From assembly GCA_002762795.1 (NCBI GenBank), contig PCYA01000012.1:1-45012 (forward strand): a DNA stretch of 45,012 nucleotides, given 5' to 3'. The position numbers were made by a program, and so were the translations under genes. Positions 1 to 45,012 of the stretch are shown in pieces (within the stretch, counting starts at the first letter, position 1; the number at the start of each line of letters is the position of its first letter). Origin of the DNA: Candidatus Woesearchaeota archaeon CG10_big_fil_rev_8_21_14_0_10_37_12. Lineage in GTDB: Archaea; Nanobdellota; Nanobdellia; Woesearchaeales; ARS49. The notes beneath the pieces were generated by a model. The model made no database searches. It had not been told where the DNA came from and saw only the letters and a program-made list of their open reading frames with translations.

Positions 1-47
1 TGTGCGCATAATATGCTGAGTTGAGTGGTTATGCGAACTACTTAGAA

Positions 48-1175
48 CTACCCAAACATATTCAAATAATCGGTGCCTTCAAGTTCAACTTCTGCAGCAA
101 CTTTATCAATGCCAGCAAGCAAATCAGCCTCAGAAACATTAGTTCTATCATCACGAATAGCAAAATAACCAGCTTCAGTACAAGAAGCTTTAATCTCAGC
201 ACCACTAAAACCTTCCATCTTCTTCAAAATATTGCTCAAATTAATCTTGCCAAGCCTCATATTCCGCGTATGAATTTTAAAAATATCCTTCCGCGCATCC
301 TCATTAGGCAAATCAACATGAATCAACCTATCAAGACGACCAGGCCTAGTAATAGCAGGATCAAGAATATCTTTCCTATTCGTACAACCAATAATCTTCA
401 CATCACCAAGCGCATCAAAACCATCAACCTCAGCAAGCAACTGCATAAAAGTACGCTGCACTTCACGTTCACCAGAAGTACCAACATCAATTCGCGTAGC
501 AGCAATAGCATCAATCTCATCAATAAAAATAATACTCGGAGACCTATCTCGCGCAAGCTGGAAAATTTCCTTAACAAGCTTTGCACCCTCACCAATAAAC
601 TTCTGCACAAGCTCAGAACCAACAACCTCAATAAAAGTACTATTAGTTGAAGCAGCGACAGCTTTTGCCAACAAAGTTTTCCCAGTACCAGGAGGACCAA
701 ACAACAAAATACCCTTCGGAGGCTCAATACCAATTTTCTTAAACAATTCCGGCTTCAACAACGGAAGCTCAATAACTTCCTTAATCTCACGTTCCTGCAA
801 CGCAAGACCACCAACTTGCGCCCATGAAACAGTCGGCTTTTCAACAATTACAAACTTATCAGCATCAAAACGCTTGCTTCTGTCCATCTTTCTTACCAAC
901 GTAAGATTCTTTTGTTCAGCCAACACAAAATCTCCAGACTCAAGCTTACCACAACCATCAGCAACATCAACTAAAAACTCATTCCCATTCGGCAACTTAA
1001 CTAAAGCAGTATCACCAAAACACTCACGTATTTCACAGGAAATAAGAGGAGTTCTTCTGAACTTCTCAAGTTCTTTCTCCAGATTATCAACACTCTCTCT
1101 TAAAAATCGATTTTCTTCCTCTAAATCACTCACATCAGTCTGAAAGCCAAACGAAAGAGTATCTTTACCAGCCAT
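48..1175 (-). CDS. pan: Proteasome-activating nucleotidase (PAN), AAA+ ATPase
   Basis: Hexameric AAA+ unfoldase that feeds proteins to the archaeal 20S proteasome. An N-terminal coiled coil (about residues 15-45, rich in Leu and Glu) is followed by an OB-like region. The AAA+ domain has Walker A GPPGTGKT near residue 160, Walker B IIFIDEID near 215 and the RPGRLDR arginine-finger region. An upstream ATG at 1184 would add three residues, but the TATA-like box at 1198-1206 lies only 18 bases before it. It lies 27 bases before the ATG at 1175, which fits a leaderless transcript, so I chose 1175. The length of 375 residues is near the family norm. The C-terminus is Met-Phe-Gly rather than a strict hydrophobic-Tyr-X motif. 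No proteasome subunit gene is in the window. Identity is secure; the start is inferred. Confidence 0.95.
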   Translation of the reverse strand: MAGKDTLSFGFQTDVSDLEEENRFLRESVDNLEKELEKFRRTPLISCEIRECFGDTALVKLPNGNEFLVDVADGCGKLESGDFVLAEQKNLTLVRKMDRSKRFDADKFVIVEKPTVSWAQVGGLALQEREIKEVIELPLLKPELFKKIGIEPPKGILLFGPPGTGKTLLAKAVAASTNSTFIEVVGSELVQKFIGEGAKLVKEIFQLARDRSPSIIFIDEIDAIAATRIDVGTSGEREVQRTFMQLLAEVDGFDALGDVKIIGCTNRKDILDPAITRPGRLDRLIHVDLPNEDARKDIFKIHTRNMRLGKINLSNILKKMEGFSGAEIKASCTEAGYFAIRDDRTNVSEADLLAGIDKVAAEVELEGTDYLNMFG

Positions 1176-1197
1176 GAACAACATTCATTAAATAAGG

Positions 1198-1206
1198 TAT
1201 TTAAAT
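1198..1206 (-). promoter_or_regulatory. TATA-like box of pan
   Basis: Minus-strand ATTTAAATA, centred about 27 bases before the ATG at 1175. This is the archaeal spacing for a leaderless mRNA, and it decides between the two possible PAN starts. Confidence 0.5.
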
Positions 1207-2214
1207 CTTTTTATTGATACAAATAAGCTCTTTTGTTGACTTAGTAAGCACCTCTGCCCCCGATTTTGTAATCAATAAATCATCTTCAATACGAATACCA
1301 AACTTGCCAGGCGAATAAGACCCAGGCTCAATAGTCACACACATCCCCTCCTGCAAAATTAACGGAGACCCCTGCACGTCATGCACTTCAACACCTAAGC
1401 TATGTCCAATGCGATGAACAAGCAATGGCAGCTGTTCTTTTGCAAAATCATCAATATCATCAAAATTTTTGCCTACTCTTGCTTGACTGATACACTTAAG
1501 CTGAACATCCAAAACATCAGCATACAATTTTTTTTCTTCTTCACTTGGAAGTCCAACAAAAACAGTACGAGTCATATCAGAACAATAATTATGATAAATA
1601 ACACCAAAATCAACAATTGTAAAACCCTCAAGTTTTTTATTTGTAGGTATATGATGCGGTACTGCAGCATTCTTTCCCGAAGCAACAATAGGAGAAAAAC
1701 TAGGCTCTAAACCCAACTCATTAATTTGATTTTTTATGAAATTTGCAACTTCCAGCTCAGAAGTATCATTTGTCAGCATATCACAAACATTTTTAAATAT
1801 TTGATCAGTCAAGTCACATGCGTTTCGTATCTGTATTATTTCTTCAGAAGTTTTTGTTAAACGCAATCTTGTACAAAACTCATCTATACAAACCACAGAA
1901 CAATTCCAATCTTGCAGTTTTTGCACAATTGAATAAGAGATATTATTAGAAACAACACCGCACTTTTTTCCAGAGACAATACTCTTTAAATCATCCCATA
2001 ACTTTGCTTTCTTAACAAGAACACGCGCAAACTTTTCTAACCTGCCAGCTTCAAAACCAGGAATCAACAATAACGGCAAACTATTTGCAGGTACAATTAA
2101 ACAACCTTTCTCAAACGAAACTCCAGAAAAATATTTTGCATATGCTTCATCTATAAACAACGCAAAATCAATACATTCTCTTTGTAAAAACTTCTGTAAG
2201 TTTGCAAGTTTCAT
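1201..2214 (-). CDS. pepQ: M24 family metallopeptidase (Xaa-Pro dipeptidase/aminopeptidase type)
   Basis: Cytosolic metallopeptidase of the pita-bread fold that removes residues next to proline. The N-terminal creatinase-like domain covers about residues 1-120 and the catalytic domain about 125-337. The metal ligands of the family are visible: Asp in IVDFGV, Asp in CSDMTRT, His in HRIGHSLG, Glu in TIEPGSY and Glu in RIEDDLL. The gene starts inside the stop of tyrS (ATGA at 2211-2214), so the two are cotranscribed and probably translationally coupled. It ends 26 bases before the start of pan, inside the pan promoter. Prolidase and aminopeptidase P cannot be told apart from sequence alone, so the symbol is tentative. 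Confidence 0.85.
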   Translation of the reverse strand: MKLANLQKFLQRECIDFALFIDEAYAKYFSGVSFEKGCLIVPANSLPLLLIPGFEAGRLEKFARVLVKKAKLWDDLKSIVSGKKCGVVSNNISYSIVQKLQDWNCSVVCIDEFCTRLRLTKTSEEIIQIRNACDLTDQIFKNVCDMLTNDTSELEVANFIKNQINELGLEPSFSPIVASGKNAAVPHHIPTNKKLEGFTIVDFGVIYHNYCSDMTRTVFVGLPSEEEKKLYADVLDVQLKCISQARVGKNFDDIDDFAKEQLPLLVHRIGHSLGVEVHDVQGSPLILQEGMCVTIEPGSYSPGKFGIRIEDDLLITKSGAEVLTKSTKELICINKKI

Positions 2215-3239
2215 CGATCCGGATACGCTTCCATAATCAATTTTTCGTGACCTTTAACTCGCTTACGAATTGTTCCCAAAAGAACATTAACTTCTTTTGC
2301 AACAGCTTTTTTCAAATCCTGCGGATGCAATTTCTCAGCAACATAATCCCTCTCTAACTCAACGTAAGATTTATACGCTAAATCCCCCCCGAATTTTTCA
2401 GGACGCTCAACAACAAAAGACAAATCATTATCTTCCTTATGGGGTATTACAACATACTTTACAAATGCCAACACGCCGTTTTTTTCAATCTTTCCAGGCT
2501 CACAAAAAGCATCACCAATTTTCTTATTCACAGTAGGTTCATCATCCAGCAAATCCACTTTTGAACCAGCTTCAGAACTTGACATTTTGCCAGAGGCAGT
2601 CAAACCAGGAACAAGCGGACTAAGAACTTCCACACGCGCTTTATATCCAAGCTTCGGAAGATTCTCTCTATCAAAAACAAAAATCTTCCTCTGATCATTA
2701 CCACCAAACTGCATGTCAGCTTTCAAATACTCTTCATCCAACGCCTGGAAAATAGGATACAACAAACCAGACAACTTCGGACTCTCACCCATCTTCACAA
2801 CTTCTGAAGCAGCCTTTGTACAATCAGCAACACTCACCATTGTAGACATACGTAACACATCAAATACATACTCCTTGCTCAACTGATAATCAGATCCTTT
2901 CACCAACTCCAACTTTTTCAAATCAGCCCCTAATGATTCAAACAGTGCAGGAATAACAATCTTGTAATAATCGTACCTCTTTTCTAATAACTCCCAAGGA
3001 CAATTGTCCAAAGCACCATGAATATCTGCCAACAAAACAATAACTTTACATCCAGCTTTCATAAAATCACACATCTTCTTTACCCACACAAAATAACCAA
3101 TATGTGGAGTGCTGGTAATTGCAGTGCCAAGATAAATCACGGGCTGCTTTTTTGTTTCAAAAAGATTTTTTAATTCTTCCTCTGTGATAATCTCCTGAGT
3201 GTTTCTTTTAATTAATTCCAATTTTTCCTGAACATTCAT
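2211..3239 (-). CDS. tyrS: Tyrosyl-tRNA synthetase, archaeal type
   Basis: Class I aminoacyl-tRNA synthetase that charges tRNA-Tyr. The HIGH-like motif reads STPHIGYF near residue 45 and the KMSSS motif reads SGKMSSSEAG near 215. The segment FGGNDQRKIF is the tyrosine-pocket region, and a short anticodon-binding domain follows. At 342 residues the protein has the compact archaeal/eukaryotic form without the bacterial S4 domain. TrpRS is the main alternative in this subclass, but the GGNDQRK motif and the length favour TyrRS. A TATA-like box lies 27 bases upstream. The 3' end overlaps the peptidase gene by four bases. Confidence 0.93.
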   Translation of the reverse strand: MNVQEKLELIKRNTQEIITEEELKNLFETKKQPVIYLGTAITSTPHIGYFVWVKKMCDFMKAGCKVIVLLADIHGALDNCPWELLEKRYDYYKIVIPALFESLGADLKKLELVKGSDYQLSKEYVFDVLRMSTMVSVADCTKAASEVVKMGESPKLSGLLYPIFQALDEEYLKADMQFGGNDQRKIFVFDRENLPKLGYKARVEVLSPLVPGLTASGKMSSSEAGSKVDLLDDEPTVNKKIGDAFCEPGKIEKNGVLAFVKYVVIPHKEDNDLSFVVERPEKFGGDLAYKSYVELERDYVAEKLHPQDLKKAVAKEVNVLLGTIRKRVKGHEKLIMEAYPDR

Positions 3240-3260
3240 GCATTATTTGAAGAAGAGATG

Positions 3261-3270
3261 CTTTATAAAT
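3261..3270 (-). promoter_or_regulatory. TATA-like box of tyrS
   Basis: Minus-strand ATTTATAAAG centred about 27 bases before the tyrS ATG. It belongs to a divergent promoter region shared with the Cas4-like gene on the other strand. Confidence 0.5.
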
Positions 3271-3292
3271 TTATGCAGAAAATAATTGAAGC

Positions 3293-3310
3293 GTTTGCAA
3301 AAAAGCAAAC
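3293..3310. promoter_or_regulatory. Palindrome in the divergent tyrS / Cas4-like promoter region
   Basis: Six-base arms GTTTGC (3293-3298) and GCAAAC (3305-3310) around an A6 loop. The palindrome touches the 5' edge of the TATA-like box of the Cas4-like gene and lies between the two divergent promoters. Its place fits an operator, but no regulator can be named. The same arm sequence occurs in the structured elements at 5738-5760 and 33455-33477. Confidence 0.35.
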
Positions 3311-3318
3311 TATAAAAA
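3310..3318 (+). promoter_or_regulatory. TATA-like box of the Cas4-like gene
   Basis: CTATAAAAA centred about 27 bases before the ATG at 3341, consistent with a leaderless transcript. Confidence 0.45.
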
Positions 3319-3340
3319 CAAACAATCAACTCAAAACAAA

Positions 3341-4147
3341 ATGGATTCTCTACCAATAACAGCACTCTCACTATGGACATACTGTCCAAAACAATTTTAC
3401 AAAGCATACATTCTAGGTATCAAAGAACCAATCAACAAAGCAATGCTTCTCGGATCAATCAAACACAAAATACACGAGCTAACTGTTGCAGAACAACAAA
3501 ATATAATCTTACAAAACCATTTAGATGATGTTGAAACACTTTTCAAAACAAAATACACAGATATTCTCAGAAAAATAATCATAAAACAAAAATACAGTCT
3601 CAAACAAGTACAATTACCACTAACAGAAGCATTCCAACAAGCATTACCAGTTGCACTACATCAAGCAAGCGACCACGCAGAACAAGTACAACAACACACA
3701 AACAAAGGACTATCTGGTGAACAACTCTGGGAAACCCTAACACCAAAAATAAAAACAGAATATACAATTCGAGGAAAACAAACGCCCCTTCACGGAAGAA
3801 TAGACAAACTTGCCTGCTATCCAGAAAAACTTATTCCCATAGAACTCAAAAGCGGAGAAACGCCAAAAGAAGGAATAAGAGAATACCACAAAATACAAGC
3901 AGCAGCATACGCCTTACTGTTAAACGAACAATTTGGCAATGTAAACCAAGCAATAGTTCATTACATAGACAGCAACACCCAACGAGAAATTAAACTCAAC
4001 CCATACTTAATTGACGAAATAAACCAATTGATAAAAACAATACAAAACACACTTAAAACAAAAGAAACACCAAAAGGGTGCCAACGAGAAACATGCACGG
4101 CTTGCAACCAACAAGTAACGAAAGAAAGAAAAAACAACAACATATAG
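3341..4147 (+). CDS. Cas4-like PD-(D/E)XK nuclease with four-cysteine cluster
   Basis: RecB/Cas4-type nuclease predicted to cut or resect DNA ends. The order of motifs is typical. Cys15 sits in an N-terminal YCPKQFY motif, followed by a conserved His in GSIKHKIHEL and Asp in GRIDKLAC. The E-x-K core is in PIELKSGE, a QxxxY helix is in HKIQAAAYALLL, and three cysteines (247, 252, 255) lie at the C-terminus. Cys15 plus the last three cysteines are the usual ligands of a 4Fe-4S cluster in this family. The 268 residues are slightly more than a typical Cas4. There is no CRISPR array or other cas gene in the window, so it is best read as a stand-alone DNA-repair nuclease. It is followed by the PRC-barrel gene on the same strand. 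Confidence 0.82.
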   Translation: MDSLPITALSLWTYCPKQFYKAYILGIKEPINKAMLLGSIKHKIHELTVAEQQNIILQNHLDDVETLFKTKYTDILRKIIIKQKYSLKQVQLPLTEAFQQALPVALHQASDHAEQVQQHTNKGLSGEQLWETLTPKIKTEYTIRGKQTPLHGRIDKLACYPEKLIPIELKSGETPKEGIREYHKIQAAAYALLLNEQFGNVNQAIVHYIDSNTQREIKLNPYLIDEINQLIKTIQNTLKTKETPKGCQRETCTACNQQVTKERKNNNI

Positions 4148-4170
4148 TTCTTTCTTTCGGCACAGAAAAC

Positions 4171-4180
4171 TTTAAATAGA
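4171..4180 (+). promoter_or_regulatory. TATA-like box of the PRC-barrel gene
   Basis: TTTAAATAGA centred about 26 bases before the ATG at 4201. It shows that this small gene has its own promoter rather than depending on the nuclease gene. Confidence 0.5.
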
Positions 4181-4200
4181 GTCTTCAACTGCAAAACTGC

Positions 4201-4458
4201 ATGGCTGACAGACAATTCTCAAAAGAAGTAATAGGAAAAACAGTTGTAAGCAGAAGCGGCAAACGATTCGGAGAAGTAGGAGATATTATCTTCGAAACAA
4301 AATCAGGAGAACTAATCAACGTCGTCTTAAAAAACCCAACACCATACGCAGAAAAATTAGAATTAGAAAAAGCCAAAACAGGAGAATTGCTCATCCCATT
4401 CAGCGCAGTACTTGCAACAGGAGACTACTTACTTATTTCTGAAGAAGACTTAGTTTAG
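4201..4458 (+). CDS. Small PRC-barrel domain protein
   Basis: An 85-residue protein made of one PRC-barrel: a short N-terminal helix, then beta-strands with the pattern GKTVVSRSGKRFGEVGDI and a C-terminal strand ending in LLIPFSAVLATGDYLLI. Stand-alone PRC-barrels are common in archaea. They are thought to be small adaptor or RNA-associated proteins, and in several archaea they have been linked to division proteins. That link is family knowledge and is not shown here. Its own TATA-like box lies at 4171-4180. The rfcS promoter begins about 35 bases after its stop. Confidence 0.85.
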   Translation: MADRQFSKEVIGKTVVSRSGKRFGEVGDIIFETKSGELINVVLKNPTPYAEKLELEKAKTGELLIPFSAVLATGDYLLISEEDLV

Positions 4459-4493
4459 TTAGAAATTTACTGTGCCCACAGAAACACAACAAA

Positions 4494-4502
4494 TTATTTA
4501 AA
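4494..4502 (+). promoter_or_regulatory. TATA-like box of rfcS
   Basis: TTATTTAAA centred about 27 bases before the ATG at 4525. Confidence 0.5.
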
Positions 4503-4524
4503 GAGCCTCAAAGAATACAACAAC

Positions 4525-5478
4525 ATGTCAGACATAACAACCATATGGACAGAAAAATACAGACCAAAAACATTTGAAGATCTCACAGGCCAAACAGAAA
4601 TCATAAAAAAACTTAAAGCATTCATAGAAAAACAAAACATACCACACTTACTCTTTGCAGGACCAGCAGGCATAGGAAAAAGCACACTTGCTTTGATCAT
4701 CGCACGCACGTTTTTCGGAGAACATTACAGAGAAAACTTCTTAGAACTAAACGCAAGCGATGAAAGAGGAATAGACGTTGTACGAGTAAAAGTCAAAGAT
4801 TTTGCACGAACAAAAGCACTCGGAAACGTACCATTCAAAATCATCTTTCTTGATGAATGCGACGCGCTCACAAAAGAAGCACAACAAGCACTCAGAAGAA
4901 CAATGGAAAACTACACCAGCACGTGCAGGTTTGTACTTGCAGCAAACTACAGCAGCAAAATAATAGACCCAATACAAAGCAGATGCGCAGTCTTCAGATT
5001 CAAACCACTCAGCAACGAACACGTCGAACAACTAATTACAAAAATCGCAACACAAGAAAACTTGTCCATAGGACAAGAAGCAAAAAACGCACTAATAACC
5101 ATTGCAGAAGGAGATTGCAGACGAGTAGTCAATTTATTACAAAGCGGAGCAGCAGCAGGAGAAATAACACCTGACAATGTCTATTCCCTCGCAAGCTATG
5201 CAAAACCAACAGAAATCAAAGAAACACTCAACTTAGCACTAGCAGGAAAATTTGTGGAAAGCAGAGACAAACTCCTAAACATCATGCTAACATATGGACT
5301 GTCTGCAGTTGACATTATCAAACAAATACAGTCAACAATCTGGCAATTAGACATTTCAAACAGAAAAAAAGTACAACTCATAGACAAATGCGGAGAAACA
5401 GAATTCAGAATAGTAGAAGGAAGCGACGAATTTTTGCAATTAGAAGCTCTGTTAGCGCAGTTTATTCTGAATGAGTAA
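4525..5478 (+). CDS. rfcS: Replication factor C small subunit (clamp loader)
   Basis: AAA+ subunit of the clamp loader that opens PCNA and places it on primed DNA. Visible motifs are the N-terminal WTEKYRPKTFEDLTGQ box, Walker A GPAGIGKST near residue 52, Walker B IIFLDECD near 110 (the usual RFC variant of DEAD) and the SRC motif in QSRCAVFRF near 152. A C-terminal helical collar follows. The length of 317 residues is normal for archaeal RfcS. The large subunit gene is not in this window. The structured element at 5477 begins at its stop codon. Confidence 0.96.
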   Translation: MSDITTIWTEKYRPKTFEDLTGQTEIIKKLKAFIEKQNIPHLLFAGPAGIGKSTLALIIARTFFGEHYRENFLELNASDERGIDVVRVKVKDFARTKALGNVPFKIIFLDECDALTKEAQQALRRTMENYTSTCRFVLAANYSSKIIDPIQSRCAVFRFKPLSNEHVEQLITKIATQENLSIGQEAKNALITIAEGDCRRVVNLLQSGAAAGEITPDNVYSLASYAKPTEIKETLNLALAGKFVESRDKLLNIMLTYGLSAVDIIKQIQSTIWQLDISNRKKVQLIDKCGETEFRIVEGSDEFLQLEALLAQFILNE

Positions 5479-5796
5479 AGAGAGGACAGTAGCTCCTCTG
5501 GCTCTCTGTTTTTCGCAAGGTCCTCTCCTTAAACCTCACCTGCACTTCTGAAAGTAGAAAGCCAGATGATTACTTGTGCTTTAATATCGTTTGCGCTACC
5601 GCCCCAAACGCGATGGTTTGTTGTGTTACTTTTTCTCAACGGTTTTTAATGCCACCAAGCCTACTATTGTGACTCCGCTTTGCTACGTCCCAAAATATTA
5701 ATTTCGCTATCGCAAAATCAATACATCCTCAGCAAAAGCAAACATAAAATGACTGTTTGCGTTTTCTATTTTTAGATAAATGGGGTGCTTTAAAGA
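5477..5796 (+). ncRNA. Structured repeat element, copy A (candidate pseudoknotted RNA)
   Basis: About 320 bases that align with 33251-33513 and, for the first part, with 7874-7996. Stem a is GAGAGGA (5480-5486) with TCCTCTC (5521-5527). Stem b is CTGGCT (5498-5503) with AGCCAG (5560-5565). Their order a-b-a'-b' crosses, which makes a pseudoknot. Two further hairpins are kept in copy C: CGTTTG/CAAACG (5588-5610) and GCAAACA/TGTTTGC (5738-5760). A GGGGTG near the 3' end (5782-5787) could pair with the CCCC near 5602. This copy holds roughly 60 extra bases around 5660-5730. There is no convincing ORF. The transcribed strand and any function are unknown; a non-autonomous mobile element is the main alternative. 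Confidence 0.55.
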
Positions 5797-5870
5797 GGGA
5801 GTCTCGCAAAAATGGCCAAGCGCAAGTTCTTCCTATTTATTGAAAATCAGACGAAGAATTTCTACAAAAT
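5797..5870. other. Short gap after copy A, nothing recognised
   Basis: Between the end of the structured element and the stop of the lipoprotein gene. No gene or clear signal is seen. Confidence 0.4.
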
Positions 5871-6803
5871 TTATTCTCCAGAATTCTGAACTCTGAGCGT
5901 TGTCTGGGTAATCTGATTATAATCATAACCAACCTCAACACCAACAATCTGCTCAAAATCAGTACCAGTGTTCACATCCTGAGAACAAGTAATTGTTTTC
6001 TGACCATTATACAAAGTAACCTCCCCTTCAACACCTTCTGTTGTTTGCGACAAACCAGTACACTGCAAGCCAGGCAAAGAAGTAACAACACGAACACGCG
6101 CTTTATTCTCAAACGCACGAGAACTTGTATCACAACCAGAACCAACCTGATACAAAGAACCATCACCAACATTCACAACATCAAAAGAAAAACCAACCTT
6201 ATTTCTACCCCTTGATGCTTCCTGGAAATTTCTAACCTGAACAGGAGAACCGCTGTTAAACACAGACTTTGACTCAGTAACTTCGCAAAGACTTTGCCTT
6301 GTTGACAACACATTCTCCCTAATACACAACTTGCTTACTGCACGGCTGGCATACGCATAACACAATTCAGCACGCAACGGGAACTCTGCAACAGCACCAG
6401 CAATCCTCGATGCGTGATTCAAACCAGAAAACTCAACAAACACTGGTGGGCCAGGAATAATATTTCCAGAAGGCTCTTTACGCGTTTCCAGCACATCATC
6501 AAGAACAGGAGAGATAAGCAACTGAGCTTCTGTTCTGCCAAACTGTGCAGGATTAAAACCAGATAAGCGCACTTTAACCCTACTTTTCTCAACTAAAGTT
6601 TCACCTTTGTTTTCTAAACGCACAACAACACTAAACGGATCAGTACCACCATCAAAAACCTCAGAACGAAAATCCTGAAAATTCATTATGATTCCCTGCG
6701 AACCACCAACAAAAGGATTACTCACTGTTGTAACATCTCCATCCTGCCCTTCGCAAGCTAACAAAAACAAAACCATTATTGTCAAAATAATTATTTTTTT
6801 CAT
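5871..6803 (-). CDS. Envelope lipoprotein, paralog 1
   Basis: A 310-residue predicted lipoprotein. A short hydrophobic signal ends in a lipobox with LLAC (Cys17 as the lipidated residue), followed by a polar linker and a beta-rich extracellular region. It shares with the two other lipoproteins of the block (6800-7831 and 12165-13115) the order of an LSGF-like motif, a CYAYxx segment, a Cys-containing segment before a PVxVxxxE/Q strand, and a final tyrosine-rich strand (VGYDYN here). It starts inside the stop of the upstream lipoprotein gene (ATGA at 6800-6803), so the pair form one operon. No enzyme motif is seen; a surface or binding role is likely. The specific function is unknown. Confidence 0.75.
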   Translation of the reverse strand: MKKIIILTIMVLFLLACEGQDGDVTTVSNPFVGGSQGIIMNFQDFRSEVFDGGTDPFSVVVRLENKGETLVEKSRVKVRLSGFNPAQFGRTEAQLLISPVLDDVLETRKEPSGNIIPGPPVFVEFSGLNHASRIAGAVAEFPLRAELCYAYASRAVSKLCIRENVLSTRQSLCEVTESKSVFNSGSPVQVRNFQEASRGRNKVGFSFDVVNVGDGSLYQVGSGCDTSSRAFENKARVRVVTSLPGLQCTGLSQTTEGVEGEVTLYNGQKTITCSQDVNTGTDFEQIVGVEVGYDYNQITQTTLRVQNSGE

Positions 6804-7831
6804 CTTCCAGTAGGACGAATTTCAATAGGTGTTGAAACAGACGTTCTATAACCATAATCAAGCACAACACTCAAAGGAGTAACAAACGTTGAATCCCCTT
6901 GAACACCAAGTGCAGCATGTTTTACTTCGCAATACAGCACTCCTTGCCCGTTTACTAACCGTAAATAATAATCTCCCTGATTCTCTCTATCCTGTAACAA
7001 CGGACGACACGCCTGGCTTGTTCCGGGTGCAAGGTCCAAAGCAATTCCAGAAACTTTCACTTCACTTATCTTCACATAATCAACTTCATCAAAACGCAAA
7101 CCGCCCTGATACGGACTACACTTATCAATTCTTGGTAACAGCTGAGGATTTTGATCATTACTACTTCCCAGCACAGGACCCTGACCAAGTTTAAACACAT
7201 CGCCAGATCCAACATTTGAAACACGAATTTGCAACCTTGTGAAATCAGGTGTAGGCTCAACATCAATACTTGTTACTGCAACAGGAGCGCCCTGACTCCC
7301 AAGACTAATCGGAGCAGGTGTACACACTCTTGTACGACGAGTAGCACTAAACGGAGAAGGATCAACACAGAAATTTGCAGTAGCAACTGTTTGATATGCA
7401 TAACAAGCAGTAGCAAGAACATTTGTTGCGTATTTATCAACACCAAACCCTCTCAAATCAATTCTGCCAGTAAACGTTATAGTATCAATACCGCCTTGAG
7501 TAATAAAAGGACCTCTACCACTCAACTGCGGCAATTGTTGATCGCGAGGTGTAGCATCATCTAATTTTATTATCTTATCATCAAAACCAGAAAGATGAAT
7601 ATTGCCACTATTTGGATCAACTGTATGTGTTCCCCTATTCTGCACTTCAACTAACGCAACAAACTCCTGATTATCAAACAATCTCGGAGACGGAGCACCA
7701 GGAGCAAACTGAATAAACAAACCTTCAGTACCAAAACGAAAATCCTGCACAACAGGTTCATCAGAATTAGTGGACGGCTGGCACGCTAACAAGACTGTAA
7801 ATAGCAAAACAACCATCACACTCTTTTTCAT
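6800..7831 (-). CDS. Envelope lipoprotein, paralog 2
   Basis: A 343-residue predicted lipoprotein with signal and lipobox ending in LLAC (Cys17). The mature part begins with a polar Ser/Thr/Asn linker and is beta-rich. Motifs shared with the paralogs include FGTEGLFIQF near the start, NIHLSGFDD, ACYAYQT, a VCTPAPISLGSQGAPVAV segment and a final strand VVLDYGYRTS. The repeated pattern of a beta-sandwich with an NRGT-like turn resembles CARDB or Ig-like surface domains, but I cannot assign it firmly. It is the first gene of a two-gene operon and has a TATA-like box 25 bases upstream. Confidence 0.75.
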   Translation of the reverse strand: MKKSVMVVLLFTVLLACQPSTNSDEPVVQDFRFGTEGLFIQFAPGAPSPRLFDNQEFVALVEVQNRGTHTVDPNSGNIHLSGFDDKIIKLDDATPRDQQLPQLSGRGPFITQGGIDTITFTGRIDLRGFGVDKYATNVLATACYAYQTVATANFCVDPSPFSATRRTRVCTPAPISLGSQGAPVAVTSIDVEPTPDFTRLQIRVSNVGSGDVFKLGQGPVLGSSNDQNPQLLPRIDKCSPYQGGLRFDEVDYVKISEVKVSGIALDLAPGTSQACRPLLQDRENQGDYYLRLVNGQGVLYCEVKHAALGVQGDSTFVTPLSVVLDYGYRTSVSTPIEIRPTGR

Positions 7832-7850
7832 ACAACCAATTAACTAATAT

Positions 7851-7861
7851 GCTTTTAAATA
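7851..7861 (-). promoter_or_regulatory. TATA-like box of the lipoprotein pair
   Basis: Minus-strand TATTTAAAAGC centred about 25 bases before the ATG at 7831. It directly abuts the half copy of the structured element on the other strand. Confidence 0.45.
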
Positions 7862-7873
7862 CTTTGTGTTTTT

Positions 7874-7996
7874 AAAGAGAGGAGAGAAGCTTCTCTGGCT
7901 TGCAATCTGTCAATGCTGTCCTCTCCTTAAACTACACCTGCAATTCTAAAAAAGGAAAGCCAGATGATTAGCTTACGCTTTGATGTTGTTTGCTTG
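7874..7996 (+). ncRNA. Structured repeat element, copy B (5' half only)
   Basis: Keeps both crossing stems of copies A and C: GAGAGGA 7877-7883 with TCCTCTC 7919-7925, and CTGGCT 7895-7900 with AGCCAG 7958-7963. The spacers are 11, 18 and 32 bases, against 11, 17 and 32 in A and C. Similarity fades after GTTTGC at 7988, where the stop codon (7997-7999) of the minus-strand gene begins. The 3' hairpins of the full copies are absent. It lies antisense to the upstream region of the lipoprotein operon. Confidence 0.5.
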
Positions 7997-9499
7997 CTAT
8001 TTATTGTGTCCATATGCTTTTGCATGACTATTTGCCCAATTGTCATGATGTCTTTTAAGCAATTCATAGAATCTCTTTTCTTGAGCTTGCAAGTCGCGTA
8101 TATGTTCTACTTCTCTATTCACATGATCACGCTGTTGCTTCCTTTTAAGATCGTATTCGCGAGCATCCTGCCGCAAAATTCTTTGCCATTCCCTTTCCCT
8201 CAGTCTCTCTTCCTTATCCAAACGCTCATAAGTCTTTTTCGCAACATACGCGTTGACTCTTTGCGCCATGTCAGCTCCATATTTATCAACAAGCTCAGAA
8301 TAACTCAATTTACCAACCTGTTCAACAAAATCTTTACCGCCTGAAAACGGATTTTTTGTATGAATATGATGCAAATAAACGCCAGCAGTCAGACCCCACA
8401 CAGAAAGAGAAAAAACAACAGGACTAATATACTCATTTCTCAACCAACCATAAATTCTACTCAAACCAGCTTTAACAACCATACCAACAGAATCACTTTT
8501 TTCTTTAACACATGCACCAAAATCCAGTAAATTACGACACGTAAAATCAGCAGCTCTAACACCTGCGATATAATAATTAAACTTGCTTAACAATTTTTTT
8601 GCAAATTTTACATCTTTCTCATATGCTTTCTTAAATAACGCATTATCGATTCGCTTCACAGCACTATCAATACGCTGCCGATTCTCCAGTTCCCAAGCAC
8701 AAACTTCATCCTCAACAGGCTTGATTAATTCAAGCCAATCAGCACCAGCAGAAGCAGTACAAGCAAATAATGTTTTCTTTTTTTCAACAGAATCATAAAA
8801 TTCACGCTCTAACCCTTGCAAACTTTTAGCATTACTGAACGCGACCTCGCGTAACTTCAAATTACTCACCACACTCTTAGCACGAGCCAAATCAAGTAAA
8901 ATAAACCTATCATAAAAACGATCTCCAAAGAACTTCTGGAAAAAATAAGAATGACACTTTACCCTTAAAATTGCACGTTTCAACCTATCACTAACATCAA
9001 TAACTTCCTGACAAGCACTTTGTCTACATGTTTGCCAGTCACGATTAACAAAATCTTCTAATCCGACAAGCACGCGTTTAACTTCCTCTTTTAATTTCTG
9101 TTTTTTCTCAATAAAAGAGTCACTTGCAACAACTTTCAACGCATCAATAAGAGGTTTCTTTTTTTCAGCCCATTCTTTTTTAATTAACTTTTTTGTTGAA
9201 TTAATTTCGTACATAGCTTGTTGCTTCTCTTTTTCACTGTGCACATCGGCGAATTTCTTTCTCAGCAACCTTGTTTTCTCTTCAACCCACCTGTCAAAAT
9301 CAGCCACTTTTTTCTTCGCCTTAGCAGCATTTTCAAGCAACCCAACATGCGCCTCAACTTTGTCATATACGCCCGCGGCATACCACAAATAATCATTAAA
9401 CTCAACCAAATCTTCACTAACAAAATCAACACTGCAAAGTTCTTCAAGTTCATATTCGCCTTTCTTGACAGCATCCCTTAAATCATATCTTAAACTCAT
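7997..9499 (-). CDS. Helical membrane protein with C-terminal charged coiled coil
   Basis: A 500-residue protein I do not recognise. Residues 1-355 are charged and mostly helical, with no signal peptide. One hydrophobic segment lies at about 359-377, and the rest (about 400-500) is a very charged coiled coil rich in Arg, Glu, Lys and Gln. It is a paralog of the next upstream gene (9540-12101) over the N-terminal part. Both start with an LE-x-LC motif near residue 20 and share K-F-N-x-Y-x-x-G-V-x-A-x4-C just before the membrane segment (306-321 here). The likely picture is a cytoplasmic helical domain anchored in the membrane. The C-terminal coil could be a partner-binding or cytoskeletal-like rod, which is a guess. 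Confidence 0.7.
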   Translation of the reverse strand: MSLRYDLRDAVKKGEYELEELCSVDFVSEDLVEFNDYLWYAAGVYDKVEAHVGLLENAAKAKKKVADFDRWVEEKTRLLRKKFADVHSEKEKQQAMYEINSTKKLIKKEWAEKKKPLIDALKVVASDSFIEKKQKLKEEVKRVLVGLEDFVNRDWQTCRQSACQEVIDVSDRLKRAILRVKCHSYFFQKFFGDRFYDRFILLDLARAKSVVSNLKLREVAFSNAKSLQGLEREFYDSVEKKKTLFACTASAGADWLELIKPVEDEVCAWELENRQRIDSAVKRIDNALFKKAYEKDVKFAKKLLSKFNYYIAGVRAADFTCRNLLDFGACVKEKSDSVGMVVKAGLSRIYGWLRNEYISPVVFSLSVWGLTAGVYLHHIHTKNPFSGGKDFVEQVGKLSYSELVDKYGADMAQRVNAYVAKKTYERLDKEERLREREWQRILRQDAREYDLKRKQQRDHVNREVEHIRDLQAQEKRFYELLKRHHDNWANSHAKAYGHNK

Positions 9500-9510
9500 A
9501 ACCGGCCTCG

Positions 9511-9524
9511 TTTAATATATATTT
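9511..9524 (-). promoter_or_regulatory. AT-rich TATA-like box before the gene at 7997-9499
   Basis: Minus-strand AAATATATATTAAA about 15-25 bases before the ATG at 9499. It suggests this gene has its own promoter although the upstream gene ends only 40 bases away. Confidence 0.35.
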
Positions 9525-9539
9525 TCCGACTATTGACTG

Positions 9540-12101
9540 TTAATAACTGACACTAACTCCTGCGCTAAACAATTCATCAGTATCATCACCTGAACGATTT
9601 ACATAATCAACAACAAAACCAATAGGAGGACTATTCATACCAGCTGAATATTCTAAACCAAAACGCAAGCCAACATCAAAAAAATCCTGCTTAAAAGTTT
9701 CCTTCCCAATGATCTTTTCCTTAACAGATCTTACATAAGGCATTAAACCAAGCACGATACCCGCACCATTTTCCACTTGACCATTTAAGAAAGTACTATA
9801 ACCATTAACATAATAATTTCTCAAATCAAAAACACAAACAACTCCAGTCTGCAAACTCAACACATCATAAGAAAACAATCCATCATGCTCCACTCGTCTA
9901 AAAAAACCAGAAGATGCAGAATAAACTCCAATACGCTCCTTGCTGTACCCGCCAAACAAACTAAAGGGGTCGCCACTAAAACCATAGTTAAAAGCACGAT
10001 CCAACCACTTTGAATCAGCCAAATCATAACTGCCTGCGCGCAAATCTTTCTTACCAACCCCGAACAGTTTTTGTGACAAAGAACCATTAACCAAAAAACT
10101 CTTTAAATCTCCACTTTTTTTAAACTCAGGGTTATGCTCCTCGCGTTCAACAACGAAATTATCATCAAACCATTTGCCAGTAAGCAACACACCATTTAGT
10201 TTCTCTTCAAGATTGTATTTCCCATTTCCTGCCTGCACAGTCAAATCAGCAAAAGCAACACCCGGAACTCTCAAACCAACATTCAAACCATAAACTGAAG
10301 AACGCGCAACCAACTTTCTGTCAATACTCGCATCAGGCGCAGAAACCAACTCTCCATGTGTTGTCATTTGATTTGTACCTACAAAAGGCTCCAAATAAAA
10401 CAAAGGAATACCATCAACAAAAAAAGAATCCAAACCCAAACCAAACTTCACTCCCAAACCATTAGTACTCAAACCGTTATCAAGCAACTCTCTACTGCCA
10501 AACAAACGCAACGTGGGATGCACAGACTGACCATCCAACAAATTTCCTCGCAAATATAACCCGAGCTGACCATTCTTAAAATCATTTCCAACAGTGCCGC
10601 CAGCAAAAATTACTGCATCAAGCAAAGACAAATTAATATCATCCCCTTTAATGTCCTTGTCACTATTTTCAACTGGCAGATCAACTGGCTTGGGCTGCGC
10701 ATCATAACAATCAGGCAAAACAGCTGCGATTTTTTTATGACCCCTTTTTTCAGCCTCAGAAAGCCAAACACGGGCTTCCTCTTCAATAAACTCTTCCTTG
10801 CAAGGCACTTCAACCCCTTTGCTCGCGTCAACTCCAATAACTTCTTCCTCGTCATGTGACTCACTCTGATACACTAACTCGCATCCCTTATCAACAAAAG
10901 ACAAACACTCTCCAAGCCTTGCTTCTAAACTAATATTGCTGCTTCCACTTAAATCAGGAGATGAAAGCACATTACTCTCAGAAGCAACAACTTGAATAGC
11001 TGCATCAACCCTGATCACGTAATTTAATTCTCGCACAACATCTTCTTCAAACTCTTCCGAATAATCATCGCTTGTCTCAGACGAACAATCGCGCACAAGA
11101 ACGCTCATTTTCTCTATAGGCTGTTGTGAATAATTTTCTTCTGCATTATTCAACGCACTTCTTGGAGAAGTCTGATTGTTTTTTATGGATTTTTCAAAAC
11201 TATCTATAACTGGTGAAACATCTTTACTCTCAATTACCCCCGAGAGACGCTCAAAATAATCCTTCACATCACAACTATAAACACCCCCGAAAACCCCGCA
11301 AGAAGATACCAAAGCAACAGCAGTGCGCACGACCAACGCCTTGTTCACAAACTTTACAAATTTTGAACACCAACTATTATCCGCGTACACGCCCCTCAAA
11401 TAACCATTAAACTTTTCAGTTAATACCTCTACACGCTTCAAATCATAATCAACATCCAATACTTCCCGTGCACCACTCAATCCCTTTAACGCACGCTCTG
11501 CTTCAGACAACTCATCAAGAACAACATCCTTGTTAACACCAACAAGCCCATCTAATTTTCTCCTAACATCAATAACAGCAGAATTCAAACCAGCATACAC
11601 AACATCATGCTTAGACTTTCTTTCAGACTCTAAACTTTTGCAATTCTCAACAAAACTATACAACAAAGAATTTTCCACCTTCAACAAATCAACAAAACCT
11701 GCAAGATCAGACTCAACACAAGCCTTATGATCCAAAAAATCAGAACTAGCAACTCTATCAACAACAGATTTCCCGTCAACACAATACTTATTTTCCCACT
11801 CAATAATACGCTTCTGAACACTCTGAAGTGCTTTCCCAGAATCACTATCTAATGAATTATTTAAACAATCACGAACAGAAATTTCCAAGCTTCTGATTTC
11901 TGCAAGTTCGGCCTTGGCACGCTCAGCTTTTTCCTCAAAATTTTCACATCCCTCATACACTTTCAAACAAGCATCAGCATCATAAGCAACAGACTTTAAC
12001 TTAACAACGCGTTCATCATCAAACAACCCATTGCGGCAAAGCACCTCAAGAGTATCATTAACATCCTGCAACGTACGTTCTAAATGTTTTTTCACACTCA
12101 T
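9540..12101 (-). CDS. Membrane protein with helical N-terminal module and outer-membrane-barrel-like C-terminal domain
   Basis: An 853-residue protein in three parts. Residues 1-245 are helical and charged. A hydrophobic segment lies at about 255-275, and a long acidic Ser-rich linker at about 280-500. Residues about 505-853 are beta-rich with alternating hydrophobic strands such as GLGVKFGLGLDSFFV, YGLNVGLRV, FDVGLRFGLEYS and GFVVDYV. The chain ends in LFSAGVSVSY, which has the alternating pattern and terminal aromatic residue of bacterial outer-membrane beta-barrels. Archaea of this type are not known to have an outer membrane, so the resemblance is unexpected. The N-terminal module is paralogous to the gene at 7997-9499. 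Whether the C-terminal part really forms a membrane barrel is inference; a soluble or secreted beta domain is the alternative. Confidence 0.7.
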   Translation of the reverse strand: MSVKKHLERTLQDVNDTLEVLCRNGLFDDERVVKLKSVAYDADACLKVYEGCENFEEKAERAKAELAEIRSLEISVRDCLNNSLDSDSGKALQSVQKRIIEWENKYCVDGKSVVDRVASSDFLDHKACVESDLAGFVDLLKVENSLLYSFVENCKSLESERKSKHDVVYAGLNSAVIDVRRKLDGLVGVNKDVVLDELSEAERALKGLSGAREVLDVDYDLKRVEVLTEKFNGYLRGVYADNSWCSKFVKFVNKALVVRTAVALVSSCGVFGGVYSCDVKDYFERLSGVIESKDVSPVIDSFEKSIKNNQTSPRSALNNAEENYSQQPIEKMSVLVRDCSSETSDDYSEEFEEDVVRELNYVIRVDAAIQVVASESNVLSSPDLSGSSNISLEARLGECLSFVDKGCELVYQSESHDEEEVIGVDASKGVEVPCKEEFIEEEARVWLSEAEKRGHKKIAAVLPDCYDAQPKPVDLPVENSDKDIKGDDINLSLLDAVIFAGGTVGNDFKNGQLGLYLRGNLLDGQSVHPTLRLFGSRELLDNGLSTNGLGVKFGLGLDSFFVDGIPLFYLEPFVGTNQMTTHGELVSAPDASIDRKLVARSSVYGLNVGLRVPGVAFADLTVQAGNGKYNLEEKLNGVLLTGKWFDDNFVVEREEHNPEFKKSGDLKSFLVNGSLSQKLFGVGKKDLRAGSYDLADSKWLDRAFNYGFSGDPFSLFGGYSKERIGVYSASSGFFRRVEHDGLFSYDVLSLQTGVVCVFDLRNYYVNGYSTFLNGQVENGAGIVLGLMPYVRSVKEKIIGKETFKQDFFDVGLRFGLEYSAGMNSPPIGFVVDYVNRSGDDTDELFSAGVSVSY

Positions 12102-12117
12102 AAATCAAGAAAAAGCA

Positions 12118-12129
12118 CATTATACTTTC
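12118..12129 (-). promoter_or_regulatory. TATA-like box before the gene at 9540-12101
   Basis: Minus-strand GAAAGTATAATG centred about 23 bases before the ATG at 12101. A second AT-rich run (minus TATATACTAAATAAA) lies about 12 bases further upstream. Confidence 0.35.
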
Positions 12130-12164
12130 TTTATTTAGTATATAATTCTTAAGATAGTATAAGC

Positions 12165-13115
12165 TTAAATAAATTTTTTAATAGTCAACATAAACGATTT
12201 AGAAGTAACATACCCATAATTAATTTTGATCGATAACAAACTTGTAAATGTTCCTGCAGAAACATCAAGCAAAGCATTATCATTTACACGGCAAATGATA
12301 GCTGCATCTTTACCTTTCTCCAATAAAATTGCAGGATTAACACCACAATCAAGATCCCCACTAGGCAAACTTGCAGACACAGAAACTTTATTGAAACCAG
12401 CACTACCTATTTCACCAGTTACAGAAGTACCGCGCAACAAAGACAAACCTCCCTGACTGCCACACGCAACATCCAACAAAGAGCTATCAACAACGTGTCC
12501 GTTGCCAAGATTTCTCATGTTAATAACAAACGTTGGTCTGATTTTTCCTGTTGCTTGATCGCGACTGAAAATTTGCTCCACACTTTCAATAGCAACAGGA
12601 GCACCCTGACCACCTCTCAAATTTATCGTATCAGGTTTGCACACCTTTCTTGGATTTGCCTGCTGAATATCAGTATCAATGCAAACATGAACTGTCGCGT
12701 TTGTTTTATACGGATAACACGCCAAAAAAATAACGGGAGTATCGTACCCTTTAATGAGTTGAGGGAGCAGCTTTGCAGTCATCCTGCTTTCAACGACAGA
12801 AAACCCACCAGAAGGATCATAAGGAGTTCTTCCCTGCAAATCAAAAACGCCCTTGCTCGTTCTGCCTTCTGCAACAACATAATTCTCTTCAGTTATCCAA
12901 ACATATTTTCCTTCATTTATATTGGCAGCCCCGTGATTTCGTAACTCAATCAACATATCAAAATATGAACTTTCAAAAACATCAACAAGATTTGTATCAA
13001 AAAATTTAAGCTCTAAACCAGACGTGCCAGTATGAACATCAACTAATTGAGTCTGCCGCAACCCTGGCTGGCAAGCAAATAACACCAACAATAAGAAAAG
13101 TAAGTATTTTTTCAT
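12165..13115 (-). CDS. Envelope lipoprotein, paralog 3
   Basis: A 316-residue predicted lipoprotein with lipobox LFAC (Cys15). It is related to the two lipoproteins at 5871-7831. Shared features are TGTSGLELKF near the start, an ELRNHGAANI turn, ACYPYKT, an RKVCKPDTINLRGGQGAPVA segment and a final strand INYGYVTS. It is coupled to the multi-spanning membrane protein upstream by an ATGA overlap (13112-13115), so the two products probably act together at the membrane. The pattern suggests one lipoprotein gene duplicated to give the pair at 5871-7831. No catalytic motif is seen. Confidence 0.75.
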   Translation of the reverse strand: MKKYLLFLLLVLFACQPGLRQTQLVDVHTGTSGLELKFFDTNLVDVFESSYFDMLIELRNHGAANINEGKYVWITEENYVVAEGRTSKGVFDLQGRTPYDPSGGFSVVESRMTAKLLPQLIKGYDTPVIFLACYPYKTNATVHVCIDTDIQQANPRKVCKPDTINLRGGQGAPVAIESVEQIFSRDQATGKIRPTFVINMRNLGNGHVVDSSLLDVACGSQGGLSLLRGTSVTGEIGSAGFNKVSVSASLPSGDLDCGVNPAILLEKGKDAAIICRVNDNALLDVSAGTFTSLLSIKINYGYVTSKSFMLTIKKFI

Positions 13116-15088
13116 GGCTGCACCCTCTCATGATACACAGCAACAGGAACTAGCTCCTGCAAATTATATGTATAACTAGCAGCAACTTCAATGTTTCTAA
13201 TCGCTAAAGGAGCATTACCCAAAAGGACAGCAGCATCCTTTACATCTGTATTAATCCGTAACGTGCTAATGCCTGCAATTTCCTGTTTCTTTGAAAACAA
13301 ACTATCAATATCATCTCTCTGCAGAGCACATATGCAAGGATCACTTGTTCCACAAGCAGAATCACAACCAGGCCTATTTTTACCCTCTATGGCTGTAACA
13401 GCCAATCCAGGAGGAAGCTTGAACGAAAAAGATTCAACATTCCCGAGTCTTCCTTCCCAAAGATCCTCAACAGTAATTTTCACAGTAGGACCATGCATAT
13501 CTTCTGCAACAGGAACAGGCAAACTACCAAGCCCCACACCTATTCCAACAGGACCAGAAGTAAACACAGCTTTAGGATCCTTATCAGAAATACCAAACTC
13601 TGCAAGAGGATCAGTCTTCTCTCGAGTGTACGCGCGTAACCTTGTCTGCTCCATAAAGTACCCACGCATGTACGCCTCAGTTTTGAAATTAAACGCAACA
13701 TCAATCACAATCATATACTGCCCGTCACTAAGATCTCTTGGATTAATCACACAACCAATATCTATTGGAGGATCACCATGAACCATCACAAAACTATCAT
13801 CCGGTCTCACAAGCCCACTCACATTACCTGTAAGATTCTCAGCATGACAAGTAATTCTCACATTAACAGGAGCACTATCTTCAAAACCTTCAAGACTTAA
13901 CTCACCGTATACCAAAATAGGTTCAGTAAACCTGCCCGGCTGTTCAGGAGGAACAAACACCCTCTTACTATCAGTACCAACATTATCCAAAAACAAACCC
14001 ATTTTTTTCACAGCATACTTATCAACTTTACCAATCTGAATATCCTCACTATAAATTGCAACCTGACGCTGACCAAACTGTTTTATCCTGCCAGGAACAT
14101 CACGAAAAGTACGAATAAACCTAAACCAAAGCTCCTGCTGCAAAGCAATCATACGCCCAAAACGACTATTAGGATCAACAGCAACCTTACCTTCTTCAGG
14201 CTCTTCTTCAACACTAATCAAGGATAAAATAACCAAAAAAAGAACAACACTAACAATACCCACAATAACTGCAACTCCAATACTTTGTTTCTCCCAGCCA
14301 AGCCAAATACAACCAGCAAGCAAACCAACAATCCCTGCCCAAGGAGAACCAAAAACCCACGCAGTTATTGTCATCAACACAAGCGGAGCAAGATAATACA
14401 AAAAATTAATTCGTCCATGTTTCACATCAAGATGCAACAACACATAAATAATCGTTACAACAAGAGTTATTACAAATGCAAAGAAAGCTGAAAACATCCC
14501 ACTAAAATAACCCGCTAATGTAATAATCAAACCAATAATAAAAATAACAACAGTATTGCGAAGAACATTCCTATTCTCACCGCCCCACAAATTTTGTATG
14601 ACTTGACGCAATCCAGGAGCATTCATGAAAAGCAACAAAATTACTGCAACACCCACAAGCCCTAAACGCAACCAAATTGAAAGAAAACCACCACTAAAAA
14701 AAAACAAACCCAAAGTTACAATAACAAAAACTACATTTGCAAACACTTGTCTGCTTGATTGCGTAAACGCATGAATTGCTGCACCAGTCCTGCCAGATTC
14801 ACGAACAACATTTCCAGCACGCCTCAGTCTGCCACTCTCACTTTCTGAATCATGTGATTCAGGAGCCCAGCCGTCAGGACTTCTTCTTGGACGTTCTCTG
14901 CTTTCTTCAGGTTCAATTTCATGTTCTCTAGAATCAAGATCAAGCTCTTCACTACTCTCGCGTGCATGAGAACCCGATTCAGAAATCTCTGAAGCAGCGC
15001 GTTCAGGCTCTTTACGACCTTTTCTCCTGAAACCAGTTACCTCTCCACTTTCCTCATCAACAATATCTTCAAATTCATCCTCTGCCAT
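13112..15088 (-). CDS. Multi-spanning membrane protein with disordered N-terminus and extracellular domain
   Basis: A 658-residue protein I cannot assign to a named family. Residues 1-105 are very polar, rich in Glu, Ser and Arg, and probably disordered and cytoplasmic. About seven or eight hydrophobic segments follow between residues 115 and 300. The remaining 350 residues are beta-rich and probably outside. Near the end an SYTYN strand and a VAVYHE strand recall the final strands of the neighbouring lipoproteins, so the outer domain may be a distant relative. It lies 16 bases after the single-spanning gene at 15105 and overlaps the lipoprotein gene by four bases, giving a three-gene operon. 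Confidence 0.7.
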   Translation of the reverse strand: MAEDEFEDIVDEESGEVTGFRRKGRKEPERAASEISESGSHARESSEELDLDSREHEIEPEESRERPRRSPDGWAPESHDSESESGRLRRAGNVVRESGRTGAAIHAFTQSSRQVFANVVFVIVTLGLFFFSGGFLSIWLRLGLVGVAVILLLFMNAPGLRQVIQNLWGGENRNVLRNTVVIFIIGLIITLAGYFSGMFSAFFAFVITLVVTIIYVLLHLDVKHGRINFLYYLAPLVLMTITAWVFGSPWAGIVGLLAGCIWLGWEKQSIGVAVIVGIVSVVLFLVILSLISVEEEPEEGKVAVDPNSRFGRMIALQQELWFRFIRTFRDVPGRIKQFGQRQVAIYSEDIQIGKVDKYAVKKMGLFLDNVGTDSKRVFVPPEQPGRFTEPILVYGELSLEGFEDSAPVNVRITCHAENLTGNVSGLVRPDDSFVMVHGDPPIDIGCVINPRDLSDGQYMIVIDVAFNFKTEAYMRGYFMEQTRLRAYTREKTDPLAEFGISDKDPKAVFTSGPVGIGVGLGSLPVPVAEDMHGPTVKITVEDLWEGRLGNVESFSFKLPPGLAVTAIEGKNRPGCDSACGTSDPCICALQRDDIDSLFSKKQEIAGISTLRINTDVKDAAVLLGNAPLAIRNIEVAASYTYNLQELVPVAVYHERVQP

Positions 15089-15104
15089 AGTTTACAAACC
15101 AAGA

Positions 15105-16262
15105 TTATTCAACACGCACTTCTGCACGAACAACTTCAACATCGCTTAACGGAAGCAACTCAATGTAATTGCTGCCCTCACGAACAACACGAGAAATCTC
15201 TCTTACAAAAAAAGGAGCGCGCTGATCAATCACATCACGAATACCATTCACACTGGTTTCCAAACGCTTCACACGATTATCATCAACAAATTCAATCTCC
15301 AAAATTACATTTCTGCCCTGCAAAATATCCTCATACAAACTCGCATCAACATGGAAATACTCAATAAAACCACGACTAGGTTTTACATTTGTACGCACGC
15401 GAATCTGCTCAAACCTATAAGATCCCTTATCAATACGCATAACCAAAGTATTTTTTCCCTCACGCAAATCATCAGTGTATAATTCCTGCCTGTTCAAACT
15501 CTCACACGCAGGAACAGAAGAATAAACTACATTACCATTCAAAGTTAACGTCAACAAACCAGCCTCATTCTGATCACAAATTGGATAAAACAATAAATGA
15601 GCAGAATCAAAATTGCCAATCTCAACATTAGACAAACTAAACGTACTTACAGCTTCCCTGTTTGACACATCAAGAATATCACCAACAACCTTCACATCAG
15701 TTAAAGAATATTCACCACCAAACAAACCACCAGTTACAAAAAACTCTAATTCATTAATCTCGCGCAACAAATTTGTAGGCAAACGAACAGGAGGAGGATT
15801 ACGAACAACAATCTCATTCTCAAACAAAAGCTGACTGTTTAATTTAATTCCCAGTATTCCACCATCCTGTGCAGAAACCTGAAACGTTAAAAGCACATTA
15901 TCAACTTGTTTCGGATTATCGAGATCAAAACGAACCACTTTTCTATCTTCACTAAAAAAACTTTTGCGAACAACAAAAGGATTTTCTTCTTTCAACACTT
16001 GAGCATTTTGACGCTCAACCAAAAAAACATTCGGCAAAGGATGATCAAACTGACCAGTGGACACAAAAGATAATCTGCCAACAGACTCACTTAACAAAAC
16101 ATGCTCTCCAAGATCATATGAATCATTATCACCGTACAGCGTTCCTTCTTCCAACAACGAACGCCTACTCTCACTCGGCAAAAACAAAATATAGAAAACA
16201 AAAATTAAGGTAATAACTCCTATCAGACCTACAGCAGAGTTGCCTTCACCTCTTTTTTTCAT
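15105..16262 (-). CDS. Single-spanning membrane protein with beta-rich outer domain
   Basis: A 385-residue protein. A short basic N-terminus precedes one hydrophobic segment (about residues 11-29, GVITLIFVFYILFLP), then about 350 residues of beta-rich sequence. Two stretches repeat the same idea: LLTFQVSAQDGGILGIKLNS and LTLTLNGNVVYSS followed by LREGKNTLVMRI. These look like jelly-roll carbohydrate-binding-like strands, though I cannot name the fold. It is the first gene of a three-gene minus-strand operon. A GGTGAT ribosome site lies four bases before the ATG, so the transcript has a short leader. Confidence 0.7.
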   Translation of the reverse strand: MKKRGEGNSAVGLIGVITLIFVFYILFLPSESRRSLLEEGTLYGDNDSYDLGEHVLLSESVGRLSFVSTGQFDHPLPNVFLVERQNAQVLKEENPFVVRKSFFSEDRKVVRFDLDNPKQVDNVLLTFQVSAQDGGILGIKLNSQLLFENEIVVRNPPPVRLPTNLLREINELEFFVTGGLFGGEYSLTDVKVVGDILDVSNREAVSTFSLSNVEIGNFDSAHLLFYPICDQNEAGLLTLTLNGNVVYSSVPACESLNRQELYTDDLREGKNTLVMRIDKGSYRFEQIRVRTNVKPSRGFIEYFHVDASLYEDILQGRNVILEIEFVDDNRVKRLETSVNGIRDVIDQRAPFFVREISRVVREGSNYIELLPLSDVEVVRAEVRVE

Positions 16263-16265
16263 TTA

Positions 16266-16305
16266 ATCACCTTTGCTTTTAAATAGCTAAGAGCATATAT
16301 AAATC
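16266..16305 (-). promoter_or_regulatory. Promoter and ribosome site of the 16262-12165 operon
   Basis: Minus-strand TATA-like GATTTATATATGC (16293-16305) would place transcription start about 11 bases before the ATG. The GGTGAT Shine-Dalgarno site (16266-16271) falls inside that leader. A nearer TTTAAA at about 16278-16285 would start inside the gene and is less likely to be used. Confidence 0.4.
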
Positions 16306-16358
16306 TTTTTGAACTCTGTTTTTAATCACTTTCTTGTGAGTATTTTATCGACGTAAAT

Positions 16359-16367
16359 TTTATATAA
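16359..16367 (+). promoter_or_regulatory. TATA-like box before the Tyr-rich gene
   Basis: TTTATATAA about 37 bases before the first ATG. It is followed by AAGGAGTGA (16381-16389) and a G5 run next to the ATG at 16400. Either could serve as the ribosome site, for the ATG at 16400 or the one two codons later. Confidence 0.4.
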
Positions 16368-16399
16368 CCTTTACTATTTGTAAGGAGTGACGTAGGGGG

Positions 16400-16852
16400 A
16401 TGATTATGAAAAAACTATTGCTTTTTGCTTTGCTAATATTATTTATTGCGCCAAGCGCATTTGCATATTACAGCTACGGGTATCCTGGACAATCTAACTA
16501 TGGCTATTCTAATCAAGAATCATCAACATACGCAAGAAACTATGAGCGAGTAAATTATCAAGAAACAGAAACCGGAAGCAGACACAGAACAGGCTGTGGT
16601 TATTACTATTATGACTGCGGATATTCAGAAACAACTAGCAGAAGCAGAAATTTTGCATTTGAATCACAAAACGAGTATGAGAGCCGAAACAGTTACACTA
16701 ACAGCTATTCACAACCATACTATAATTATCCGCAATATTCTTACCCATATTCGAGCTACAAACCATATGGCTACAGCAATTACAAATATTATTCGTACCC
16801 ATCAGGATATAACTCATACTACAAACCATATAACAACTACCAGTACTACTAA
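16400..16852 (+). CDS. Secreted tyrosine-rich protein
   Basis: A 150-residue protein with a clear signal peptide ending near AFAYYSYGY. The mature part is low complexity, made largely of Tyr with Ser, Asn, Gly, Pro and Gln. The second half repeats short YxxY units such as YNYPQYSYPYSSYKPYGY. A small central segment with two Cys (GCGYYYYDCGY) may form a disulfide. No fold or family is recognised. Tyr-rich secreted proteins elsewhere serve as sticky or cross-linked surface material, so an adhesive or coat role is possible but not shown. It overlaps the next gene by one base (TAATG), so the two are coupled. Confidence 0.75.
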   Translation: MIMKKLLLFALLILFIAPSAFAYYSYGYPGQSNYGYSNQESSTYARNYERVNYQETETGSRHRTGCGYYYYDCGYSETTSRSRNFAFESQNEYESRNSYTNSYSQPYYNYPQYSYPYSSYKPYGYSNYKYYSYPSGYNSYYKPYNNYQYY

Positions 16853-17529
16853 TGACATCAAAAATAACATGTTTGTTCTTGCTGCTTATTTTTTCTAGTC
16901 CAACATTCGCATACGAAATTTTCTTTTACAACAACCCAGCAGATATGCAAGATAACATTGCAAAAGCAAACCGAAACCAATACGATGGATATGATGCACA
17001 GGACTTTGTAGATTTTGATGATTATGCGTGCATCAGCCTTGATGATTATAACTATTATGCAAATCTTGACTCGCATGACAATCGAGACCCATTAACTGCA
17101 AAAAATATTGGAAACAAAAAATTCAAAAAACTAGGATATCAAGACCAACTCCTTATCATTAATGAAAACCATAACGATAAATGGGACAATCATGCAATCA
17201 ACGATTACAATGATATGGAGTGCTGGACACTCAAAGATTACAACCAATTTGCAGCAGAAAAACAATCAGACAAATGGGATGTTGCAAACTTCAGAGACTT
17301 TGATGACTTTGAAATAGTAGAACATGTCGGCGTAAAACGATACGGATTTATCGAACCAGACGATCTAGATGAATTTGATCTACACTACACGCACCCAAGC
17401 GCAAGAGAGTATTATGATAATTACTATAATGGGTACTCGTTTAACTTCTATGAAAACAAAGCGCCAAAGAAAAGCTGTGACTATGACTACAATGGATGTG
17501 CAAGAGAACCACCAATATTTATTCAATAA
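16852..17529 (+). CDS. Secreted Asp/Tyr-rich repeat protein
   Basis: A 225-residue protein with a signal peptide (about residues 1-20, ending TFAYE). The mature chain is strongly acidic and rich in Asp, Asn and Tyr. Three related units of about 22 residues can be seen, starting YDAQDFVDFDDY, KWDNHAINDYND and KWDVANFRDFDD. The pattern of aromatic-Asp, spacer, and an acidic-aromatic cluster could bind metal ions. Translationally coupled to the basic-to-neutral Tyr-rich protein upstream, it may form a pair with it at the surface. The family is unknown to me. A hairpin related to the start of the structured element follows at 17566. Confidence 0.72.
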   Translation: MTSKITCLFLLLIFSSPTFAYEIFFYNNPADMQDNIAKANRNQYDGYDAQDFVDFDDYACISLDDYNYYANLDSHDNRDPLTAKNIGNKKFKKLGYQDQLLIINENHNDKWDNHAINDYNDMECWTLKDYNQFAAEKQSDKWDVANFRDFDDFEIVEHVGVKRYGFIEPDDLDEFDLHYTHPSAREYYDNYYNGYSFNFYENKAPKKSCDYDYNGCAREPPIFIQ

Positions 17530-17565
17530 GTATTTTTTGGTCCAATTATGTTCAAGTATGAGTGA

Positions 17566-17586
17566 AGAGGGGACATTAACTCCTCT
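17566..17586 (+). terminator. Hairpin after the Asp/Tyr-rich gene, related to the structured elements
   Basis: Arms AGAGGGG (17566-17572) and CTCCTCT (17580-17586) around ACATTAA, a seven-pair stem with one G-U. The sequence resembles the first 20 bases of copies A to C, but the rest of the element is missing. It may act as a 3' end for the upstream pair. No long T-run follows. Confidence 0.35.
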
Positions 17587-17603
17587 GTAAAATAAAGTAA
17601 ACA

Positions 17604-17612
17604 TTTTAATAC
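17604..17612 (+). promoter_or_regulatory. TATA-like box of pelA
   Basis: TTTTAATAC centred about 26 bases before the ATG at 17634. Confidence 0.4.
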
Positions 17613-17633
17613 GCTCAGTCTAGTAAGAATATT

Positions 17634-18671
17634 ATGCGCATCATCAAAAAAGATCTCAGAAACAACAAAGTAGTATTACGAATAGAAACACCAGAAGACT
17701 TATGGTATTTATCACAACTCATTGAAAAAAATGACTTGCTCACAGGCAAGACAACACGCAAAATAAAACTCGCAGAAGATGTTAGCAAGAAAACAATCAC
17801 ACTCACAATCAAAACAGAAAAAACAGAGTACACAGAAACAAACCTGCGCGTTAACGGAACAGTACAAACAGAAATTGAAGACATACCAAAAGGAAGCTAC
17901 CACACAATATCCATAGAAGCAAGCAACACAATCACACTACAAAAAGAACACTGGCACAGTTACCAGTTAAAGCAACTGGAAGAAGCAGCAACACAACAAG
18001 CCGCAAACATTCTTATTTGCGCATTTGACAGAGAAGAAGCATACTTTGCAAGAATGAAACGATCAGGAATAGAAAACCTAAGTAAGCTAACAGGAGATGT
18101 GCAACGAAAACACCTGGAAACAAAAACAACCAAAAACTTCTATGCAGAAATAATCAAACAAATAGAAGAATATGATAAAAGATACAATGCAGATAAAATA
18201 ATAATTGCAAGCCCAGCATTCTGGAAAGAAGAACTGTTCAAAATACTCACAAACGAACAACTAAAGAAAAAAATTATCCAAGCAACATGTTCAGCAGCAA
18301 ATGAACGAGCAATAGATGAAGTTATCAAACGCGATGAAGTAAAATCAGCACTTAAACAAGAAAGAACAACAGAAGAAATACAATCAGTAGAACAATTAAT
18401 GCAACACATTGCAAAAAACAGCCTTGCAGTTTACGGATTTACAAACACAGAAAAAGCAGCACAAATTGGCGCAATAATAACTTTGCTGGTGACAGACACA
18501 TTAATTCATGATCTTAGGGAAAAACAAACATTTGACACGTTAAATGAGATCATGAAACTTGTAGAACAAAACAAAGGATCAGTAATAATTATTTCCTCAA
18601 AACACGAAGGAGGAAAAACACTTAACGGATTAGGAGGAATAGGCGCAATACTGAGATACAAAATCATTTAA
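17634..18671 (+). CDS. pelA: Pelota (Dom34), ribosome rescue factor
   Basis: eRF1-like protein that enters the A site of stalled ribosomes and, with the archaeal aEF1A, starts ribosome splitting and mRNA surveillance. The N-terminal Sm-like domain starts MRIIKKDLRNN and includes the ETPEDLWYLSQLI and KTTRKIK segments. The central domain carries ILICAFDREEAYFARMKRSG. The C-terminal domain ends in the usual SSKHEGGKTLNGLGGIGAILRY. As expected for pelota there is no GGQ peptide-release motif. At 345 residues it has the normal length. It stands alone with its own promoter. Confidence 0.95.
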   Translation: MRIIKKDLRNNKVVLRIETPEDLWYLSQLIEKNDLLTGKTTRKIKLAEDVSKKTITLTIKTEKTEYTETNLRVNGTVQTEIEDIPKGSYHTISIEASNTITLQKEHWHSYQLKQLEEAATQQAANILICAFDREEAYFARMKRSGIENLSKLTGDVQRKHLETKTTKNFYAEIIKQIEEYDKRYNADKIIIASPAFWKEELFKILTNEQLKKKIIQATCSAANERAIDEVIKRDEVKSALKQERTTEEIQSVEQLMQHIAKNSLAVYGFTNTEKAAQIGAIITLLVTDTLIHDLREKQTFDTLNEIMKLVEQNKGSVIIISSKHEGGKTLNGLGGIGAILRYKII

Positions 18672-18881
18672 AATTTTACAGTTAATAGATAAACATAAAC
18701 AACTCAGCATAGAATAAATAGCATATCAAAACCATAACGTTGTACACGCTAAATGTTTAAATAGTATTTCTGTTTGTAATTACATCAACCTGAAAGTGAC
18801 AACCCGATACGTGCAAAACGCATTTTTCCGACGACAAAAAAAGAAAACAAATTTGTCAACAAAAAGTAACAAACCAAAAGG

Positions 18882-18892
18882 CTTTAATATAA
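18882..18892 (+). promoter_or_regulatory. TATA-like box of the TrmB-like gene
   Basis: CTTTAATATAA. Transcription would start near 18913, leaving a leader of about 75 bases, unlike the leaderless pattern of most genes here. Confidence 0.4.
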
Positions 18893-18925
18893 GATTGATT
18901 TACCGCACAACAATAACAAAAACAT

Positions 18926-18986
18926 GTTACGGGGGGCAGGGAGTAACTCATTAAGTATTCCTTTCCGTCACAAAAAGGGGGGTAAC
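18926..18986 (+). promoter_or_regulatory. Leader with alternative hairpins around the ribosome site
   Basis: GTTAC at 18926-18930 can pair with GTAAC at 18943-18947 or with a second GTAAC at 18982-18986. The latter overlaps the G6 ribosome site (18977-18982) just before the ATG at 18989. CCTTTC at 18960-18965 can also pair with the G6 tract using G-U pairs. The choice between these folds could control translation. No ligand or family is recognised. Confidence 0.35.
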
Positions 18987-18988
18987 AG

Positions 18989-19798
18989 ATGATCGTAAAA
19001 GAAGAATTTTTAAGCAAACTAAGACGTTATTTCGTTCTAAACCTTTACGAGGTCAAGATTTGGACTGCATTGCTATCAAGAGGTGTTGCAACAGCAGGAG
19101 AACTTTCTGATATTGCAAACGTGCCAAGAAGCAGAAGCTACGATGTTCTGGAAAGCCTTGAACGAAAAGGATTCGTTATCATGAAACTAGGCAAACCCAT
19201 AAAATACATTGCAGTAGCACCAACAGAAGTTCTTGAAAGAGTTAAAAAGAATCTACATGAAGATGCACAAGAAAGAGTAAAAAGATTAGAACAACTCAAA
19301 ACAACAGAAGTTCTCCAAGAGCTAACTACTTTGCACACACAAGGGGTAGAACTTGTAGAACCAACAGAATTATCAGGTAGCTTACGAGGCAGACACAATT
19401 TGTACTCTCACCTTGAACTTGCCATAAGAAACGCACAAAATAGCGTAACAATCATGACAACAGCCCAAGGTTTTATGAGAAAAGTAGAAGGACTCAAACC
19501 AGTCTTTGAAAAACTCAAAAAGAAAGGAGTCAAAATACGAATTGCAGCACCAATAACAAAAGAATCGAAATCAGCAGTTCAAGAAGTATCAAAAGTAGCA
19601 GAAGTAAGACACACAGACGAAGGCGCACGATTCTGCATTGTAGACGGTAAAGAACTGGTTTTTATGGTATTAGATGACAAAGATGTTCACCCAACATACG
19701 ACGTAGGAATCTGGGTAAACACACCCTTCTTTGCAAACGCACTAGAAAGCATGTTTAACACAACATGGAAAACAATGAAAAGCACAAGCGCAAAATAA
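18989..19798 (+). CDS. TrmB-family transcriptional regulator
   Basis: A 269-residue regulator. Residues about 5-80 form a winged helix-turn-helix with the family pattern LNLYEVKIWTALLSRGVATA followed by PRSRSYDVLESLERKGF. A coiled linker spans about 85-110. Residues about 120-269 form the phospholipase-D-like regulatory domain seen in many archaeal TrmB proteins, without the catalytic HKD motif. Such proteins usually sense sugars or other small molecules and act at nearby or distant promoters. The target here cannot be read from context. The strong G6 ribosome site and the structured leader suggest translational control of the regulator itself. Confidence 0.88.
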   Translation: MIVKEEFLSKLRRYFVLNLYEVKIWTALLSRGVATAGELSDIANVPRSRSYDVLESLERKGFVIMKLGKPIKYIAVAPTEVLERVKKNLHEDAQERVKRLEQLKTTEVLQELTTLHTQGVELVEPTELSGSLRGRHNLYSHLELAIRNAQNSVTIMTTAQGFMRKVEGLKPVFEKLKKKGVKIRIAAPITKESKSAVQEVSKVAEVRHTDEGARFCIVDGKELVFMVLDDKDVHPTYDVGIWVNTPFFANALESMFNTTWKTMKSTSAK

Positions 19799-19842
19799 AT
19801 TATTTTTACCTCTATTTTTCTTTCTTTTTTGCTTCACGAAAA

Positions 19843-19850
19843 GTATATAA
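19843..19850 (+). promoter_or_regulatory. TATA-like box of pheS
   Basis: GTATATAA centred about 31 bases before the ATG at 19878, leaving at most a few bases of leader. Confidence 0.5.
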
Positions 19851-19877
19851 GCAATACATTCACAATCACTTATAATC

Positions 19878-21401
19878 ATGGAACTCAAAACTATTGCACA
19901 AAGTTTACACGAATACGAAAAGAAAGTTCTCCCAAGAATACGACAAAACCCTCTACTAAATCATTTAGCAGAAGCAAGCGGACTGCAAGAAGTAGAGGTG
20001 AGCAGAGCTCTTCAATGGCTGTCAAACAAAAAACTCATTACGGTTAACACAGAAGAAAAAGAAATAATAGAACTTGACGAAAACGGCAAAAAATACCAGC
20101 AACAAGGACTGCCAGAACGAAGATTATTAACAGAGCTCACAAACAAACCAACACCTGCGAATGAACTTGCAAAAAAAGCAAATCTCAACCAAGAAGAAAT
20201 GCACGCATGTATTGGTCTATTAAGAAGACAGAATGCTTTTCACATAACAAAAAATGAAGACTTGCTATTATCTATTACTCCACAAGGAACAAAATTGCTT
20301 GCAGAAGGATTTCCTGGAGAAAATATTCTAAGAAAATCATTCCCACTAAAAACAGTATTTCTTACAGATCAAGAAAAACAAGAAATAACAGAACTCACTA
20401 AACGCAAAAAAATAATCAACATTGAAAAGAAAAAAATCATCAGTGCGCAACTCACAACAGCAGGAGAAAAACTACTTGCAGAAGAAAACCTTGATACGGA
20501 TTTTATTGAACGATTAACTCCAGAAATGATTAAAACAGGAAACTGGAAAGGAAAAAATTTCAGAAGATATGATGTAGAAGTACAAGTGCCTGCAATTAAT
20601 GGCGGAAGAAAACACTTTGAAAACGAAGCAGTAGAATATATCAAACGTATCTGGCTAGATATGGGCTTTAAAGAAATGACAGGCAATTTTGTACATTCAG
20701 CTTTTTGGGATCTTGACGCTCTATTTGTCCCACAAGACCATCCAGCACGAGAAATGCAAGACACATTTTACATTCCAGGAAAAGCAAAACTGCCCGCAAT
20801 CTGGACAAAAATAAAAGAAGCACATGAAAACGGAGCAGGAACAGGAAGCAGAGGATGGCAATACAAATATTCCAAACAAGAAGCAGAAAAAATACTCCTC
20901 AGAACACACACAACAGTATTATCTGCAAGAACAATAGCTAATCTCAAAAAAGAAGATTTGCCTGCCAAGTTCTTCGCTGTCGGAAAAGTATTCAGAAACG
21001 AAGCACTTGACTGGAAACACTTATTTGAATTCTACCAAGTAGACGGAATAGTAGTAGATCCAAACGCGAACTTAAAACATCTAAAAGGATACCTAAGACA
21101 ATTCTACAAAAAAATGGGATTTCCTGGAGTACGCATGCGACCAGCACACTTCCCATACACAGAACCATCACTCGAAGTAGACGTATTCCATCCTGTAAAA
21201 AAAGAATGGGTAGAATTCGGAGGAGCAGGAATATTCAGACCAGAAGTAGTTAAGCCTTTGCTTGGCTTTGACTGTCCTGTGCTAGCATGGGGACAAGGAA
21301 TGGGAAGATACGTATCAGAATACTGGAAGCTTACAGACATACGACAATTAAACAATAACGATCTCAAACAACTACGCGAAATAAAAACATGGTTGAAATA
21401 G
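19878..21401 (+). CDS. pheS: Phenylalanyl-tRNA synthetase alpha subunit
   Basis: Catalytic subunit of the (alpha-beta)2 class II synthetase for tRNA-Phe. The N-terminal 170 residues are winged-helix modules, as in archaeal and eukaryotic PheS. The catalytic part starts near residue 220. Recognisable segments are HTTVLSARTIANL, VFRNEALDWKHLFEFYQVDG (motif 2), MRPAHFPYTEPSLEVDVF, WVEFGGAGIFRPEV and LAWGQGMGRY (motif 3). The length of 507 residues is typical. pheT follows, but the two are separated by a 237-base hairpin-rich gap rather than the short junction usual for pheST. Confidence 0.96.
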   Translation: MELKTIAQSLHEYEKKVLPRIRQNPLLNHLAEASGLQEVEVSRALQWLSNKKLITVNTEEKEIIELDENGKKYQQQGLPERRLLTELTNKPTPANELAKKANLNQEEMHACIGLLRRQNAFHITKNEDLLLSITPQGTKLLAEGFPGENILRKSFPLKTVFLTDQEKQEITELTKRKKIINIEKKKIISAQLTTAGEKLLAEENLDTDFIERLTPEMIKTGNWKGKNFRRYDVEVQVPAINGGRKHFENEAVEYIKRIWLDMGFKEMTGNFVHSAFWDLDALFVPQDHPAREMQDTFYIPGKAKLPAIWTKIKEAHENGAGTGSRGWQYKYSKQEAEKILLRTHTTVLSARTIANLKKEDLPAKFFAVGKVFRNEALDWKHLFEFYQVDGIVVDPNANLKHLKGYLRQFYKKMGFPGVRMRPAHFPYTEPSLEVDVFHPVKKEWVEFGGAGIFRPEVVKPLLGFDCPVLAWGQGMGRYVSEYWKLTDIRQLNNNDLKQLREIKTWLK

Positions 21402-21402
21402 A

Positions 21403-21624
21403 GGGAACTTTGAAAAATTAATAAAAATACATCAAAGCCCAAGAAAATTAGAAATTTTCTGGGCGCAACATAAATCAAAAATTTATGTGTGCACAAAAAA
21501 CACTGTTTTTTGTTGCGCAGAAAACCAGAGTTTTCTTGCGTTCCCTAAGCCAACTTTGAATATCGGCTACAAAAATAATGGGGAGTTCACGCCATTCACC
21601 AAAAAACTGATAAATTCAAAGTTG
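21403..21624. repeat. Hairpin array between pheS and pheT
   Basis: A non-coding insertion with nested hairpins. The outer stem is GGGAAC (21403-21408) with GTTCCC (21540-21545). Inside it are GCCC-A-AGAAAATT / AATTTTCT-GGGC (21437-21464), ACATAAAT/ATTTATGT (21468-21488), GCGCAACA/TGTTGCGC (21463-21518) and AGAAAAC/GTTTTCT (21519-21536). A separate 11-pair stem, CAACTTTGAAT (21551-21561) with ATTCAAAGTTG (21614-21624), ends four bases before the pheT ribosome site. The AGAAAAT hairpins resemble those at 28156-28203. It could be a mobile palindromic element or an attenuator. Confidence 0.5.
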
Positions 21625-21627
21625 CCT

Positions 21628-21632
21628 AGAGG
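21628..21632 (+). promoter_or_regulatory. Ribosome binding site of pheT
   Basis: AGAGG six bases before the ATG at 21639. It sets the start and shows that pheT is translated from a leadered message. Confidence 0.45.
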
Positions 21633-21638
21633 AAAAAC

Positions 21639-23279
21639 ATGCCAAAAGTAACATTTAGCAAAAAAGAAATCGAAAAAATAATCGGTAAGAAATTACCTAT
21701 TGAACAACTTAAAGACAGAATAAGCATGATAGGAACAGACCTCGAAAACATAGAAGGAGATGAAATAACAGTTGAAATCTTCCCGAACAGACCAGACTGG
21801 CTCAGCGAACAAGGATTCGGAAGATCCCTCGCAAGTTTTCTCGGAACAAAAAAAGGGCTAAGAAAATACACTATCAAAAAAAGCAATTACAAAGTTATAG
21901 TAGATTCATCAGTCACAATGAGACCATACACAGTTTGCGCTGTAGTAAAAAAAATTACATTCACAGACCAAAGAATCAAAGAAATAATGCAGATGCAAGA
22001 AAAACTAGCAACAACACACGGAAGAAACAGAAAAAAATCAGCCTACGGAATTTACCCACTAAAAAACATTCACTTTCCAATAAAATACATTGCAAAAGAT
22101 CCAAACAAGGTAATGTTCCAACCTCTCGGTCATGATAAAAAAATCCCAGCAATACAAGTAGAAGAATTACACAAAACAGGCAAAGCATACAAACACATCG
22201 CACAAGACTGGAAAAAATACCCTTTCTTCATAGACTCAAAAGAAAATGTTATGTGCATGCTCCCATACACAAACTCTCAAGATACAGGAAAAGTGGAACT
22301 TGACACGCATGAAATATTCATCGAATGCACAGGAACAAATTTAGCAAACATCAAATCAGCACTCAATATGTTTGTTACCATGTTTGCAGACATGGGAGGA
22401 GAAATACACAGCGTTGAAATGATTTGCCCAGAAAAAAAATTTACGTCACCAGACTTAACACCAACAAAAATGAAAATAGACATAACTTATGTTAACAAAA
22501 TACTAGAACTCAATTTAAAAGAAAAAGATATGAAACAACTTCTCGAAAAAATGGGTTACGGATATGAAAAAGGACACGCACTTATTCCAGCATATCGAGC
22601 AGACATATTGCACCAAGTAGATTTAATAGAAGATATTGCAATTGCTTACGGTTACGAGAATTTTGAAGAAGAAATACCAAACGTCTCCACAATAGGGCAA
22701 GAAGACCCATTTGAAATACTCCTCAGAAAAATAAAAGAAATCATTGTTGGAAGAGGATTCATAGAAACAGAAACATTCCACTTATCAAACAAAAAGATAC
22801 TTGCAAAAAACATGATGAACAACGCACAACTCATCAAACTACAAAATTCAATTTCAGAAGACTTTGACTACTTGCGACATTCATTACTGCCACAACAACT
22901 AGAAATATTATCAAAAAATACACACAATGAATATCCACAAAACATTTTCAGTACAGGGAAAATATTTTTAGAAGATACAACAACAGAAACAGGAATCAGA
23001 GAAGAAAAACACCTTGTTATGCTGCTTTGCCACGCAAAAACAGACTACACAGCAATACGACAAGAGATTGAACACATCCTCAAACTTTTAGATAAAAAAT
23101 GCACGATTAAAACAACAGAACACCCAAGTTTTATCTCCGGAAGAACAGCAACAATTTTCTACAAAAACAAAGAAATAGGAACGCTAGGAGAAATACGCCC
23201 ACAAGTTTTAGAAAACTTTGGACTAAACATGCCAGTTGTTGGATGCGAAATTAACTTAGAAGACTTTATTGGAGAATAA
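21639..23279 (+). CDS. pheT: Phenylalanyl-tRNA synthetase beta subunit, archaeal type
   Basis: Non-catalytic partner of PheS needed for tRNA binding and editing. The chain begins with MPKVTFSKKEIEKIIGK, followed by FPNRPDWLSEQGFGRSLA, typical of archaeal PheT. The B3/B4 editing region lies about residues 80-270 and the B5 domain about 275-345 (KIDITYVNKILELNL and VDLIEDIAIAYGYENF). The core domain ends in EIGTLGEIRPQVLENFGL. At 546 residues it is the short archaeal/eukaryotic form without the bacterial N-terminal EMAP and C-terminal anticodon-binding extensions. It converges on rpl14e, with eight bases between the stops. Confidence 0.95.
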   Translation: MPKVTFSKKEIEKIIGKKLPIEQLKDRISMIGTDLENIEGDEITVEIFPNRPDWLSEQGFGRSLASFLGTKKGLRKYTIKKSNYKVIVDSSVTMRPYTVCAVVKKITFTDQRIKEIMQMQEKLATTHGRNRKKSAYGIYPLKNIHFPIKYIAKDPNKVMFQPLGHDKKIPAIQVEELHKTGKAYKHIAQDWKKYPFFIDSKENVMCMLPYTNSQDTGKVELDTHEIFIECTGTNLANIKSALNMFVTMFADMGGEIHSVEMICPEKKFTSPDLTPTKMKIDITYVNKILELNLKEKDMKQLLEKMGYGYEKGHALIPAYRADILHQVDLIEDIAIAYGYENFEEEIPNVSTIGQEDPFEILLRKIKEIIVGRGFIETETFHLSNKKILAKNMMNNAQLIKLQNSISEDFDYLRHSLLPQQLEILSKNTHNEYPQNIFSTGKIFLEDTTTETGIREEKHLVMLLCHAKTDYTAIRQEIEHILKLLDKKCTIKTTEHPSFISGRTATIFYKNKEIGTLGEIRPQVLENFGLNMPVVGCEINLEDFIGE

Positions 23280-23287
23280 AAATAAAA

Positions 23288-23716
23288 TTACTCTTTTTTA
23301 ACAACCTTTTTCACTGCTTTCTTTTTTGGAATAGTTTTTGGTTCTGCTGGCTTTGAAACAGGAACTTCCTCTGTTTTTTTCTCAACAGGCTTTGCAACAA
23401 CCTTTTGCTTTACTGGTTTAGTCGCTTTTGGTTTAACCTTTCTTACTTTCTTCGGCTTTGCAGCAGGTTTTTTAGATTTCTTTTCTCTTAACTCAATACC
23501 CAAATCTTTGAATGCAGAAACAATTTTATCACGAGAAGCACCTTTGCTAATTTTAACTGTTTGAGCAAGTGGTTCCAAATGCAACATATTACACTTGCGC
23601 CTTCGTGTTTGCCCATCAATTAACACAAACTTGCTATCAAGAACATCAATAACAACGCACCTTTTACCAGCGTCTCTGCCAGCAATTTTCACACAAATTC
23701 TTCCAACTTCAATCAT
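23288..23716 (-). CDS. rpl14e: Ribosomal protein L14e with Lys/Pro-rich tail
   Basis: Large-subunit protein with an N-terminal KOW/SH3-like fold. It opens MIEVGRICVKIAGRDAGKRC, followed by VVIDVLDSKFVLIDGQTRRRKCN, both typical of archaeal L14e. After about residue 80 comes a tail of about 60 residues built from Lys, Pro, Ala and Val, longer than in many archaea and probably disordered and RNA-binding. A clear GGAGGG ribosome site precedes the ATG. It is the second gene of an operon with rpl34e, 46 bases downstream of its stop. Confidence 0.9.
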   Translation of the reverse strand: MIEVGRICVKIAGRDAGKRCVVIDVLDSKFVLIDGQTRRRKCNMLHLEPLAQTVKISKGASRDKIVSAFKDLGIELREKKSKKPAAKPKKVRKVKPKATKPVKQKVVAKPVEKKTEEVPVSKPAEPKTIPKKKAVKKVVKKE

Positions 23717-23762
23717 TTTAACCCTCCATTTGTAAGTCGTTGCCGATACTTACAGGTCTGTT

Positions 23763-24035
23763 TCAAGCTTGATTTCTTGCCTTCGCAACAATTGTTTTAC
23801 GCATACAGGCACTACACAACTGTCCGCCATATGGTCTCTCAGGACGCCGCGCAGACTTTGGCAAAGCACGTACTTGAGTTTTTGTACCGCGCGCTACACC
23901 AGGCAAAACAGCCTTACACAAAGCACAATGCGGCTTCGCATTCTTTCGTTTCTTATATGTAAGCTTTGTTTCACCGCCAGGAGTACGTACAAATACTCTC
24001 CTGAACGTCCTTGACCTAAATCTCATTGCTGGCAT
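23763..24035 (-). CDS. rpl34e: Ribosomal protein L34e
   Basis: A 90-residue zinc-ribbon protein of the large subunit, found in archaea and eukaryotes. The N-terminus RFRSRTFRRVFVRTPGGET is typical. The two zinc knuckles are CALC near residue 38 and CSAC near 78. Basic residues are spread through the chain. A second in-frame ATG follows three codons later. The TATA-like box 27 bases before the first ATG favours the first start and a leaderless message. It leads a two-gene ribosomal operon with rpl14e. Confidence 0.95.
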   Translation of the reverse strand: MPAMRFRSRTFRRVFVRTPGGETKLTYKKRKNAKPHCALCKAVLPGVARGTKTQVRALPKSARRPERPYGGQLCSACMRKTIVAKARNQA

Positions 24036-24057
24036 ATACTTTTGGCAAAAAAAGGGG

Positions 24058-24066
24058 TTTATAAAG
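24058..24066 (-). promoter_or_regulatory. TATA-like box of the rpl34e-rpl14e operon
   Basis: Minus-strand CTTTATAAA centred about 27 bases before the ATG at 24035. Confidence 0.5.
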
Positions 24067-24153
24067 CTATCGGTAAGAAAAACTAGTTACAAAGCTTAAA
24101 ACATAATACTTAAATAATATTAATTCATTTGTTAGATATTAAAAAGAGGGTAA

Positions 24154-24558
24154 ATGAACATGACAGAAAAAATATTGTTCGGTGCTGTTATTTTAGTGGC
24201 AGTATTAGGACTTGTTTTTGTTTTTACAACAAATGCAACCAATGGACACGCCATTAGAAATGCTGATACTACTTCTTTGAGCATCCAGCCCAGGATAGAA
24301 GACCCTCCTGAAGTGATTCATATACGGCTCGGCGAGATTATCTCGAGATCAGATTCTTGCGATCAATCCGCTCCAAAATGCCAAGAAAAACTCCATTGCA
24401 CAGTCTCAACTGTTATCAGATTCCCAGAACATGGCGAAACTGAACTTACTTGGGAAGGCAGATATGTACGCGAAGGAAAATGTAGTTTTGATAAAAGTAA
24501 TAGATGTGGTTGTTCAGGAGAAAAATGGATCAGTAGAACATTTAGAAAAATAAAGTAA
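24154..24558 (+). CDS. Small Cys-rich membrane-anchored protein
   Basis: A 134-residue protein of unknown family. One hydrophobic segment lies at residues 7-25 (LFGAVILVAVLGLVFVF), followed by an outer part with seven Cys in its second half (SCDQSAPKCQEKLHC and CSFDKSNRCGCSG regions). Those could form disulfides. A GAGGGT ribosome site (24146-24151) precedes the ATG at 24154; the ATG at 24160 is also possible. The base composition differs from its neighbours. For example, bases 24181-24240 hold 13 G and 8 C on the coding strand, where most plus-strand genes have far more C than G. Recent acquisition is possible. Confidence 0.7.
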   Translation: MNMTEKILFGAVILVAVLGLVFVFTTNATNGHAIRNADTTSLSIQPRIEDPPEVIHIRLGEIISRSDSCDQSAPKCQEKLHCTVSTVIRFPEHGETELTWEGRYVREGKCSFDKSNRCGCSGEKWISRTFRKIK

Positions 24559-24793
24559 TACTAACATTGCCAAAAACTAGTACTTGTTACACTTACTGAA
24601 ACTTATCTTGTGTAGTTAGGAACCTATTTTTTGTTGTGAAAATGAACAATATCTTGAAGATTTAGCGCGCTCTAGTATTCTGATAGGTTCTTGATTTTTG
24701 AAGGCTTGTGGAATCTGATGTCTTTTGTGTGATACTTTTAAACAACAATTTGTAGATCTAAACAATTATAAATGTCTCTGAAACTAAAGAATC
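24559..24793. other. Gap before the cysteine desulfurase gene with a long-range inverted repeat
   Basis: A 235-base gap. GAACCTAT (24620-24627) can pair with ATAGGTTC (24683-24690) across 55 bases, which could be a folded 3' end or a small RNA. A TATA-like box for the downstream gene is at 24766-24773. No ORF or known RNA is recognised. Confidence 0.35.
24766..24773 (+). promoter_or_regulatory. TATA-like box of the cysteine desulfurase gene
   Basis: TTATAAAT centred about 25 bases before the ATG at 24794. Confidence 0.5.
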
Positions 24794-25882
24794 ATGCAAG
24801 TTTATCTAGACAACGGAGCAACCACAAAAACAGCACCAGAAGTAGCAAAAGCCATACAACCATACCTCACAGAACAGTATGGTAACCCTGAGAGCATACA
24901 CGCACTTGGAAGAAAAGCACAAGAAGCACTAGAACAAGCAAGAAAACAAATAGCCTCAAAACTCAACTTTCAACCGCACGAACTCATTTTTACAAGTAGC
25001 GGAACAGAAGCAAACAACCTGGCATTATTTGGCGTTGCACACGCCATGAAAAAACAAGGTAACCATATTATTGTAAGCAACATAGAACATTCCTCAATAC
25101 TTGAAGCCTGCAAACGCTTAGAAAAAGAAGGCTTTGAAGTAACTTATCTGCTCGTAAACAAAGAAGGACTTGTTGATATAAAAAAACTTGAACACGCAAT
25201 AACACCAAAAACAATCATTGTCAGCATTATGCACGCAAACAATGAAATAGGCGTCATACAACCAATCAATGAGATTTACAGCATTTGCAAAAAGAAGAAA
25301 ATATTTTTTCATACTGATGCAGCGCAAAGTTTTTGCAAAACAAAAACGCCAGAAGCAGACTTAATTAGCATCAGCGCACACAAAATACACGGACCAAAAG
25401 GAATAGCAGCACTTGCAGTCAAAGAAAACGTGCCAATACAACCACAAATTCTCGGCGGAATGCAAGAACAAAATAAGCGCGCAGGAACACATAATGTCCC
25501 AGGAATAATTGGATTTGCAAAAGCAACAACGCTTATTACAGAAAAAGACATCCAACACATGACAGAACTCAAAAATTACTTTATTCAACAACTATTAACT
25601 ATTTCAACCCTGAACGGAAGCAAAAACAGACTATGCAACAATATCAACTTAACATTCCCTGGACAAGAAGCAGACTCGTTATTGTTAAAGCTTGATGAAC
25701 AAGGAATAGCTTGCTCAGCAGGAAGTGCATGCAATACAAAAAAAGCAACACCTAGCCATGTACTCAAAGCACTCGGACTACCCAAAGATAAACTCAACAG
25801 CACACTGCGATTTACACTCAGCAAATACACAACCAAAACAGAAATAGAATATACACTTAAAAGAATAAAAGAGCTACTATGA
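24794..25882 (+). CDS. iscS: Cysteine desulfurase, IscS/NifS family
   Basis: PLP enzyme that takes sulfur from cysteine as a persulfide for tRNA thiolation and Fe-S clusters. Visible features are the N-terminal YLDNGATTK motif, His99 in NIEHSS, Asp and Gln in HTDAAQSF, the PLP lysine (about residue 197) in SAHKIHGPKG and the mobile catalytic loop with Cys313 in CSAGSACNT. The length of 362 residues is slightly short of the family norm of about 380-400 but all catalytic parts are present. It is coupled to the ThiI-like gene by an ATGA overlap at 25879-25882, pointing to tRNA sulfur transfer. No scaffold gene (iscU) is nearby. Confidence 0.93.
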   Translation: MQVYLDNGATTKTAPEVAKAIQPYLTEQYGNPESIHALGRKAQEALEQARKQIASKLNFQPHELIFTSSGTEANNLALFGVAHAMKKQGNHIIVSNIEHSSILEACKRLEKEGFEVTYLLVNKEGLVDIKKLEHAITPKTIIVSIMHANNEIGVIQPINEIYSICKKKKIFFHTDAAQSFCKTKTPEADLISISAHKIHGPKGIAALAVKENVPIQPQILGGMQEQNKRAGTHNVPGIIGFAKATTLITEKDIQHMTELKNYFIQQLLTISTLNGSKNRLCNNINLTFPGQEADSLLLKLDEQGIACSAGSACNTKKATPSHVLKALGLPKDKLNSTLRFTLSKYTTKTEIEYTLKRIKELL

Positions 25883-26721
25883 AACAAACAATATTGGTGA
25901 GATACAGCGAAATAGGAACAAAAGGAAAAAACAGAAAATGGTACGAACAAAAACTAGCAAACAATATTCAACACTTTTTATCAAAAAAAGGAATATCTGC
26001 AGAAATTGAGCGCAGATACGGCAGAATACTTGTTCATGTTGAAAAAAAAATTTCAGAACTCAAAAAAATATTCGGCAGCTCATCATATAGCTATGCAATA
26101 CAAACACCGATTGATATTGTCAAAATGGCACAAGCAGCAATGCAACTCGTGGAATTACACAGAAACATTAGTTTTCGAGTAACATGTCAAAGATTAGATA
26201 AAACAATACCAATGAACTCTCAAGAAGTACAAAAACAATTAGGAGCCGAAATAGTAGCAAAAACCAAAGCAGAAGTAGATTTAGAAAACTATGATGTTAA
26301 CATTGAAGTAGAACTCATACATGGCAACGCATATGTTTTTACAGAACGAATCAACTGCTTTGGAGGACTTCCAGTAAACTCACAAGGAACAGTGCTTGCA
26401 TTCACAGAAACAAAACAGGACATTCTAGCAGCAATACTGATGCTTAAACGAGGATGCACAGTCATACCTTTATTTGAAAAACAACAACCAACAGAATTAT
26501 TACAAACATATGGAGCAAAAATATCCTGCCAACTCAACAAGAATCAAACAATCAGAACAATTGCACAAGAAACAAAAGCCTTAGCACTGGTCAACGGACA
26601 GACACTTAATGAACTAGAAGAAATAGAAACAGAACTGCTTGTACTCAGACCACTCACTGGCATAAACGAAAAAGAAATAGATGAATTGTATCAGATGTTT
26701 GAAATGAGCAGTAAACAATAA
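25879..26721 (+). CDS. ThiI-like protein with a degenerate PP-loop
   Basis: A 280-residue relative of ThiI, the enzyme that makes 4-thiouridine in tRNA. The ferredoxin-like and THUMP domains are intact (VRYSEIGTKGKNR at the start, VDLENYDVNIEVELIHGNAYVF near 140, GGLPVNSQG near 163). At the position of the ATP-binding PP-loop (SGGxDS in ThiI), residues about 175-182 read FTETKQDI, so the signature is gone. The flanking LMLKRGCTVIPLFE and ALVNGQTLNE segments are still recognisable. The protein is about 100 residues shorter than usual, and the later CxxM-type motif is altered. It overlaps the cysteine desulfurase gene by four bases. It may bind tRNA without adenylating it, or have changed role. 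Loss of function is inference. Confidence 0.8.
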   Translation: MKQTILVRYSEIGTKGKNRKWYEQKLANNIQHFLSKKGISAEIERRYGRILVHVEKKISELKKIFGSSSYSYAIQTPIDIVKMAQAAMQLVELHRNISFRVTCQRLDKTIPMNSQEVQKQLGAEIVAKTKAEVDLENYDVNIEVELIHGNAYVFTERINCFGGLPVNSQGTVLAFTETKQDILAAILMLKRGCTVIPLFEKQQPTELLQTYGAKISCQLNKNQTIRTIAQETKALALVNGQTLNELEEIETELLVLRPLTGINEKEIDELYQMFEMSSKQ

Positions 26722-26756
26722 GAAGCATGAAATGAACAGTAAACAGTAAGAAGTAA
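26701..26756 (+). repeat. 28-base tandem duplication at the end of the ThiI-like gene
   Basis: Two 28-base units (26701-26728 and 26729-26756) differ at four positions. The first unit contains the last codons and the stop of the ThiI-like gene; the second is outside it. Confidence 0.6.
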
Positions 26757-26776
26757 AAAAACCAAGGGTGAAAAAC

Positions 26777-27175
26777 ATGAAAGCAACAATAGGACACATC
26801 GGAATAAATCTTTCGAGCAAAAAATCATTTCAATTCTGGAAAGACTTGCTAAATTACCTTGAATTTAAAATTACTGAGGATGGAATGCATTTTGATGCTA
26901 ACGATGGGAAAAGCTATCTGTGTGTAAACGTAACTTCAAAGAAATATAATAAAGAAGGATTTCACAGAAAACGCACAGGATTAAACCACCTTGCGTTTAA
27001 TGTTTCATCACCCAAATTTGTAGACCAATTTGTTTCAGAATTTCTTAAACCAAGAAAAATCCAACCCTTGTATGGAGGACCAAACGAATATCCTGATTAT
27101 GCTAAAGAATATTATTCAGTTTACTTTGAAGATTATGACAGAATAAAAATTGAAATTGTCTATGAACTTACGTGA
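26777..27175 (+). CDS. VOC (glyoxalase/bleomycin-resistance) superfamily protein
   Basis: A 132-residue single-domain protein of the vicinal-oxygen-chelate fold. The pattern IGHIGINL, then LNHLAFNVSS and a C-terminal KIEIVYEL matches the paired beta-alpha-beta-beta-beta modules. His residues in the first two segments and the final Glu could be metal ligands. The substrate cannot be told. A GTG at 26768 is in frame, but the ATG at 26777 has an AAGGGTGA ribosome site at proper spacing and gives the normal family start. Base use is less C-rich than that of the neighbours. Its 3' end overlaps the convergent pseudouridine synthase gene by 16 bases. Confidence 0.82.
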   Translation: MKATIGHIGINLSSKKSFQFWKDLLNYLEFKITEDGMHFDANDGKSYLCVNVTSKKYNKEGFHRKRTGLNHLAFNVSSPKFVDQFVSEFLKPRKIQPLYGGPNEYPDYAKEYYSVYFEDYDRIKIEIVYELT

Positions 27176-27858
27176 GTTATTTGATTTAAGCTCTCAATTT
27201 CCTTTTCTGTCAAAAAACACCACTTACCCTGCTTCAGATTACCAAGTGATAATTTGCCAACTCGTGTACGCACTAATTTTACAACTTTAAAACCAAGCTT
27301 TTCAAACAATCTGCGAACAATACGCTTACGACCCTCATGAATAACAAGCACAACTTCTTTTTCTTTTACATTTATTTTTGAAACCTGAACAGGCCTGTTA
27401 TCAATCAACACACCTTTCTTGATCTTATTAACAACAGAATCAGACAGAAAGTTATCCAATGTTACAACATACTCTTTCTCAACTTCAAACTTAGGGTGAG
27501 TTAATTTAAATGCAAAATCTCCATCATTGGTCAACAAAAGCAAACCCTCAGTGTTTTTATCAAGCCGGCCAACAGGAAAAACTTTTTCATTAACCTTAAC
27601 AATATCAAGAACGGTTTTCATACCATGACTTTCAGAAACAGTTGTAACAAAACCTCTCGGCTTATTCAACAAAACATAAATTTTTTTTCCAATAACAAGT
27701 TCTTTCCCATCTACTATTATTTTATCTTTTTCAGGATCAGCAGAATCACCTAATTTGACAATTTTATTATTCACCTGCACTCGACCTGTACGAATTAAAT
27801 CTTCACATTTACGCCTACTGGCAATACCGGCCATGGCCAAAATACGCTGAACTCTCAT
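27160..27858 (-). CDS. RsuA/RluB-family rRNA pseudouridine synthase
   Basis: Enzyme that isomerises uridine in ribosomal RNA. Residues 1-60 form an S4 RNA-binding domain (MRVQRILAMAGIASRRKCED). The catalytic domain contains YVLLNKPRGFVTTVSE near 61 and the catalytic Asp100 in PVGRLDKNTEGLLLLTNDGD. The C-terminal HEGRKRIVRRLFEKLGF segment is typical. The length of 232 residues is normal. The family is mainly bacterial, so its presence in an archaeal genome suggests transfer from bacteria; this is inference. A TATA-like box lies 27 bases before the ATG, so it is expressed from an archaeal promoter. Confidence 0.9.
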   Translation of the reverse strand: MRVQRILAMAGIASRRKCEDLIRTGRVQVNNKIVKLGDSADPEKDKIIVDGKELVIGKKIYVLLNKPRGFVTTVSESHGMKTVLDIVKVNEKVFPVGRLDKNTEGLLLLTNDGDFAFKLTHPKFEVEKEYVVTLDNFLSDSVVNKIKKGVLIDNRPVQVSKINVKEKEVVLVIHEGRKRIVRRLFEKLGFKVVKLVRTRVGKLSLGNLKQGKWCFLTEKEIESLNQITHVSS

Positions 27859-27878
27859 ACGTCATTTCACCAGAAAGT

Positions 27879-27889
27879 GTTTTAAATAC
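27879..27889 (-). promoter_or_regulatory. TATA-like box of the RsuA-family gene
   Basis: Minus-strand GTATTTAAAAC centred about 27 bases before the ATG at 27858. Confidence 0.5.
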
Positions 27890-27982
27890 TTATCCAAAAT
27901 AGTAAGCGGTAAACAGCAAATAGTATAAAGTAATAGTTTAGAGTAGAGAATTAATCGTAAATATATATAGCTAGACACTTGA

Positions 27983-28058
27983 GGCCTGAAGTAAGAAATA
28001 TAACTGGAGACATAATTAATCATAAGAAATGTTATGTCCCCTGAATATACCAGAGGCC
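27983..28058. repeat. Compound inverted repeat upstream of the hairpin array
   Basis: GGCCT (27983-27987) can pair with AGGCC (28054-28058). CTGG (28004-28007) can pair with CCAG (28050-28053). AGACATAA with its preceding GG (28006-28015) pairs with TTATGTCCCC (28032-28041) at nine of ten positions. The stems nest into one bulged structure. It lies in a 459-base gap without a gene. Confidence 0.35.
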
Positions 28059-28070
28059 AATAATGCTCAA

Positions 28071-28272
28071 ACGCTAAAAATTTCACCATTCTATTGAATG
28101 GTGGTTTACTACGTAAACCATATATACATAGGTGGAATTTTGGCGTGCTCAAGCCAAGAAAATGCTTTGCATTTTCTGGCCCAGAAAATCCTCTGGATTT
28201 TCTTGGGAACCACTGATCATTACAAGCGAAGATGAAGCTATCGCTTCATGCCACCCGTCTATTGACGGGTGG
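28071..28272. mobile_element. Palindrome array, candidate remnant or non-autonomous IS200/IS605-type element
   Basis: Five perfect hairpins in about 190 bases. They are CACCATTC-TATT-GAATGGTG (28084-28103), GGTTTAC/GTAAACC (28103-28119), AGAAAATGC/GCATTTTCT (28157-28177), AGAAAATCC/GGATTTTCT (28183-28203) and CCACCCGTC/GACGGGTGG with loop TATT (28251-28272). A further imperfect ATGAAGC/GCTTCAT stem lies near 28232-28249. The first and last hairpins share CACC, a TATT loop and GGTGG, like the end hairpins of IS200/IS605 elements. The segment from 28071 also forms an imperfect inverted repeat with 28131-28146. No transposase gene is present. Confidence 0.45.
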
Positions 28273-28317
28273 TTCTTGACATATTTGTGGCCTTTACTAT
28301 AGAACGAGACTAAAGCA

Positions 28318-28881
28318 ATGATAGATATCGTATTTCCAAACAAAAACGAAGAACAATTTATTGAACTAGCCAAAAAACTTGGCATAAAACAACTTATTTT
28401 TGCTTACGCAAACCAAAAAGAATTCTACACAAAAAAAACAAACTTTCCGACAGAAAACTTACTACTCACAACACCACAAAAAATGCCCAAACAAACCAAA
28501 AATAAATACATCTGTAAAGGAAACAGAGAAGCACTCGAACAAAGAGCATATGTTGCATATGACTTTGAACAAACAGAACGATCAGACCACACACACTACA
28601 GACAATCAGGGCTAAACCAAGTACTATGCAAATTAGCAACAGAAAAAAACGTGCGAATAGGATTCTCAATGTCGTCAATACTTTCTGTTACTGGAGTAAA
28701 ACAAGCAGTATTGCTTGGAAGAATTGCCCAAAACATTCAATTCTGCAAAAAATACAAAACACCAACAAAAATAGCAAGCTTTGCAACTAAACCAGAACAT
28801 ATGAGAAGTCCGGAAGACCTTGCTTCCCTGTTTACTATGCTGGGCATGCAAAAAACAGAAATTAAACTAGCTCTTGATTGA
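28318..28881 (+). CDS. rnp3: RNase P protein component 3 (Rpp30)
   Basis: Protein subunit of archaeal RNase P, which trims the 5' ends of pre-tRNAs. It has a TIM-barrel-like PHP-related fold. Recognisable parts are MIDIVFPN at the start, DHTHYRQSGLNQVLCKLA in the middle, then RIGFSMSSIL, GRIAQNIQFCKKYKTP and the C-terminal KPEHMRSPEDLASLFTMLGM. At 187 residues it is on the short side, as in other small archaeal genomes. Its 3' end overlaps the convergent gene at 28862 by 20 bases. The upstream 250 bases are the palindrome array, and the only TATA candidate (near 28293) is weak. Confidence 0.9.
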   Translation: MIDIVFPNKNEEQFIELAKKLGIKQLIFAYANQKEFYTKKTNFPTENLLLTTPQKMPKQTKNKYICKGNREALEQRAYVAYDFEQTERSDHTHYRQSGLNQVLCKLATEKNVRIGFSMSSILSVTGVKQAVLLGRIAQNIQFCKKYKTPTKIASFATKPEHMRSPEDLASLFTMLGMQKTEIKLALD

Positions 28882-29383
28882 AACACATATCCTGTTCAGC
28901 CAACGTTTTTGCATTTTCTAAACAAGATTCAAACCCAACATATCGGTTCACTATTTTACTGCATAACTCTTGCTTGTTAATTGCTTCAAAAGATTTTTGT
29001 TGCACGGCAAGGCATAACAATACATCATCTCCTGAAAAATTTTCACAATCGCCATTCAACACACTCACACACAACCAACTTTCACAAGCAGCTAACCTTC
29101 TATCAACAACAGCATTACAATTTACATCATCTTCACATTCAACAGCCCCAAAATAAGCCAAACACACATTCTTTACACTCTGATCATCAATACCATCACA
29201 CGACTCAGCATCTTGATCGAGTGCAGCAATAAGCTTTAGCAAATCATCAAACTCGCCAAAACAACTATTTAGTAAATTTACCTCATTGAACTCCACTTTT
29301 TGCAACTTAGCACCCCTTAAATATAGAAAAACCCCTAATACTATTAAAAACAAGATAACAACACCCACCACAACTTTTCTCAT
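28862..29383 (-). CDS. Membrane-anchored Cys-rich helical protein
   Basis: A 173-residue protein of unknown family with an N-terminal membrane segment (VVVGVVILFLIVLGVFLYL). The outer domain is acidic with eleven Cys, often in helical CLAxx or SCLENAK contexts, suggesting disulfide-linked short helices. An upstream ATG at 29425 would add 14 residues. However, it lies upstream of the shared TATA-like box at 29404-29413, while the ATG at 29383 sits 25 bases from it, so I chose 29383. It is divergent from the large secreted gene at 29436, with which it shares that promoter region. Confidence 0.72.
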   Translation of the reverse strand: MRKVVVGVVILFLIVLGVFLYLRGAKLQKVEFNEVNLLNSCFGEFDDLLKLIAALDQDAESCDGIDDQSVKNVCLAYFGAVECEDDVNCNAVVDRRLAACESWLCVSVLNGDCENFSGDDVLLCLAVQQKSFEAINKQELCSKIVNRYVGFESCLENAKTLAEQDMCFNQELV

Positions 29384-29403
29384 ATCTTGATTTATTTGAA
29401 CAA

Positions 29404-29413
29404 AATATTTAAA
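29404..29413. promoter_or_regulatory. Shared bidirectional TATA-like box
   Basis: AATATTTAAA reads as a TATA-like box on both strands. It is centred about 25 bases before the minus-strand ATG at 29383 and about 28 bases before the plus-strand ATG at 29436. One site may therefore serve both divergent genes. Confidence 0.4.
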
Positions 29414-29435
29414 GGTTATCATCATAAATGGTTAT

Positions 29436-31271
29436 ATGATCAAAAAATGTTTTTTTCTTACACTATTCTTGTCTGTTACTGTAACTGCAACACCATTCGA
29501 TTTTGATTTTATTCAACAAGTAACAGGAAACGGATGGTTAACCAGTTGTTTCACAAACGGAAACAGAGGCGGACTCAACATAGACAATTCACCAATAGTA
29601 CTAAAATTAGACTTTCCATACACAATAGAAGCAAGATCAATAAACGCACACTGGGGAATGCACCACAGCCAATTCAACTCAGGCATAGGCATTTACAGAA
29701 ATGGACAACGAATAAACTACTCCATCGCAGCAGGAGGAACAAAAAATGAGCCAAAAATAACACCATGGGTTATAGAAACAGGAGACGAAGTAAAAAGATG
29801 CGCATTTGACTTTGTTGGAAGAGGAAAAAGCCAATTCAGAATACACTACGACGATTGGTGGGTATACACTATCCCCGGTTTTGTATACGATTTAGTGAGC
29901 AATATATGGGTGCATGATCGTTCATGGGGAGGACCAGAAAACACAGGAACCTACTGGATAAACCTAAGAGCAACACACACAGCAAACATAACATTTGGAG
30001 AAAAACAAAAAAATCTTGGAACTATCCAAGAACTCGCAAGACCATACCTGCTAGACGAACTATACAATCCTGGCTTTTACGCAGAATCTGACAAGCCTGA
30101 AATTTTATTTGAAATAACCACACAAGTTTTAGCGTGTCTTGATATGGATTTAAGCAATGCTTGCGACTATGAACAAGCAGATGCCTGCTCAGGTGCTGGT
30201 GGAGATTGGGCAAGCTATTATGACCCTCAATTACAAGCTACTGTAGGCACATGCTGTGGAATTACACCAACACACACACCAGATACTTGCCAATATTCAC
30301 AACAATTTAATACACTCTGCGGCAAAAATAATGAACAAAACTGGCAATTTGCCTCTCTAAGCATGCCTGGCATCATCAAAAATTACGCCTGCCCAGAAAA
30401 ATTTTCAACACTCAGTACAGGCACAGAACTCTATGCCTGCGGAAACAACCCATACGGACTTCAAAACATGCAAAAAATAACAGTACTAAATCATGAATTT
30501 ATTTGCGTTCCTGACCAAAAAGACATTTATGAATGTATTGGAAACAACACATTTCCATTAGTAACAAACAATCCCTTCAGAGAACAAGGAGAACACATTG
30601 TTGCAGGATCCACAACATACGAATGTCAGGAAAATGCAACCTGGACAACATACCATACGCCTTGTTTATTAGGTGAACAAAGAATAAATAATGAAACAGG
30701 ACTGATTGAGTTTTGTTCACCAACACAAGGATGGATAACTGACTTGGATGCAGATGAGGGAGCTTGTCGTGCAGCAGGAAGATTGTATAACACTATAAGA
30801 TGGACGGGAACACAATGCTGCGGGGATCCTTTAGACAACAACACACCACAAGCCATTTACGAAGAACAAAATGGACTCGGAGCTTGCTTGAACAACACAC
30901 CAATAATGAGCGGACAAACAATCACCAACAATACAATCATTAATCATCAAGGACAATTCTACCAATGCCAAGGAACCCCCCCATCAACAGAATTACAAAA
31001 CGCAGGCATCACACCCGCACATCAAGGAGTTTGCGGACAACCCTTACTCAACACAACAAGCAGCATACACAGTATTTGTTTGCCAAATGGTAAATGGTAC
31101 CAAACACCATATACAACAGTACACCAAGTAAAATCCATAAACTGGCAACCCTTAGCAACACAAATCAATCAAGGATGCTGCCCAGAAAACAAATGCTGGG
31201 ACGGAAACACCTGCAAAAACCCCGGAGAATACTACCAAATAGAAAACCAAGGATACCAATGCCAAAACTAA
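29436..31271 (+). CDS. Large secreted Cys-rich protein, tandem paralog 1
   Basis: A 611-residue secreted protein with a signal peptide (about residues 1-18, ending TVTATPFDF). The N-terminal 200 residues are beta-rich with Trp-rich motifs (INAHWGMH, WVIETGDEVKRCAFDF). The rest is Cys-rich with repeated CxxxxGxWxxY-type modules and about 30 Cys. The C-terminal 260 residues are nearly identical to those of the next gene, for example FCSPTQGWI, GACRAAGRLYNTIRWTGTQC and GCCPENKCWDGNTCKNPGEY. No transmembrane anchor is present at the C-terminus. No enzyme motif is recognised; an adhesin or extracellular matrix role is plausible. Its promoter is shared with the divergent small gene. Confidence 0.75.
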   Translation: MIKKCFFLTLFLSVTVTATPFDFDFIQQVTGNGWLTSCFTNGNRGGLNIDNSPIVLKLDFPYTIEARSINAHWGMHHSQFNSGIGIYRNGQRINYSIAAGGTKNEPKITPWVIETGDEVKRCAFDFVGRGKSQFRIHYDDWWVYTIPGFVYDLVSNIWVHDRSWGGPENTGTYWINLRATHTANITFGEKQKNLGTIQELARPYLLDELYNPGFYAESDKPEILFEITTQVLACLDMDLSNACDYEQADACSGAGGDWASYYDPQLQATVGTCCGITPTHTPDTCQYSQQFNTLCGKNNEQNWQFASLSMPGIIKNYACPEKFSTLSTGTELYACGNNPYGLQNMQKITVLNHEFICVPDQKDIYECIGNNTFPLVTNNPFREQGEHIVAGSTTYECQENATWTTYHTPCLLGEQRINNETGLIEFCSPTQGWITDLDADEGACRAAGRLYNTIRWTGTQCCGDPLDNNTPQAIYEEQNGLGACLNNTPIMSGQTITNNTIINHQGQFYQCQGTPPSTELQNAGITPAHQGVCGQPLLNTTSSIHSICLPNGKWYQTPYTTVHQVKSINWQPLATQINQGCCPENKCWDGNTCKNPGEYYQIENQGYQCQN

Positions 31272-31402
31272 AAAAGTGGAAGACATAAATAAAACATATA
31301 ACTGTTATGCCTTCCAAACGTTAGTAATAGAATTAAATTATGCGTTATTATTGTCGCTTACTAAAAAACAAAAAAATAAATTAATATAATTTACGCATCA
31401 AC

Positions 31403-33217
31403 ATGATCAACAAAAAAATATGGCTGTTTATCATCACCATTTTATCAGTTTCTACTCTTGCAACAGAATTTAATTGGGTACTCACACAAGAAGTCACAGG
31501 ACAAATAGGAGGAGGAAGATGTCATTATTCACCTTACCATGAACTTGTAGACTGGGGTCACAATAATAACTTGCCCTGGGCATCAGCATACCATCAACAA
31601 AGTTCATTCTCAGAATCAAACTCAAGACAACTACTCAAATTACCATACCCATACGAAATATCGGTAAAAGGCATGAATGTACATTGGGGACTGCATGATC
31701 TAGAAGAAGGTTATCAAGGAGGAGTATCCATATTTTCAAACAATAGATACGAAACAAGCGCAATCGCAACAGGATATACAAGAAACACATATGAAAACAC
31801 CATCTGGATAACAGCCACAGGAGACGAAATAAGAGGATGCTCATACGATTACCGAGGAGGAAGACAACCAGTACAACAAGGCAGATTCTGGGCACGCATG
31901 AATTCAAGCCCATATGCAAATACAATCATCTTTGGTGAACAAAACAAAAATATAGGACCCATTGCACGTTTTGCAAGACCTTATTTGCTTACAGACGAAG
32001 AACCTGTATTTTATGCAACACCAAATACAACAAACATACTCCTTGAAGTAACATCACAAAACATAATTGCGTGTACTGATTATGATGAAAGTGGCAAGTG
32101 CGATTATGAACAAGCAGAGGCTTGTGACAACACAGGAGGGGATTGGGCATGGTACTATGATTCTAACCTGAATAAAACAGTAAACACTTGCTGCGGCATA
32201 AGCATTGCTCCAGACACGTGCACTTATTATTCGCAAGACAACTTAATTTGCGGACAAAATGAACAACAACAATGGCAAACATTATCAAACCTACAAAAAG
32301 GAATAACAAAAAAATTACAATGCCCAACAAACATATCCGTGCTAAGCACAGGCCAACAAATACTAACCTGCGAAAAACCCAATGAACGCGCAACAACAAT
32401 CCCAAAAAATAATTTCACGCGAACAACCCTTTACGACAGAGAATTCATTTGCGTTCCTGAACAAGCTAACATATATGAATGCATCGGAAACAACACTTTT
32501 CCATTAGTAACAAGCAATCCATTCAGAGAACAAGGAGAACGCATCATTGTAGGACCAACCACGTATGAATGCCAACAAAACAGCACATGGATTGTTTACA
32601 GAACACCATGCTTAGCAGGAGAAAGAAGAACAAACGATGAAACAGGACTGATTGAGTTTTGTTCACCAACACAAGGTTGGATAATTGATTTGGACACTGA
32701 TGAGGGAGCTTGTCGTGCAGCAGGAAGATTATATAACACTATAAGATGGACAGGCACACAATGCTGTGGAGATCCTTTAGACAACAACACACCACAAGCC
32801 ATTTACGAAGAACAAAACGGACTCGGAGCTTGTTTGAACAACACACCAATAATGAGCGGACAAACAATCACCAACAACACAGTTATCAATCACCAAGGAC
32901 AATTCTACCAATGCCAAGGCACCCTTCCCTCACCAGAATTACAAAACGCAGGCATCACACCCGCACATCAAGGAGTTTGCGGACAACCCTTACTCAACAC
33001 AACAAGTAGCACACACAGTATTTGTTTACCAAATGGCAAATGGCATCAAACACCGCACACAGAAATACACCAAACAAAAACTGTAGCGTGGCAAACACTA
33101 CCCAACCAACTACAACAAGGCTGCTGCCCAGAAAACAAATGCTGGGACGGAAACACCTGCAAAAACCCCGGAGAATACTACCAAATAGAAAACCAAGGAT
33201 ACCAATGCCAAACATAA
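31403..33217 (+). CDS. Large secreted Cys-rich protein, tandem paralog 2
   Basis: A 604-residue paralog of the preceding gene with the same layout: signal peptide (about residues 1-19, ending STLATEF), a Trp-rich beta domain (MNVHWGLHD, WITATGDEIRGCSYDY) and a Cys-rich C-terminal half. The N-terminal halves have diverged clearly, but the C-terminal halves remain nearly identical in protein and DNA (about 30690-31271 against 32640-33217). This points to recent gene conversion or selection on that part. An AT-rich TATA candidate lies at about 31380-31391. A full copy of the structured element follows 33 bases after its stop. Confidence 0.75.
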   Translation: MINKKIWLFIITILSVSTLATEFNWVLTQEVTGQIGGGRCHYSPYHELVDWGHNNNLPWASAYHQQSSFSESNSRQLLKLPYPYEISVKGMNVHWGLHDLEEGYQGGVSIFSNNRYETSAIATGYTRNTYENTIWITATGDEIRGCSYDYRGGRQPVQQGRFWARMNSSPYANTIIFGEQNKNIGPIARFARPYLLTDEEPVFYATPNTTNILLEVTSQNIIACTDYDESGKCDYEQAEACDNTGGDWAWYYDSNLNKTVNTCCGISIAPDTCTYYSQDNLICGQNEQQQWQTLSNLQKGITKKLQCPTNISVLSTGQQILTCEKPNERATTIPKNNFTRTTLYDREFICVPEQANIYECIGNNTFPLVTSNPFREQGERIIVGPTTYECQQNSTWIVYRTPCLAGERRTNDETGLIEFCSPTQGWIIDLDTDEGACRAAGRLYNTIRWTGTQCCGDPLDNNTPQAIYEEQNGLGACLNNTPIMSGQTITNNTVINHQGQFYQCQGTLPSPELQNAGITPAHQGVCGQPLLNTTSSTHSICLPNGKWHQTPHTEIHQTKTVAWQTLPNQLQQGCCPENKCWDGNTCKNPGEYYQIENQGYQCQT

Positions 33218-33250
33218 CAATCTTGCACAACTTTTTCTCAACACATCAAT

Positions 33251-33513
33251 AAAGAGAGGAGAGTAACTCCACTGGCTTGCTGTTTTTCGCAAGATCCTCT
33301 CATTATAACCTTACCTGCGAATCTAAAAAAGAAAGCCAGACTTGATCAGTTCGCGCTCTGATAATGTTTGCGCTACCCCCAAACTCAATTGTTTATCGCG
33401 CTGTTCTTTCTCTACTACCTTCACTCCACCAAAGCCCCACCGGCCCCCACGAAAGCAAACACAAAAGGGTTGTTTGCGCTCTCTACTCCTCGGTTAACGG
33501 GGTGTTTTAAAGA
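33251..33513 (+). ncRNA. Structured repeat element, copy C (candidate pseudoknotted RNA)
   Basis: Second full copy of the element at 5477-5796, about 263 bases. Crossing stems: GAGAGGA 33254-33260 with TCCTCTC 33295-33301, and CTGGCT 33272-33277 with AGCCAG 33334-33339. Later hairpins GTTTG/CAAAC (33366-33384) and GCAAACA/TGTTTGC (33455-33477, nine-base loop as in copy A) are also kept. UACCCC near 33374 can pair with GGGGTG at 33499-33504. In copy A the matching bases differ but still pair. An ORF of 75 codons across it looks spurious. Confidence 0.55.
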
Positions 33514-33650
33514 TGAGCAAACAGAAACACAACAAGCGCGATGGGCGCTTCCTCCCCCTGTAAAGATAGCCCGAAGAAGAAAAACAGCAACTTAGTACTT
33601 ACAAAAAACACCCTTATTTTTAAATACCAGCACTCTTTAAACACACAATT
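33514..33650. other. Gap between copy C and the next gene
   Basis: Holds a TATA-like TTTTTAAATAC at about 33613-33623, some 32 bases before the ATG at 33651, and a short GC-rich palindrome near 33538. Nothing else is recognised. Confidence 0.35.
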
Positions 33651-34772
33651 ATGGCAAAAAAAGGGATGTGGATACTACTTATAGCACTACTCAGCCTTAG
33701 CGCAGTAGCTCTACCAGCAACATGGGTACAAGTACAACTAAAATACAACTGGGATCACACAAGTTCAGGGTTGTGCAACCAACAAACACAATGCCTTGTA
33801 AACAACCAATCAAACCCAACATTTGACAACCAACCAGAAAGATACTGGACACAAGCAGGAATAAGAGACAAACCAAAATGCATCACGCACGGACAATACA
33901 TCGCAGACCATTATTGCGAAGTAGGACAATGGACAAGCAGAACAAAACTCGTAGCAGAACAATTATTACAAATACCAATACAACAAGGAGACCAACAATA
34001 CAAATTATACTGCGACACATACGTCAACACACTTAACAGATACAGCTACGTAACAAGCTACGGAGCAGTAAACACTTTCTTAGACAGATACTGCACACAA
34101 ACAGGAGGACAAAGAAGTACATGCGTTAATAATGTGTGCGTTCTTAGCTACAGCAGAGGCACAGCATTTGGAATGGCACTCAATGAAGACATAGACGGCA
34201 GAAAAAGCCCACTCCAAGCATTAGGATACTCAACAACCAAATGTGATGTTGCAAAAAATAATGACATGGATTATGATCACTGCGGAGATAACATTTGGTA
34301 CAACCACAACACAGCAAGTATTATTTACTCACCAAACGCAACAATACAACCAACAGCAGCAAGCACACATGCACTATTCATGGACAGTTATTACAAACTC
34401 AAAGCATATGTTGCCCAATACGTACACAACCCAACCATACAAGGATTTAACTATGACTTTTACGACATTGAACCAGCATTAAACTTTGTTTACTTTGCAA
34501 AACAAAACGACAAAACATTCTACAGCTTCAAACAACAAAACATGACAAGAGACAACACAGCATACGCAGGATGGTACTACAAAAACATACAACTACCACA
34601 ACAAACATGCACAAAATTCATCAAACCAAAAGACGGCAACGCACACTGTGAACAACAACCAATCCAAACAGAATTCTACATTGCAACAGCAAAAACACCC
34701 TTTGACTTATTCACTACATCAAATCTTATTGATTCATGGCACGACTTAACCAACTATGCAGGGATATCATGA
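33651..34772 (+). CDS. Secreted protein, first gene of the surface operon
   Basis: A 373-residue secreted protein with a signal peptide (about residues 1-21, LLIALLSLSAVALPA). The mature part is polar, rich in Gln, Asn, Thr and Tyr, with scattered Cys pairs (CNQQTQC, CVNNVC). No family is recognised. It starts an operon in which the genes to 43760 overlap or nearly touch; its stop overlaps the next ATG (34769-34772). The Gln/Thr/Asn richness partly reflects the A- and C-rich strand. Confidence 0.72.
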   Translation: MAKKGMWILLIALLSLSAVALPATWVQVQLKYNWDHTSSGLCNQQTQCLVNNQSNPTFDNQPERYWTQAGIRDKPKCITHGQYIADHYCEVGQWTSRTKLVAEQLLQIPIQQGDQQYKLYCDTYVNTLNRYSYVTSYGAVNTFLDRYCTQTGGQRSTCVNNVCVLSYSRGTAFGMALNEDIDGRKSPLQALGYSTTKCDVAKNNDMDYDHCGDNIWYNHNTASIIYSPNATIQPTAASTHALFMDSYYKLKAYVAQYVHNPTIQGFNYDFYDIEPALNFVYFAKQNDKTFYSFKQQNMTRDNTAYAGWYYKNIQLPQQTCTKFIKPKDGNAHCEQQPIQTEFYIATAKTPFDLFTTSNLIDSWHDLTNYAGIS

Positions 34773-36028
34773 AAAAAGCACAAATAACATTATTCATCAT
34801 CATAGGTATACTCGTACTCATTGCGTTTGGATTAGTATTCTATCTAGGAAGCTTCAACAATCAAACACAAAAACAACGCAAAGAAGCAATACAAACACAA
34901 CCCTTACAAGATTACATTATTAGCTGCTTAGCAATCACAACCGCAGACGCATTTCTACTCCTTGGCAAACAAGGAGGAACAATTTACCAGAGTCAAGGAG
35001 GAATAACTTCTGATCAGGCAAGTACAAATCAAATCACAAGATCTGATTCGCGTTTTGGAAACCTCAAAATGAATTACGCAATATTGCCTCCAGAAGGAAA
35101 CATCGGAACATTATTCTCAGCTACAATACCAGAATATCCATTTCAAACATTTCCCTACACTGAAGACCAAATCATTTTTACAGGCTATTATGGCATAAAC
35201 AAACTCCCACCACTTTACAAAATAAACCAAAAAACAGGAGAACGAAACATAAACAGCATCCAAGAAACTATTGAGACATACATTGCAAAAAAAATAAAAG
35301 AATGCACTGATTGGGAAACTTTCACCAGCAAAGGATACACAATAAAAACAGAAGAACCACAAGCCACAATTATGCTCCCAGAAGATGAAACACAATTGTC
35401 CAGAGAAACACAAACAACAATACAAATTAACTGGAAGATAACAATTGCTAATCAGAAAGGAGAACAGACAACTCTCGAAAAGTTCGTTCACAAAATACCA
35501 CTTCAATTCGCAAACACATATTATTTTGCACAAGCAATTATTGATTCAGACGTAACAGACATTTCTTACCAACCAACAAGCACTGAAAGATACCAAATAA
35601 ACACTCAAGACAACACGAACTACAGCATAATAACAATAACAGACACTCAAAATACAGTGAACAATGAACTTTACACATTCACTGTTGCACGAAAAAACAG
35701 AGCACCAGCACTCTGGCAAATAGATCACACGCAAACAGCCAATTACTTATTCCACATCCTACCAGATAACTCAGACGGGCCAGAATTAGCAATCACAAAC
35801 AATCAATTAAAAATAATAGATATAGGATGCCCAGACACTCAAGAGCTCACTTTTTTCATTAATGCAACAGACCCAGACGAACAAACAATAATGTATGATG
35901 TAACTCCTAAAAAAATCACACAACCAGGACTAACACCAATCAGAATAACTGCAAAAGACAGCAGCACAAACACAGCATTTGATTATCAAGAAATACCATT
36001 ACGAGTAACACTATGCGTAATAAGCTAA
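34769..36028 (+). CDS. Pilin-like protein with class III type N-terminus
   Basis: A 419-residue protein that begins MKKAQITLFIIIGILVLIAF: a short basic leader, Ala-Gln, then a long hydrophobic helix. This is the layout of archaeal class III (prepilin-like) signal peptides. The remaining 380 residues are beta-rich and probably outside. An in-frame ATG at 34736 would add 11 residues inside the previous gene. The ATG at 34769 gives the ATGA junction and the proper leader, so it is the likely start. It is related in N-terminal design, not in the rest, to four other proteins of the operon. It ends 16 bases inside the giant gene. Confidence 0.72.
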   Translation: MKKAQITLFIIIGILVLIAFGLVFYLGSFNNQTQKQRKEAIQTQPLQDYIISCLAITTADAFLLLGKQGGTIYQSQGGITSDQASTNQITRSDSRFGNLKMNYAILPPEGNIGTLFSATIPEYPFQTFPYTEDQIIFTGYYGINKLPPLYKINQKTGERNINSIQETIETYIAKKIKECTDWETFTSKGYTIKTEEPQATIMLPEDETQLSRETQTTIQINWKITIANQKGEQTTLEKFVHKIPLQFANTYYFAQAIIDSDVTDISYQPTSTERYQINTQDNTNYSIITITDTQNTVNNELYTFTVARKNRAPALWQIDHTQTANYLFHILPDNSDGPELAITNNQLKIIDIGCPDTQELTFFINATDPDEQTIMYDVTPKKITQPGLTPIRITAKDSSTNTAFDYQEIPLRVTLCVIS

Positions 36029-39000
36029 CACTAACAATACTTTCCGCATTCATTTTTTTAGCATTAGCTCTGCCAGCAAATGCACAAACAGGGTGCTGCT
36101 GCGACCCAGTTCTTAACAACGGAAGCTTTGAAACACAAACAGCATGCCTTGCAAAAGGATTCAGCTACGCAGGAGTACCACCAAGCATTACCACAACATG
36201 CGACCAACACTGCCAAACAACAATAACACCAACACCAGTAACAACAATTTGCGGAGACAACATTTGCCAAGCAACAGAAACACCAACAAACTGTCCAGCA
36301 GACTGCGGCGTAGCACTCCCAAGATGCAACGATCCAGGATACAAACCAGCACCAGCAAATTTCAACGCAACACCAATACAAGGACAAAAAGCAACACGAT
36401 TAACATTCACACCAGAATGCCAAGTCAATTATCTCACTGTCTTACGATGCGAAGGGCAATGCAGTGATTTTCAACCAGTAGCACAAATACCTGCACAAAC
36501 AACATACATCGATGAAGATCCAGCACTAAAATTTAATCAAGAATACACATACGCAATAACAGCAAACTATGTTATATCGGGAGAAAGCGCACCAGCAATC
36601 TCTACAGTCAACCTCGGAGACATAGAATGCTGGCAAAACACAGTAAACAGCCCATTCTGCTCATCAACAGCATACTACGAGCGATACAAAACATACCTAC
36701 AAACACATGGTTATGCACAATACACAGCACAAGAATTCTTACTAGATTTTAGCAGGAAAACAGCATTAACCTTTGCAACAAGACTAAACAGTGCATGGCA
36801 ATGCACAGACAAAAACAGATTAGTACCAACAACACCACAAGTACAATGCAGTGCGAGACAAAACGAAATATGCGTAGCAGACGAACGCGGACCAAGATGC
36901 ATAGTACAAGAAAACTGCGGCATTAACTTTGACCCATTCGGATTATTCGCAACACAAAACACCTGCGAACAAGGATTACTCCCAAAATACTGCTTTTATG
37001 ATAAAAGTCAAACAGTTGTAAATATGTGCTACTCGTGCAGCCCAAGAATGAGTTGTTATGATTACAAAACAGAAGAAACATGTCAAAGAGACAACTGCGG
37101 AGCAGGACAATGCCAATGGCACAATACCATACCAGACTTAGGAATAGGAGTTTGCGTGGACAGAAACAAAGCCAACTGTGAGTATTGCAACAGCACAGGA
37201 GCACCAGACTTGCAAAATAAATTCACAAGCTTATGGGATCAATGCACTGAACAAAAAAGCAACGCACTAAGCACACTAAGCAACATTTGCTTTTACGACA
37301 AAGATTTCAAAATCAGCAAAAGCTGCGATGAAGTAAGCTGCCAAGACTACACACGAGACCAATGCAACTCACCAGCAAATGGAATCACCCTTAACTCAGA
37401 CAACAGCCTGCAATCAGCAAGCAATGACGTCTGCCATTTACGAGTATGCGAATTCCATGACACAACAGGATGCGTCAAAAACGCAGACGGAAACACAGGA
37501 CCAGGATTCCAGGATTGTCTGCCAGGAAACACTGCCTGCGAACGTGACTACTTCCCACCAATCACAACATTAATCCCAGAAGGAACAGCAGGAAAAGTAG
37601 AAAAACTTACAATAAAAATATTTGACAAAAAAAATAAAACAAGCTCACCACAAGACTATGCAGGAAGAACAAACTACAAAACATACTTATGCGTACAAAC
37701 ACCAACACAAACATGCACACAAGCAACACAATACCCAACACAAGTAGAAACAAACGAATTACTTCTTAAAAACGGCGAACTAAAAAATGGAAGAACAGTA
37801 CTAACAACAATAAACCCAGGACAAACAAGTATTTATTATTACAGCAGAGACCCAGCAAACAATATTGAAACAGTAAAAAATATCAGCGTTGTAGTATGTG
37901 ATGCCTGCAACGGACCAATCCTACTCAACATCACAGTCACAGGAGGAAGAACAGTAGGAAACAGAATATACACATCCTACCAAAACCCAACATTCACACT
38001 CTACTTTGACGAACCAACAACAATAACATACGCAGGACTAATACAATCAGGACAAACAATACCCTTAACACACATCACTCCAGGAATAACAGATACACAC
38101 CAATTCACACCAAGTCAACTATTAACAGGGCAGTACAATTTCACAATCAACGGACATAATAACAGAACAATTTATGTAGAACCAGAACTAAGCTACGCGC
38201 TTTTCGTTGATCCAAACGTAGCACAACTAACAATCCAACCACCAGACGGAACAATCTTCAACACAACAAGATTAGACATAACCTTGAACTTCAGCACTCC
38301 AGCAGAGCTCCGAAACGTTGTTCTCAGAAGAGATAAAGCACACCCATACGCAAAACAATACGAAGACAAAACAATAACATCACAATTCACAACTACCAAC
38401 AATCAAGCATACACAACAACACTTACAGAATTAACAGGAGGACTGCATACCCTACAAATAACAGCCAAAGGATTTAATGAACTAGACATTTACAGAGAAA
38501 GCACATTTTTTATCGCCACACAACCACCAACAATAAGATTAGTACACCCGAGCTTCGGAGTCACACCATATTCTAACTTCAACATAACACTAGAAACACC
38601 ACTAACCAGCACGTGCGCATACGTATACGATACACCAACAGCACCAAACAGCACAGACTTCAGATATTTTACAGCACTATCAGGAAACAACACAATGCAC
38701 ACAGCATCAGGACTAAGTATACCATTCGGATCAAAACCAAAACCACTGCACGTGTACTGCGACTTCGAAAACTTAGGAATCAGCCAAAGAACATTCAACA
38801 TAAGCCTAGATTTAGAACCGCCACGCATACAAAAAGCATTCGCAGAACCAGCAACAATAGCAGAACAATACATCCCAGGACAAGAAATATACAGCACAAC
38901 ACTTAACGTACAATTAGACAAGCCAGGATTCTGCAAATACAGCTTAACAACCAGTACATATGAAGACATGAACGGAACATTCCCAGGAGAAGGCACAACA

Positions 39001-41076
39001 CCAAAAAAAGCACACACAGTACCAATAAATGTAACACAAAAACAAACATACCAGTACTCAGTAACATGCAAAGGAGAAAATGAATTGCTGTCAGCACCAA
39101 CAGTCATACCATTCACAGTAAACTTAAACCAATCACTCATAGTTACAAGCAGCACACCACAAGGATTCTCAACATTAAACTTTAGCATAGGAGTAGCAGC
39201 AAACAAAAGAGTCATATGCCACTTTGGTCAAGAAGCCAGCACAATAAATGCCTGCATGGGAAGCTGCTCAGCAGACTACACGCACAGACAACCACTACAA
39301 GTAAACAGCCCAGGAAAATATGATTATTACATAACATGCACACACCCAACAGGAGAACAATCAGACGTAATACACATACCAATTTATGTTGACACAAGCC
39401 CACCAGACATGGAATACGTACGCGATGACAGCGTATTAGATGACCCAAACATTACCTGGTCACAAACAAAAATACGCATCGCATTCAAAGGAAGCGATCC
39501 AGAAAGCAACATCTCTCACTACTTAATCAGTTTAATCAGCCAAACAGAACGACAACCAATATTTACCAACTTACTAAGCAACGAAACAAGCGGAGAACCT
39601 ATATACATCACAAGAAAACACGACGGAACACCATTCAGACTTGTTAATGAACAAAGATACCAATTCAACGTAAAATCAGTCAACAAAGTAGGCTTACAAA
39701 GCCAACAAATGGAAAGCGACGGAGTAAAATTAGACATTACACAAGCACCACAAGCATGCTTTGATGGAGACCTAAACAACAATGAAACAGACATTGACTG
39801 CGGAGGACCATGCGAAGGATGCATAGAAAACAAACAATGTCTAATTAACACAGACTGTGCAAGTAATTTCTGCAACAATGGAATGTGCCAACTCGCAAGC
39901 TGTCAAGACAGTATCACAAACGGATTGGAAAGTGATGCAGACTGCGGCGGAAGCCCCTGTCCGTTGTGTACCAATGATAAAATATGCATTACACACCAAA
40001 ACTGCCAAAGCAACTACTGTGACTTATTCCAAGGAATATGCACAGATGCACCAGCATGTGCAAACAACCAGTTCAGCCCAGGAGAAACAGATATTGACTG
40101 CGGAGGACCATGCGATCCATGCAATGAAGGACAACAATGCAAAAAACACAGCGACTGTTCTGACAGACTATTATGCAATCCAGACGAGATGATATGCACA
40201 TCAGAACCAGTAGGAGACCTTGACCAGGACGGCATACAAGATGAACAAGATACCTGTTTGGACACACCACTCGGAGAAGATATAGATGAAACAGGCTGCA
40301 GTGCCAGCCAAAGATACACACTCGGCGACCAAATCAACGACAAATGGAGACTAGACTACTTTGGCTGCATAGAATGCGAAGAAGCAGCACTCAATTCAGA
40401 CCATGACAGAGATGGCTTAACAAACCAAGAAGAATACAACCTTAAAACAAACCCAACACGCAAAGACACAGACGGAGATGGATGGACAGACGGAAATGAA
40501 GTTAAACAAGGAACAGACCCTCTGAATGCAGAAGATCATCCAACATCAATTATTGGAACAGCAATCAAATATTTGTTCATACTCTTAGTTATTGTAGGAC
40601 TAGCATATTTAGGATACGGCATTTACCAACATCTACCAAAACCAAAACCTACAAAAAAAGAGAAAAAAGAACTGGAAGTACCACTATCACCAACCAAACA
40701 AGCAGAGCTCGAAAAATTACGCAGATTCGCAAAAAAAGAAGAAATACCAGATAAAGACTGGATAGATTTAGAAGAAAAAATAAAGAAAAAATCACTATCA
40801 CAAAAAACATTTGAAAATGCACTTGACAAACTCAAAGAAGTCGCACACAAAAAAAGCGATGAAAAAAACCCAATACAAAGGTTAAAACATATTGTAGATG
40901 ATCTCGGACAAAAAGAAAAACAAAAACTACAACACAATATAGAATTGCTCAAAAAAGGAAAACTTGACACTGAAGAACGAGATGAATTATTTGAAAAACT
41001 CCAACTAACAAAAGAATATTATGAAAAACATAAAAAAGAACTCACAAAAAAAGTAGAAAAACATGCCAAAAAATAA
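36013..41076 (+). CDS. Giant cell-surface protein with Cys-rich and calcium-type repeats
   Basis: A 1687-residue protein. A signal peptide (about 1-25, ending ANAQTG) is followed by CGDNICQATETPTNCPADCG near residue 77, then many Cys-rich and Ig-like beta domains to about 1245. Three repeats of about 50 residues follow (39757-40200), with the pattern ETDIDCGGPC. A thrombospondin-type-3-like stretch comes next (about 1400-1510, with DLDQDGIQDEQD and DTDGDGWTDGNE) that probably binds calcium. One transmembrane segment lies near 1517-1537 and a Lys/Glu-rich coiled coil of about 140 residues on the inside. It looks like an adhesin or stalk anchored in the membrane, produced together with pilin-like proteins. 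The partner surface is unknown. Confidence 0.8.
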   Translation: MRNKLTLTILSAFIFLALALPANAQTGCCCDPVLNNGSFETQTACLAKGFSYAGVPPSITTTCDQHCQTTITPTPVTTICGDNICQATETPTNCPADCGVALPRCNDPGYKPAPANFNATPIQGQKATRLTFTPECQVNYLTVLRCEGQCSDFQPVAQIPAQTTYIDEDPALKFNQEYTYAITANYVISGESAPAISTVNLGDIECWQNTVNSPFCSSTAYYERYKTYLQTHGYAQYTAQEFLLDFSRKTALTFATRLNSAWQCTDKNRLVPTTPQVQCSARQNEICVADERGPRCIVQENCGINFDPFGLFATQNTCEQGLLPKYCFYDKSQTVVNMCYSCSPRMSCYDYKTEETCQRDNCGAGQCQWHNTIPDLGIGVCVDRNKANCEYCNSTGAPDLQNKFTSLWDQCTEQKSNALSTLSNICFYDKDFKISKSCDEVSCQDYTRDQCNSPANGITLNSDNSLQSASNDVCHLRVCEFHDTTGCVKNADGNTGPGFQDCLPGNTACERDYFPPITTLIPEGTAGKVEKLTIKIFDKKNKTSSPQDYAGRTNYKTYLCVQTPTQTCTQATQYPTQVETNELLLKNGELKNGRTVLTTINPGQTSIYYYSRDPANNIETVKNISVVVCDACNGPILLNITVTGGRTVGNRIYTSYQNPTFTLYFDEPTTITYAGLIQSGQTIPLTHITPGITDTHQFTPSQLLTGQYNFTINGHNNRTIYVEPELSYALFVDPNVAQLTIQPPDGTIFNTTRLDITLNFSTPAELRNVVLRRDKAHPYAKQYEDKTITSQFTTTNNQAYTTTLTELTGGLHTLQITAKGFNELDIYRESTFFIATQPPTIRLVHPSFGVTPYSNFNITLETPLTSTCAYVYDTPTAPNSTDFRYFTALSGNNTMHTASGLSIPFGSKPKPLHVYCDFENLGISQRTFNISLDLEPPRIQKAFAEPATIAEQYIPGQEIYSTTLNVQLDKPGFCKYSLTTSTYEDMNGTFPGEGTTPKKAHTVPINVTQKQTYQYSVTCKGENELLSAPTVIPFTVNLNQSLIVTSSTPQGFSTLNFSIGVAANKRVICHFGQEASTINACMGSCSADYTHRQPLQVNSPGKYDYYITCTHPTGEQSDVIHIPIYVDTSPPDMEYVRDDSVLDDPNITWSQTKIRIAFKGSDPESNISHYLISLISQTERQPIFTNLLSNETSGEPIYITRKHDGTPFRLVNEQRYQFNVKSVNKVGLQSQQMESDGVKLDITQAPQACFDGDLNNNETDIDCGGPCEGCIENKQCLINTDCASNFCNNGMCQLASCQDSITNGLESDADCGGSPCPLCTNDKICITHQNCQSNYCDLFQGICTDAPACANNQFSPGETDIDCGGPCDPCNEGQQCKKHSDCSDRLLCNPDEMICTSEPVGDLDQDGIQDEQDTCLDTPLGEDIDETGCSASQRYTLGDQINDKWRLDYFGCIECEEAALNSDHDRDGLTNQEEYNLKTNPTRKDTDGDGWTDGNEVKQGTDPLNAEDHPTSIIGTAIKYLFILLVIVGLAYLGYGIYQHLPKPKPTKKEKKELEVPLSPTKQAELEKLRRFAKKEEIPDKDWIDLEEKIKKKSLSQKTFENALDKLKEVAHKKSDEKNPIQRLKHIVDDLGQKEKQKLQHNIELLKKGKLDTEERDELFEKLQLTKEYYEKHKKELTKKVEKHAKK

Positions 41077-41587
41077 AATAAAATCAAAAAAAGCACAATT
41101 AATATCCCACGTATTAATATTCATTATTTCTGCACTAGTTTTCATTTTAATTATCACCTATGGCTATAAAGCCATCAACAACCTCCTTCAAAAACAAGAA
41201 CAAATACAACTATTAAATTTCAAAACAGAACTAGAAACAGCAGTAGAAAGCGTACGAAGAGATTACGGAACAATACGCAAAGTAGAACTAAACCTCCCAA
41301 GCAAATACTTAGCAGTTTGCTTTTTTGACACAACAACCTGTGCAACAGAACAACCAATTTTTGAAAAAGCAAACCAACAATACGATTTATCATGGGCACA
41401 AGATGCATGCAAACTAAACGCGGCAAACGTATTCACGATACCAAGAACCACAGATTTAGATCTACAATTTATCTCTGTTGAACCACCAGGCTATTTTTGT
41501 GCCACCAATACAAACATCATCCAGCTACGCTTTGAAGGCATAGGCAAAACAGCACAAGTAAGCACTTGGCCAATACAATCCTCATGA
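41063..41587 (+). CDS. Pilin-like protein with class III type N-terminus
   Basis: A 174-residue protein that starts MPKNKIKSKKAQLISH and then has a long hydrophobic helix (VLIFIISALVFILIITYGY), followed by a soluble domain with four or five Cys. The KKAQ motif before the helix matches the class III signal peptides of its neighbours. The start lies 14 bases inside the giant gene, so translation is probably coupled. The end forms an ATGA with the next gene. No closer family is recognised. Confidence 0.7.
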   Translation: MPKNKIKSKKAQLISHVLIFIISALVFILIITYGYKAINNLLQKQEQIQLLNFKTELETAVESVRRDYGTIRKVELNLPSKYLAVCFFDTTTCATEQPIFEKANQQYDLSWAQDACKLNAANVFTIPRTTDLDLQFISVEPPGYFCATNTNIIQLRFEGIGKTAQVSTWPIQSS

Positions 41588-42633
41588 CAATGAACAAAAA
41601 AGGAATAGAAATGCAATTCCATTGGATATTCATACTCATCGCAGGAGCAATCATACTAGCATTCTTTTTTTCAATGGCATACAAACAAAAAGCACTCAGC
41701 ACGCAAAAACTAGAATTAACACTTGCAACAGACATAGAAAACATTATCACAACAGCTCTCATAAGCAAAGAAACAGCACAAAGAATACCAATACCAACAC
41801 AAGGATTAAACTTTGACTGCACAGAATTCTGTGACTGCGCATTCAATATAGATGGCGCACAAAAAACAATCATACAACCCATATTTGCCCCAGAAGAAAT
41901 CACAGGAACAGAAGCAGTATTATGGACAAAAGCATTTAATTTGCCATATAGAGTCACAAATTTTTTGTACATTTACAGCCCAGAAACAAAATACTATTTC
42001 ATCCCAACAGATCAAAACGCAAATGTACAGCTGTTACAACCAATTACAACAAACATTCCTCCACTTATTAATTATGAAATAATAAATCCAGAAGAAATAA
42101 GCCAGCAAATAAACAGCGATTATGAAAACACTTATTTTGTTTACTTCACAGGAGAACAAAACTACCAACCACAACCAGTACACAGAAGTTTTGAAAATGC
42201 AAAAGCACTTGTTATCAACCAAAACTTTGTACAATTCTACAAAAAAGACAGAAATAACTTCCAACTCATAAAAGTAAGACCATATTTCAACCAAGCAACA
42301 ATATACGCGGCAATGTTCTCAAAAGATGACATCATGTACGAATGCGGACTCAAAAACGCATTCAACAAGCTTGCCATAATCTCTCAAGTTTATGCAGAAC
42401 GAGCCAAAAAATTAGAACAACAACTCGTAAACAGCGGAAAAGTTTGGTGCACATACGGACAATGCCAAAATCAAGCAACAATTGTCGGACAATTATGCCA
42501 ACAAAAACAAATCGCAGAACAACTAAGTCAACAATTAAACCAGCAAGAATTAGCACAACTGCAAACAATACAACAAACACTGCTCACTGCCAATCAAAAT
42601 TTTGCAAGAAACAGTTGTACGGAGCTATTCTAA
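41584..42633 (+). CDS. Pilin-like protein with class III type N-terminus
   Basis: A 349-residue protein beginning MTMNKKGIEMQFHWIFILIA: a short basic leader with KKGIE, then a hydrophobic helix to about residue 28 and an outer domain of about 320 residues, the last 100 rich in Gln. An ATG at 41566 is in frame but lies inside the previous gene. The ATG at 41584 forms the ATGA junction and is preferred. Cys residues occur in FDCTEFCDC and near the C-terminus. The next start codon overlaps its stop (TAATG at 42631-42635). Confidence 0.7.
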   Translation: MTMNKKGIEMQFHWIFILIAGAIILAFFFSMAYKQKALSTQKLELTLATDIENIITTALISKETAQRIPIPTQGLNFDCTEFCDCAFNIDGAQKTIIQPIFAPEEITGTEAVLWTKAFNLPYRVTNFLYIYSPETKYYFIPTDQNANVQLLQPITTNIPPLINYEIINPEEISQQINSDYENTYFVYFTGEQNYQPQPVHRSFENAKALVINQNFVQFYKKDRNNFQLIKVRPYFNQATIYAAMFSKDDIMYECGLKNAFNKLAIISQVYAERAKKLEQQLVNSGKVWCTYGQCQNQATIVGQLCQQKQIAEQLSQQLNQQELAQLQTIQQTLLTANQNFARNSCTELF

Positions 42634-42749
42634 TGAAACGCGCGCAATTAAAAATGTTTGGAACCAAATCTCACTATTTGGGGCGTGACATAAGTGGGGT
42701 GTTCGCTTCGCTCAACCCCACGATGAATGAAGGCACTTCGTGCTCGTAG
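42633..42749 (+). pseudogene. Broken pilin-like gene start
   Basis: Begins MKRAQLKMFGTK, nearly the same as the start of the intact gene 146 bases further on (MKTKKAQLKMFETFG), at the DNA level as well. After 12 codons the similarity stops in a hairpin-rich stretch, and the frame ends after 38 codons. It overlaps the previous stop by TAATG, as an operon gene should. It is best read as the truncated original or duplicate start of the pilin-like gene, cut by insertion or rearrangement. Whether the short peptide is made is unknown. Confidence 0.5.
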
Positions 42750-42763
42750 GCTTTATCGTAAAG
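42664..42763. repeat. Hairpin array between the broken and the intact pilin-like gene
   Basis: Four short stems in 100 bases: CCAAAT/ATTTGG (42664-42681), GTGGGGT/ACCCCAC (42694-42721), GCAC-TTC-GTGC (42733-42743) and CTTTA-TCG-TAAAG (42751-42763). The segment is G-richer than the surrounding genes. It resembles in style, not in sequence, the arrays at 21.4 and 28.1 kb. Confidence 0.4.
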
Positions 42764-42778
42764 AAAGAAAAGAAAAAG

Positions 42779-43264
42779 ATGAAAACAAAAAAAGCACAAC
42801 TAAAAATGTTTGAAACATTCGGCGTATTAATCATATTCTTCTTTTTATTATCAATAGGAATCCTATTTTATTTCAACGCACAAAAAACAAGCATCAGACA
42901 AGCACAAGCAGAAGCAAGCCAAGAATATGCATTCCAACTAGCCCTCAAAACATTACATCTACCAGAACTAGACTGCAGCTTTCTCAACACGCAAAAAGAA
43001 AACTGCATTGATGCAATCAAACTAGAAAAACTCGCACAATTACTTATTATACAACCAGATATTCTTGAAACATACTACACAGAACTAGGATACTCAACTA
43101 TAATTGTAACAACAATTTACCCTCTAGAATTAGGATTTACTATGTACAACAACACTCCACAACAAATAACAGACCAATACGTGCACAGAAATCCAATACT
43201 TCTTTATGACGCAACAAAAAACAGATACATATTCGCGGTACAAGAGGTAACAGTTTATGTATAA
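42779..43264 (+). CDS. Pilin-like protein with class III type N-terminus
   Basis: A 161-residue protein starting MKTKKAQLKMFETFGVLIIF with a hydrophobic helix to about residue 34, then a small outer domain. The in-frame ATG at 42740 would add 13 residues from the hairpin array and destroy the leader pattern, so 42779 is preferred. It is the intact version of the fragment at 42633. The end overlaps the next start by eight bases. Confidence 0.7.
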   Translation: MKTKKAQLKMFETFGVLIIFFFLLSIGILFYFNAQKTSIRQAQAEASQEYAFQLALKTLHLPELDCSFLNTQKENCIDAIKLEKLAQLLIIQPDILETYYTELGYSTIIVTTIYPLELGFTMYNNTPQQITDQYVHRNPILLYDATKNRYIFAVQEVTVYV

Positions 43265-43760
43265 CCGTGCACAAATGGAAATTTTTGGATTAGTTATTAT
43301 CGTTATACTGCTCACTCTGGGAACACTCTTCGCAGTCATTATCTTAACAAACACATCGACAAAAAACATCCAATACGTCAAAGAAAGCACACAAGCAGCA
43401 AATTATCTCAGCACAATCACAAGCACCACGCCAGACTGCGGAAGCTATCAAAGCGTGAGAGAACTATTACAAGACTGCTCACTCTCACCAAACTGGCAAA
43501 ACGCTCCGCTTTGTACAGGAACTGCAACAACAGTCTGTCAAGAAGCACGGTCATTAATAAAATTAACATTAGAAAAAACACTTGGCGCATGGGGGAAAGA
43601 TTATGAATTCATTGCAACAGGAACACCAACAATAGAAGAAGTACACATAAAATCATCACCAACAGCCTGCAATGAACAACAAGAAAAAGAAGGAAGCAGC
43701 AGACCAGAAAAAGTACGACCAGGAATAGATATTATTTTGACACTGCATATTTGCTCATAA
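43257..43760 (+). CDS. Pilin-like protein with class III type N-terminus
   Basis: A 167-residue protein that starts MYNRAQMEIFGLVIIVILLT. The AQ-x-E-x-F pattern before the hydrophobic helix is the closest in this operon to a classic class III archaeal prepilin site. The outer part has six or so Cys (TPDCGSYQ, LQDCSLS, PLCTGTATTVC). It is the last gene of the surface operon and overlaps the convergent MFS gene by 28 bases. No prepilin peptidase, assembly ATPase or membrane platform gene is in the window. Confidence 0.72.
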   Translation: MYNRAQMEIFGLVIIVILLTLGTLFAVIILTNTSTKNIQYVKESTQAANYLSTITSTTPDCGSYQSVRELLQDCSLSPNWQNAPLCTGTATTVCQEARSLIKLTLEKTLGAWGKDYEFIATGTPTIEEVHIKSSPTACNEQQEKEGSSRPEKVRPGIDIILTLHICS

Positions 43761-44913
43761 TAAACTTGCTCATCAAACCTAACACAATCAAACCAGCGGC
43801 AGCAACAGTAAATGAAACTAAAAATACACTTGTCGCAAAATACAACACTCCATACAAAACAACATTCGCAAACATATAAATTACATTTCTATACGTAGAC
43901 ATATTCAACATATTGGCTTTTTTGCCTGCCTCTATCAACTTTGAATCCAAAGGAACATTGATTATTACAGACAACAAACCAGTCACAAGAACACTCATAT
44001 ACGCCACACTTAACGTTGGAAAAGAAAGACGAGTAACCCAAACAGCCAAACCAATAAAGCAACCAAGCATTATTAATTTATTCTTATCAAATTTATCACT
44101 CAACCTGCCAATATAAAAAGTGAATATTATGCTTGCAACAGCAGCAACCATGGGCAATGCACCAACACTCTCAATACTCTGAAAAACTACGAAAATAAAC
44201 AACGGGAACAAAACACCCTCTGTCTGCTCATGCAAGCCATGGAAAAAAATAGAGATACAATTTAATTTGTTTGTTTTATTTCTGAAAAAACTAAAAACAT
44301 TCCTTTTAGCACTCGGCTTCTTATGTGTAAGTTTCATCCTAGACAAAGGAATCAACGCAGCAATAAAAAATAAAATAGTAATTACAATCAAATAATCTTT
44401 ACTCAAAAAAACCAAAAAAGCAGCACCAACACCAGGACTAATCAAACCACCAAAACGACGTATGATTGCCAAAGTACTTACTTGTTTTCCTGTACCTTGC
44501 CTTACTTTAACACACTCATTAAACACGAACCAATGAGCAACCCAATAAAAACTATCATAAACAGCCCAACTCAAAGCCAAACCCAAAAACGTAAACCAAT
44601 CAAGTTTTGCAAAATACAAAAACAAAAAATAAACAATCTCCGCAAAAATTGCCAAAGTAATTGTCCGCATTGCACCAACATGAATGACCAGCCATCTCGC
44701 AACAAGATTCAAAGGAACATCAAAAAAATTAAACAAAAAGAAAAACAAAATAATATTCGGAATACTAAAACCAACCTTCAACAACAAAACAGGAATAAAT
44801 ACTGCAATAAGACTCCTGCCAACAGTTTCAAGCCAAACACCAAGCTCAAACAAAGAAAGCTCCGTCTTAAAATAATGATGAATATTGCTATGGTAATGAA
44901 AATAATTCTGCAC
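43732..44913 (-). CDS. MFS transporter
   Basis: A 393-residue membrane protein with about 11-12 hydrophobic segments and a polar central loop near residue 200 (LTHKKPSAKRN), as expected for a major facilitator permease. The Gly/Arg/Asp-containing loop YIGRLSDKFDKNKLI after the seventh or eighth segment matches the conserved MFS loop. The substrate cannot be told. The start codon is GTG (44911-44913): there is no better ATG nearby, and the TATA-like box lies 25 bases upstream. The 3' end overlaps the surface operon by 28 bases. Confidence 0.85.
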   Translation of the reverse strand: MQNYFHYHSNIHHYFKTELSLFELGVWLETVGRSLIAVFIPVLLLKVGFSIPNIILFFFLFNFFDVPLNLVARWLVIHVGAMRTITLAIFAEIVYFLFLYFAKLDWFTFLGLALSWAVYDSFYWVAHWFVFNECVKVRQGTGKQVSTLAIIRRFGGLISPGVGAAFLVFLSKDYLIVITILFFIAALIPLSRMKLTHKKPSAKRNVFSFFRNKTNKLNCISIFFHGLHEQTEGVLFPLFIFVVFQSIESVGALPMVAAVASIIFTFYIGRLSDKFDKNKLIMLGCFIGLAVWVTRLSFPTLSVAYMSVLVTGLLSVIINVPLDSKLIEAGKKANMLNMSTYRNVIYMFANVVLYGVLYFATSVFLVSFTVAAAGLIVLGLMSKFIMSKYAVSK

Positions 44914-44933
44914 AAACCTGAAGAGAATGGGTG

Positions 44934-44942
44934 GTATAAATA
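44934..44942 (-). promoter_or_regulatory. TATA-like box of the MFS gene
   Basis: Minus-strand CTATTTATA centred about 25 bases before the GTG start, supporting that unusual start. Confidence 0.45.
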
Positions 44943-44953
44943 GGTATCAGTTG

Positions 44954-45012
44954 AAACGCTAAAAATTCCACCATTCCGATGAAAATCAAAGATTTTCAGC
45001 GTGCAGCGAAAA
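44954..45012. mobile_element. Partial copy of the palindrome element, cut by the window edge
   Basis: Begins AAACGCTAAAAATT and then CCACCATTC, matching 28070-28091 closely. It continues with a GAAAATC-AAA-GATTTTC hairpin (44981-44997), similar to the AGAAAAT hairpins at 28157-28203. The remainder lies beyond the window. Confidence 0.4.

Follow-up and report, generated by a model that had tools for sequence, protein, structure and literature searches.

In this study, we analyzed a stretch of 45,012 nucleotides of a woesearchaeotal genome (the window) and found that one of its proteins, P0001, ends in a beta domain that is probably a member of a new and fast-evolving family of exported beta-barrels of the outer-membrane protein (OMP) type. 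In this reading, which we favor with moderate confidence, P0001 would be a tether to a second, outer membrane and its paralog P0006 a secreted form. The domain had been described in the initial annotation as outer-membrane-barrel-like, and that description is supported by a secreted paralog in the same genome, a syntenic homolog in another genus, a C-terminal signature shared by all three proteins and a barrel-model score that falls among those of true OMPs. From these sequence features we infer an exported, OMP-type transmembrane beta-barrel fold and insertion of that barrel into a membrane.

The P0001 open reading frame begins with ATG, its last residues are ELFSAGVSVSY, and the protein had no family match in Pfam or NCBIfam. 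Its parts are as follows:

9540–12101, minus strand: P0001, 853 residues, comprising a helical module, a likely signal anchor, an acidic linker and a C-terminal barrel-like domain
11337–12101, minus strand: N-terminal helical module, residues 1–255, with a helix-only, low-confidence model
11280–11336, minus strand: hydrophobic segment, residues 256–274, Kyte-Doolittle 19-residue maximum 1.77
10632–11279, minus strand: acidic low-complexity linker, residues 275–490 (~215 residues), with an excess of D/E
9543–10631, minus strand: OMP-like beta domain, residues 491–853, defined by similarity to P0006 and its barrel-HMM score
9543–9560, minus strand: C-terminal beta-signal-like hexapeptide GVSVSY, with G at −6, hydrophobic residues at −5 and −3 and an aromatic residue at −1

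This layout confirms the earlier description of an 853-residue protein whose C-terminal beta domain ends in LFSAGVSVSY, with the domain being slightly longer than first drawn (about residues 491–853, ~363 residues, rich in Gly and aromatic residues). Its start was placed at about residue 491 because the similarity to P0006 spans residues 471–842. The proposed tethering of the domain, through an acidic linker to a membrane-anchored helical module, was likewise recovered, as residues 301–500 contain 44 D/E versus 19 K/R and residues 256–274, the sole strongly hydrophobic segment of the protein, are likely a signal anchor. Since K/R residues precede that segment and D/E residues follow it, an N-in/C-out orientation is likely, and the helical module is probably cytoplasmic. 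The hydrophobicity of the segment is only moderate for an anchor, a point that counts against our favored reading. AlphaFold returned helices of low confidence for residues 1–300 (pLDDT 40), and a single-sequence model of the beta domain had a pLDDT of 30; both models were kept out of fold searches because poor models produce meaningless matches.

A similarity search with the beta domain against the genome itself and 95 relatives identified a second copy, P0006 (C19:45786-46967), with 34–35% identity over the whole domain (E 5.6e-48). P0006 is a stand-alone protein of 394 residues with a signal peptide, MKKILLTTAIAAAAPVAAEA, judged by eye, and the C-terminus EGGIQLSF. Its gene diverges from aglB, which encodes the oligosaccharyltransferase, and precedes a lipoprotein-like gene (P0004), after which comes a gene for a Gly-rich surface protein with Ig domains. 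When profiles were run against 353 genomes of the order and 371 of the phylum, no further clear member beyond the genome itself initially emerged, the best extra match in the phylum being chance-like (E 0.006 over 49 residues). A match in genome G153 (E 0.03) lay in an unrelated-looking protein and was rejected. It was a homolog of P0004 in G017, a genome of another genus in the same taxonomic family (E 7.5e-13), that led to the third member, P0007, a secreted protein of 359 residues with an N-terminal signal peptide by eye and the ending AGAGVYARW. The P0007 gene directly adjoins the P0004 homolog and has aglB on its other side, facing away, so that the order aglB, barrel-like protein, lipoprotein and Gly-rich secreted protein is identical in the two genomes. 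P0007 aligned to P0006 with a Smith-Waterman z of 11.8, a score reached by 0 of 400 shuffles (phmmer 21.7 bits), and much more weakly to the window copy (z 2.6); its membership in the family therefore depends on P0006 as the link.

Because the same gene order occurs in two genera, the secreted form linked to aglB probably came first, and the copy in the window would be a later fusion. The family is fast-evolving, and its clear members are confined to two genera among the 353 genomes of the order. In most other genomes of the taxonomic family, aglB has different neighbors, and following that synteny gained no more homologs. In each of the two genera with a stand-alone barrel-like gene, a P0004-type lipoprotein gene (L003:11036-12040 and L170:605-1444) lies next to it, making this lipoprotein a candidate partner of the stand-alone protein.

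All three members end in a pattern characteristic of OMPs, G-[VILMFYWA]-x-[VILMFYWA]-x-[FYW] at the extreme C-terminus. This signature was present in 3 of 581 archaeal open reading frames, two of them (P0001 and P0006) among 379 of the genome itself and one (P0007) among 202 from other archaea. In selected regions of the Escherichia coli genome it occurred in 6 of 166, all of them OMPs (OmpF, PhoE, OmpT, OmpX, OmpG and MipA). Alanine at −3 was admitted after P0007 had been seen; under a stricter pattern, P0001 and P0006 are the sole archaeal reading frames retained. The three members are homologous and so do not represent three independent events, yet their divergence is large enough to suggest that the ends have been kept by selection. 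Each also has an apparent export signal, in P0006 and P0007 the signal peptide and in P0001 the likely signal anchor.

A hidden Markov model (HMM) of alternating barrel strands, turns and loops provided a second measure; its training set was 20 E. coli OMPs, and each sequence was scored relative to its own shuffles. With their own family left out, the E. coli OMPs scored z 2.1–7.9 (mean 4.2), whereas 48 controls had a mean of 0.11 (SD 1.11) and a maximum of 3.34, from the fimbrial protein ElfG. The beta domain of P0001 (scored as P0005) reached z 2.8–3.5 (P ≤ 0.004), P0006 2.2–2.6 and P0007 5.2–5.5. For the alternating strands read from the sequence in the initial annotation, the trained model placed the domain above its shuffles, whereas a naive test of hydrophobic alternation gave no excess over shuffles (P 0.50–0.67 for P0005 and 0.24–0.41 for P0006). 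The HMM alone is not decisive because some non-barrel beta proteins reach 3.3–4.1, among them a DUF11-like protein (4.07) and a SIMPL protein (3.48) of the same genome. When the family was compared by profile with E. coli OMPs and with controls, the AUC was 0.60–0.68, too low to be informative. These results bear on the possibility that the domain is instead a soluble secreted beta domain, such as an adhesin-like sandwich, carried on a stalk for cell-cell contact, with strands and a terminal aromatic residue that arose by convergence. The stalk layout fits an adhesin, and both the HMM scores of other beta-rich surface proteins and the naive alternation result are what such a domain would lead one to expect. 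However, the C-terminal signature is found in 3 of 3 family members and in none of those beta-rich proteins, the score of P0007 exceeds that of every non-barrel protein scored, and within the genome a high HMM score and the signature occur together only in P0001 and P0006. We regard a soluble domain, the strongest competing reading, as rather unlikely.

OMP-type transmembrane beta-barrels are regarded as a hallmark of bacteria and bacterium-derived organelles, where they are accompanied by an Omp85 insertase. No Omp85 match (PF01103) was obtained in the genome by a search that was positive in seven control bacteria, and among the 353 genomes of the order there was a single match, in G182, that was not credible. 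The statement in the initial annotation that no BAM machinery should be present was thereby upheld. The G182 match (L171, G182:C10:39553-39810) is a 117-residue fragment with an RGFREGRFRD motif that overlaps the end of a truncated RNase Z-like reading frame near a run of N, and is a probable chimera or contamination. The absence of Omp85 leaves three options: an unknown insertion route, a membrane supplied by another cell, or a domain that is not a membrane barrel. It counts in favor of a soluble domain and against our favored reading, as a barrel would have no known route of insertion. BAM acts from the periplasmic side, and insertion into a bacterial partner by the partner's own BAM is disfavored because a secreted archaeal protein would first have to reach the periplasm. 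The accompanying remark that such an archaeon should have no outer membrane was an assumption, since a few archaea are documented to have diderm envelopes (PMC4243693, PMC8871954).

The origin of the domain is a separate question. No similarity to known OMP families was detected in Pfam, NCBIfam or PDB sequences, which counts against our favored reading, although a sequence match to a known family defines those families and not the OMP fold class. No relative turned up either when viral and genome contigs were scanned by pattern and plasmids were searched with tblastn. The suggestion that the domain had been captured from bacteria was not borne out, as the Pfam, NCBIfam, PDB, plasmid and genome-pattern searches revealed no bacterial relative and in GC content and codon usage P0001, P0002 and P0006 do not stand out from the rest of the genome, an argument against recent transfer. 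A barrel captured long ago from a diderm bacterium and diverged past recognition, an account of origin that overlaps our favored reading, would explain a C-terminal signature shaped like the BAM signal of bacterial OMPs, as well as the restriction to two genera. Against it stand the same native composition and the same lack of a bacterial relative, even if such searches are weak for OMPs, and we consider an ancient capture somewhat unlikely.

Contamination by bacterial DNA or misassembly of the metagenome bin is very improbable. The genome (1.35 Mb, 99% complete) is a draft in 19 contigs, and another genome of the order, G182, holds the probably chimeric Omp85 fragment. However, the contigs that carry the two copies are long (165 and 178 kb) and place them amid archaeal genes (RFC, PheST and AglB), one copy is within a syntenic archaeal operon, and the order of aglB, barrel and lipoprotein recurs in a second genome. 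The PheS of the genome is closest to those of named Woesearchaeota genomes. The neighbors of P0001 in the window are as follows:

7997–9499, minus strand: P0002, a helical partner of 500 residues with one weak hydrophobic segment
12165–13115, minus strand: conserved lipoprotein at one flank of the insertion, next to the ortholog of the 6800 gene in 5 of 5 relatives
6800–7831, minus strand: conserved lipoprotein at the other flank of the insertion
5871–6803, minus strand: third lipoprotein of the conserved operon, adjoining the RFC small-subunit gene

Counterparts to the 12165 and 6800 lipoproteins are direct neighbors in all five relatives checked, and here P0001 and P0002 separate them on the same strand, which identifies the two genes as a lineage-specific insertion into an envelope operon. 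Homologs of the operon lipoproteins occur in 52 of 57 genomes searched, and the cluster in the relatives consists of three lipoproteins, a membrane protein and a secreted protein, with rfcS adjoining in three of five. In the window the corresponding region is 4525–16262 (three related lipoproteins, a multi-helix membrane protein and a secreted protein) and is found in nearly all relatives checked. P0002 weakly resembles P0001 just before the hydrophobic segment (E 0.005 in a three-sequence search) and may be a tandem relative of the P0001 N-terminal module; no match to P0002 was found in the relatives. A coiled-coil-like protein of 567 residues (L106, G000:C4:8242-8589), encoded beside a multi-helix membrane protein, is also weakly similar to P0002 (E 2e-4). 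Elsewhere in the window, two secreted proteins encoded in tandem (29436–33217; 611 and 604 residues) have near-identical C-terminal halves, an apparent recent duplication, and of two small secreted proteins (16400–17529) one is very rich in Tyr and Ser (150 residues) and the other rich in Asp, Tyr and Asn (225 residues).

Our favored reading of an exported barrel family would imply the following history and function. The ancestral form would have been a secreted barrel standing alone, its gene divergent from aglB and preceding the lipoprotein gene. A second copy would have been fused, through the acidic linker of ~215 residues, to the helical signal-anchor module and placed with its partner P0002 inside the conserved envelope-lipoprotein operon. 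The signal anchor would then keep the P0001 chain in the cytoplasmic membrane, the linker would cross the outer space, and the barrel would sit in a second, outer membrane belonging either to the archaeon itself or, in line with a suggestion in the initial annotation, to a partner cell, so that P0001 would act as a membrane-to-membrane tether, with P0006 and its lipoprotein potentially forming a freely secreted pore. More tentatively, some Woesearchaeota may possess true transmembrane beta-barrels without an Omp85-type insertase, the anchored version of which might bridge their own membrane to a second one, which may belong to a bacterial or archaeal partner.

Searches of the open-licence literature yielded no description of an OMP-type barrel for Woesearchaeota or other Nanoarchaeota. 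If the fold is confirmed, the proteins would represent an OMP-type barrel family in archaea without Omp85, one member of which is fused to a membrane anchor. That would imply either an uncharacterized archaeal outer membrane whose barrels are inserted by a new route, or a molecular link joining a DPANN archaeon directly to a partner membrane. The family is a concrete, expressible target for studying how DPANN archaea contact their partners.

Among known systems, the family is most readily compared with bacterial OMPs of the OmpF, OmpX, OmpG and MipA type, with which it shares an export signal, either a signal peptide or one that would export the C-terminal domain, and a final strand of the form G-hydrophobic-x-hydrophobic-x-aromatic, and with which it may also share alternating strands joined by short turns and long loops. 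It differs from them in having no detectable sequence family, in occurring in a genome without Omp85 and in the fusion of one archaeal copy to a signal anchor and long acidic linker. To our knowledge, the outer-membrane pore protein of Ignicoccus is not a large beta-barrel protein. That protein, cited in PMC4243693, forms a pore in an archaeal outer membrane, as the present family may also do. The PopA superfamily of Bdellovibrio comprises porin-like barrels with a beta-signal whose transfer into prey envelopes has been reported, and the authors of that work point to what may be a distal relative in Altiarchaeales (PMC12228718). As described, PopA would resemble the archaeal family in combining a porin-like barrel with a beta-signal. 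The tethers OmpM and Thermus SlpA link two envelope layers by means of an N-terminal helical part and a C-terminal barrel, their SLH domain binding peptidoglycan or a secondary cell-wall polymer. P0001, which would share that layout, differs from these tethers in matching no Pfam family and in carrying a likely membrane anchor.

Follow-up and report, generated by a model that had tools for sequence, protein, structure and literature searches.

Copies of the element at the locus and in the genome

The window, the whole 45,012-nt stretch of DNA analyzed here, lies on contig C3 of a 1.35-Mb genome that is 99% complete and that, by its PheS protein, stands nearest to Woesearchaeota. It carries two complete copies (A and C) and one left unit (copy B) of a structured repeat element whose features are collected in Table 1. 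Copy C begins 33 nt past the stop codon of the preceding gene, and in copy A the element itself supplies the stop codon: a replication factor C small-subunit-like ORF (4525-5478) terminates on the TAA with which the element opens (window 5476-5478). The window also contains a 300-nt repeat, 82% identical between 30495-30794 and 32441-32740, which probably represents two paralogous genes for cysteine-containing proteins; these genes have no match in Pfam.

Table 1. Position of the element, its units and its pairing segments in the window
Feature	Position	Strand	Basis or remark
Copy A	5476..5839	+	
Left unit of copy A	5476-5565	+	
Nested hairpin segment of copy A	about 5690-5755		
Right unit of copy A	5758-5839	-	
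Copy B	7873..7963	+	left unit only
Copy C, complete	33250..33562	+	313 nt; borders from comparison of 10 complete copies and R2 matches
Left unit of copy C	33250..33339	+	R2 match; P1 and P2 near invariant in 20 aligned left units
P1, 5' arm, left unit	33250-33260		
P2, 5' arm, left unit	33272-33278		
P3 hairpin, left unit	about 33278-33293		
P1, 3' arm, left unit	33295-33305		
P2, 3' arm, left unit	33331-33339		
Middle segment of copy C	33340..33474	+	long copies only; holds GTTTG/CAAAC and most of GCAAACA/TGTTTGC
GTTTG/CAAAC hairpin	33366-33370/33380-33384		
GCAAACA/TGTTTGC hairpin	33455-33461/33471-33477		9-nt loop
Right unit of copy C	33475..33562	-	inverted, diverged left-unit copy; unit homology; R2 match, 34.5 bits, E 7.6e-6
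P2, 5' arm, right unit	33475-33483		read on + strand
P1, 5' arm, right unit	33508-33518		read on + strand; P1 decayed in this unit
P2, 3' arm, right unit	33534-33540		read on + strand
P1, 3' arm, right unit	33551-33562		read on + strand; P1 decayed in this unit

Searches with blastn and two covariance models (R1, built from left units only, and R2) found about 24 loci of the element in this genome, and the sequences of the copies were taken from stretches around each one. The loci are mostly intergenic, and truncated and solo units also occur. The 10 complete copies range from 181 to 397 nt; the short ones consist of a left unit, about 8 nt and an inverted right unit, amounting to 181-188 nt where nested inserts are absent, and an extra middle segment distinguishes the long copies, A and C among them.

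An earlier sequence-only reading had placed a second complete copy of a structured element at 33251-33513; such a copy is present, but it runs on to 33562. The same reading had remarked that A and C share more than the pseudoknot, and had offered an alignment no better than random outside the first 100 bases as a refutation. Their similarity beyond that point is far above random expectation (local score 45.2; the best of 300 dinucleotide shuffles reached 17.5), so this refutation fails. The two hairpins described there, GTTTG/CAAAC and GCAAACA/TGTTTGC, are also found as given. What did not hold is the proposal of consistent base changes in these later stems, which most other copies either lack or carry in broken form. 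The middle segment is present in copies A and C and at loci L005 and L046 and missing from the short complete copies, and the TGTTTGC arm is absent from both L005 and L046, so the later stems do not belong to the shared core. The strings of a further proposed pairing, GGGGTG with UACCCC (CGCCCC in copy A), exist, but the pairing is not common to most copies: the UACCCC/CGCCCC string sits in the middle segment of long copies, and four short complete copies without that segment (C3:52852, C8:37444, C14:39671, and C3:130910) nevertheless retain GGGG(A/T)G or a near match to it. The suggestion that two positions change there while pairing is kept is thus either a coincidence between two copies or, at best, unproven.

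Relation of the two ends

Although built from left units only, R1 also matches the right ends of three copies (L061, L062, and L064) on the opposite strand, as well as a solo right-type unit (L066), again on the opposite strand. When the left consensus is compared with the reverse-complemented right consensus, 32 of 58 unpaired columns agree, against a shuffled mean of 14.8 and with none of 5000 shuffles reaching as high. The right end of the element is a diverged inverted copy of its left unit of about 90 nt, a symmetry that the sequence-only reading had missed, and this unit is a terminal inverted repeat rather than one long RNA core. Left and right units are no more alike within a copy (identity 0.505) than between copies (0.512), which indicates that the bipartite element was amplified as a unit; since there is no same-copy excess of identity, the pair does not act as one long hairpin. 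Among left units, identity stands at 0.89 in the two helices P1 and P2, against 0.63 in the rest of the sequence.

Covariation in two crossing helices

In every unit two helices, P1 and P2, can form across each other, enclosing a variable hairpin, P3. Left-type units pair TAAAGAGAGGA...TCCTCTCCTTA in P1 and CTGGCTT...AAGCCAG in P2, while right-type units pair TACAGAGGGG/CCCCTCTnTA and TGCGCTT/AAGCGCA, so that the sequences differ while both helices persist. P1 and P2 barely vary among ten left units, which on their own therefore provide no test of covariation, and the set was widened to 28 units (20 left, including more diverged ones, and 8 right). Over this set, in an alignment laid by hand in blocks (a layout biased toward structure) and against a shuffle control that ignores the relatedness of units, covariation was 0.220 compared with 0.102 +/- 0.012 for shuffles and at most 0.085 when slid, and 37 cells were double-changed compared with 13.0 +/- 2.8. 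P2 alone gave 0.305 in an independent MAFFT alignment (shuffled 0.117 +/- 0.020), and P1 alone gave 0.167 in the hand-laid alignment (shuffled 0.090 +/- 0.014). Most of the compensatory changes fall on the single left/right split and thus represent few independent events, roughly four there, with a few more inside the groups. These results support a pseudoknot with covariation in both crossing helices, in agreement with the sequence-only reading, which had seen a structured, pseudoknotted element in several copies. An alternative hairpin, AGAGGA/TCCTCT, can form in most left units but was set aside, as it shows no covariation of its own in the ten left units.

P1 or P2 is broken in several diverged copies, indicating that the pairing is not needed for persistence of a copy. 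Within left units the arm sequences are conserved and mutations break pairs. This is the opposite of what would result from template-switch correction of imperfect palindromes during replication, a process established for quasi-palindromes that could keep the arms of P1 and P2 complementary in a structure whose folding has no function. Other repeats in this genome whose arms differ between copies yet remain complementary would fit such a process, but here both crossing helices would need correction, and we regard this explanation as highly improbable.

At position 4 of P1, 14 of 20 left units carry an A.C mismatch that becomes a G.T wobble when the opposite strand is read. Over all units, A.C departures outnumber G.U departures by 36 to 8 (11 to 6 when counted by column), and helix energies favor the other (G.T) strand in 14 of 20 left units and 4 of 8 right units. 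Taken with the inversion of the right units, this pattern is a weak hint that the two ends fold separately, each on its own strand, a behavior that fits two DNA ends better than one transcript.

Gene context and distribution

At many other loci the left end of the element stands 38-91 nt before a start codon, and it is near the 3' end of a gene at only about 7-8 of 24 loci; the position just behind a gene, correctly noted for A and C, is therefore not a rule. No gene context or orientation is common to the roughly 24 loci. In several copies a TATA-like box, read by eye, stands between the element and the neighboring gene, which argues against a leader RNA. A riboswitch was considered and rejected on these two grounds.

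R1 was run against 353 genomes of the order and matched this genome only, with none in the 352 others. R2, run on the same genomes, matched this genome, gave one plausible match in G034, a genome from another family of the order, and one in G092. The G034 match is a single copy, probably intergenic (E 7.8e-6 per genome, on a rough calibration), and reads GGGAGGG...CCCTCC and TTTGCGCTT...AAAGTGCAAA, keeping both helices, with two further double changes in P1 relative to left units; it is treated as a candidate relative. The G092 match was judged to be chance, as it lies in what appears by eye to be a membrane-protein coding sequence. Pattern scans of a genome collection of 85k species and of IMG/VR found none, nor did distant blastn searches of phages and plasmids. 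Rfam models had no match in the window at the gathering score, and a relaxed threshold added only chance lncRNA and snoRNA matches. HDV-like ribozymes have the strand order P1, P2, P3, P1', P2'. The unit shares this order, a likeness of topology only, and differs in having no Rfam match, in the inverted pairing of its units and in its long junctions.

These data bear on the possibility that the unit works as a small non-coding RNA or transcript tail that was spread by duplication, with the covariation reflecting RNA folding. Covarying helices that cross are a typical mark of functional RNA, a stop codon directly precedes some copies, and the possible single-copy relative in another family keeps both helices. 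The two units of one element are nevertheless oppositely oriented, so that only one would be read in the sense strand, and the varied gene context, the TATA-like boxes, the absence of an Rfam match and the nested fold energies, which are unremarkable in most units, all speak against an RNA family. We consider this explanation possible but somewhat unlikely.

A proposed mobile element with folded ends

The inverted-repeat ends and the dispersal of the copies point to a mobile element, and mobility is further favored by the mostly intergenic sites, the truncated and solo units, and the lack of conservation at the level of the family. We put at about even odds (a probability near 0.5) that this is a small, non-autonomous mobile DNA element, MITE- or REPIN-like and of a family found only in this genome, whose folded ends are recognized in trans. 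For recognition, strand and enzyme we infer the following scheme. Each end, when single-stranded, would fold into the pseudoknot, with P1 crossing P2. An enzyme supplied in trans would recognize each end as folded single-stranded DNA, much as REPIN or IS200/IS605-type ends are known by their hairpin shape, and the same enzyme would copy or move the pair of units. Left and right units would have diverged before amplification and been carried together since, and pairing would have been lost in copies no longer selected for movement.

Most known cases of mobile elements recognized by their structure involve bacterial Y1 transposases and integrons. A PF01797 search of this 99%-complete genome found no Y1 transposase (RAYT/IS200-type), although the same search was positive in 10 of 14 control genomes, and no parent insertion sequence was noticed among the retrieved copies. 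In a small DPANN genome where no Y1 transposase was found, a miniature element bearing covarying pseudoknots at its two ends would widen the reach of shape-based DNA recognition to a more complex fold. The element also shows that a covarying pseudoknot in a genome is not necessarily a riboswitch or ribozyme. A bolder proposal, which we consider unlikely, is that it forms a new class among the mobile elements of archaea, in which an enzyme outside the known Y1 transposases would recognize ends of pseudoknotted single-stranded DNA (or RNA).

The attC sites of integrons are recognized as folded single-stranded DNA, as is proposed for this element. An attC site, however, is a single imperfect hairpin in a cassette array, whereas here the helices cross, the copies are dispersed and the sequence is strongly conserved. 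attC sites occur in archaea (PMC9668308). REPINs are inverted doublets of REP sequences mobilized by RAYT Y1 transposases (PMC3116915). The element resembles them as an extragenic inverted doublet of a structured unit in many copies per genome, non-autonomous, with diverged solo units and compensatory changes. In contrast to the short hairpins with a 16-mer core of REPINs, its units are pseudoknots of about 90 nt, and its left and right ends, about 51% identical and with no same-copy excess, form no single long hairpin; its host is an archaeon in whose genome no Y1_Tnp was found. As two defining features of REPINs are thus lacking, with no Y1 transposase found and no left-right hairpin, we file the element as a variant of miniature mobile repeats rather than a member of the REPINs.

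MITEs are non-coding, typically shorter than 500 bp and bounded by terminal inverted repeats of 4-30 bp; they are known in Sulfolobus and haloarchaea, and the direct repeats flanking younger copies fade with age (PMC10969869). The element is likewise non-coding, under 500 bp, intergenic and multicopy with inverted terminal repeats, but these repeats are about 90 nt long and hold a conserved crossing-helix fold, no direct repeats are seen, and there is no noticed parent insertion sequence. The earlier reading had named clear target-site duplications as a mark of simple transposon insertion; the 10 complete copies have none beyond chance matches of 3-5 nt, and neither a transposition event nor an empty site was seen. 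Because direct repeats fade with age, their absence lowers the case for MITE status without removing it. An ordinary MITE of a DDE-type insertion sequence, in which the arms of P1 and P2 would be inverted transposase binding sites in double-stranded DNA and their complementarity a by-product, would account for the size, the inverted terminal repeats and the intergenic dispersal, all of them traits of MITEs (PMC10969869). Inverted protein sites would not, however, require the P2 arms to change together, as they do between CTGGCTT/AAGCCAG and TGCGCTT/AAGCGCA. The terminal repeats, about 90 nt long yet only about 51% identical, and the missing target duplications also count against such an element, which we hold to be quite unlikely.

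Nested and neighboring repeats

The sequence-only reading had proposed that the core can hold insertions. This is correct, the inserts being other repeat elements nested at preferred sites. Copy A, for which that reading had given roughly 60 extra bases, is longer by about 50 nt through an extra hairpin segment; this hairpin-rich segment (TATTGTGACTCCGCTTTGCTACGTCCCAAAATATT...) is also found at L005 and L046. A second repeat family consists of two hairpins joined by a AGCACGATC-like stretch of 8-9 nt. It is found in left units (L011, L015, L056, and L063), in right units (L004, L008, L050, L053, and L075) and at L047, and in most of its host copies it lies exactly after CCTCT of P1', with no target duplication. 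Its arms differ between copies while their complementarity is kept. A third insert, TCGCGAGnnTGCTCGCGTATTAG followed by a variable stem and CTATA, occurs just after P1' in L007, L013, and L053, and its stem arms likewise vary by copy and stay complementary. The outer tip of the element is flanked, at either end, by TCGTCGGATTATCAG or its complement in L011, L015, L067, L013, and L008; this sequence could reflect either an extension of the inverted repeat or a different repeat that served as target. At L005 1410-1460, beside a truncated copy, a hairpin CCCCGACCTTCAGGTCAGGG lies within AAAAACGCAC/GTGCGTTTTT and resembles the ends of insertion sequences.
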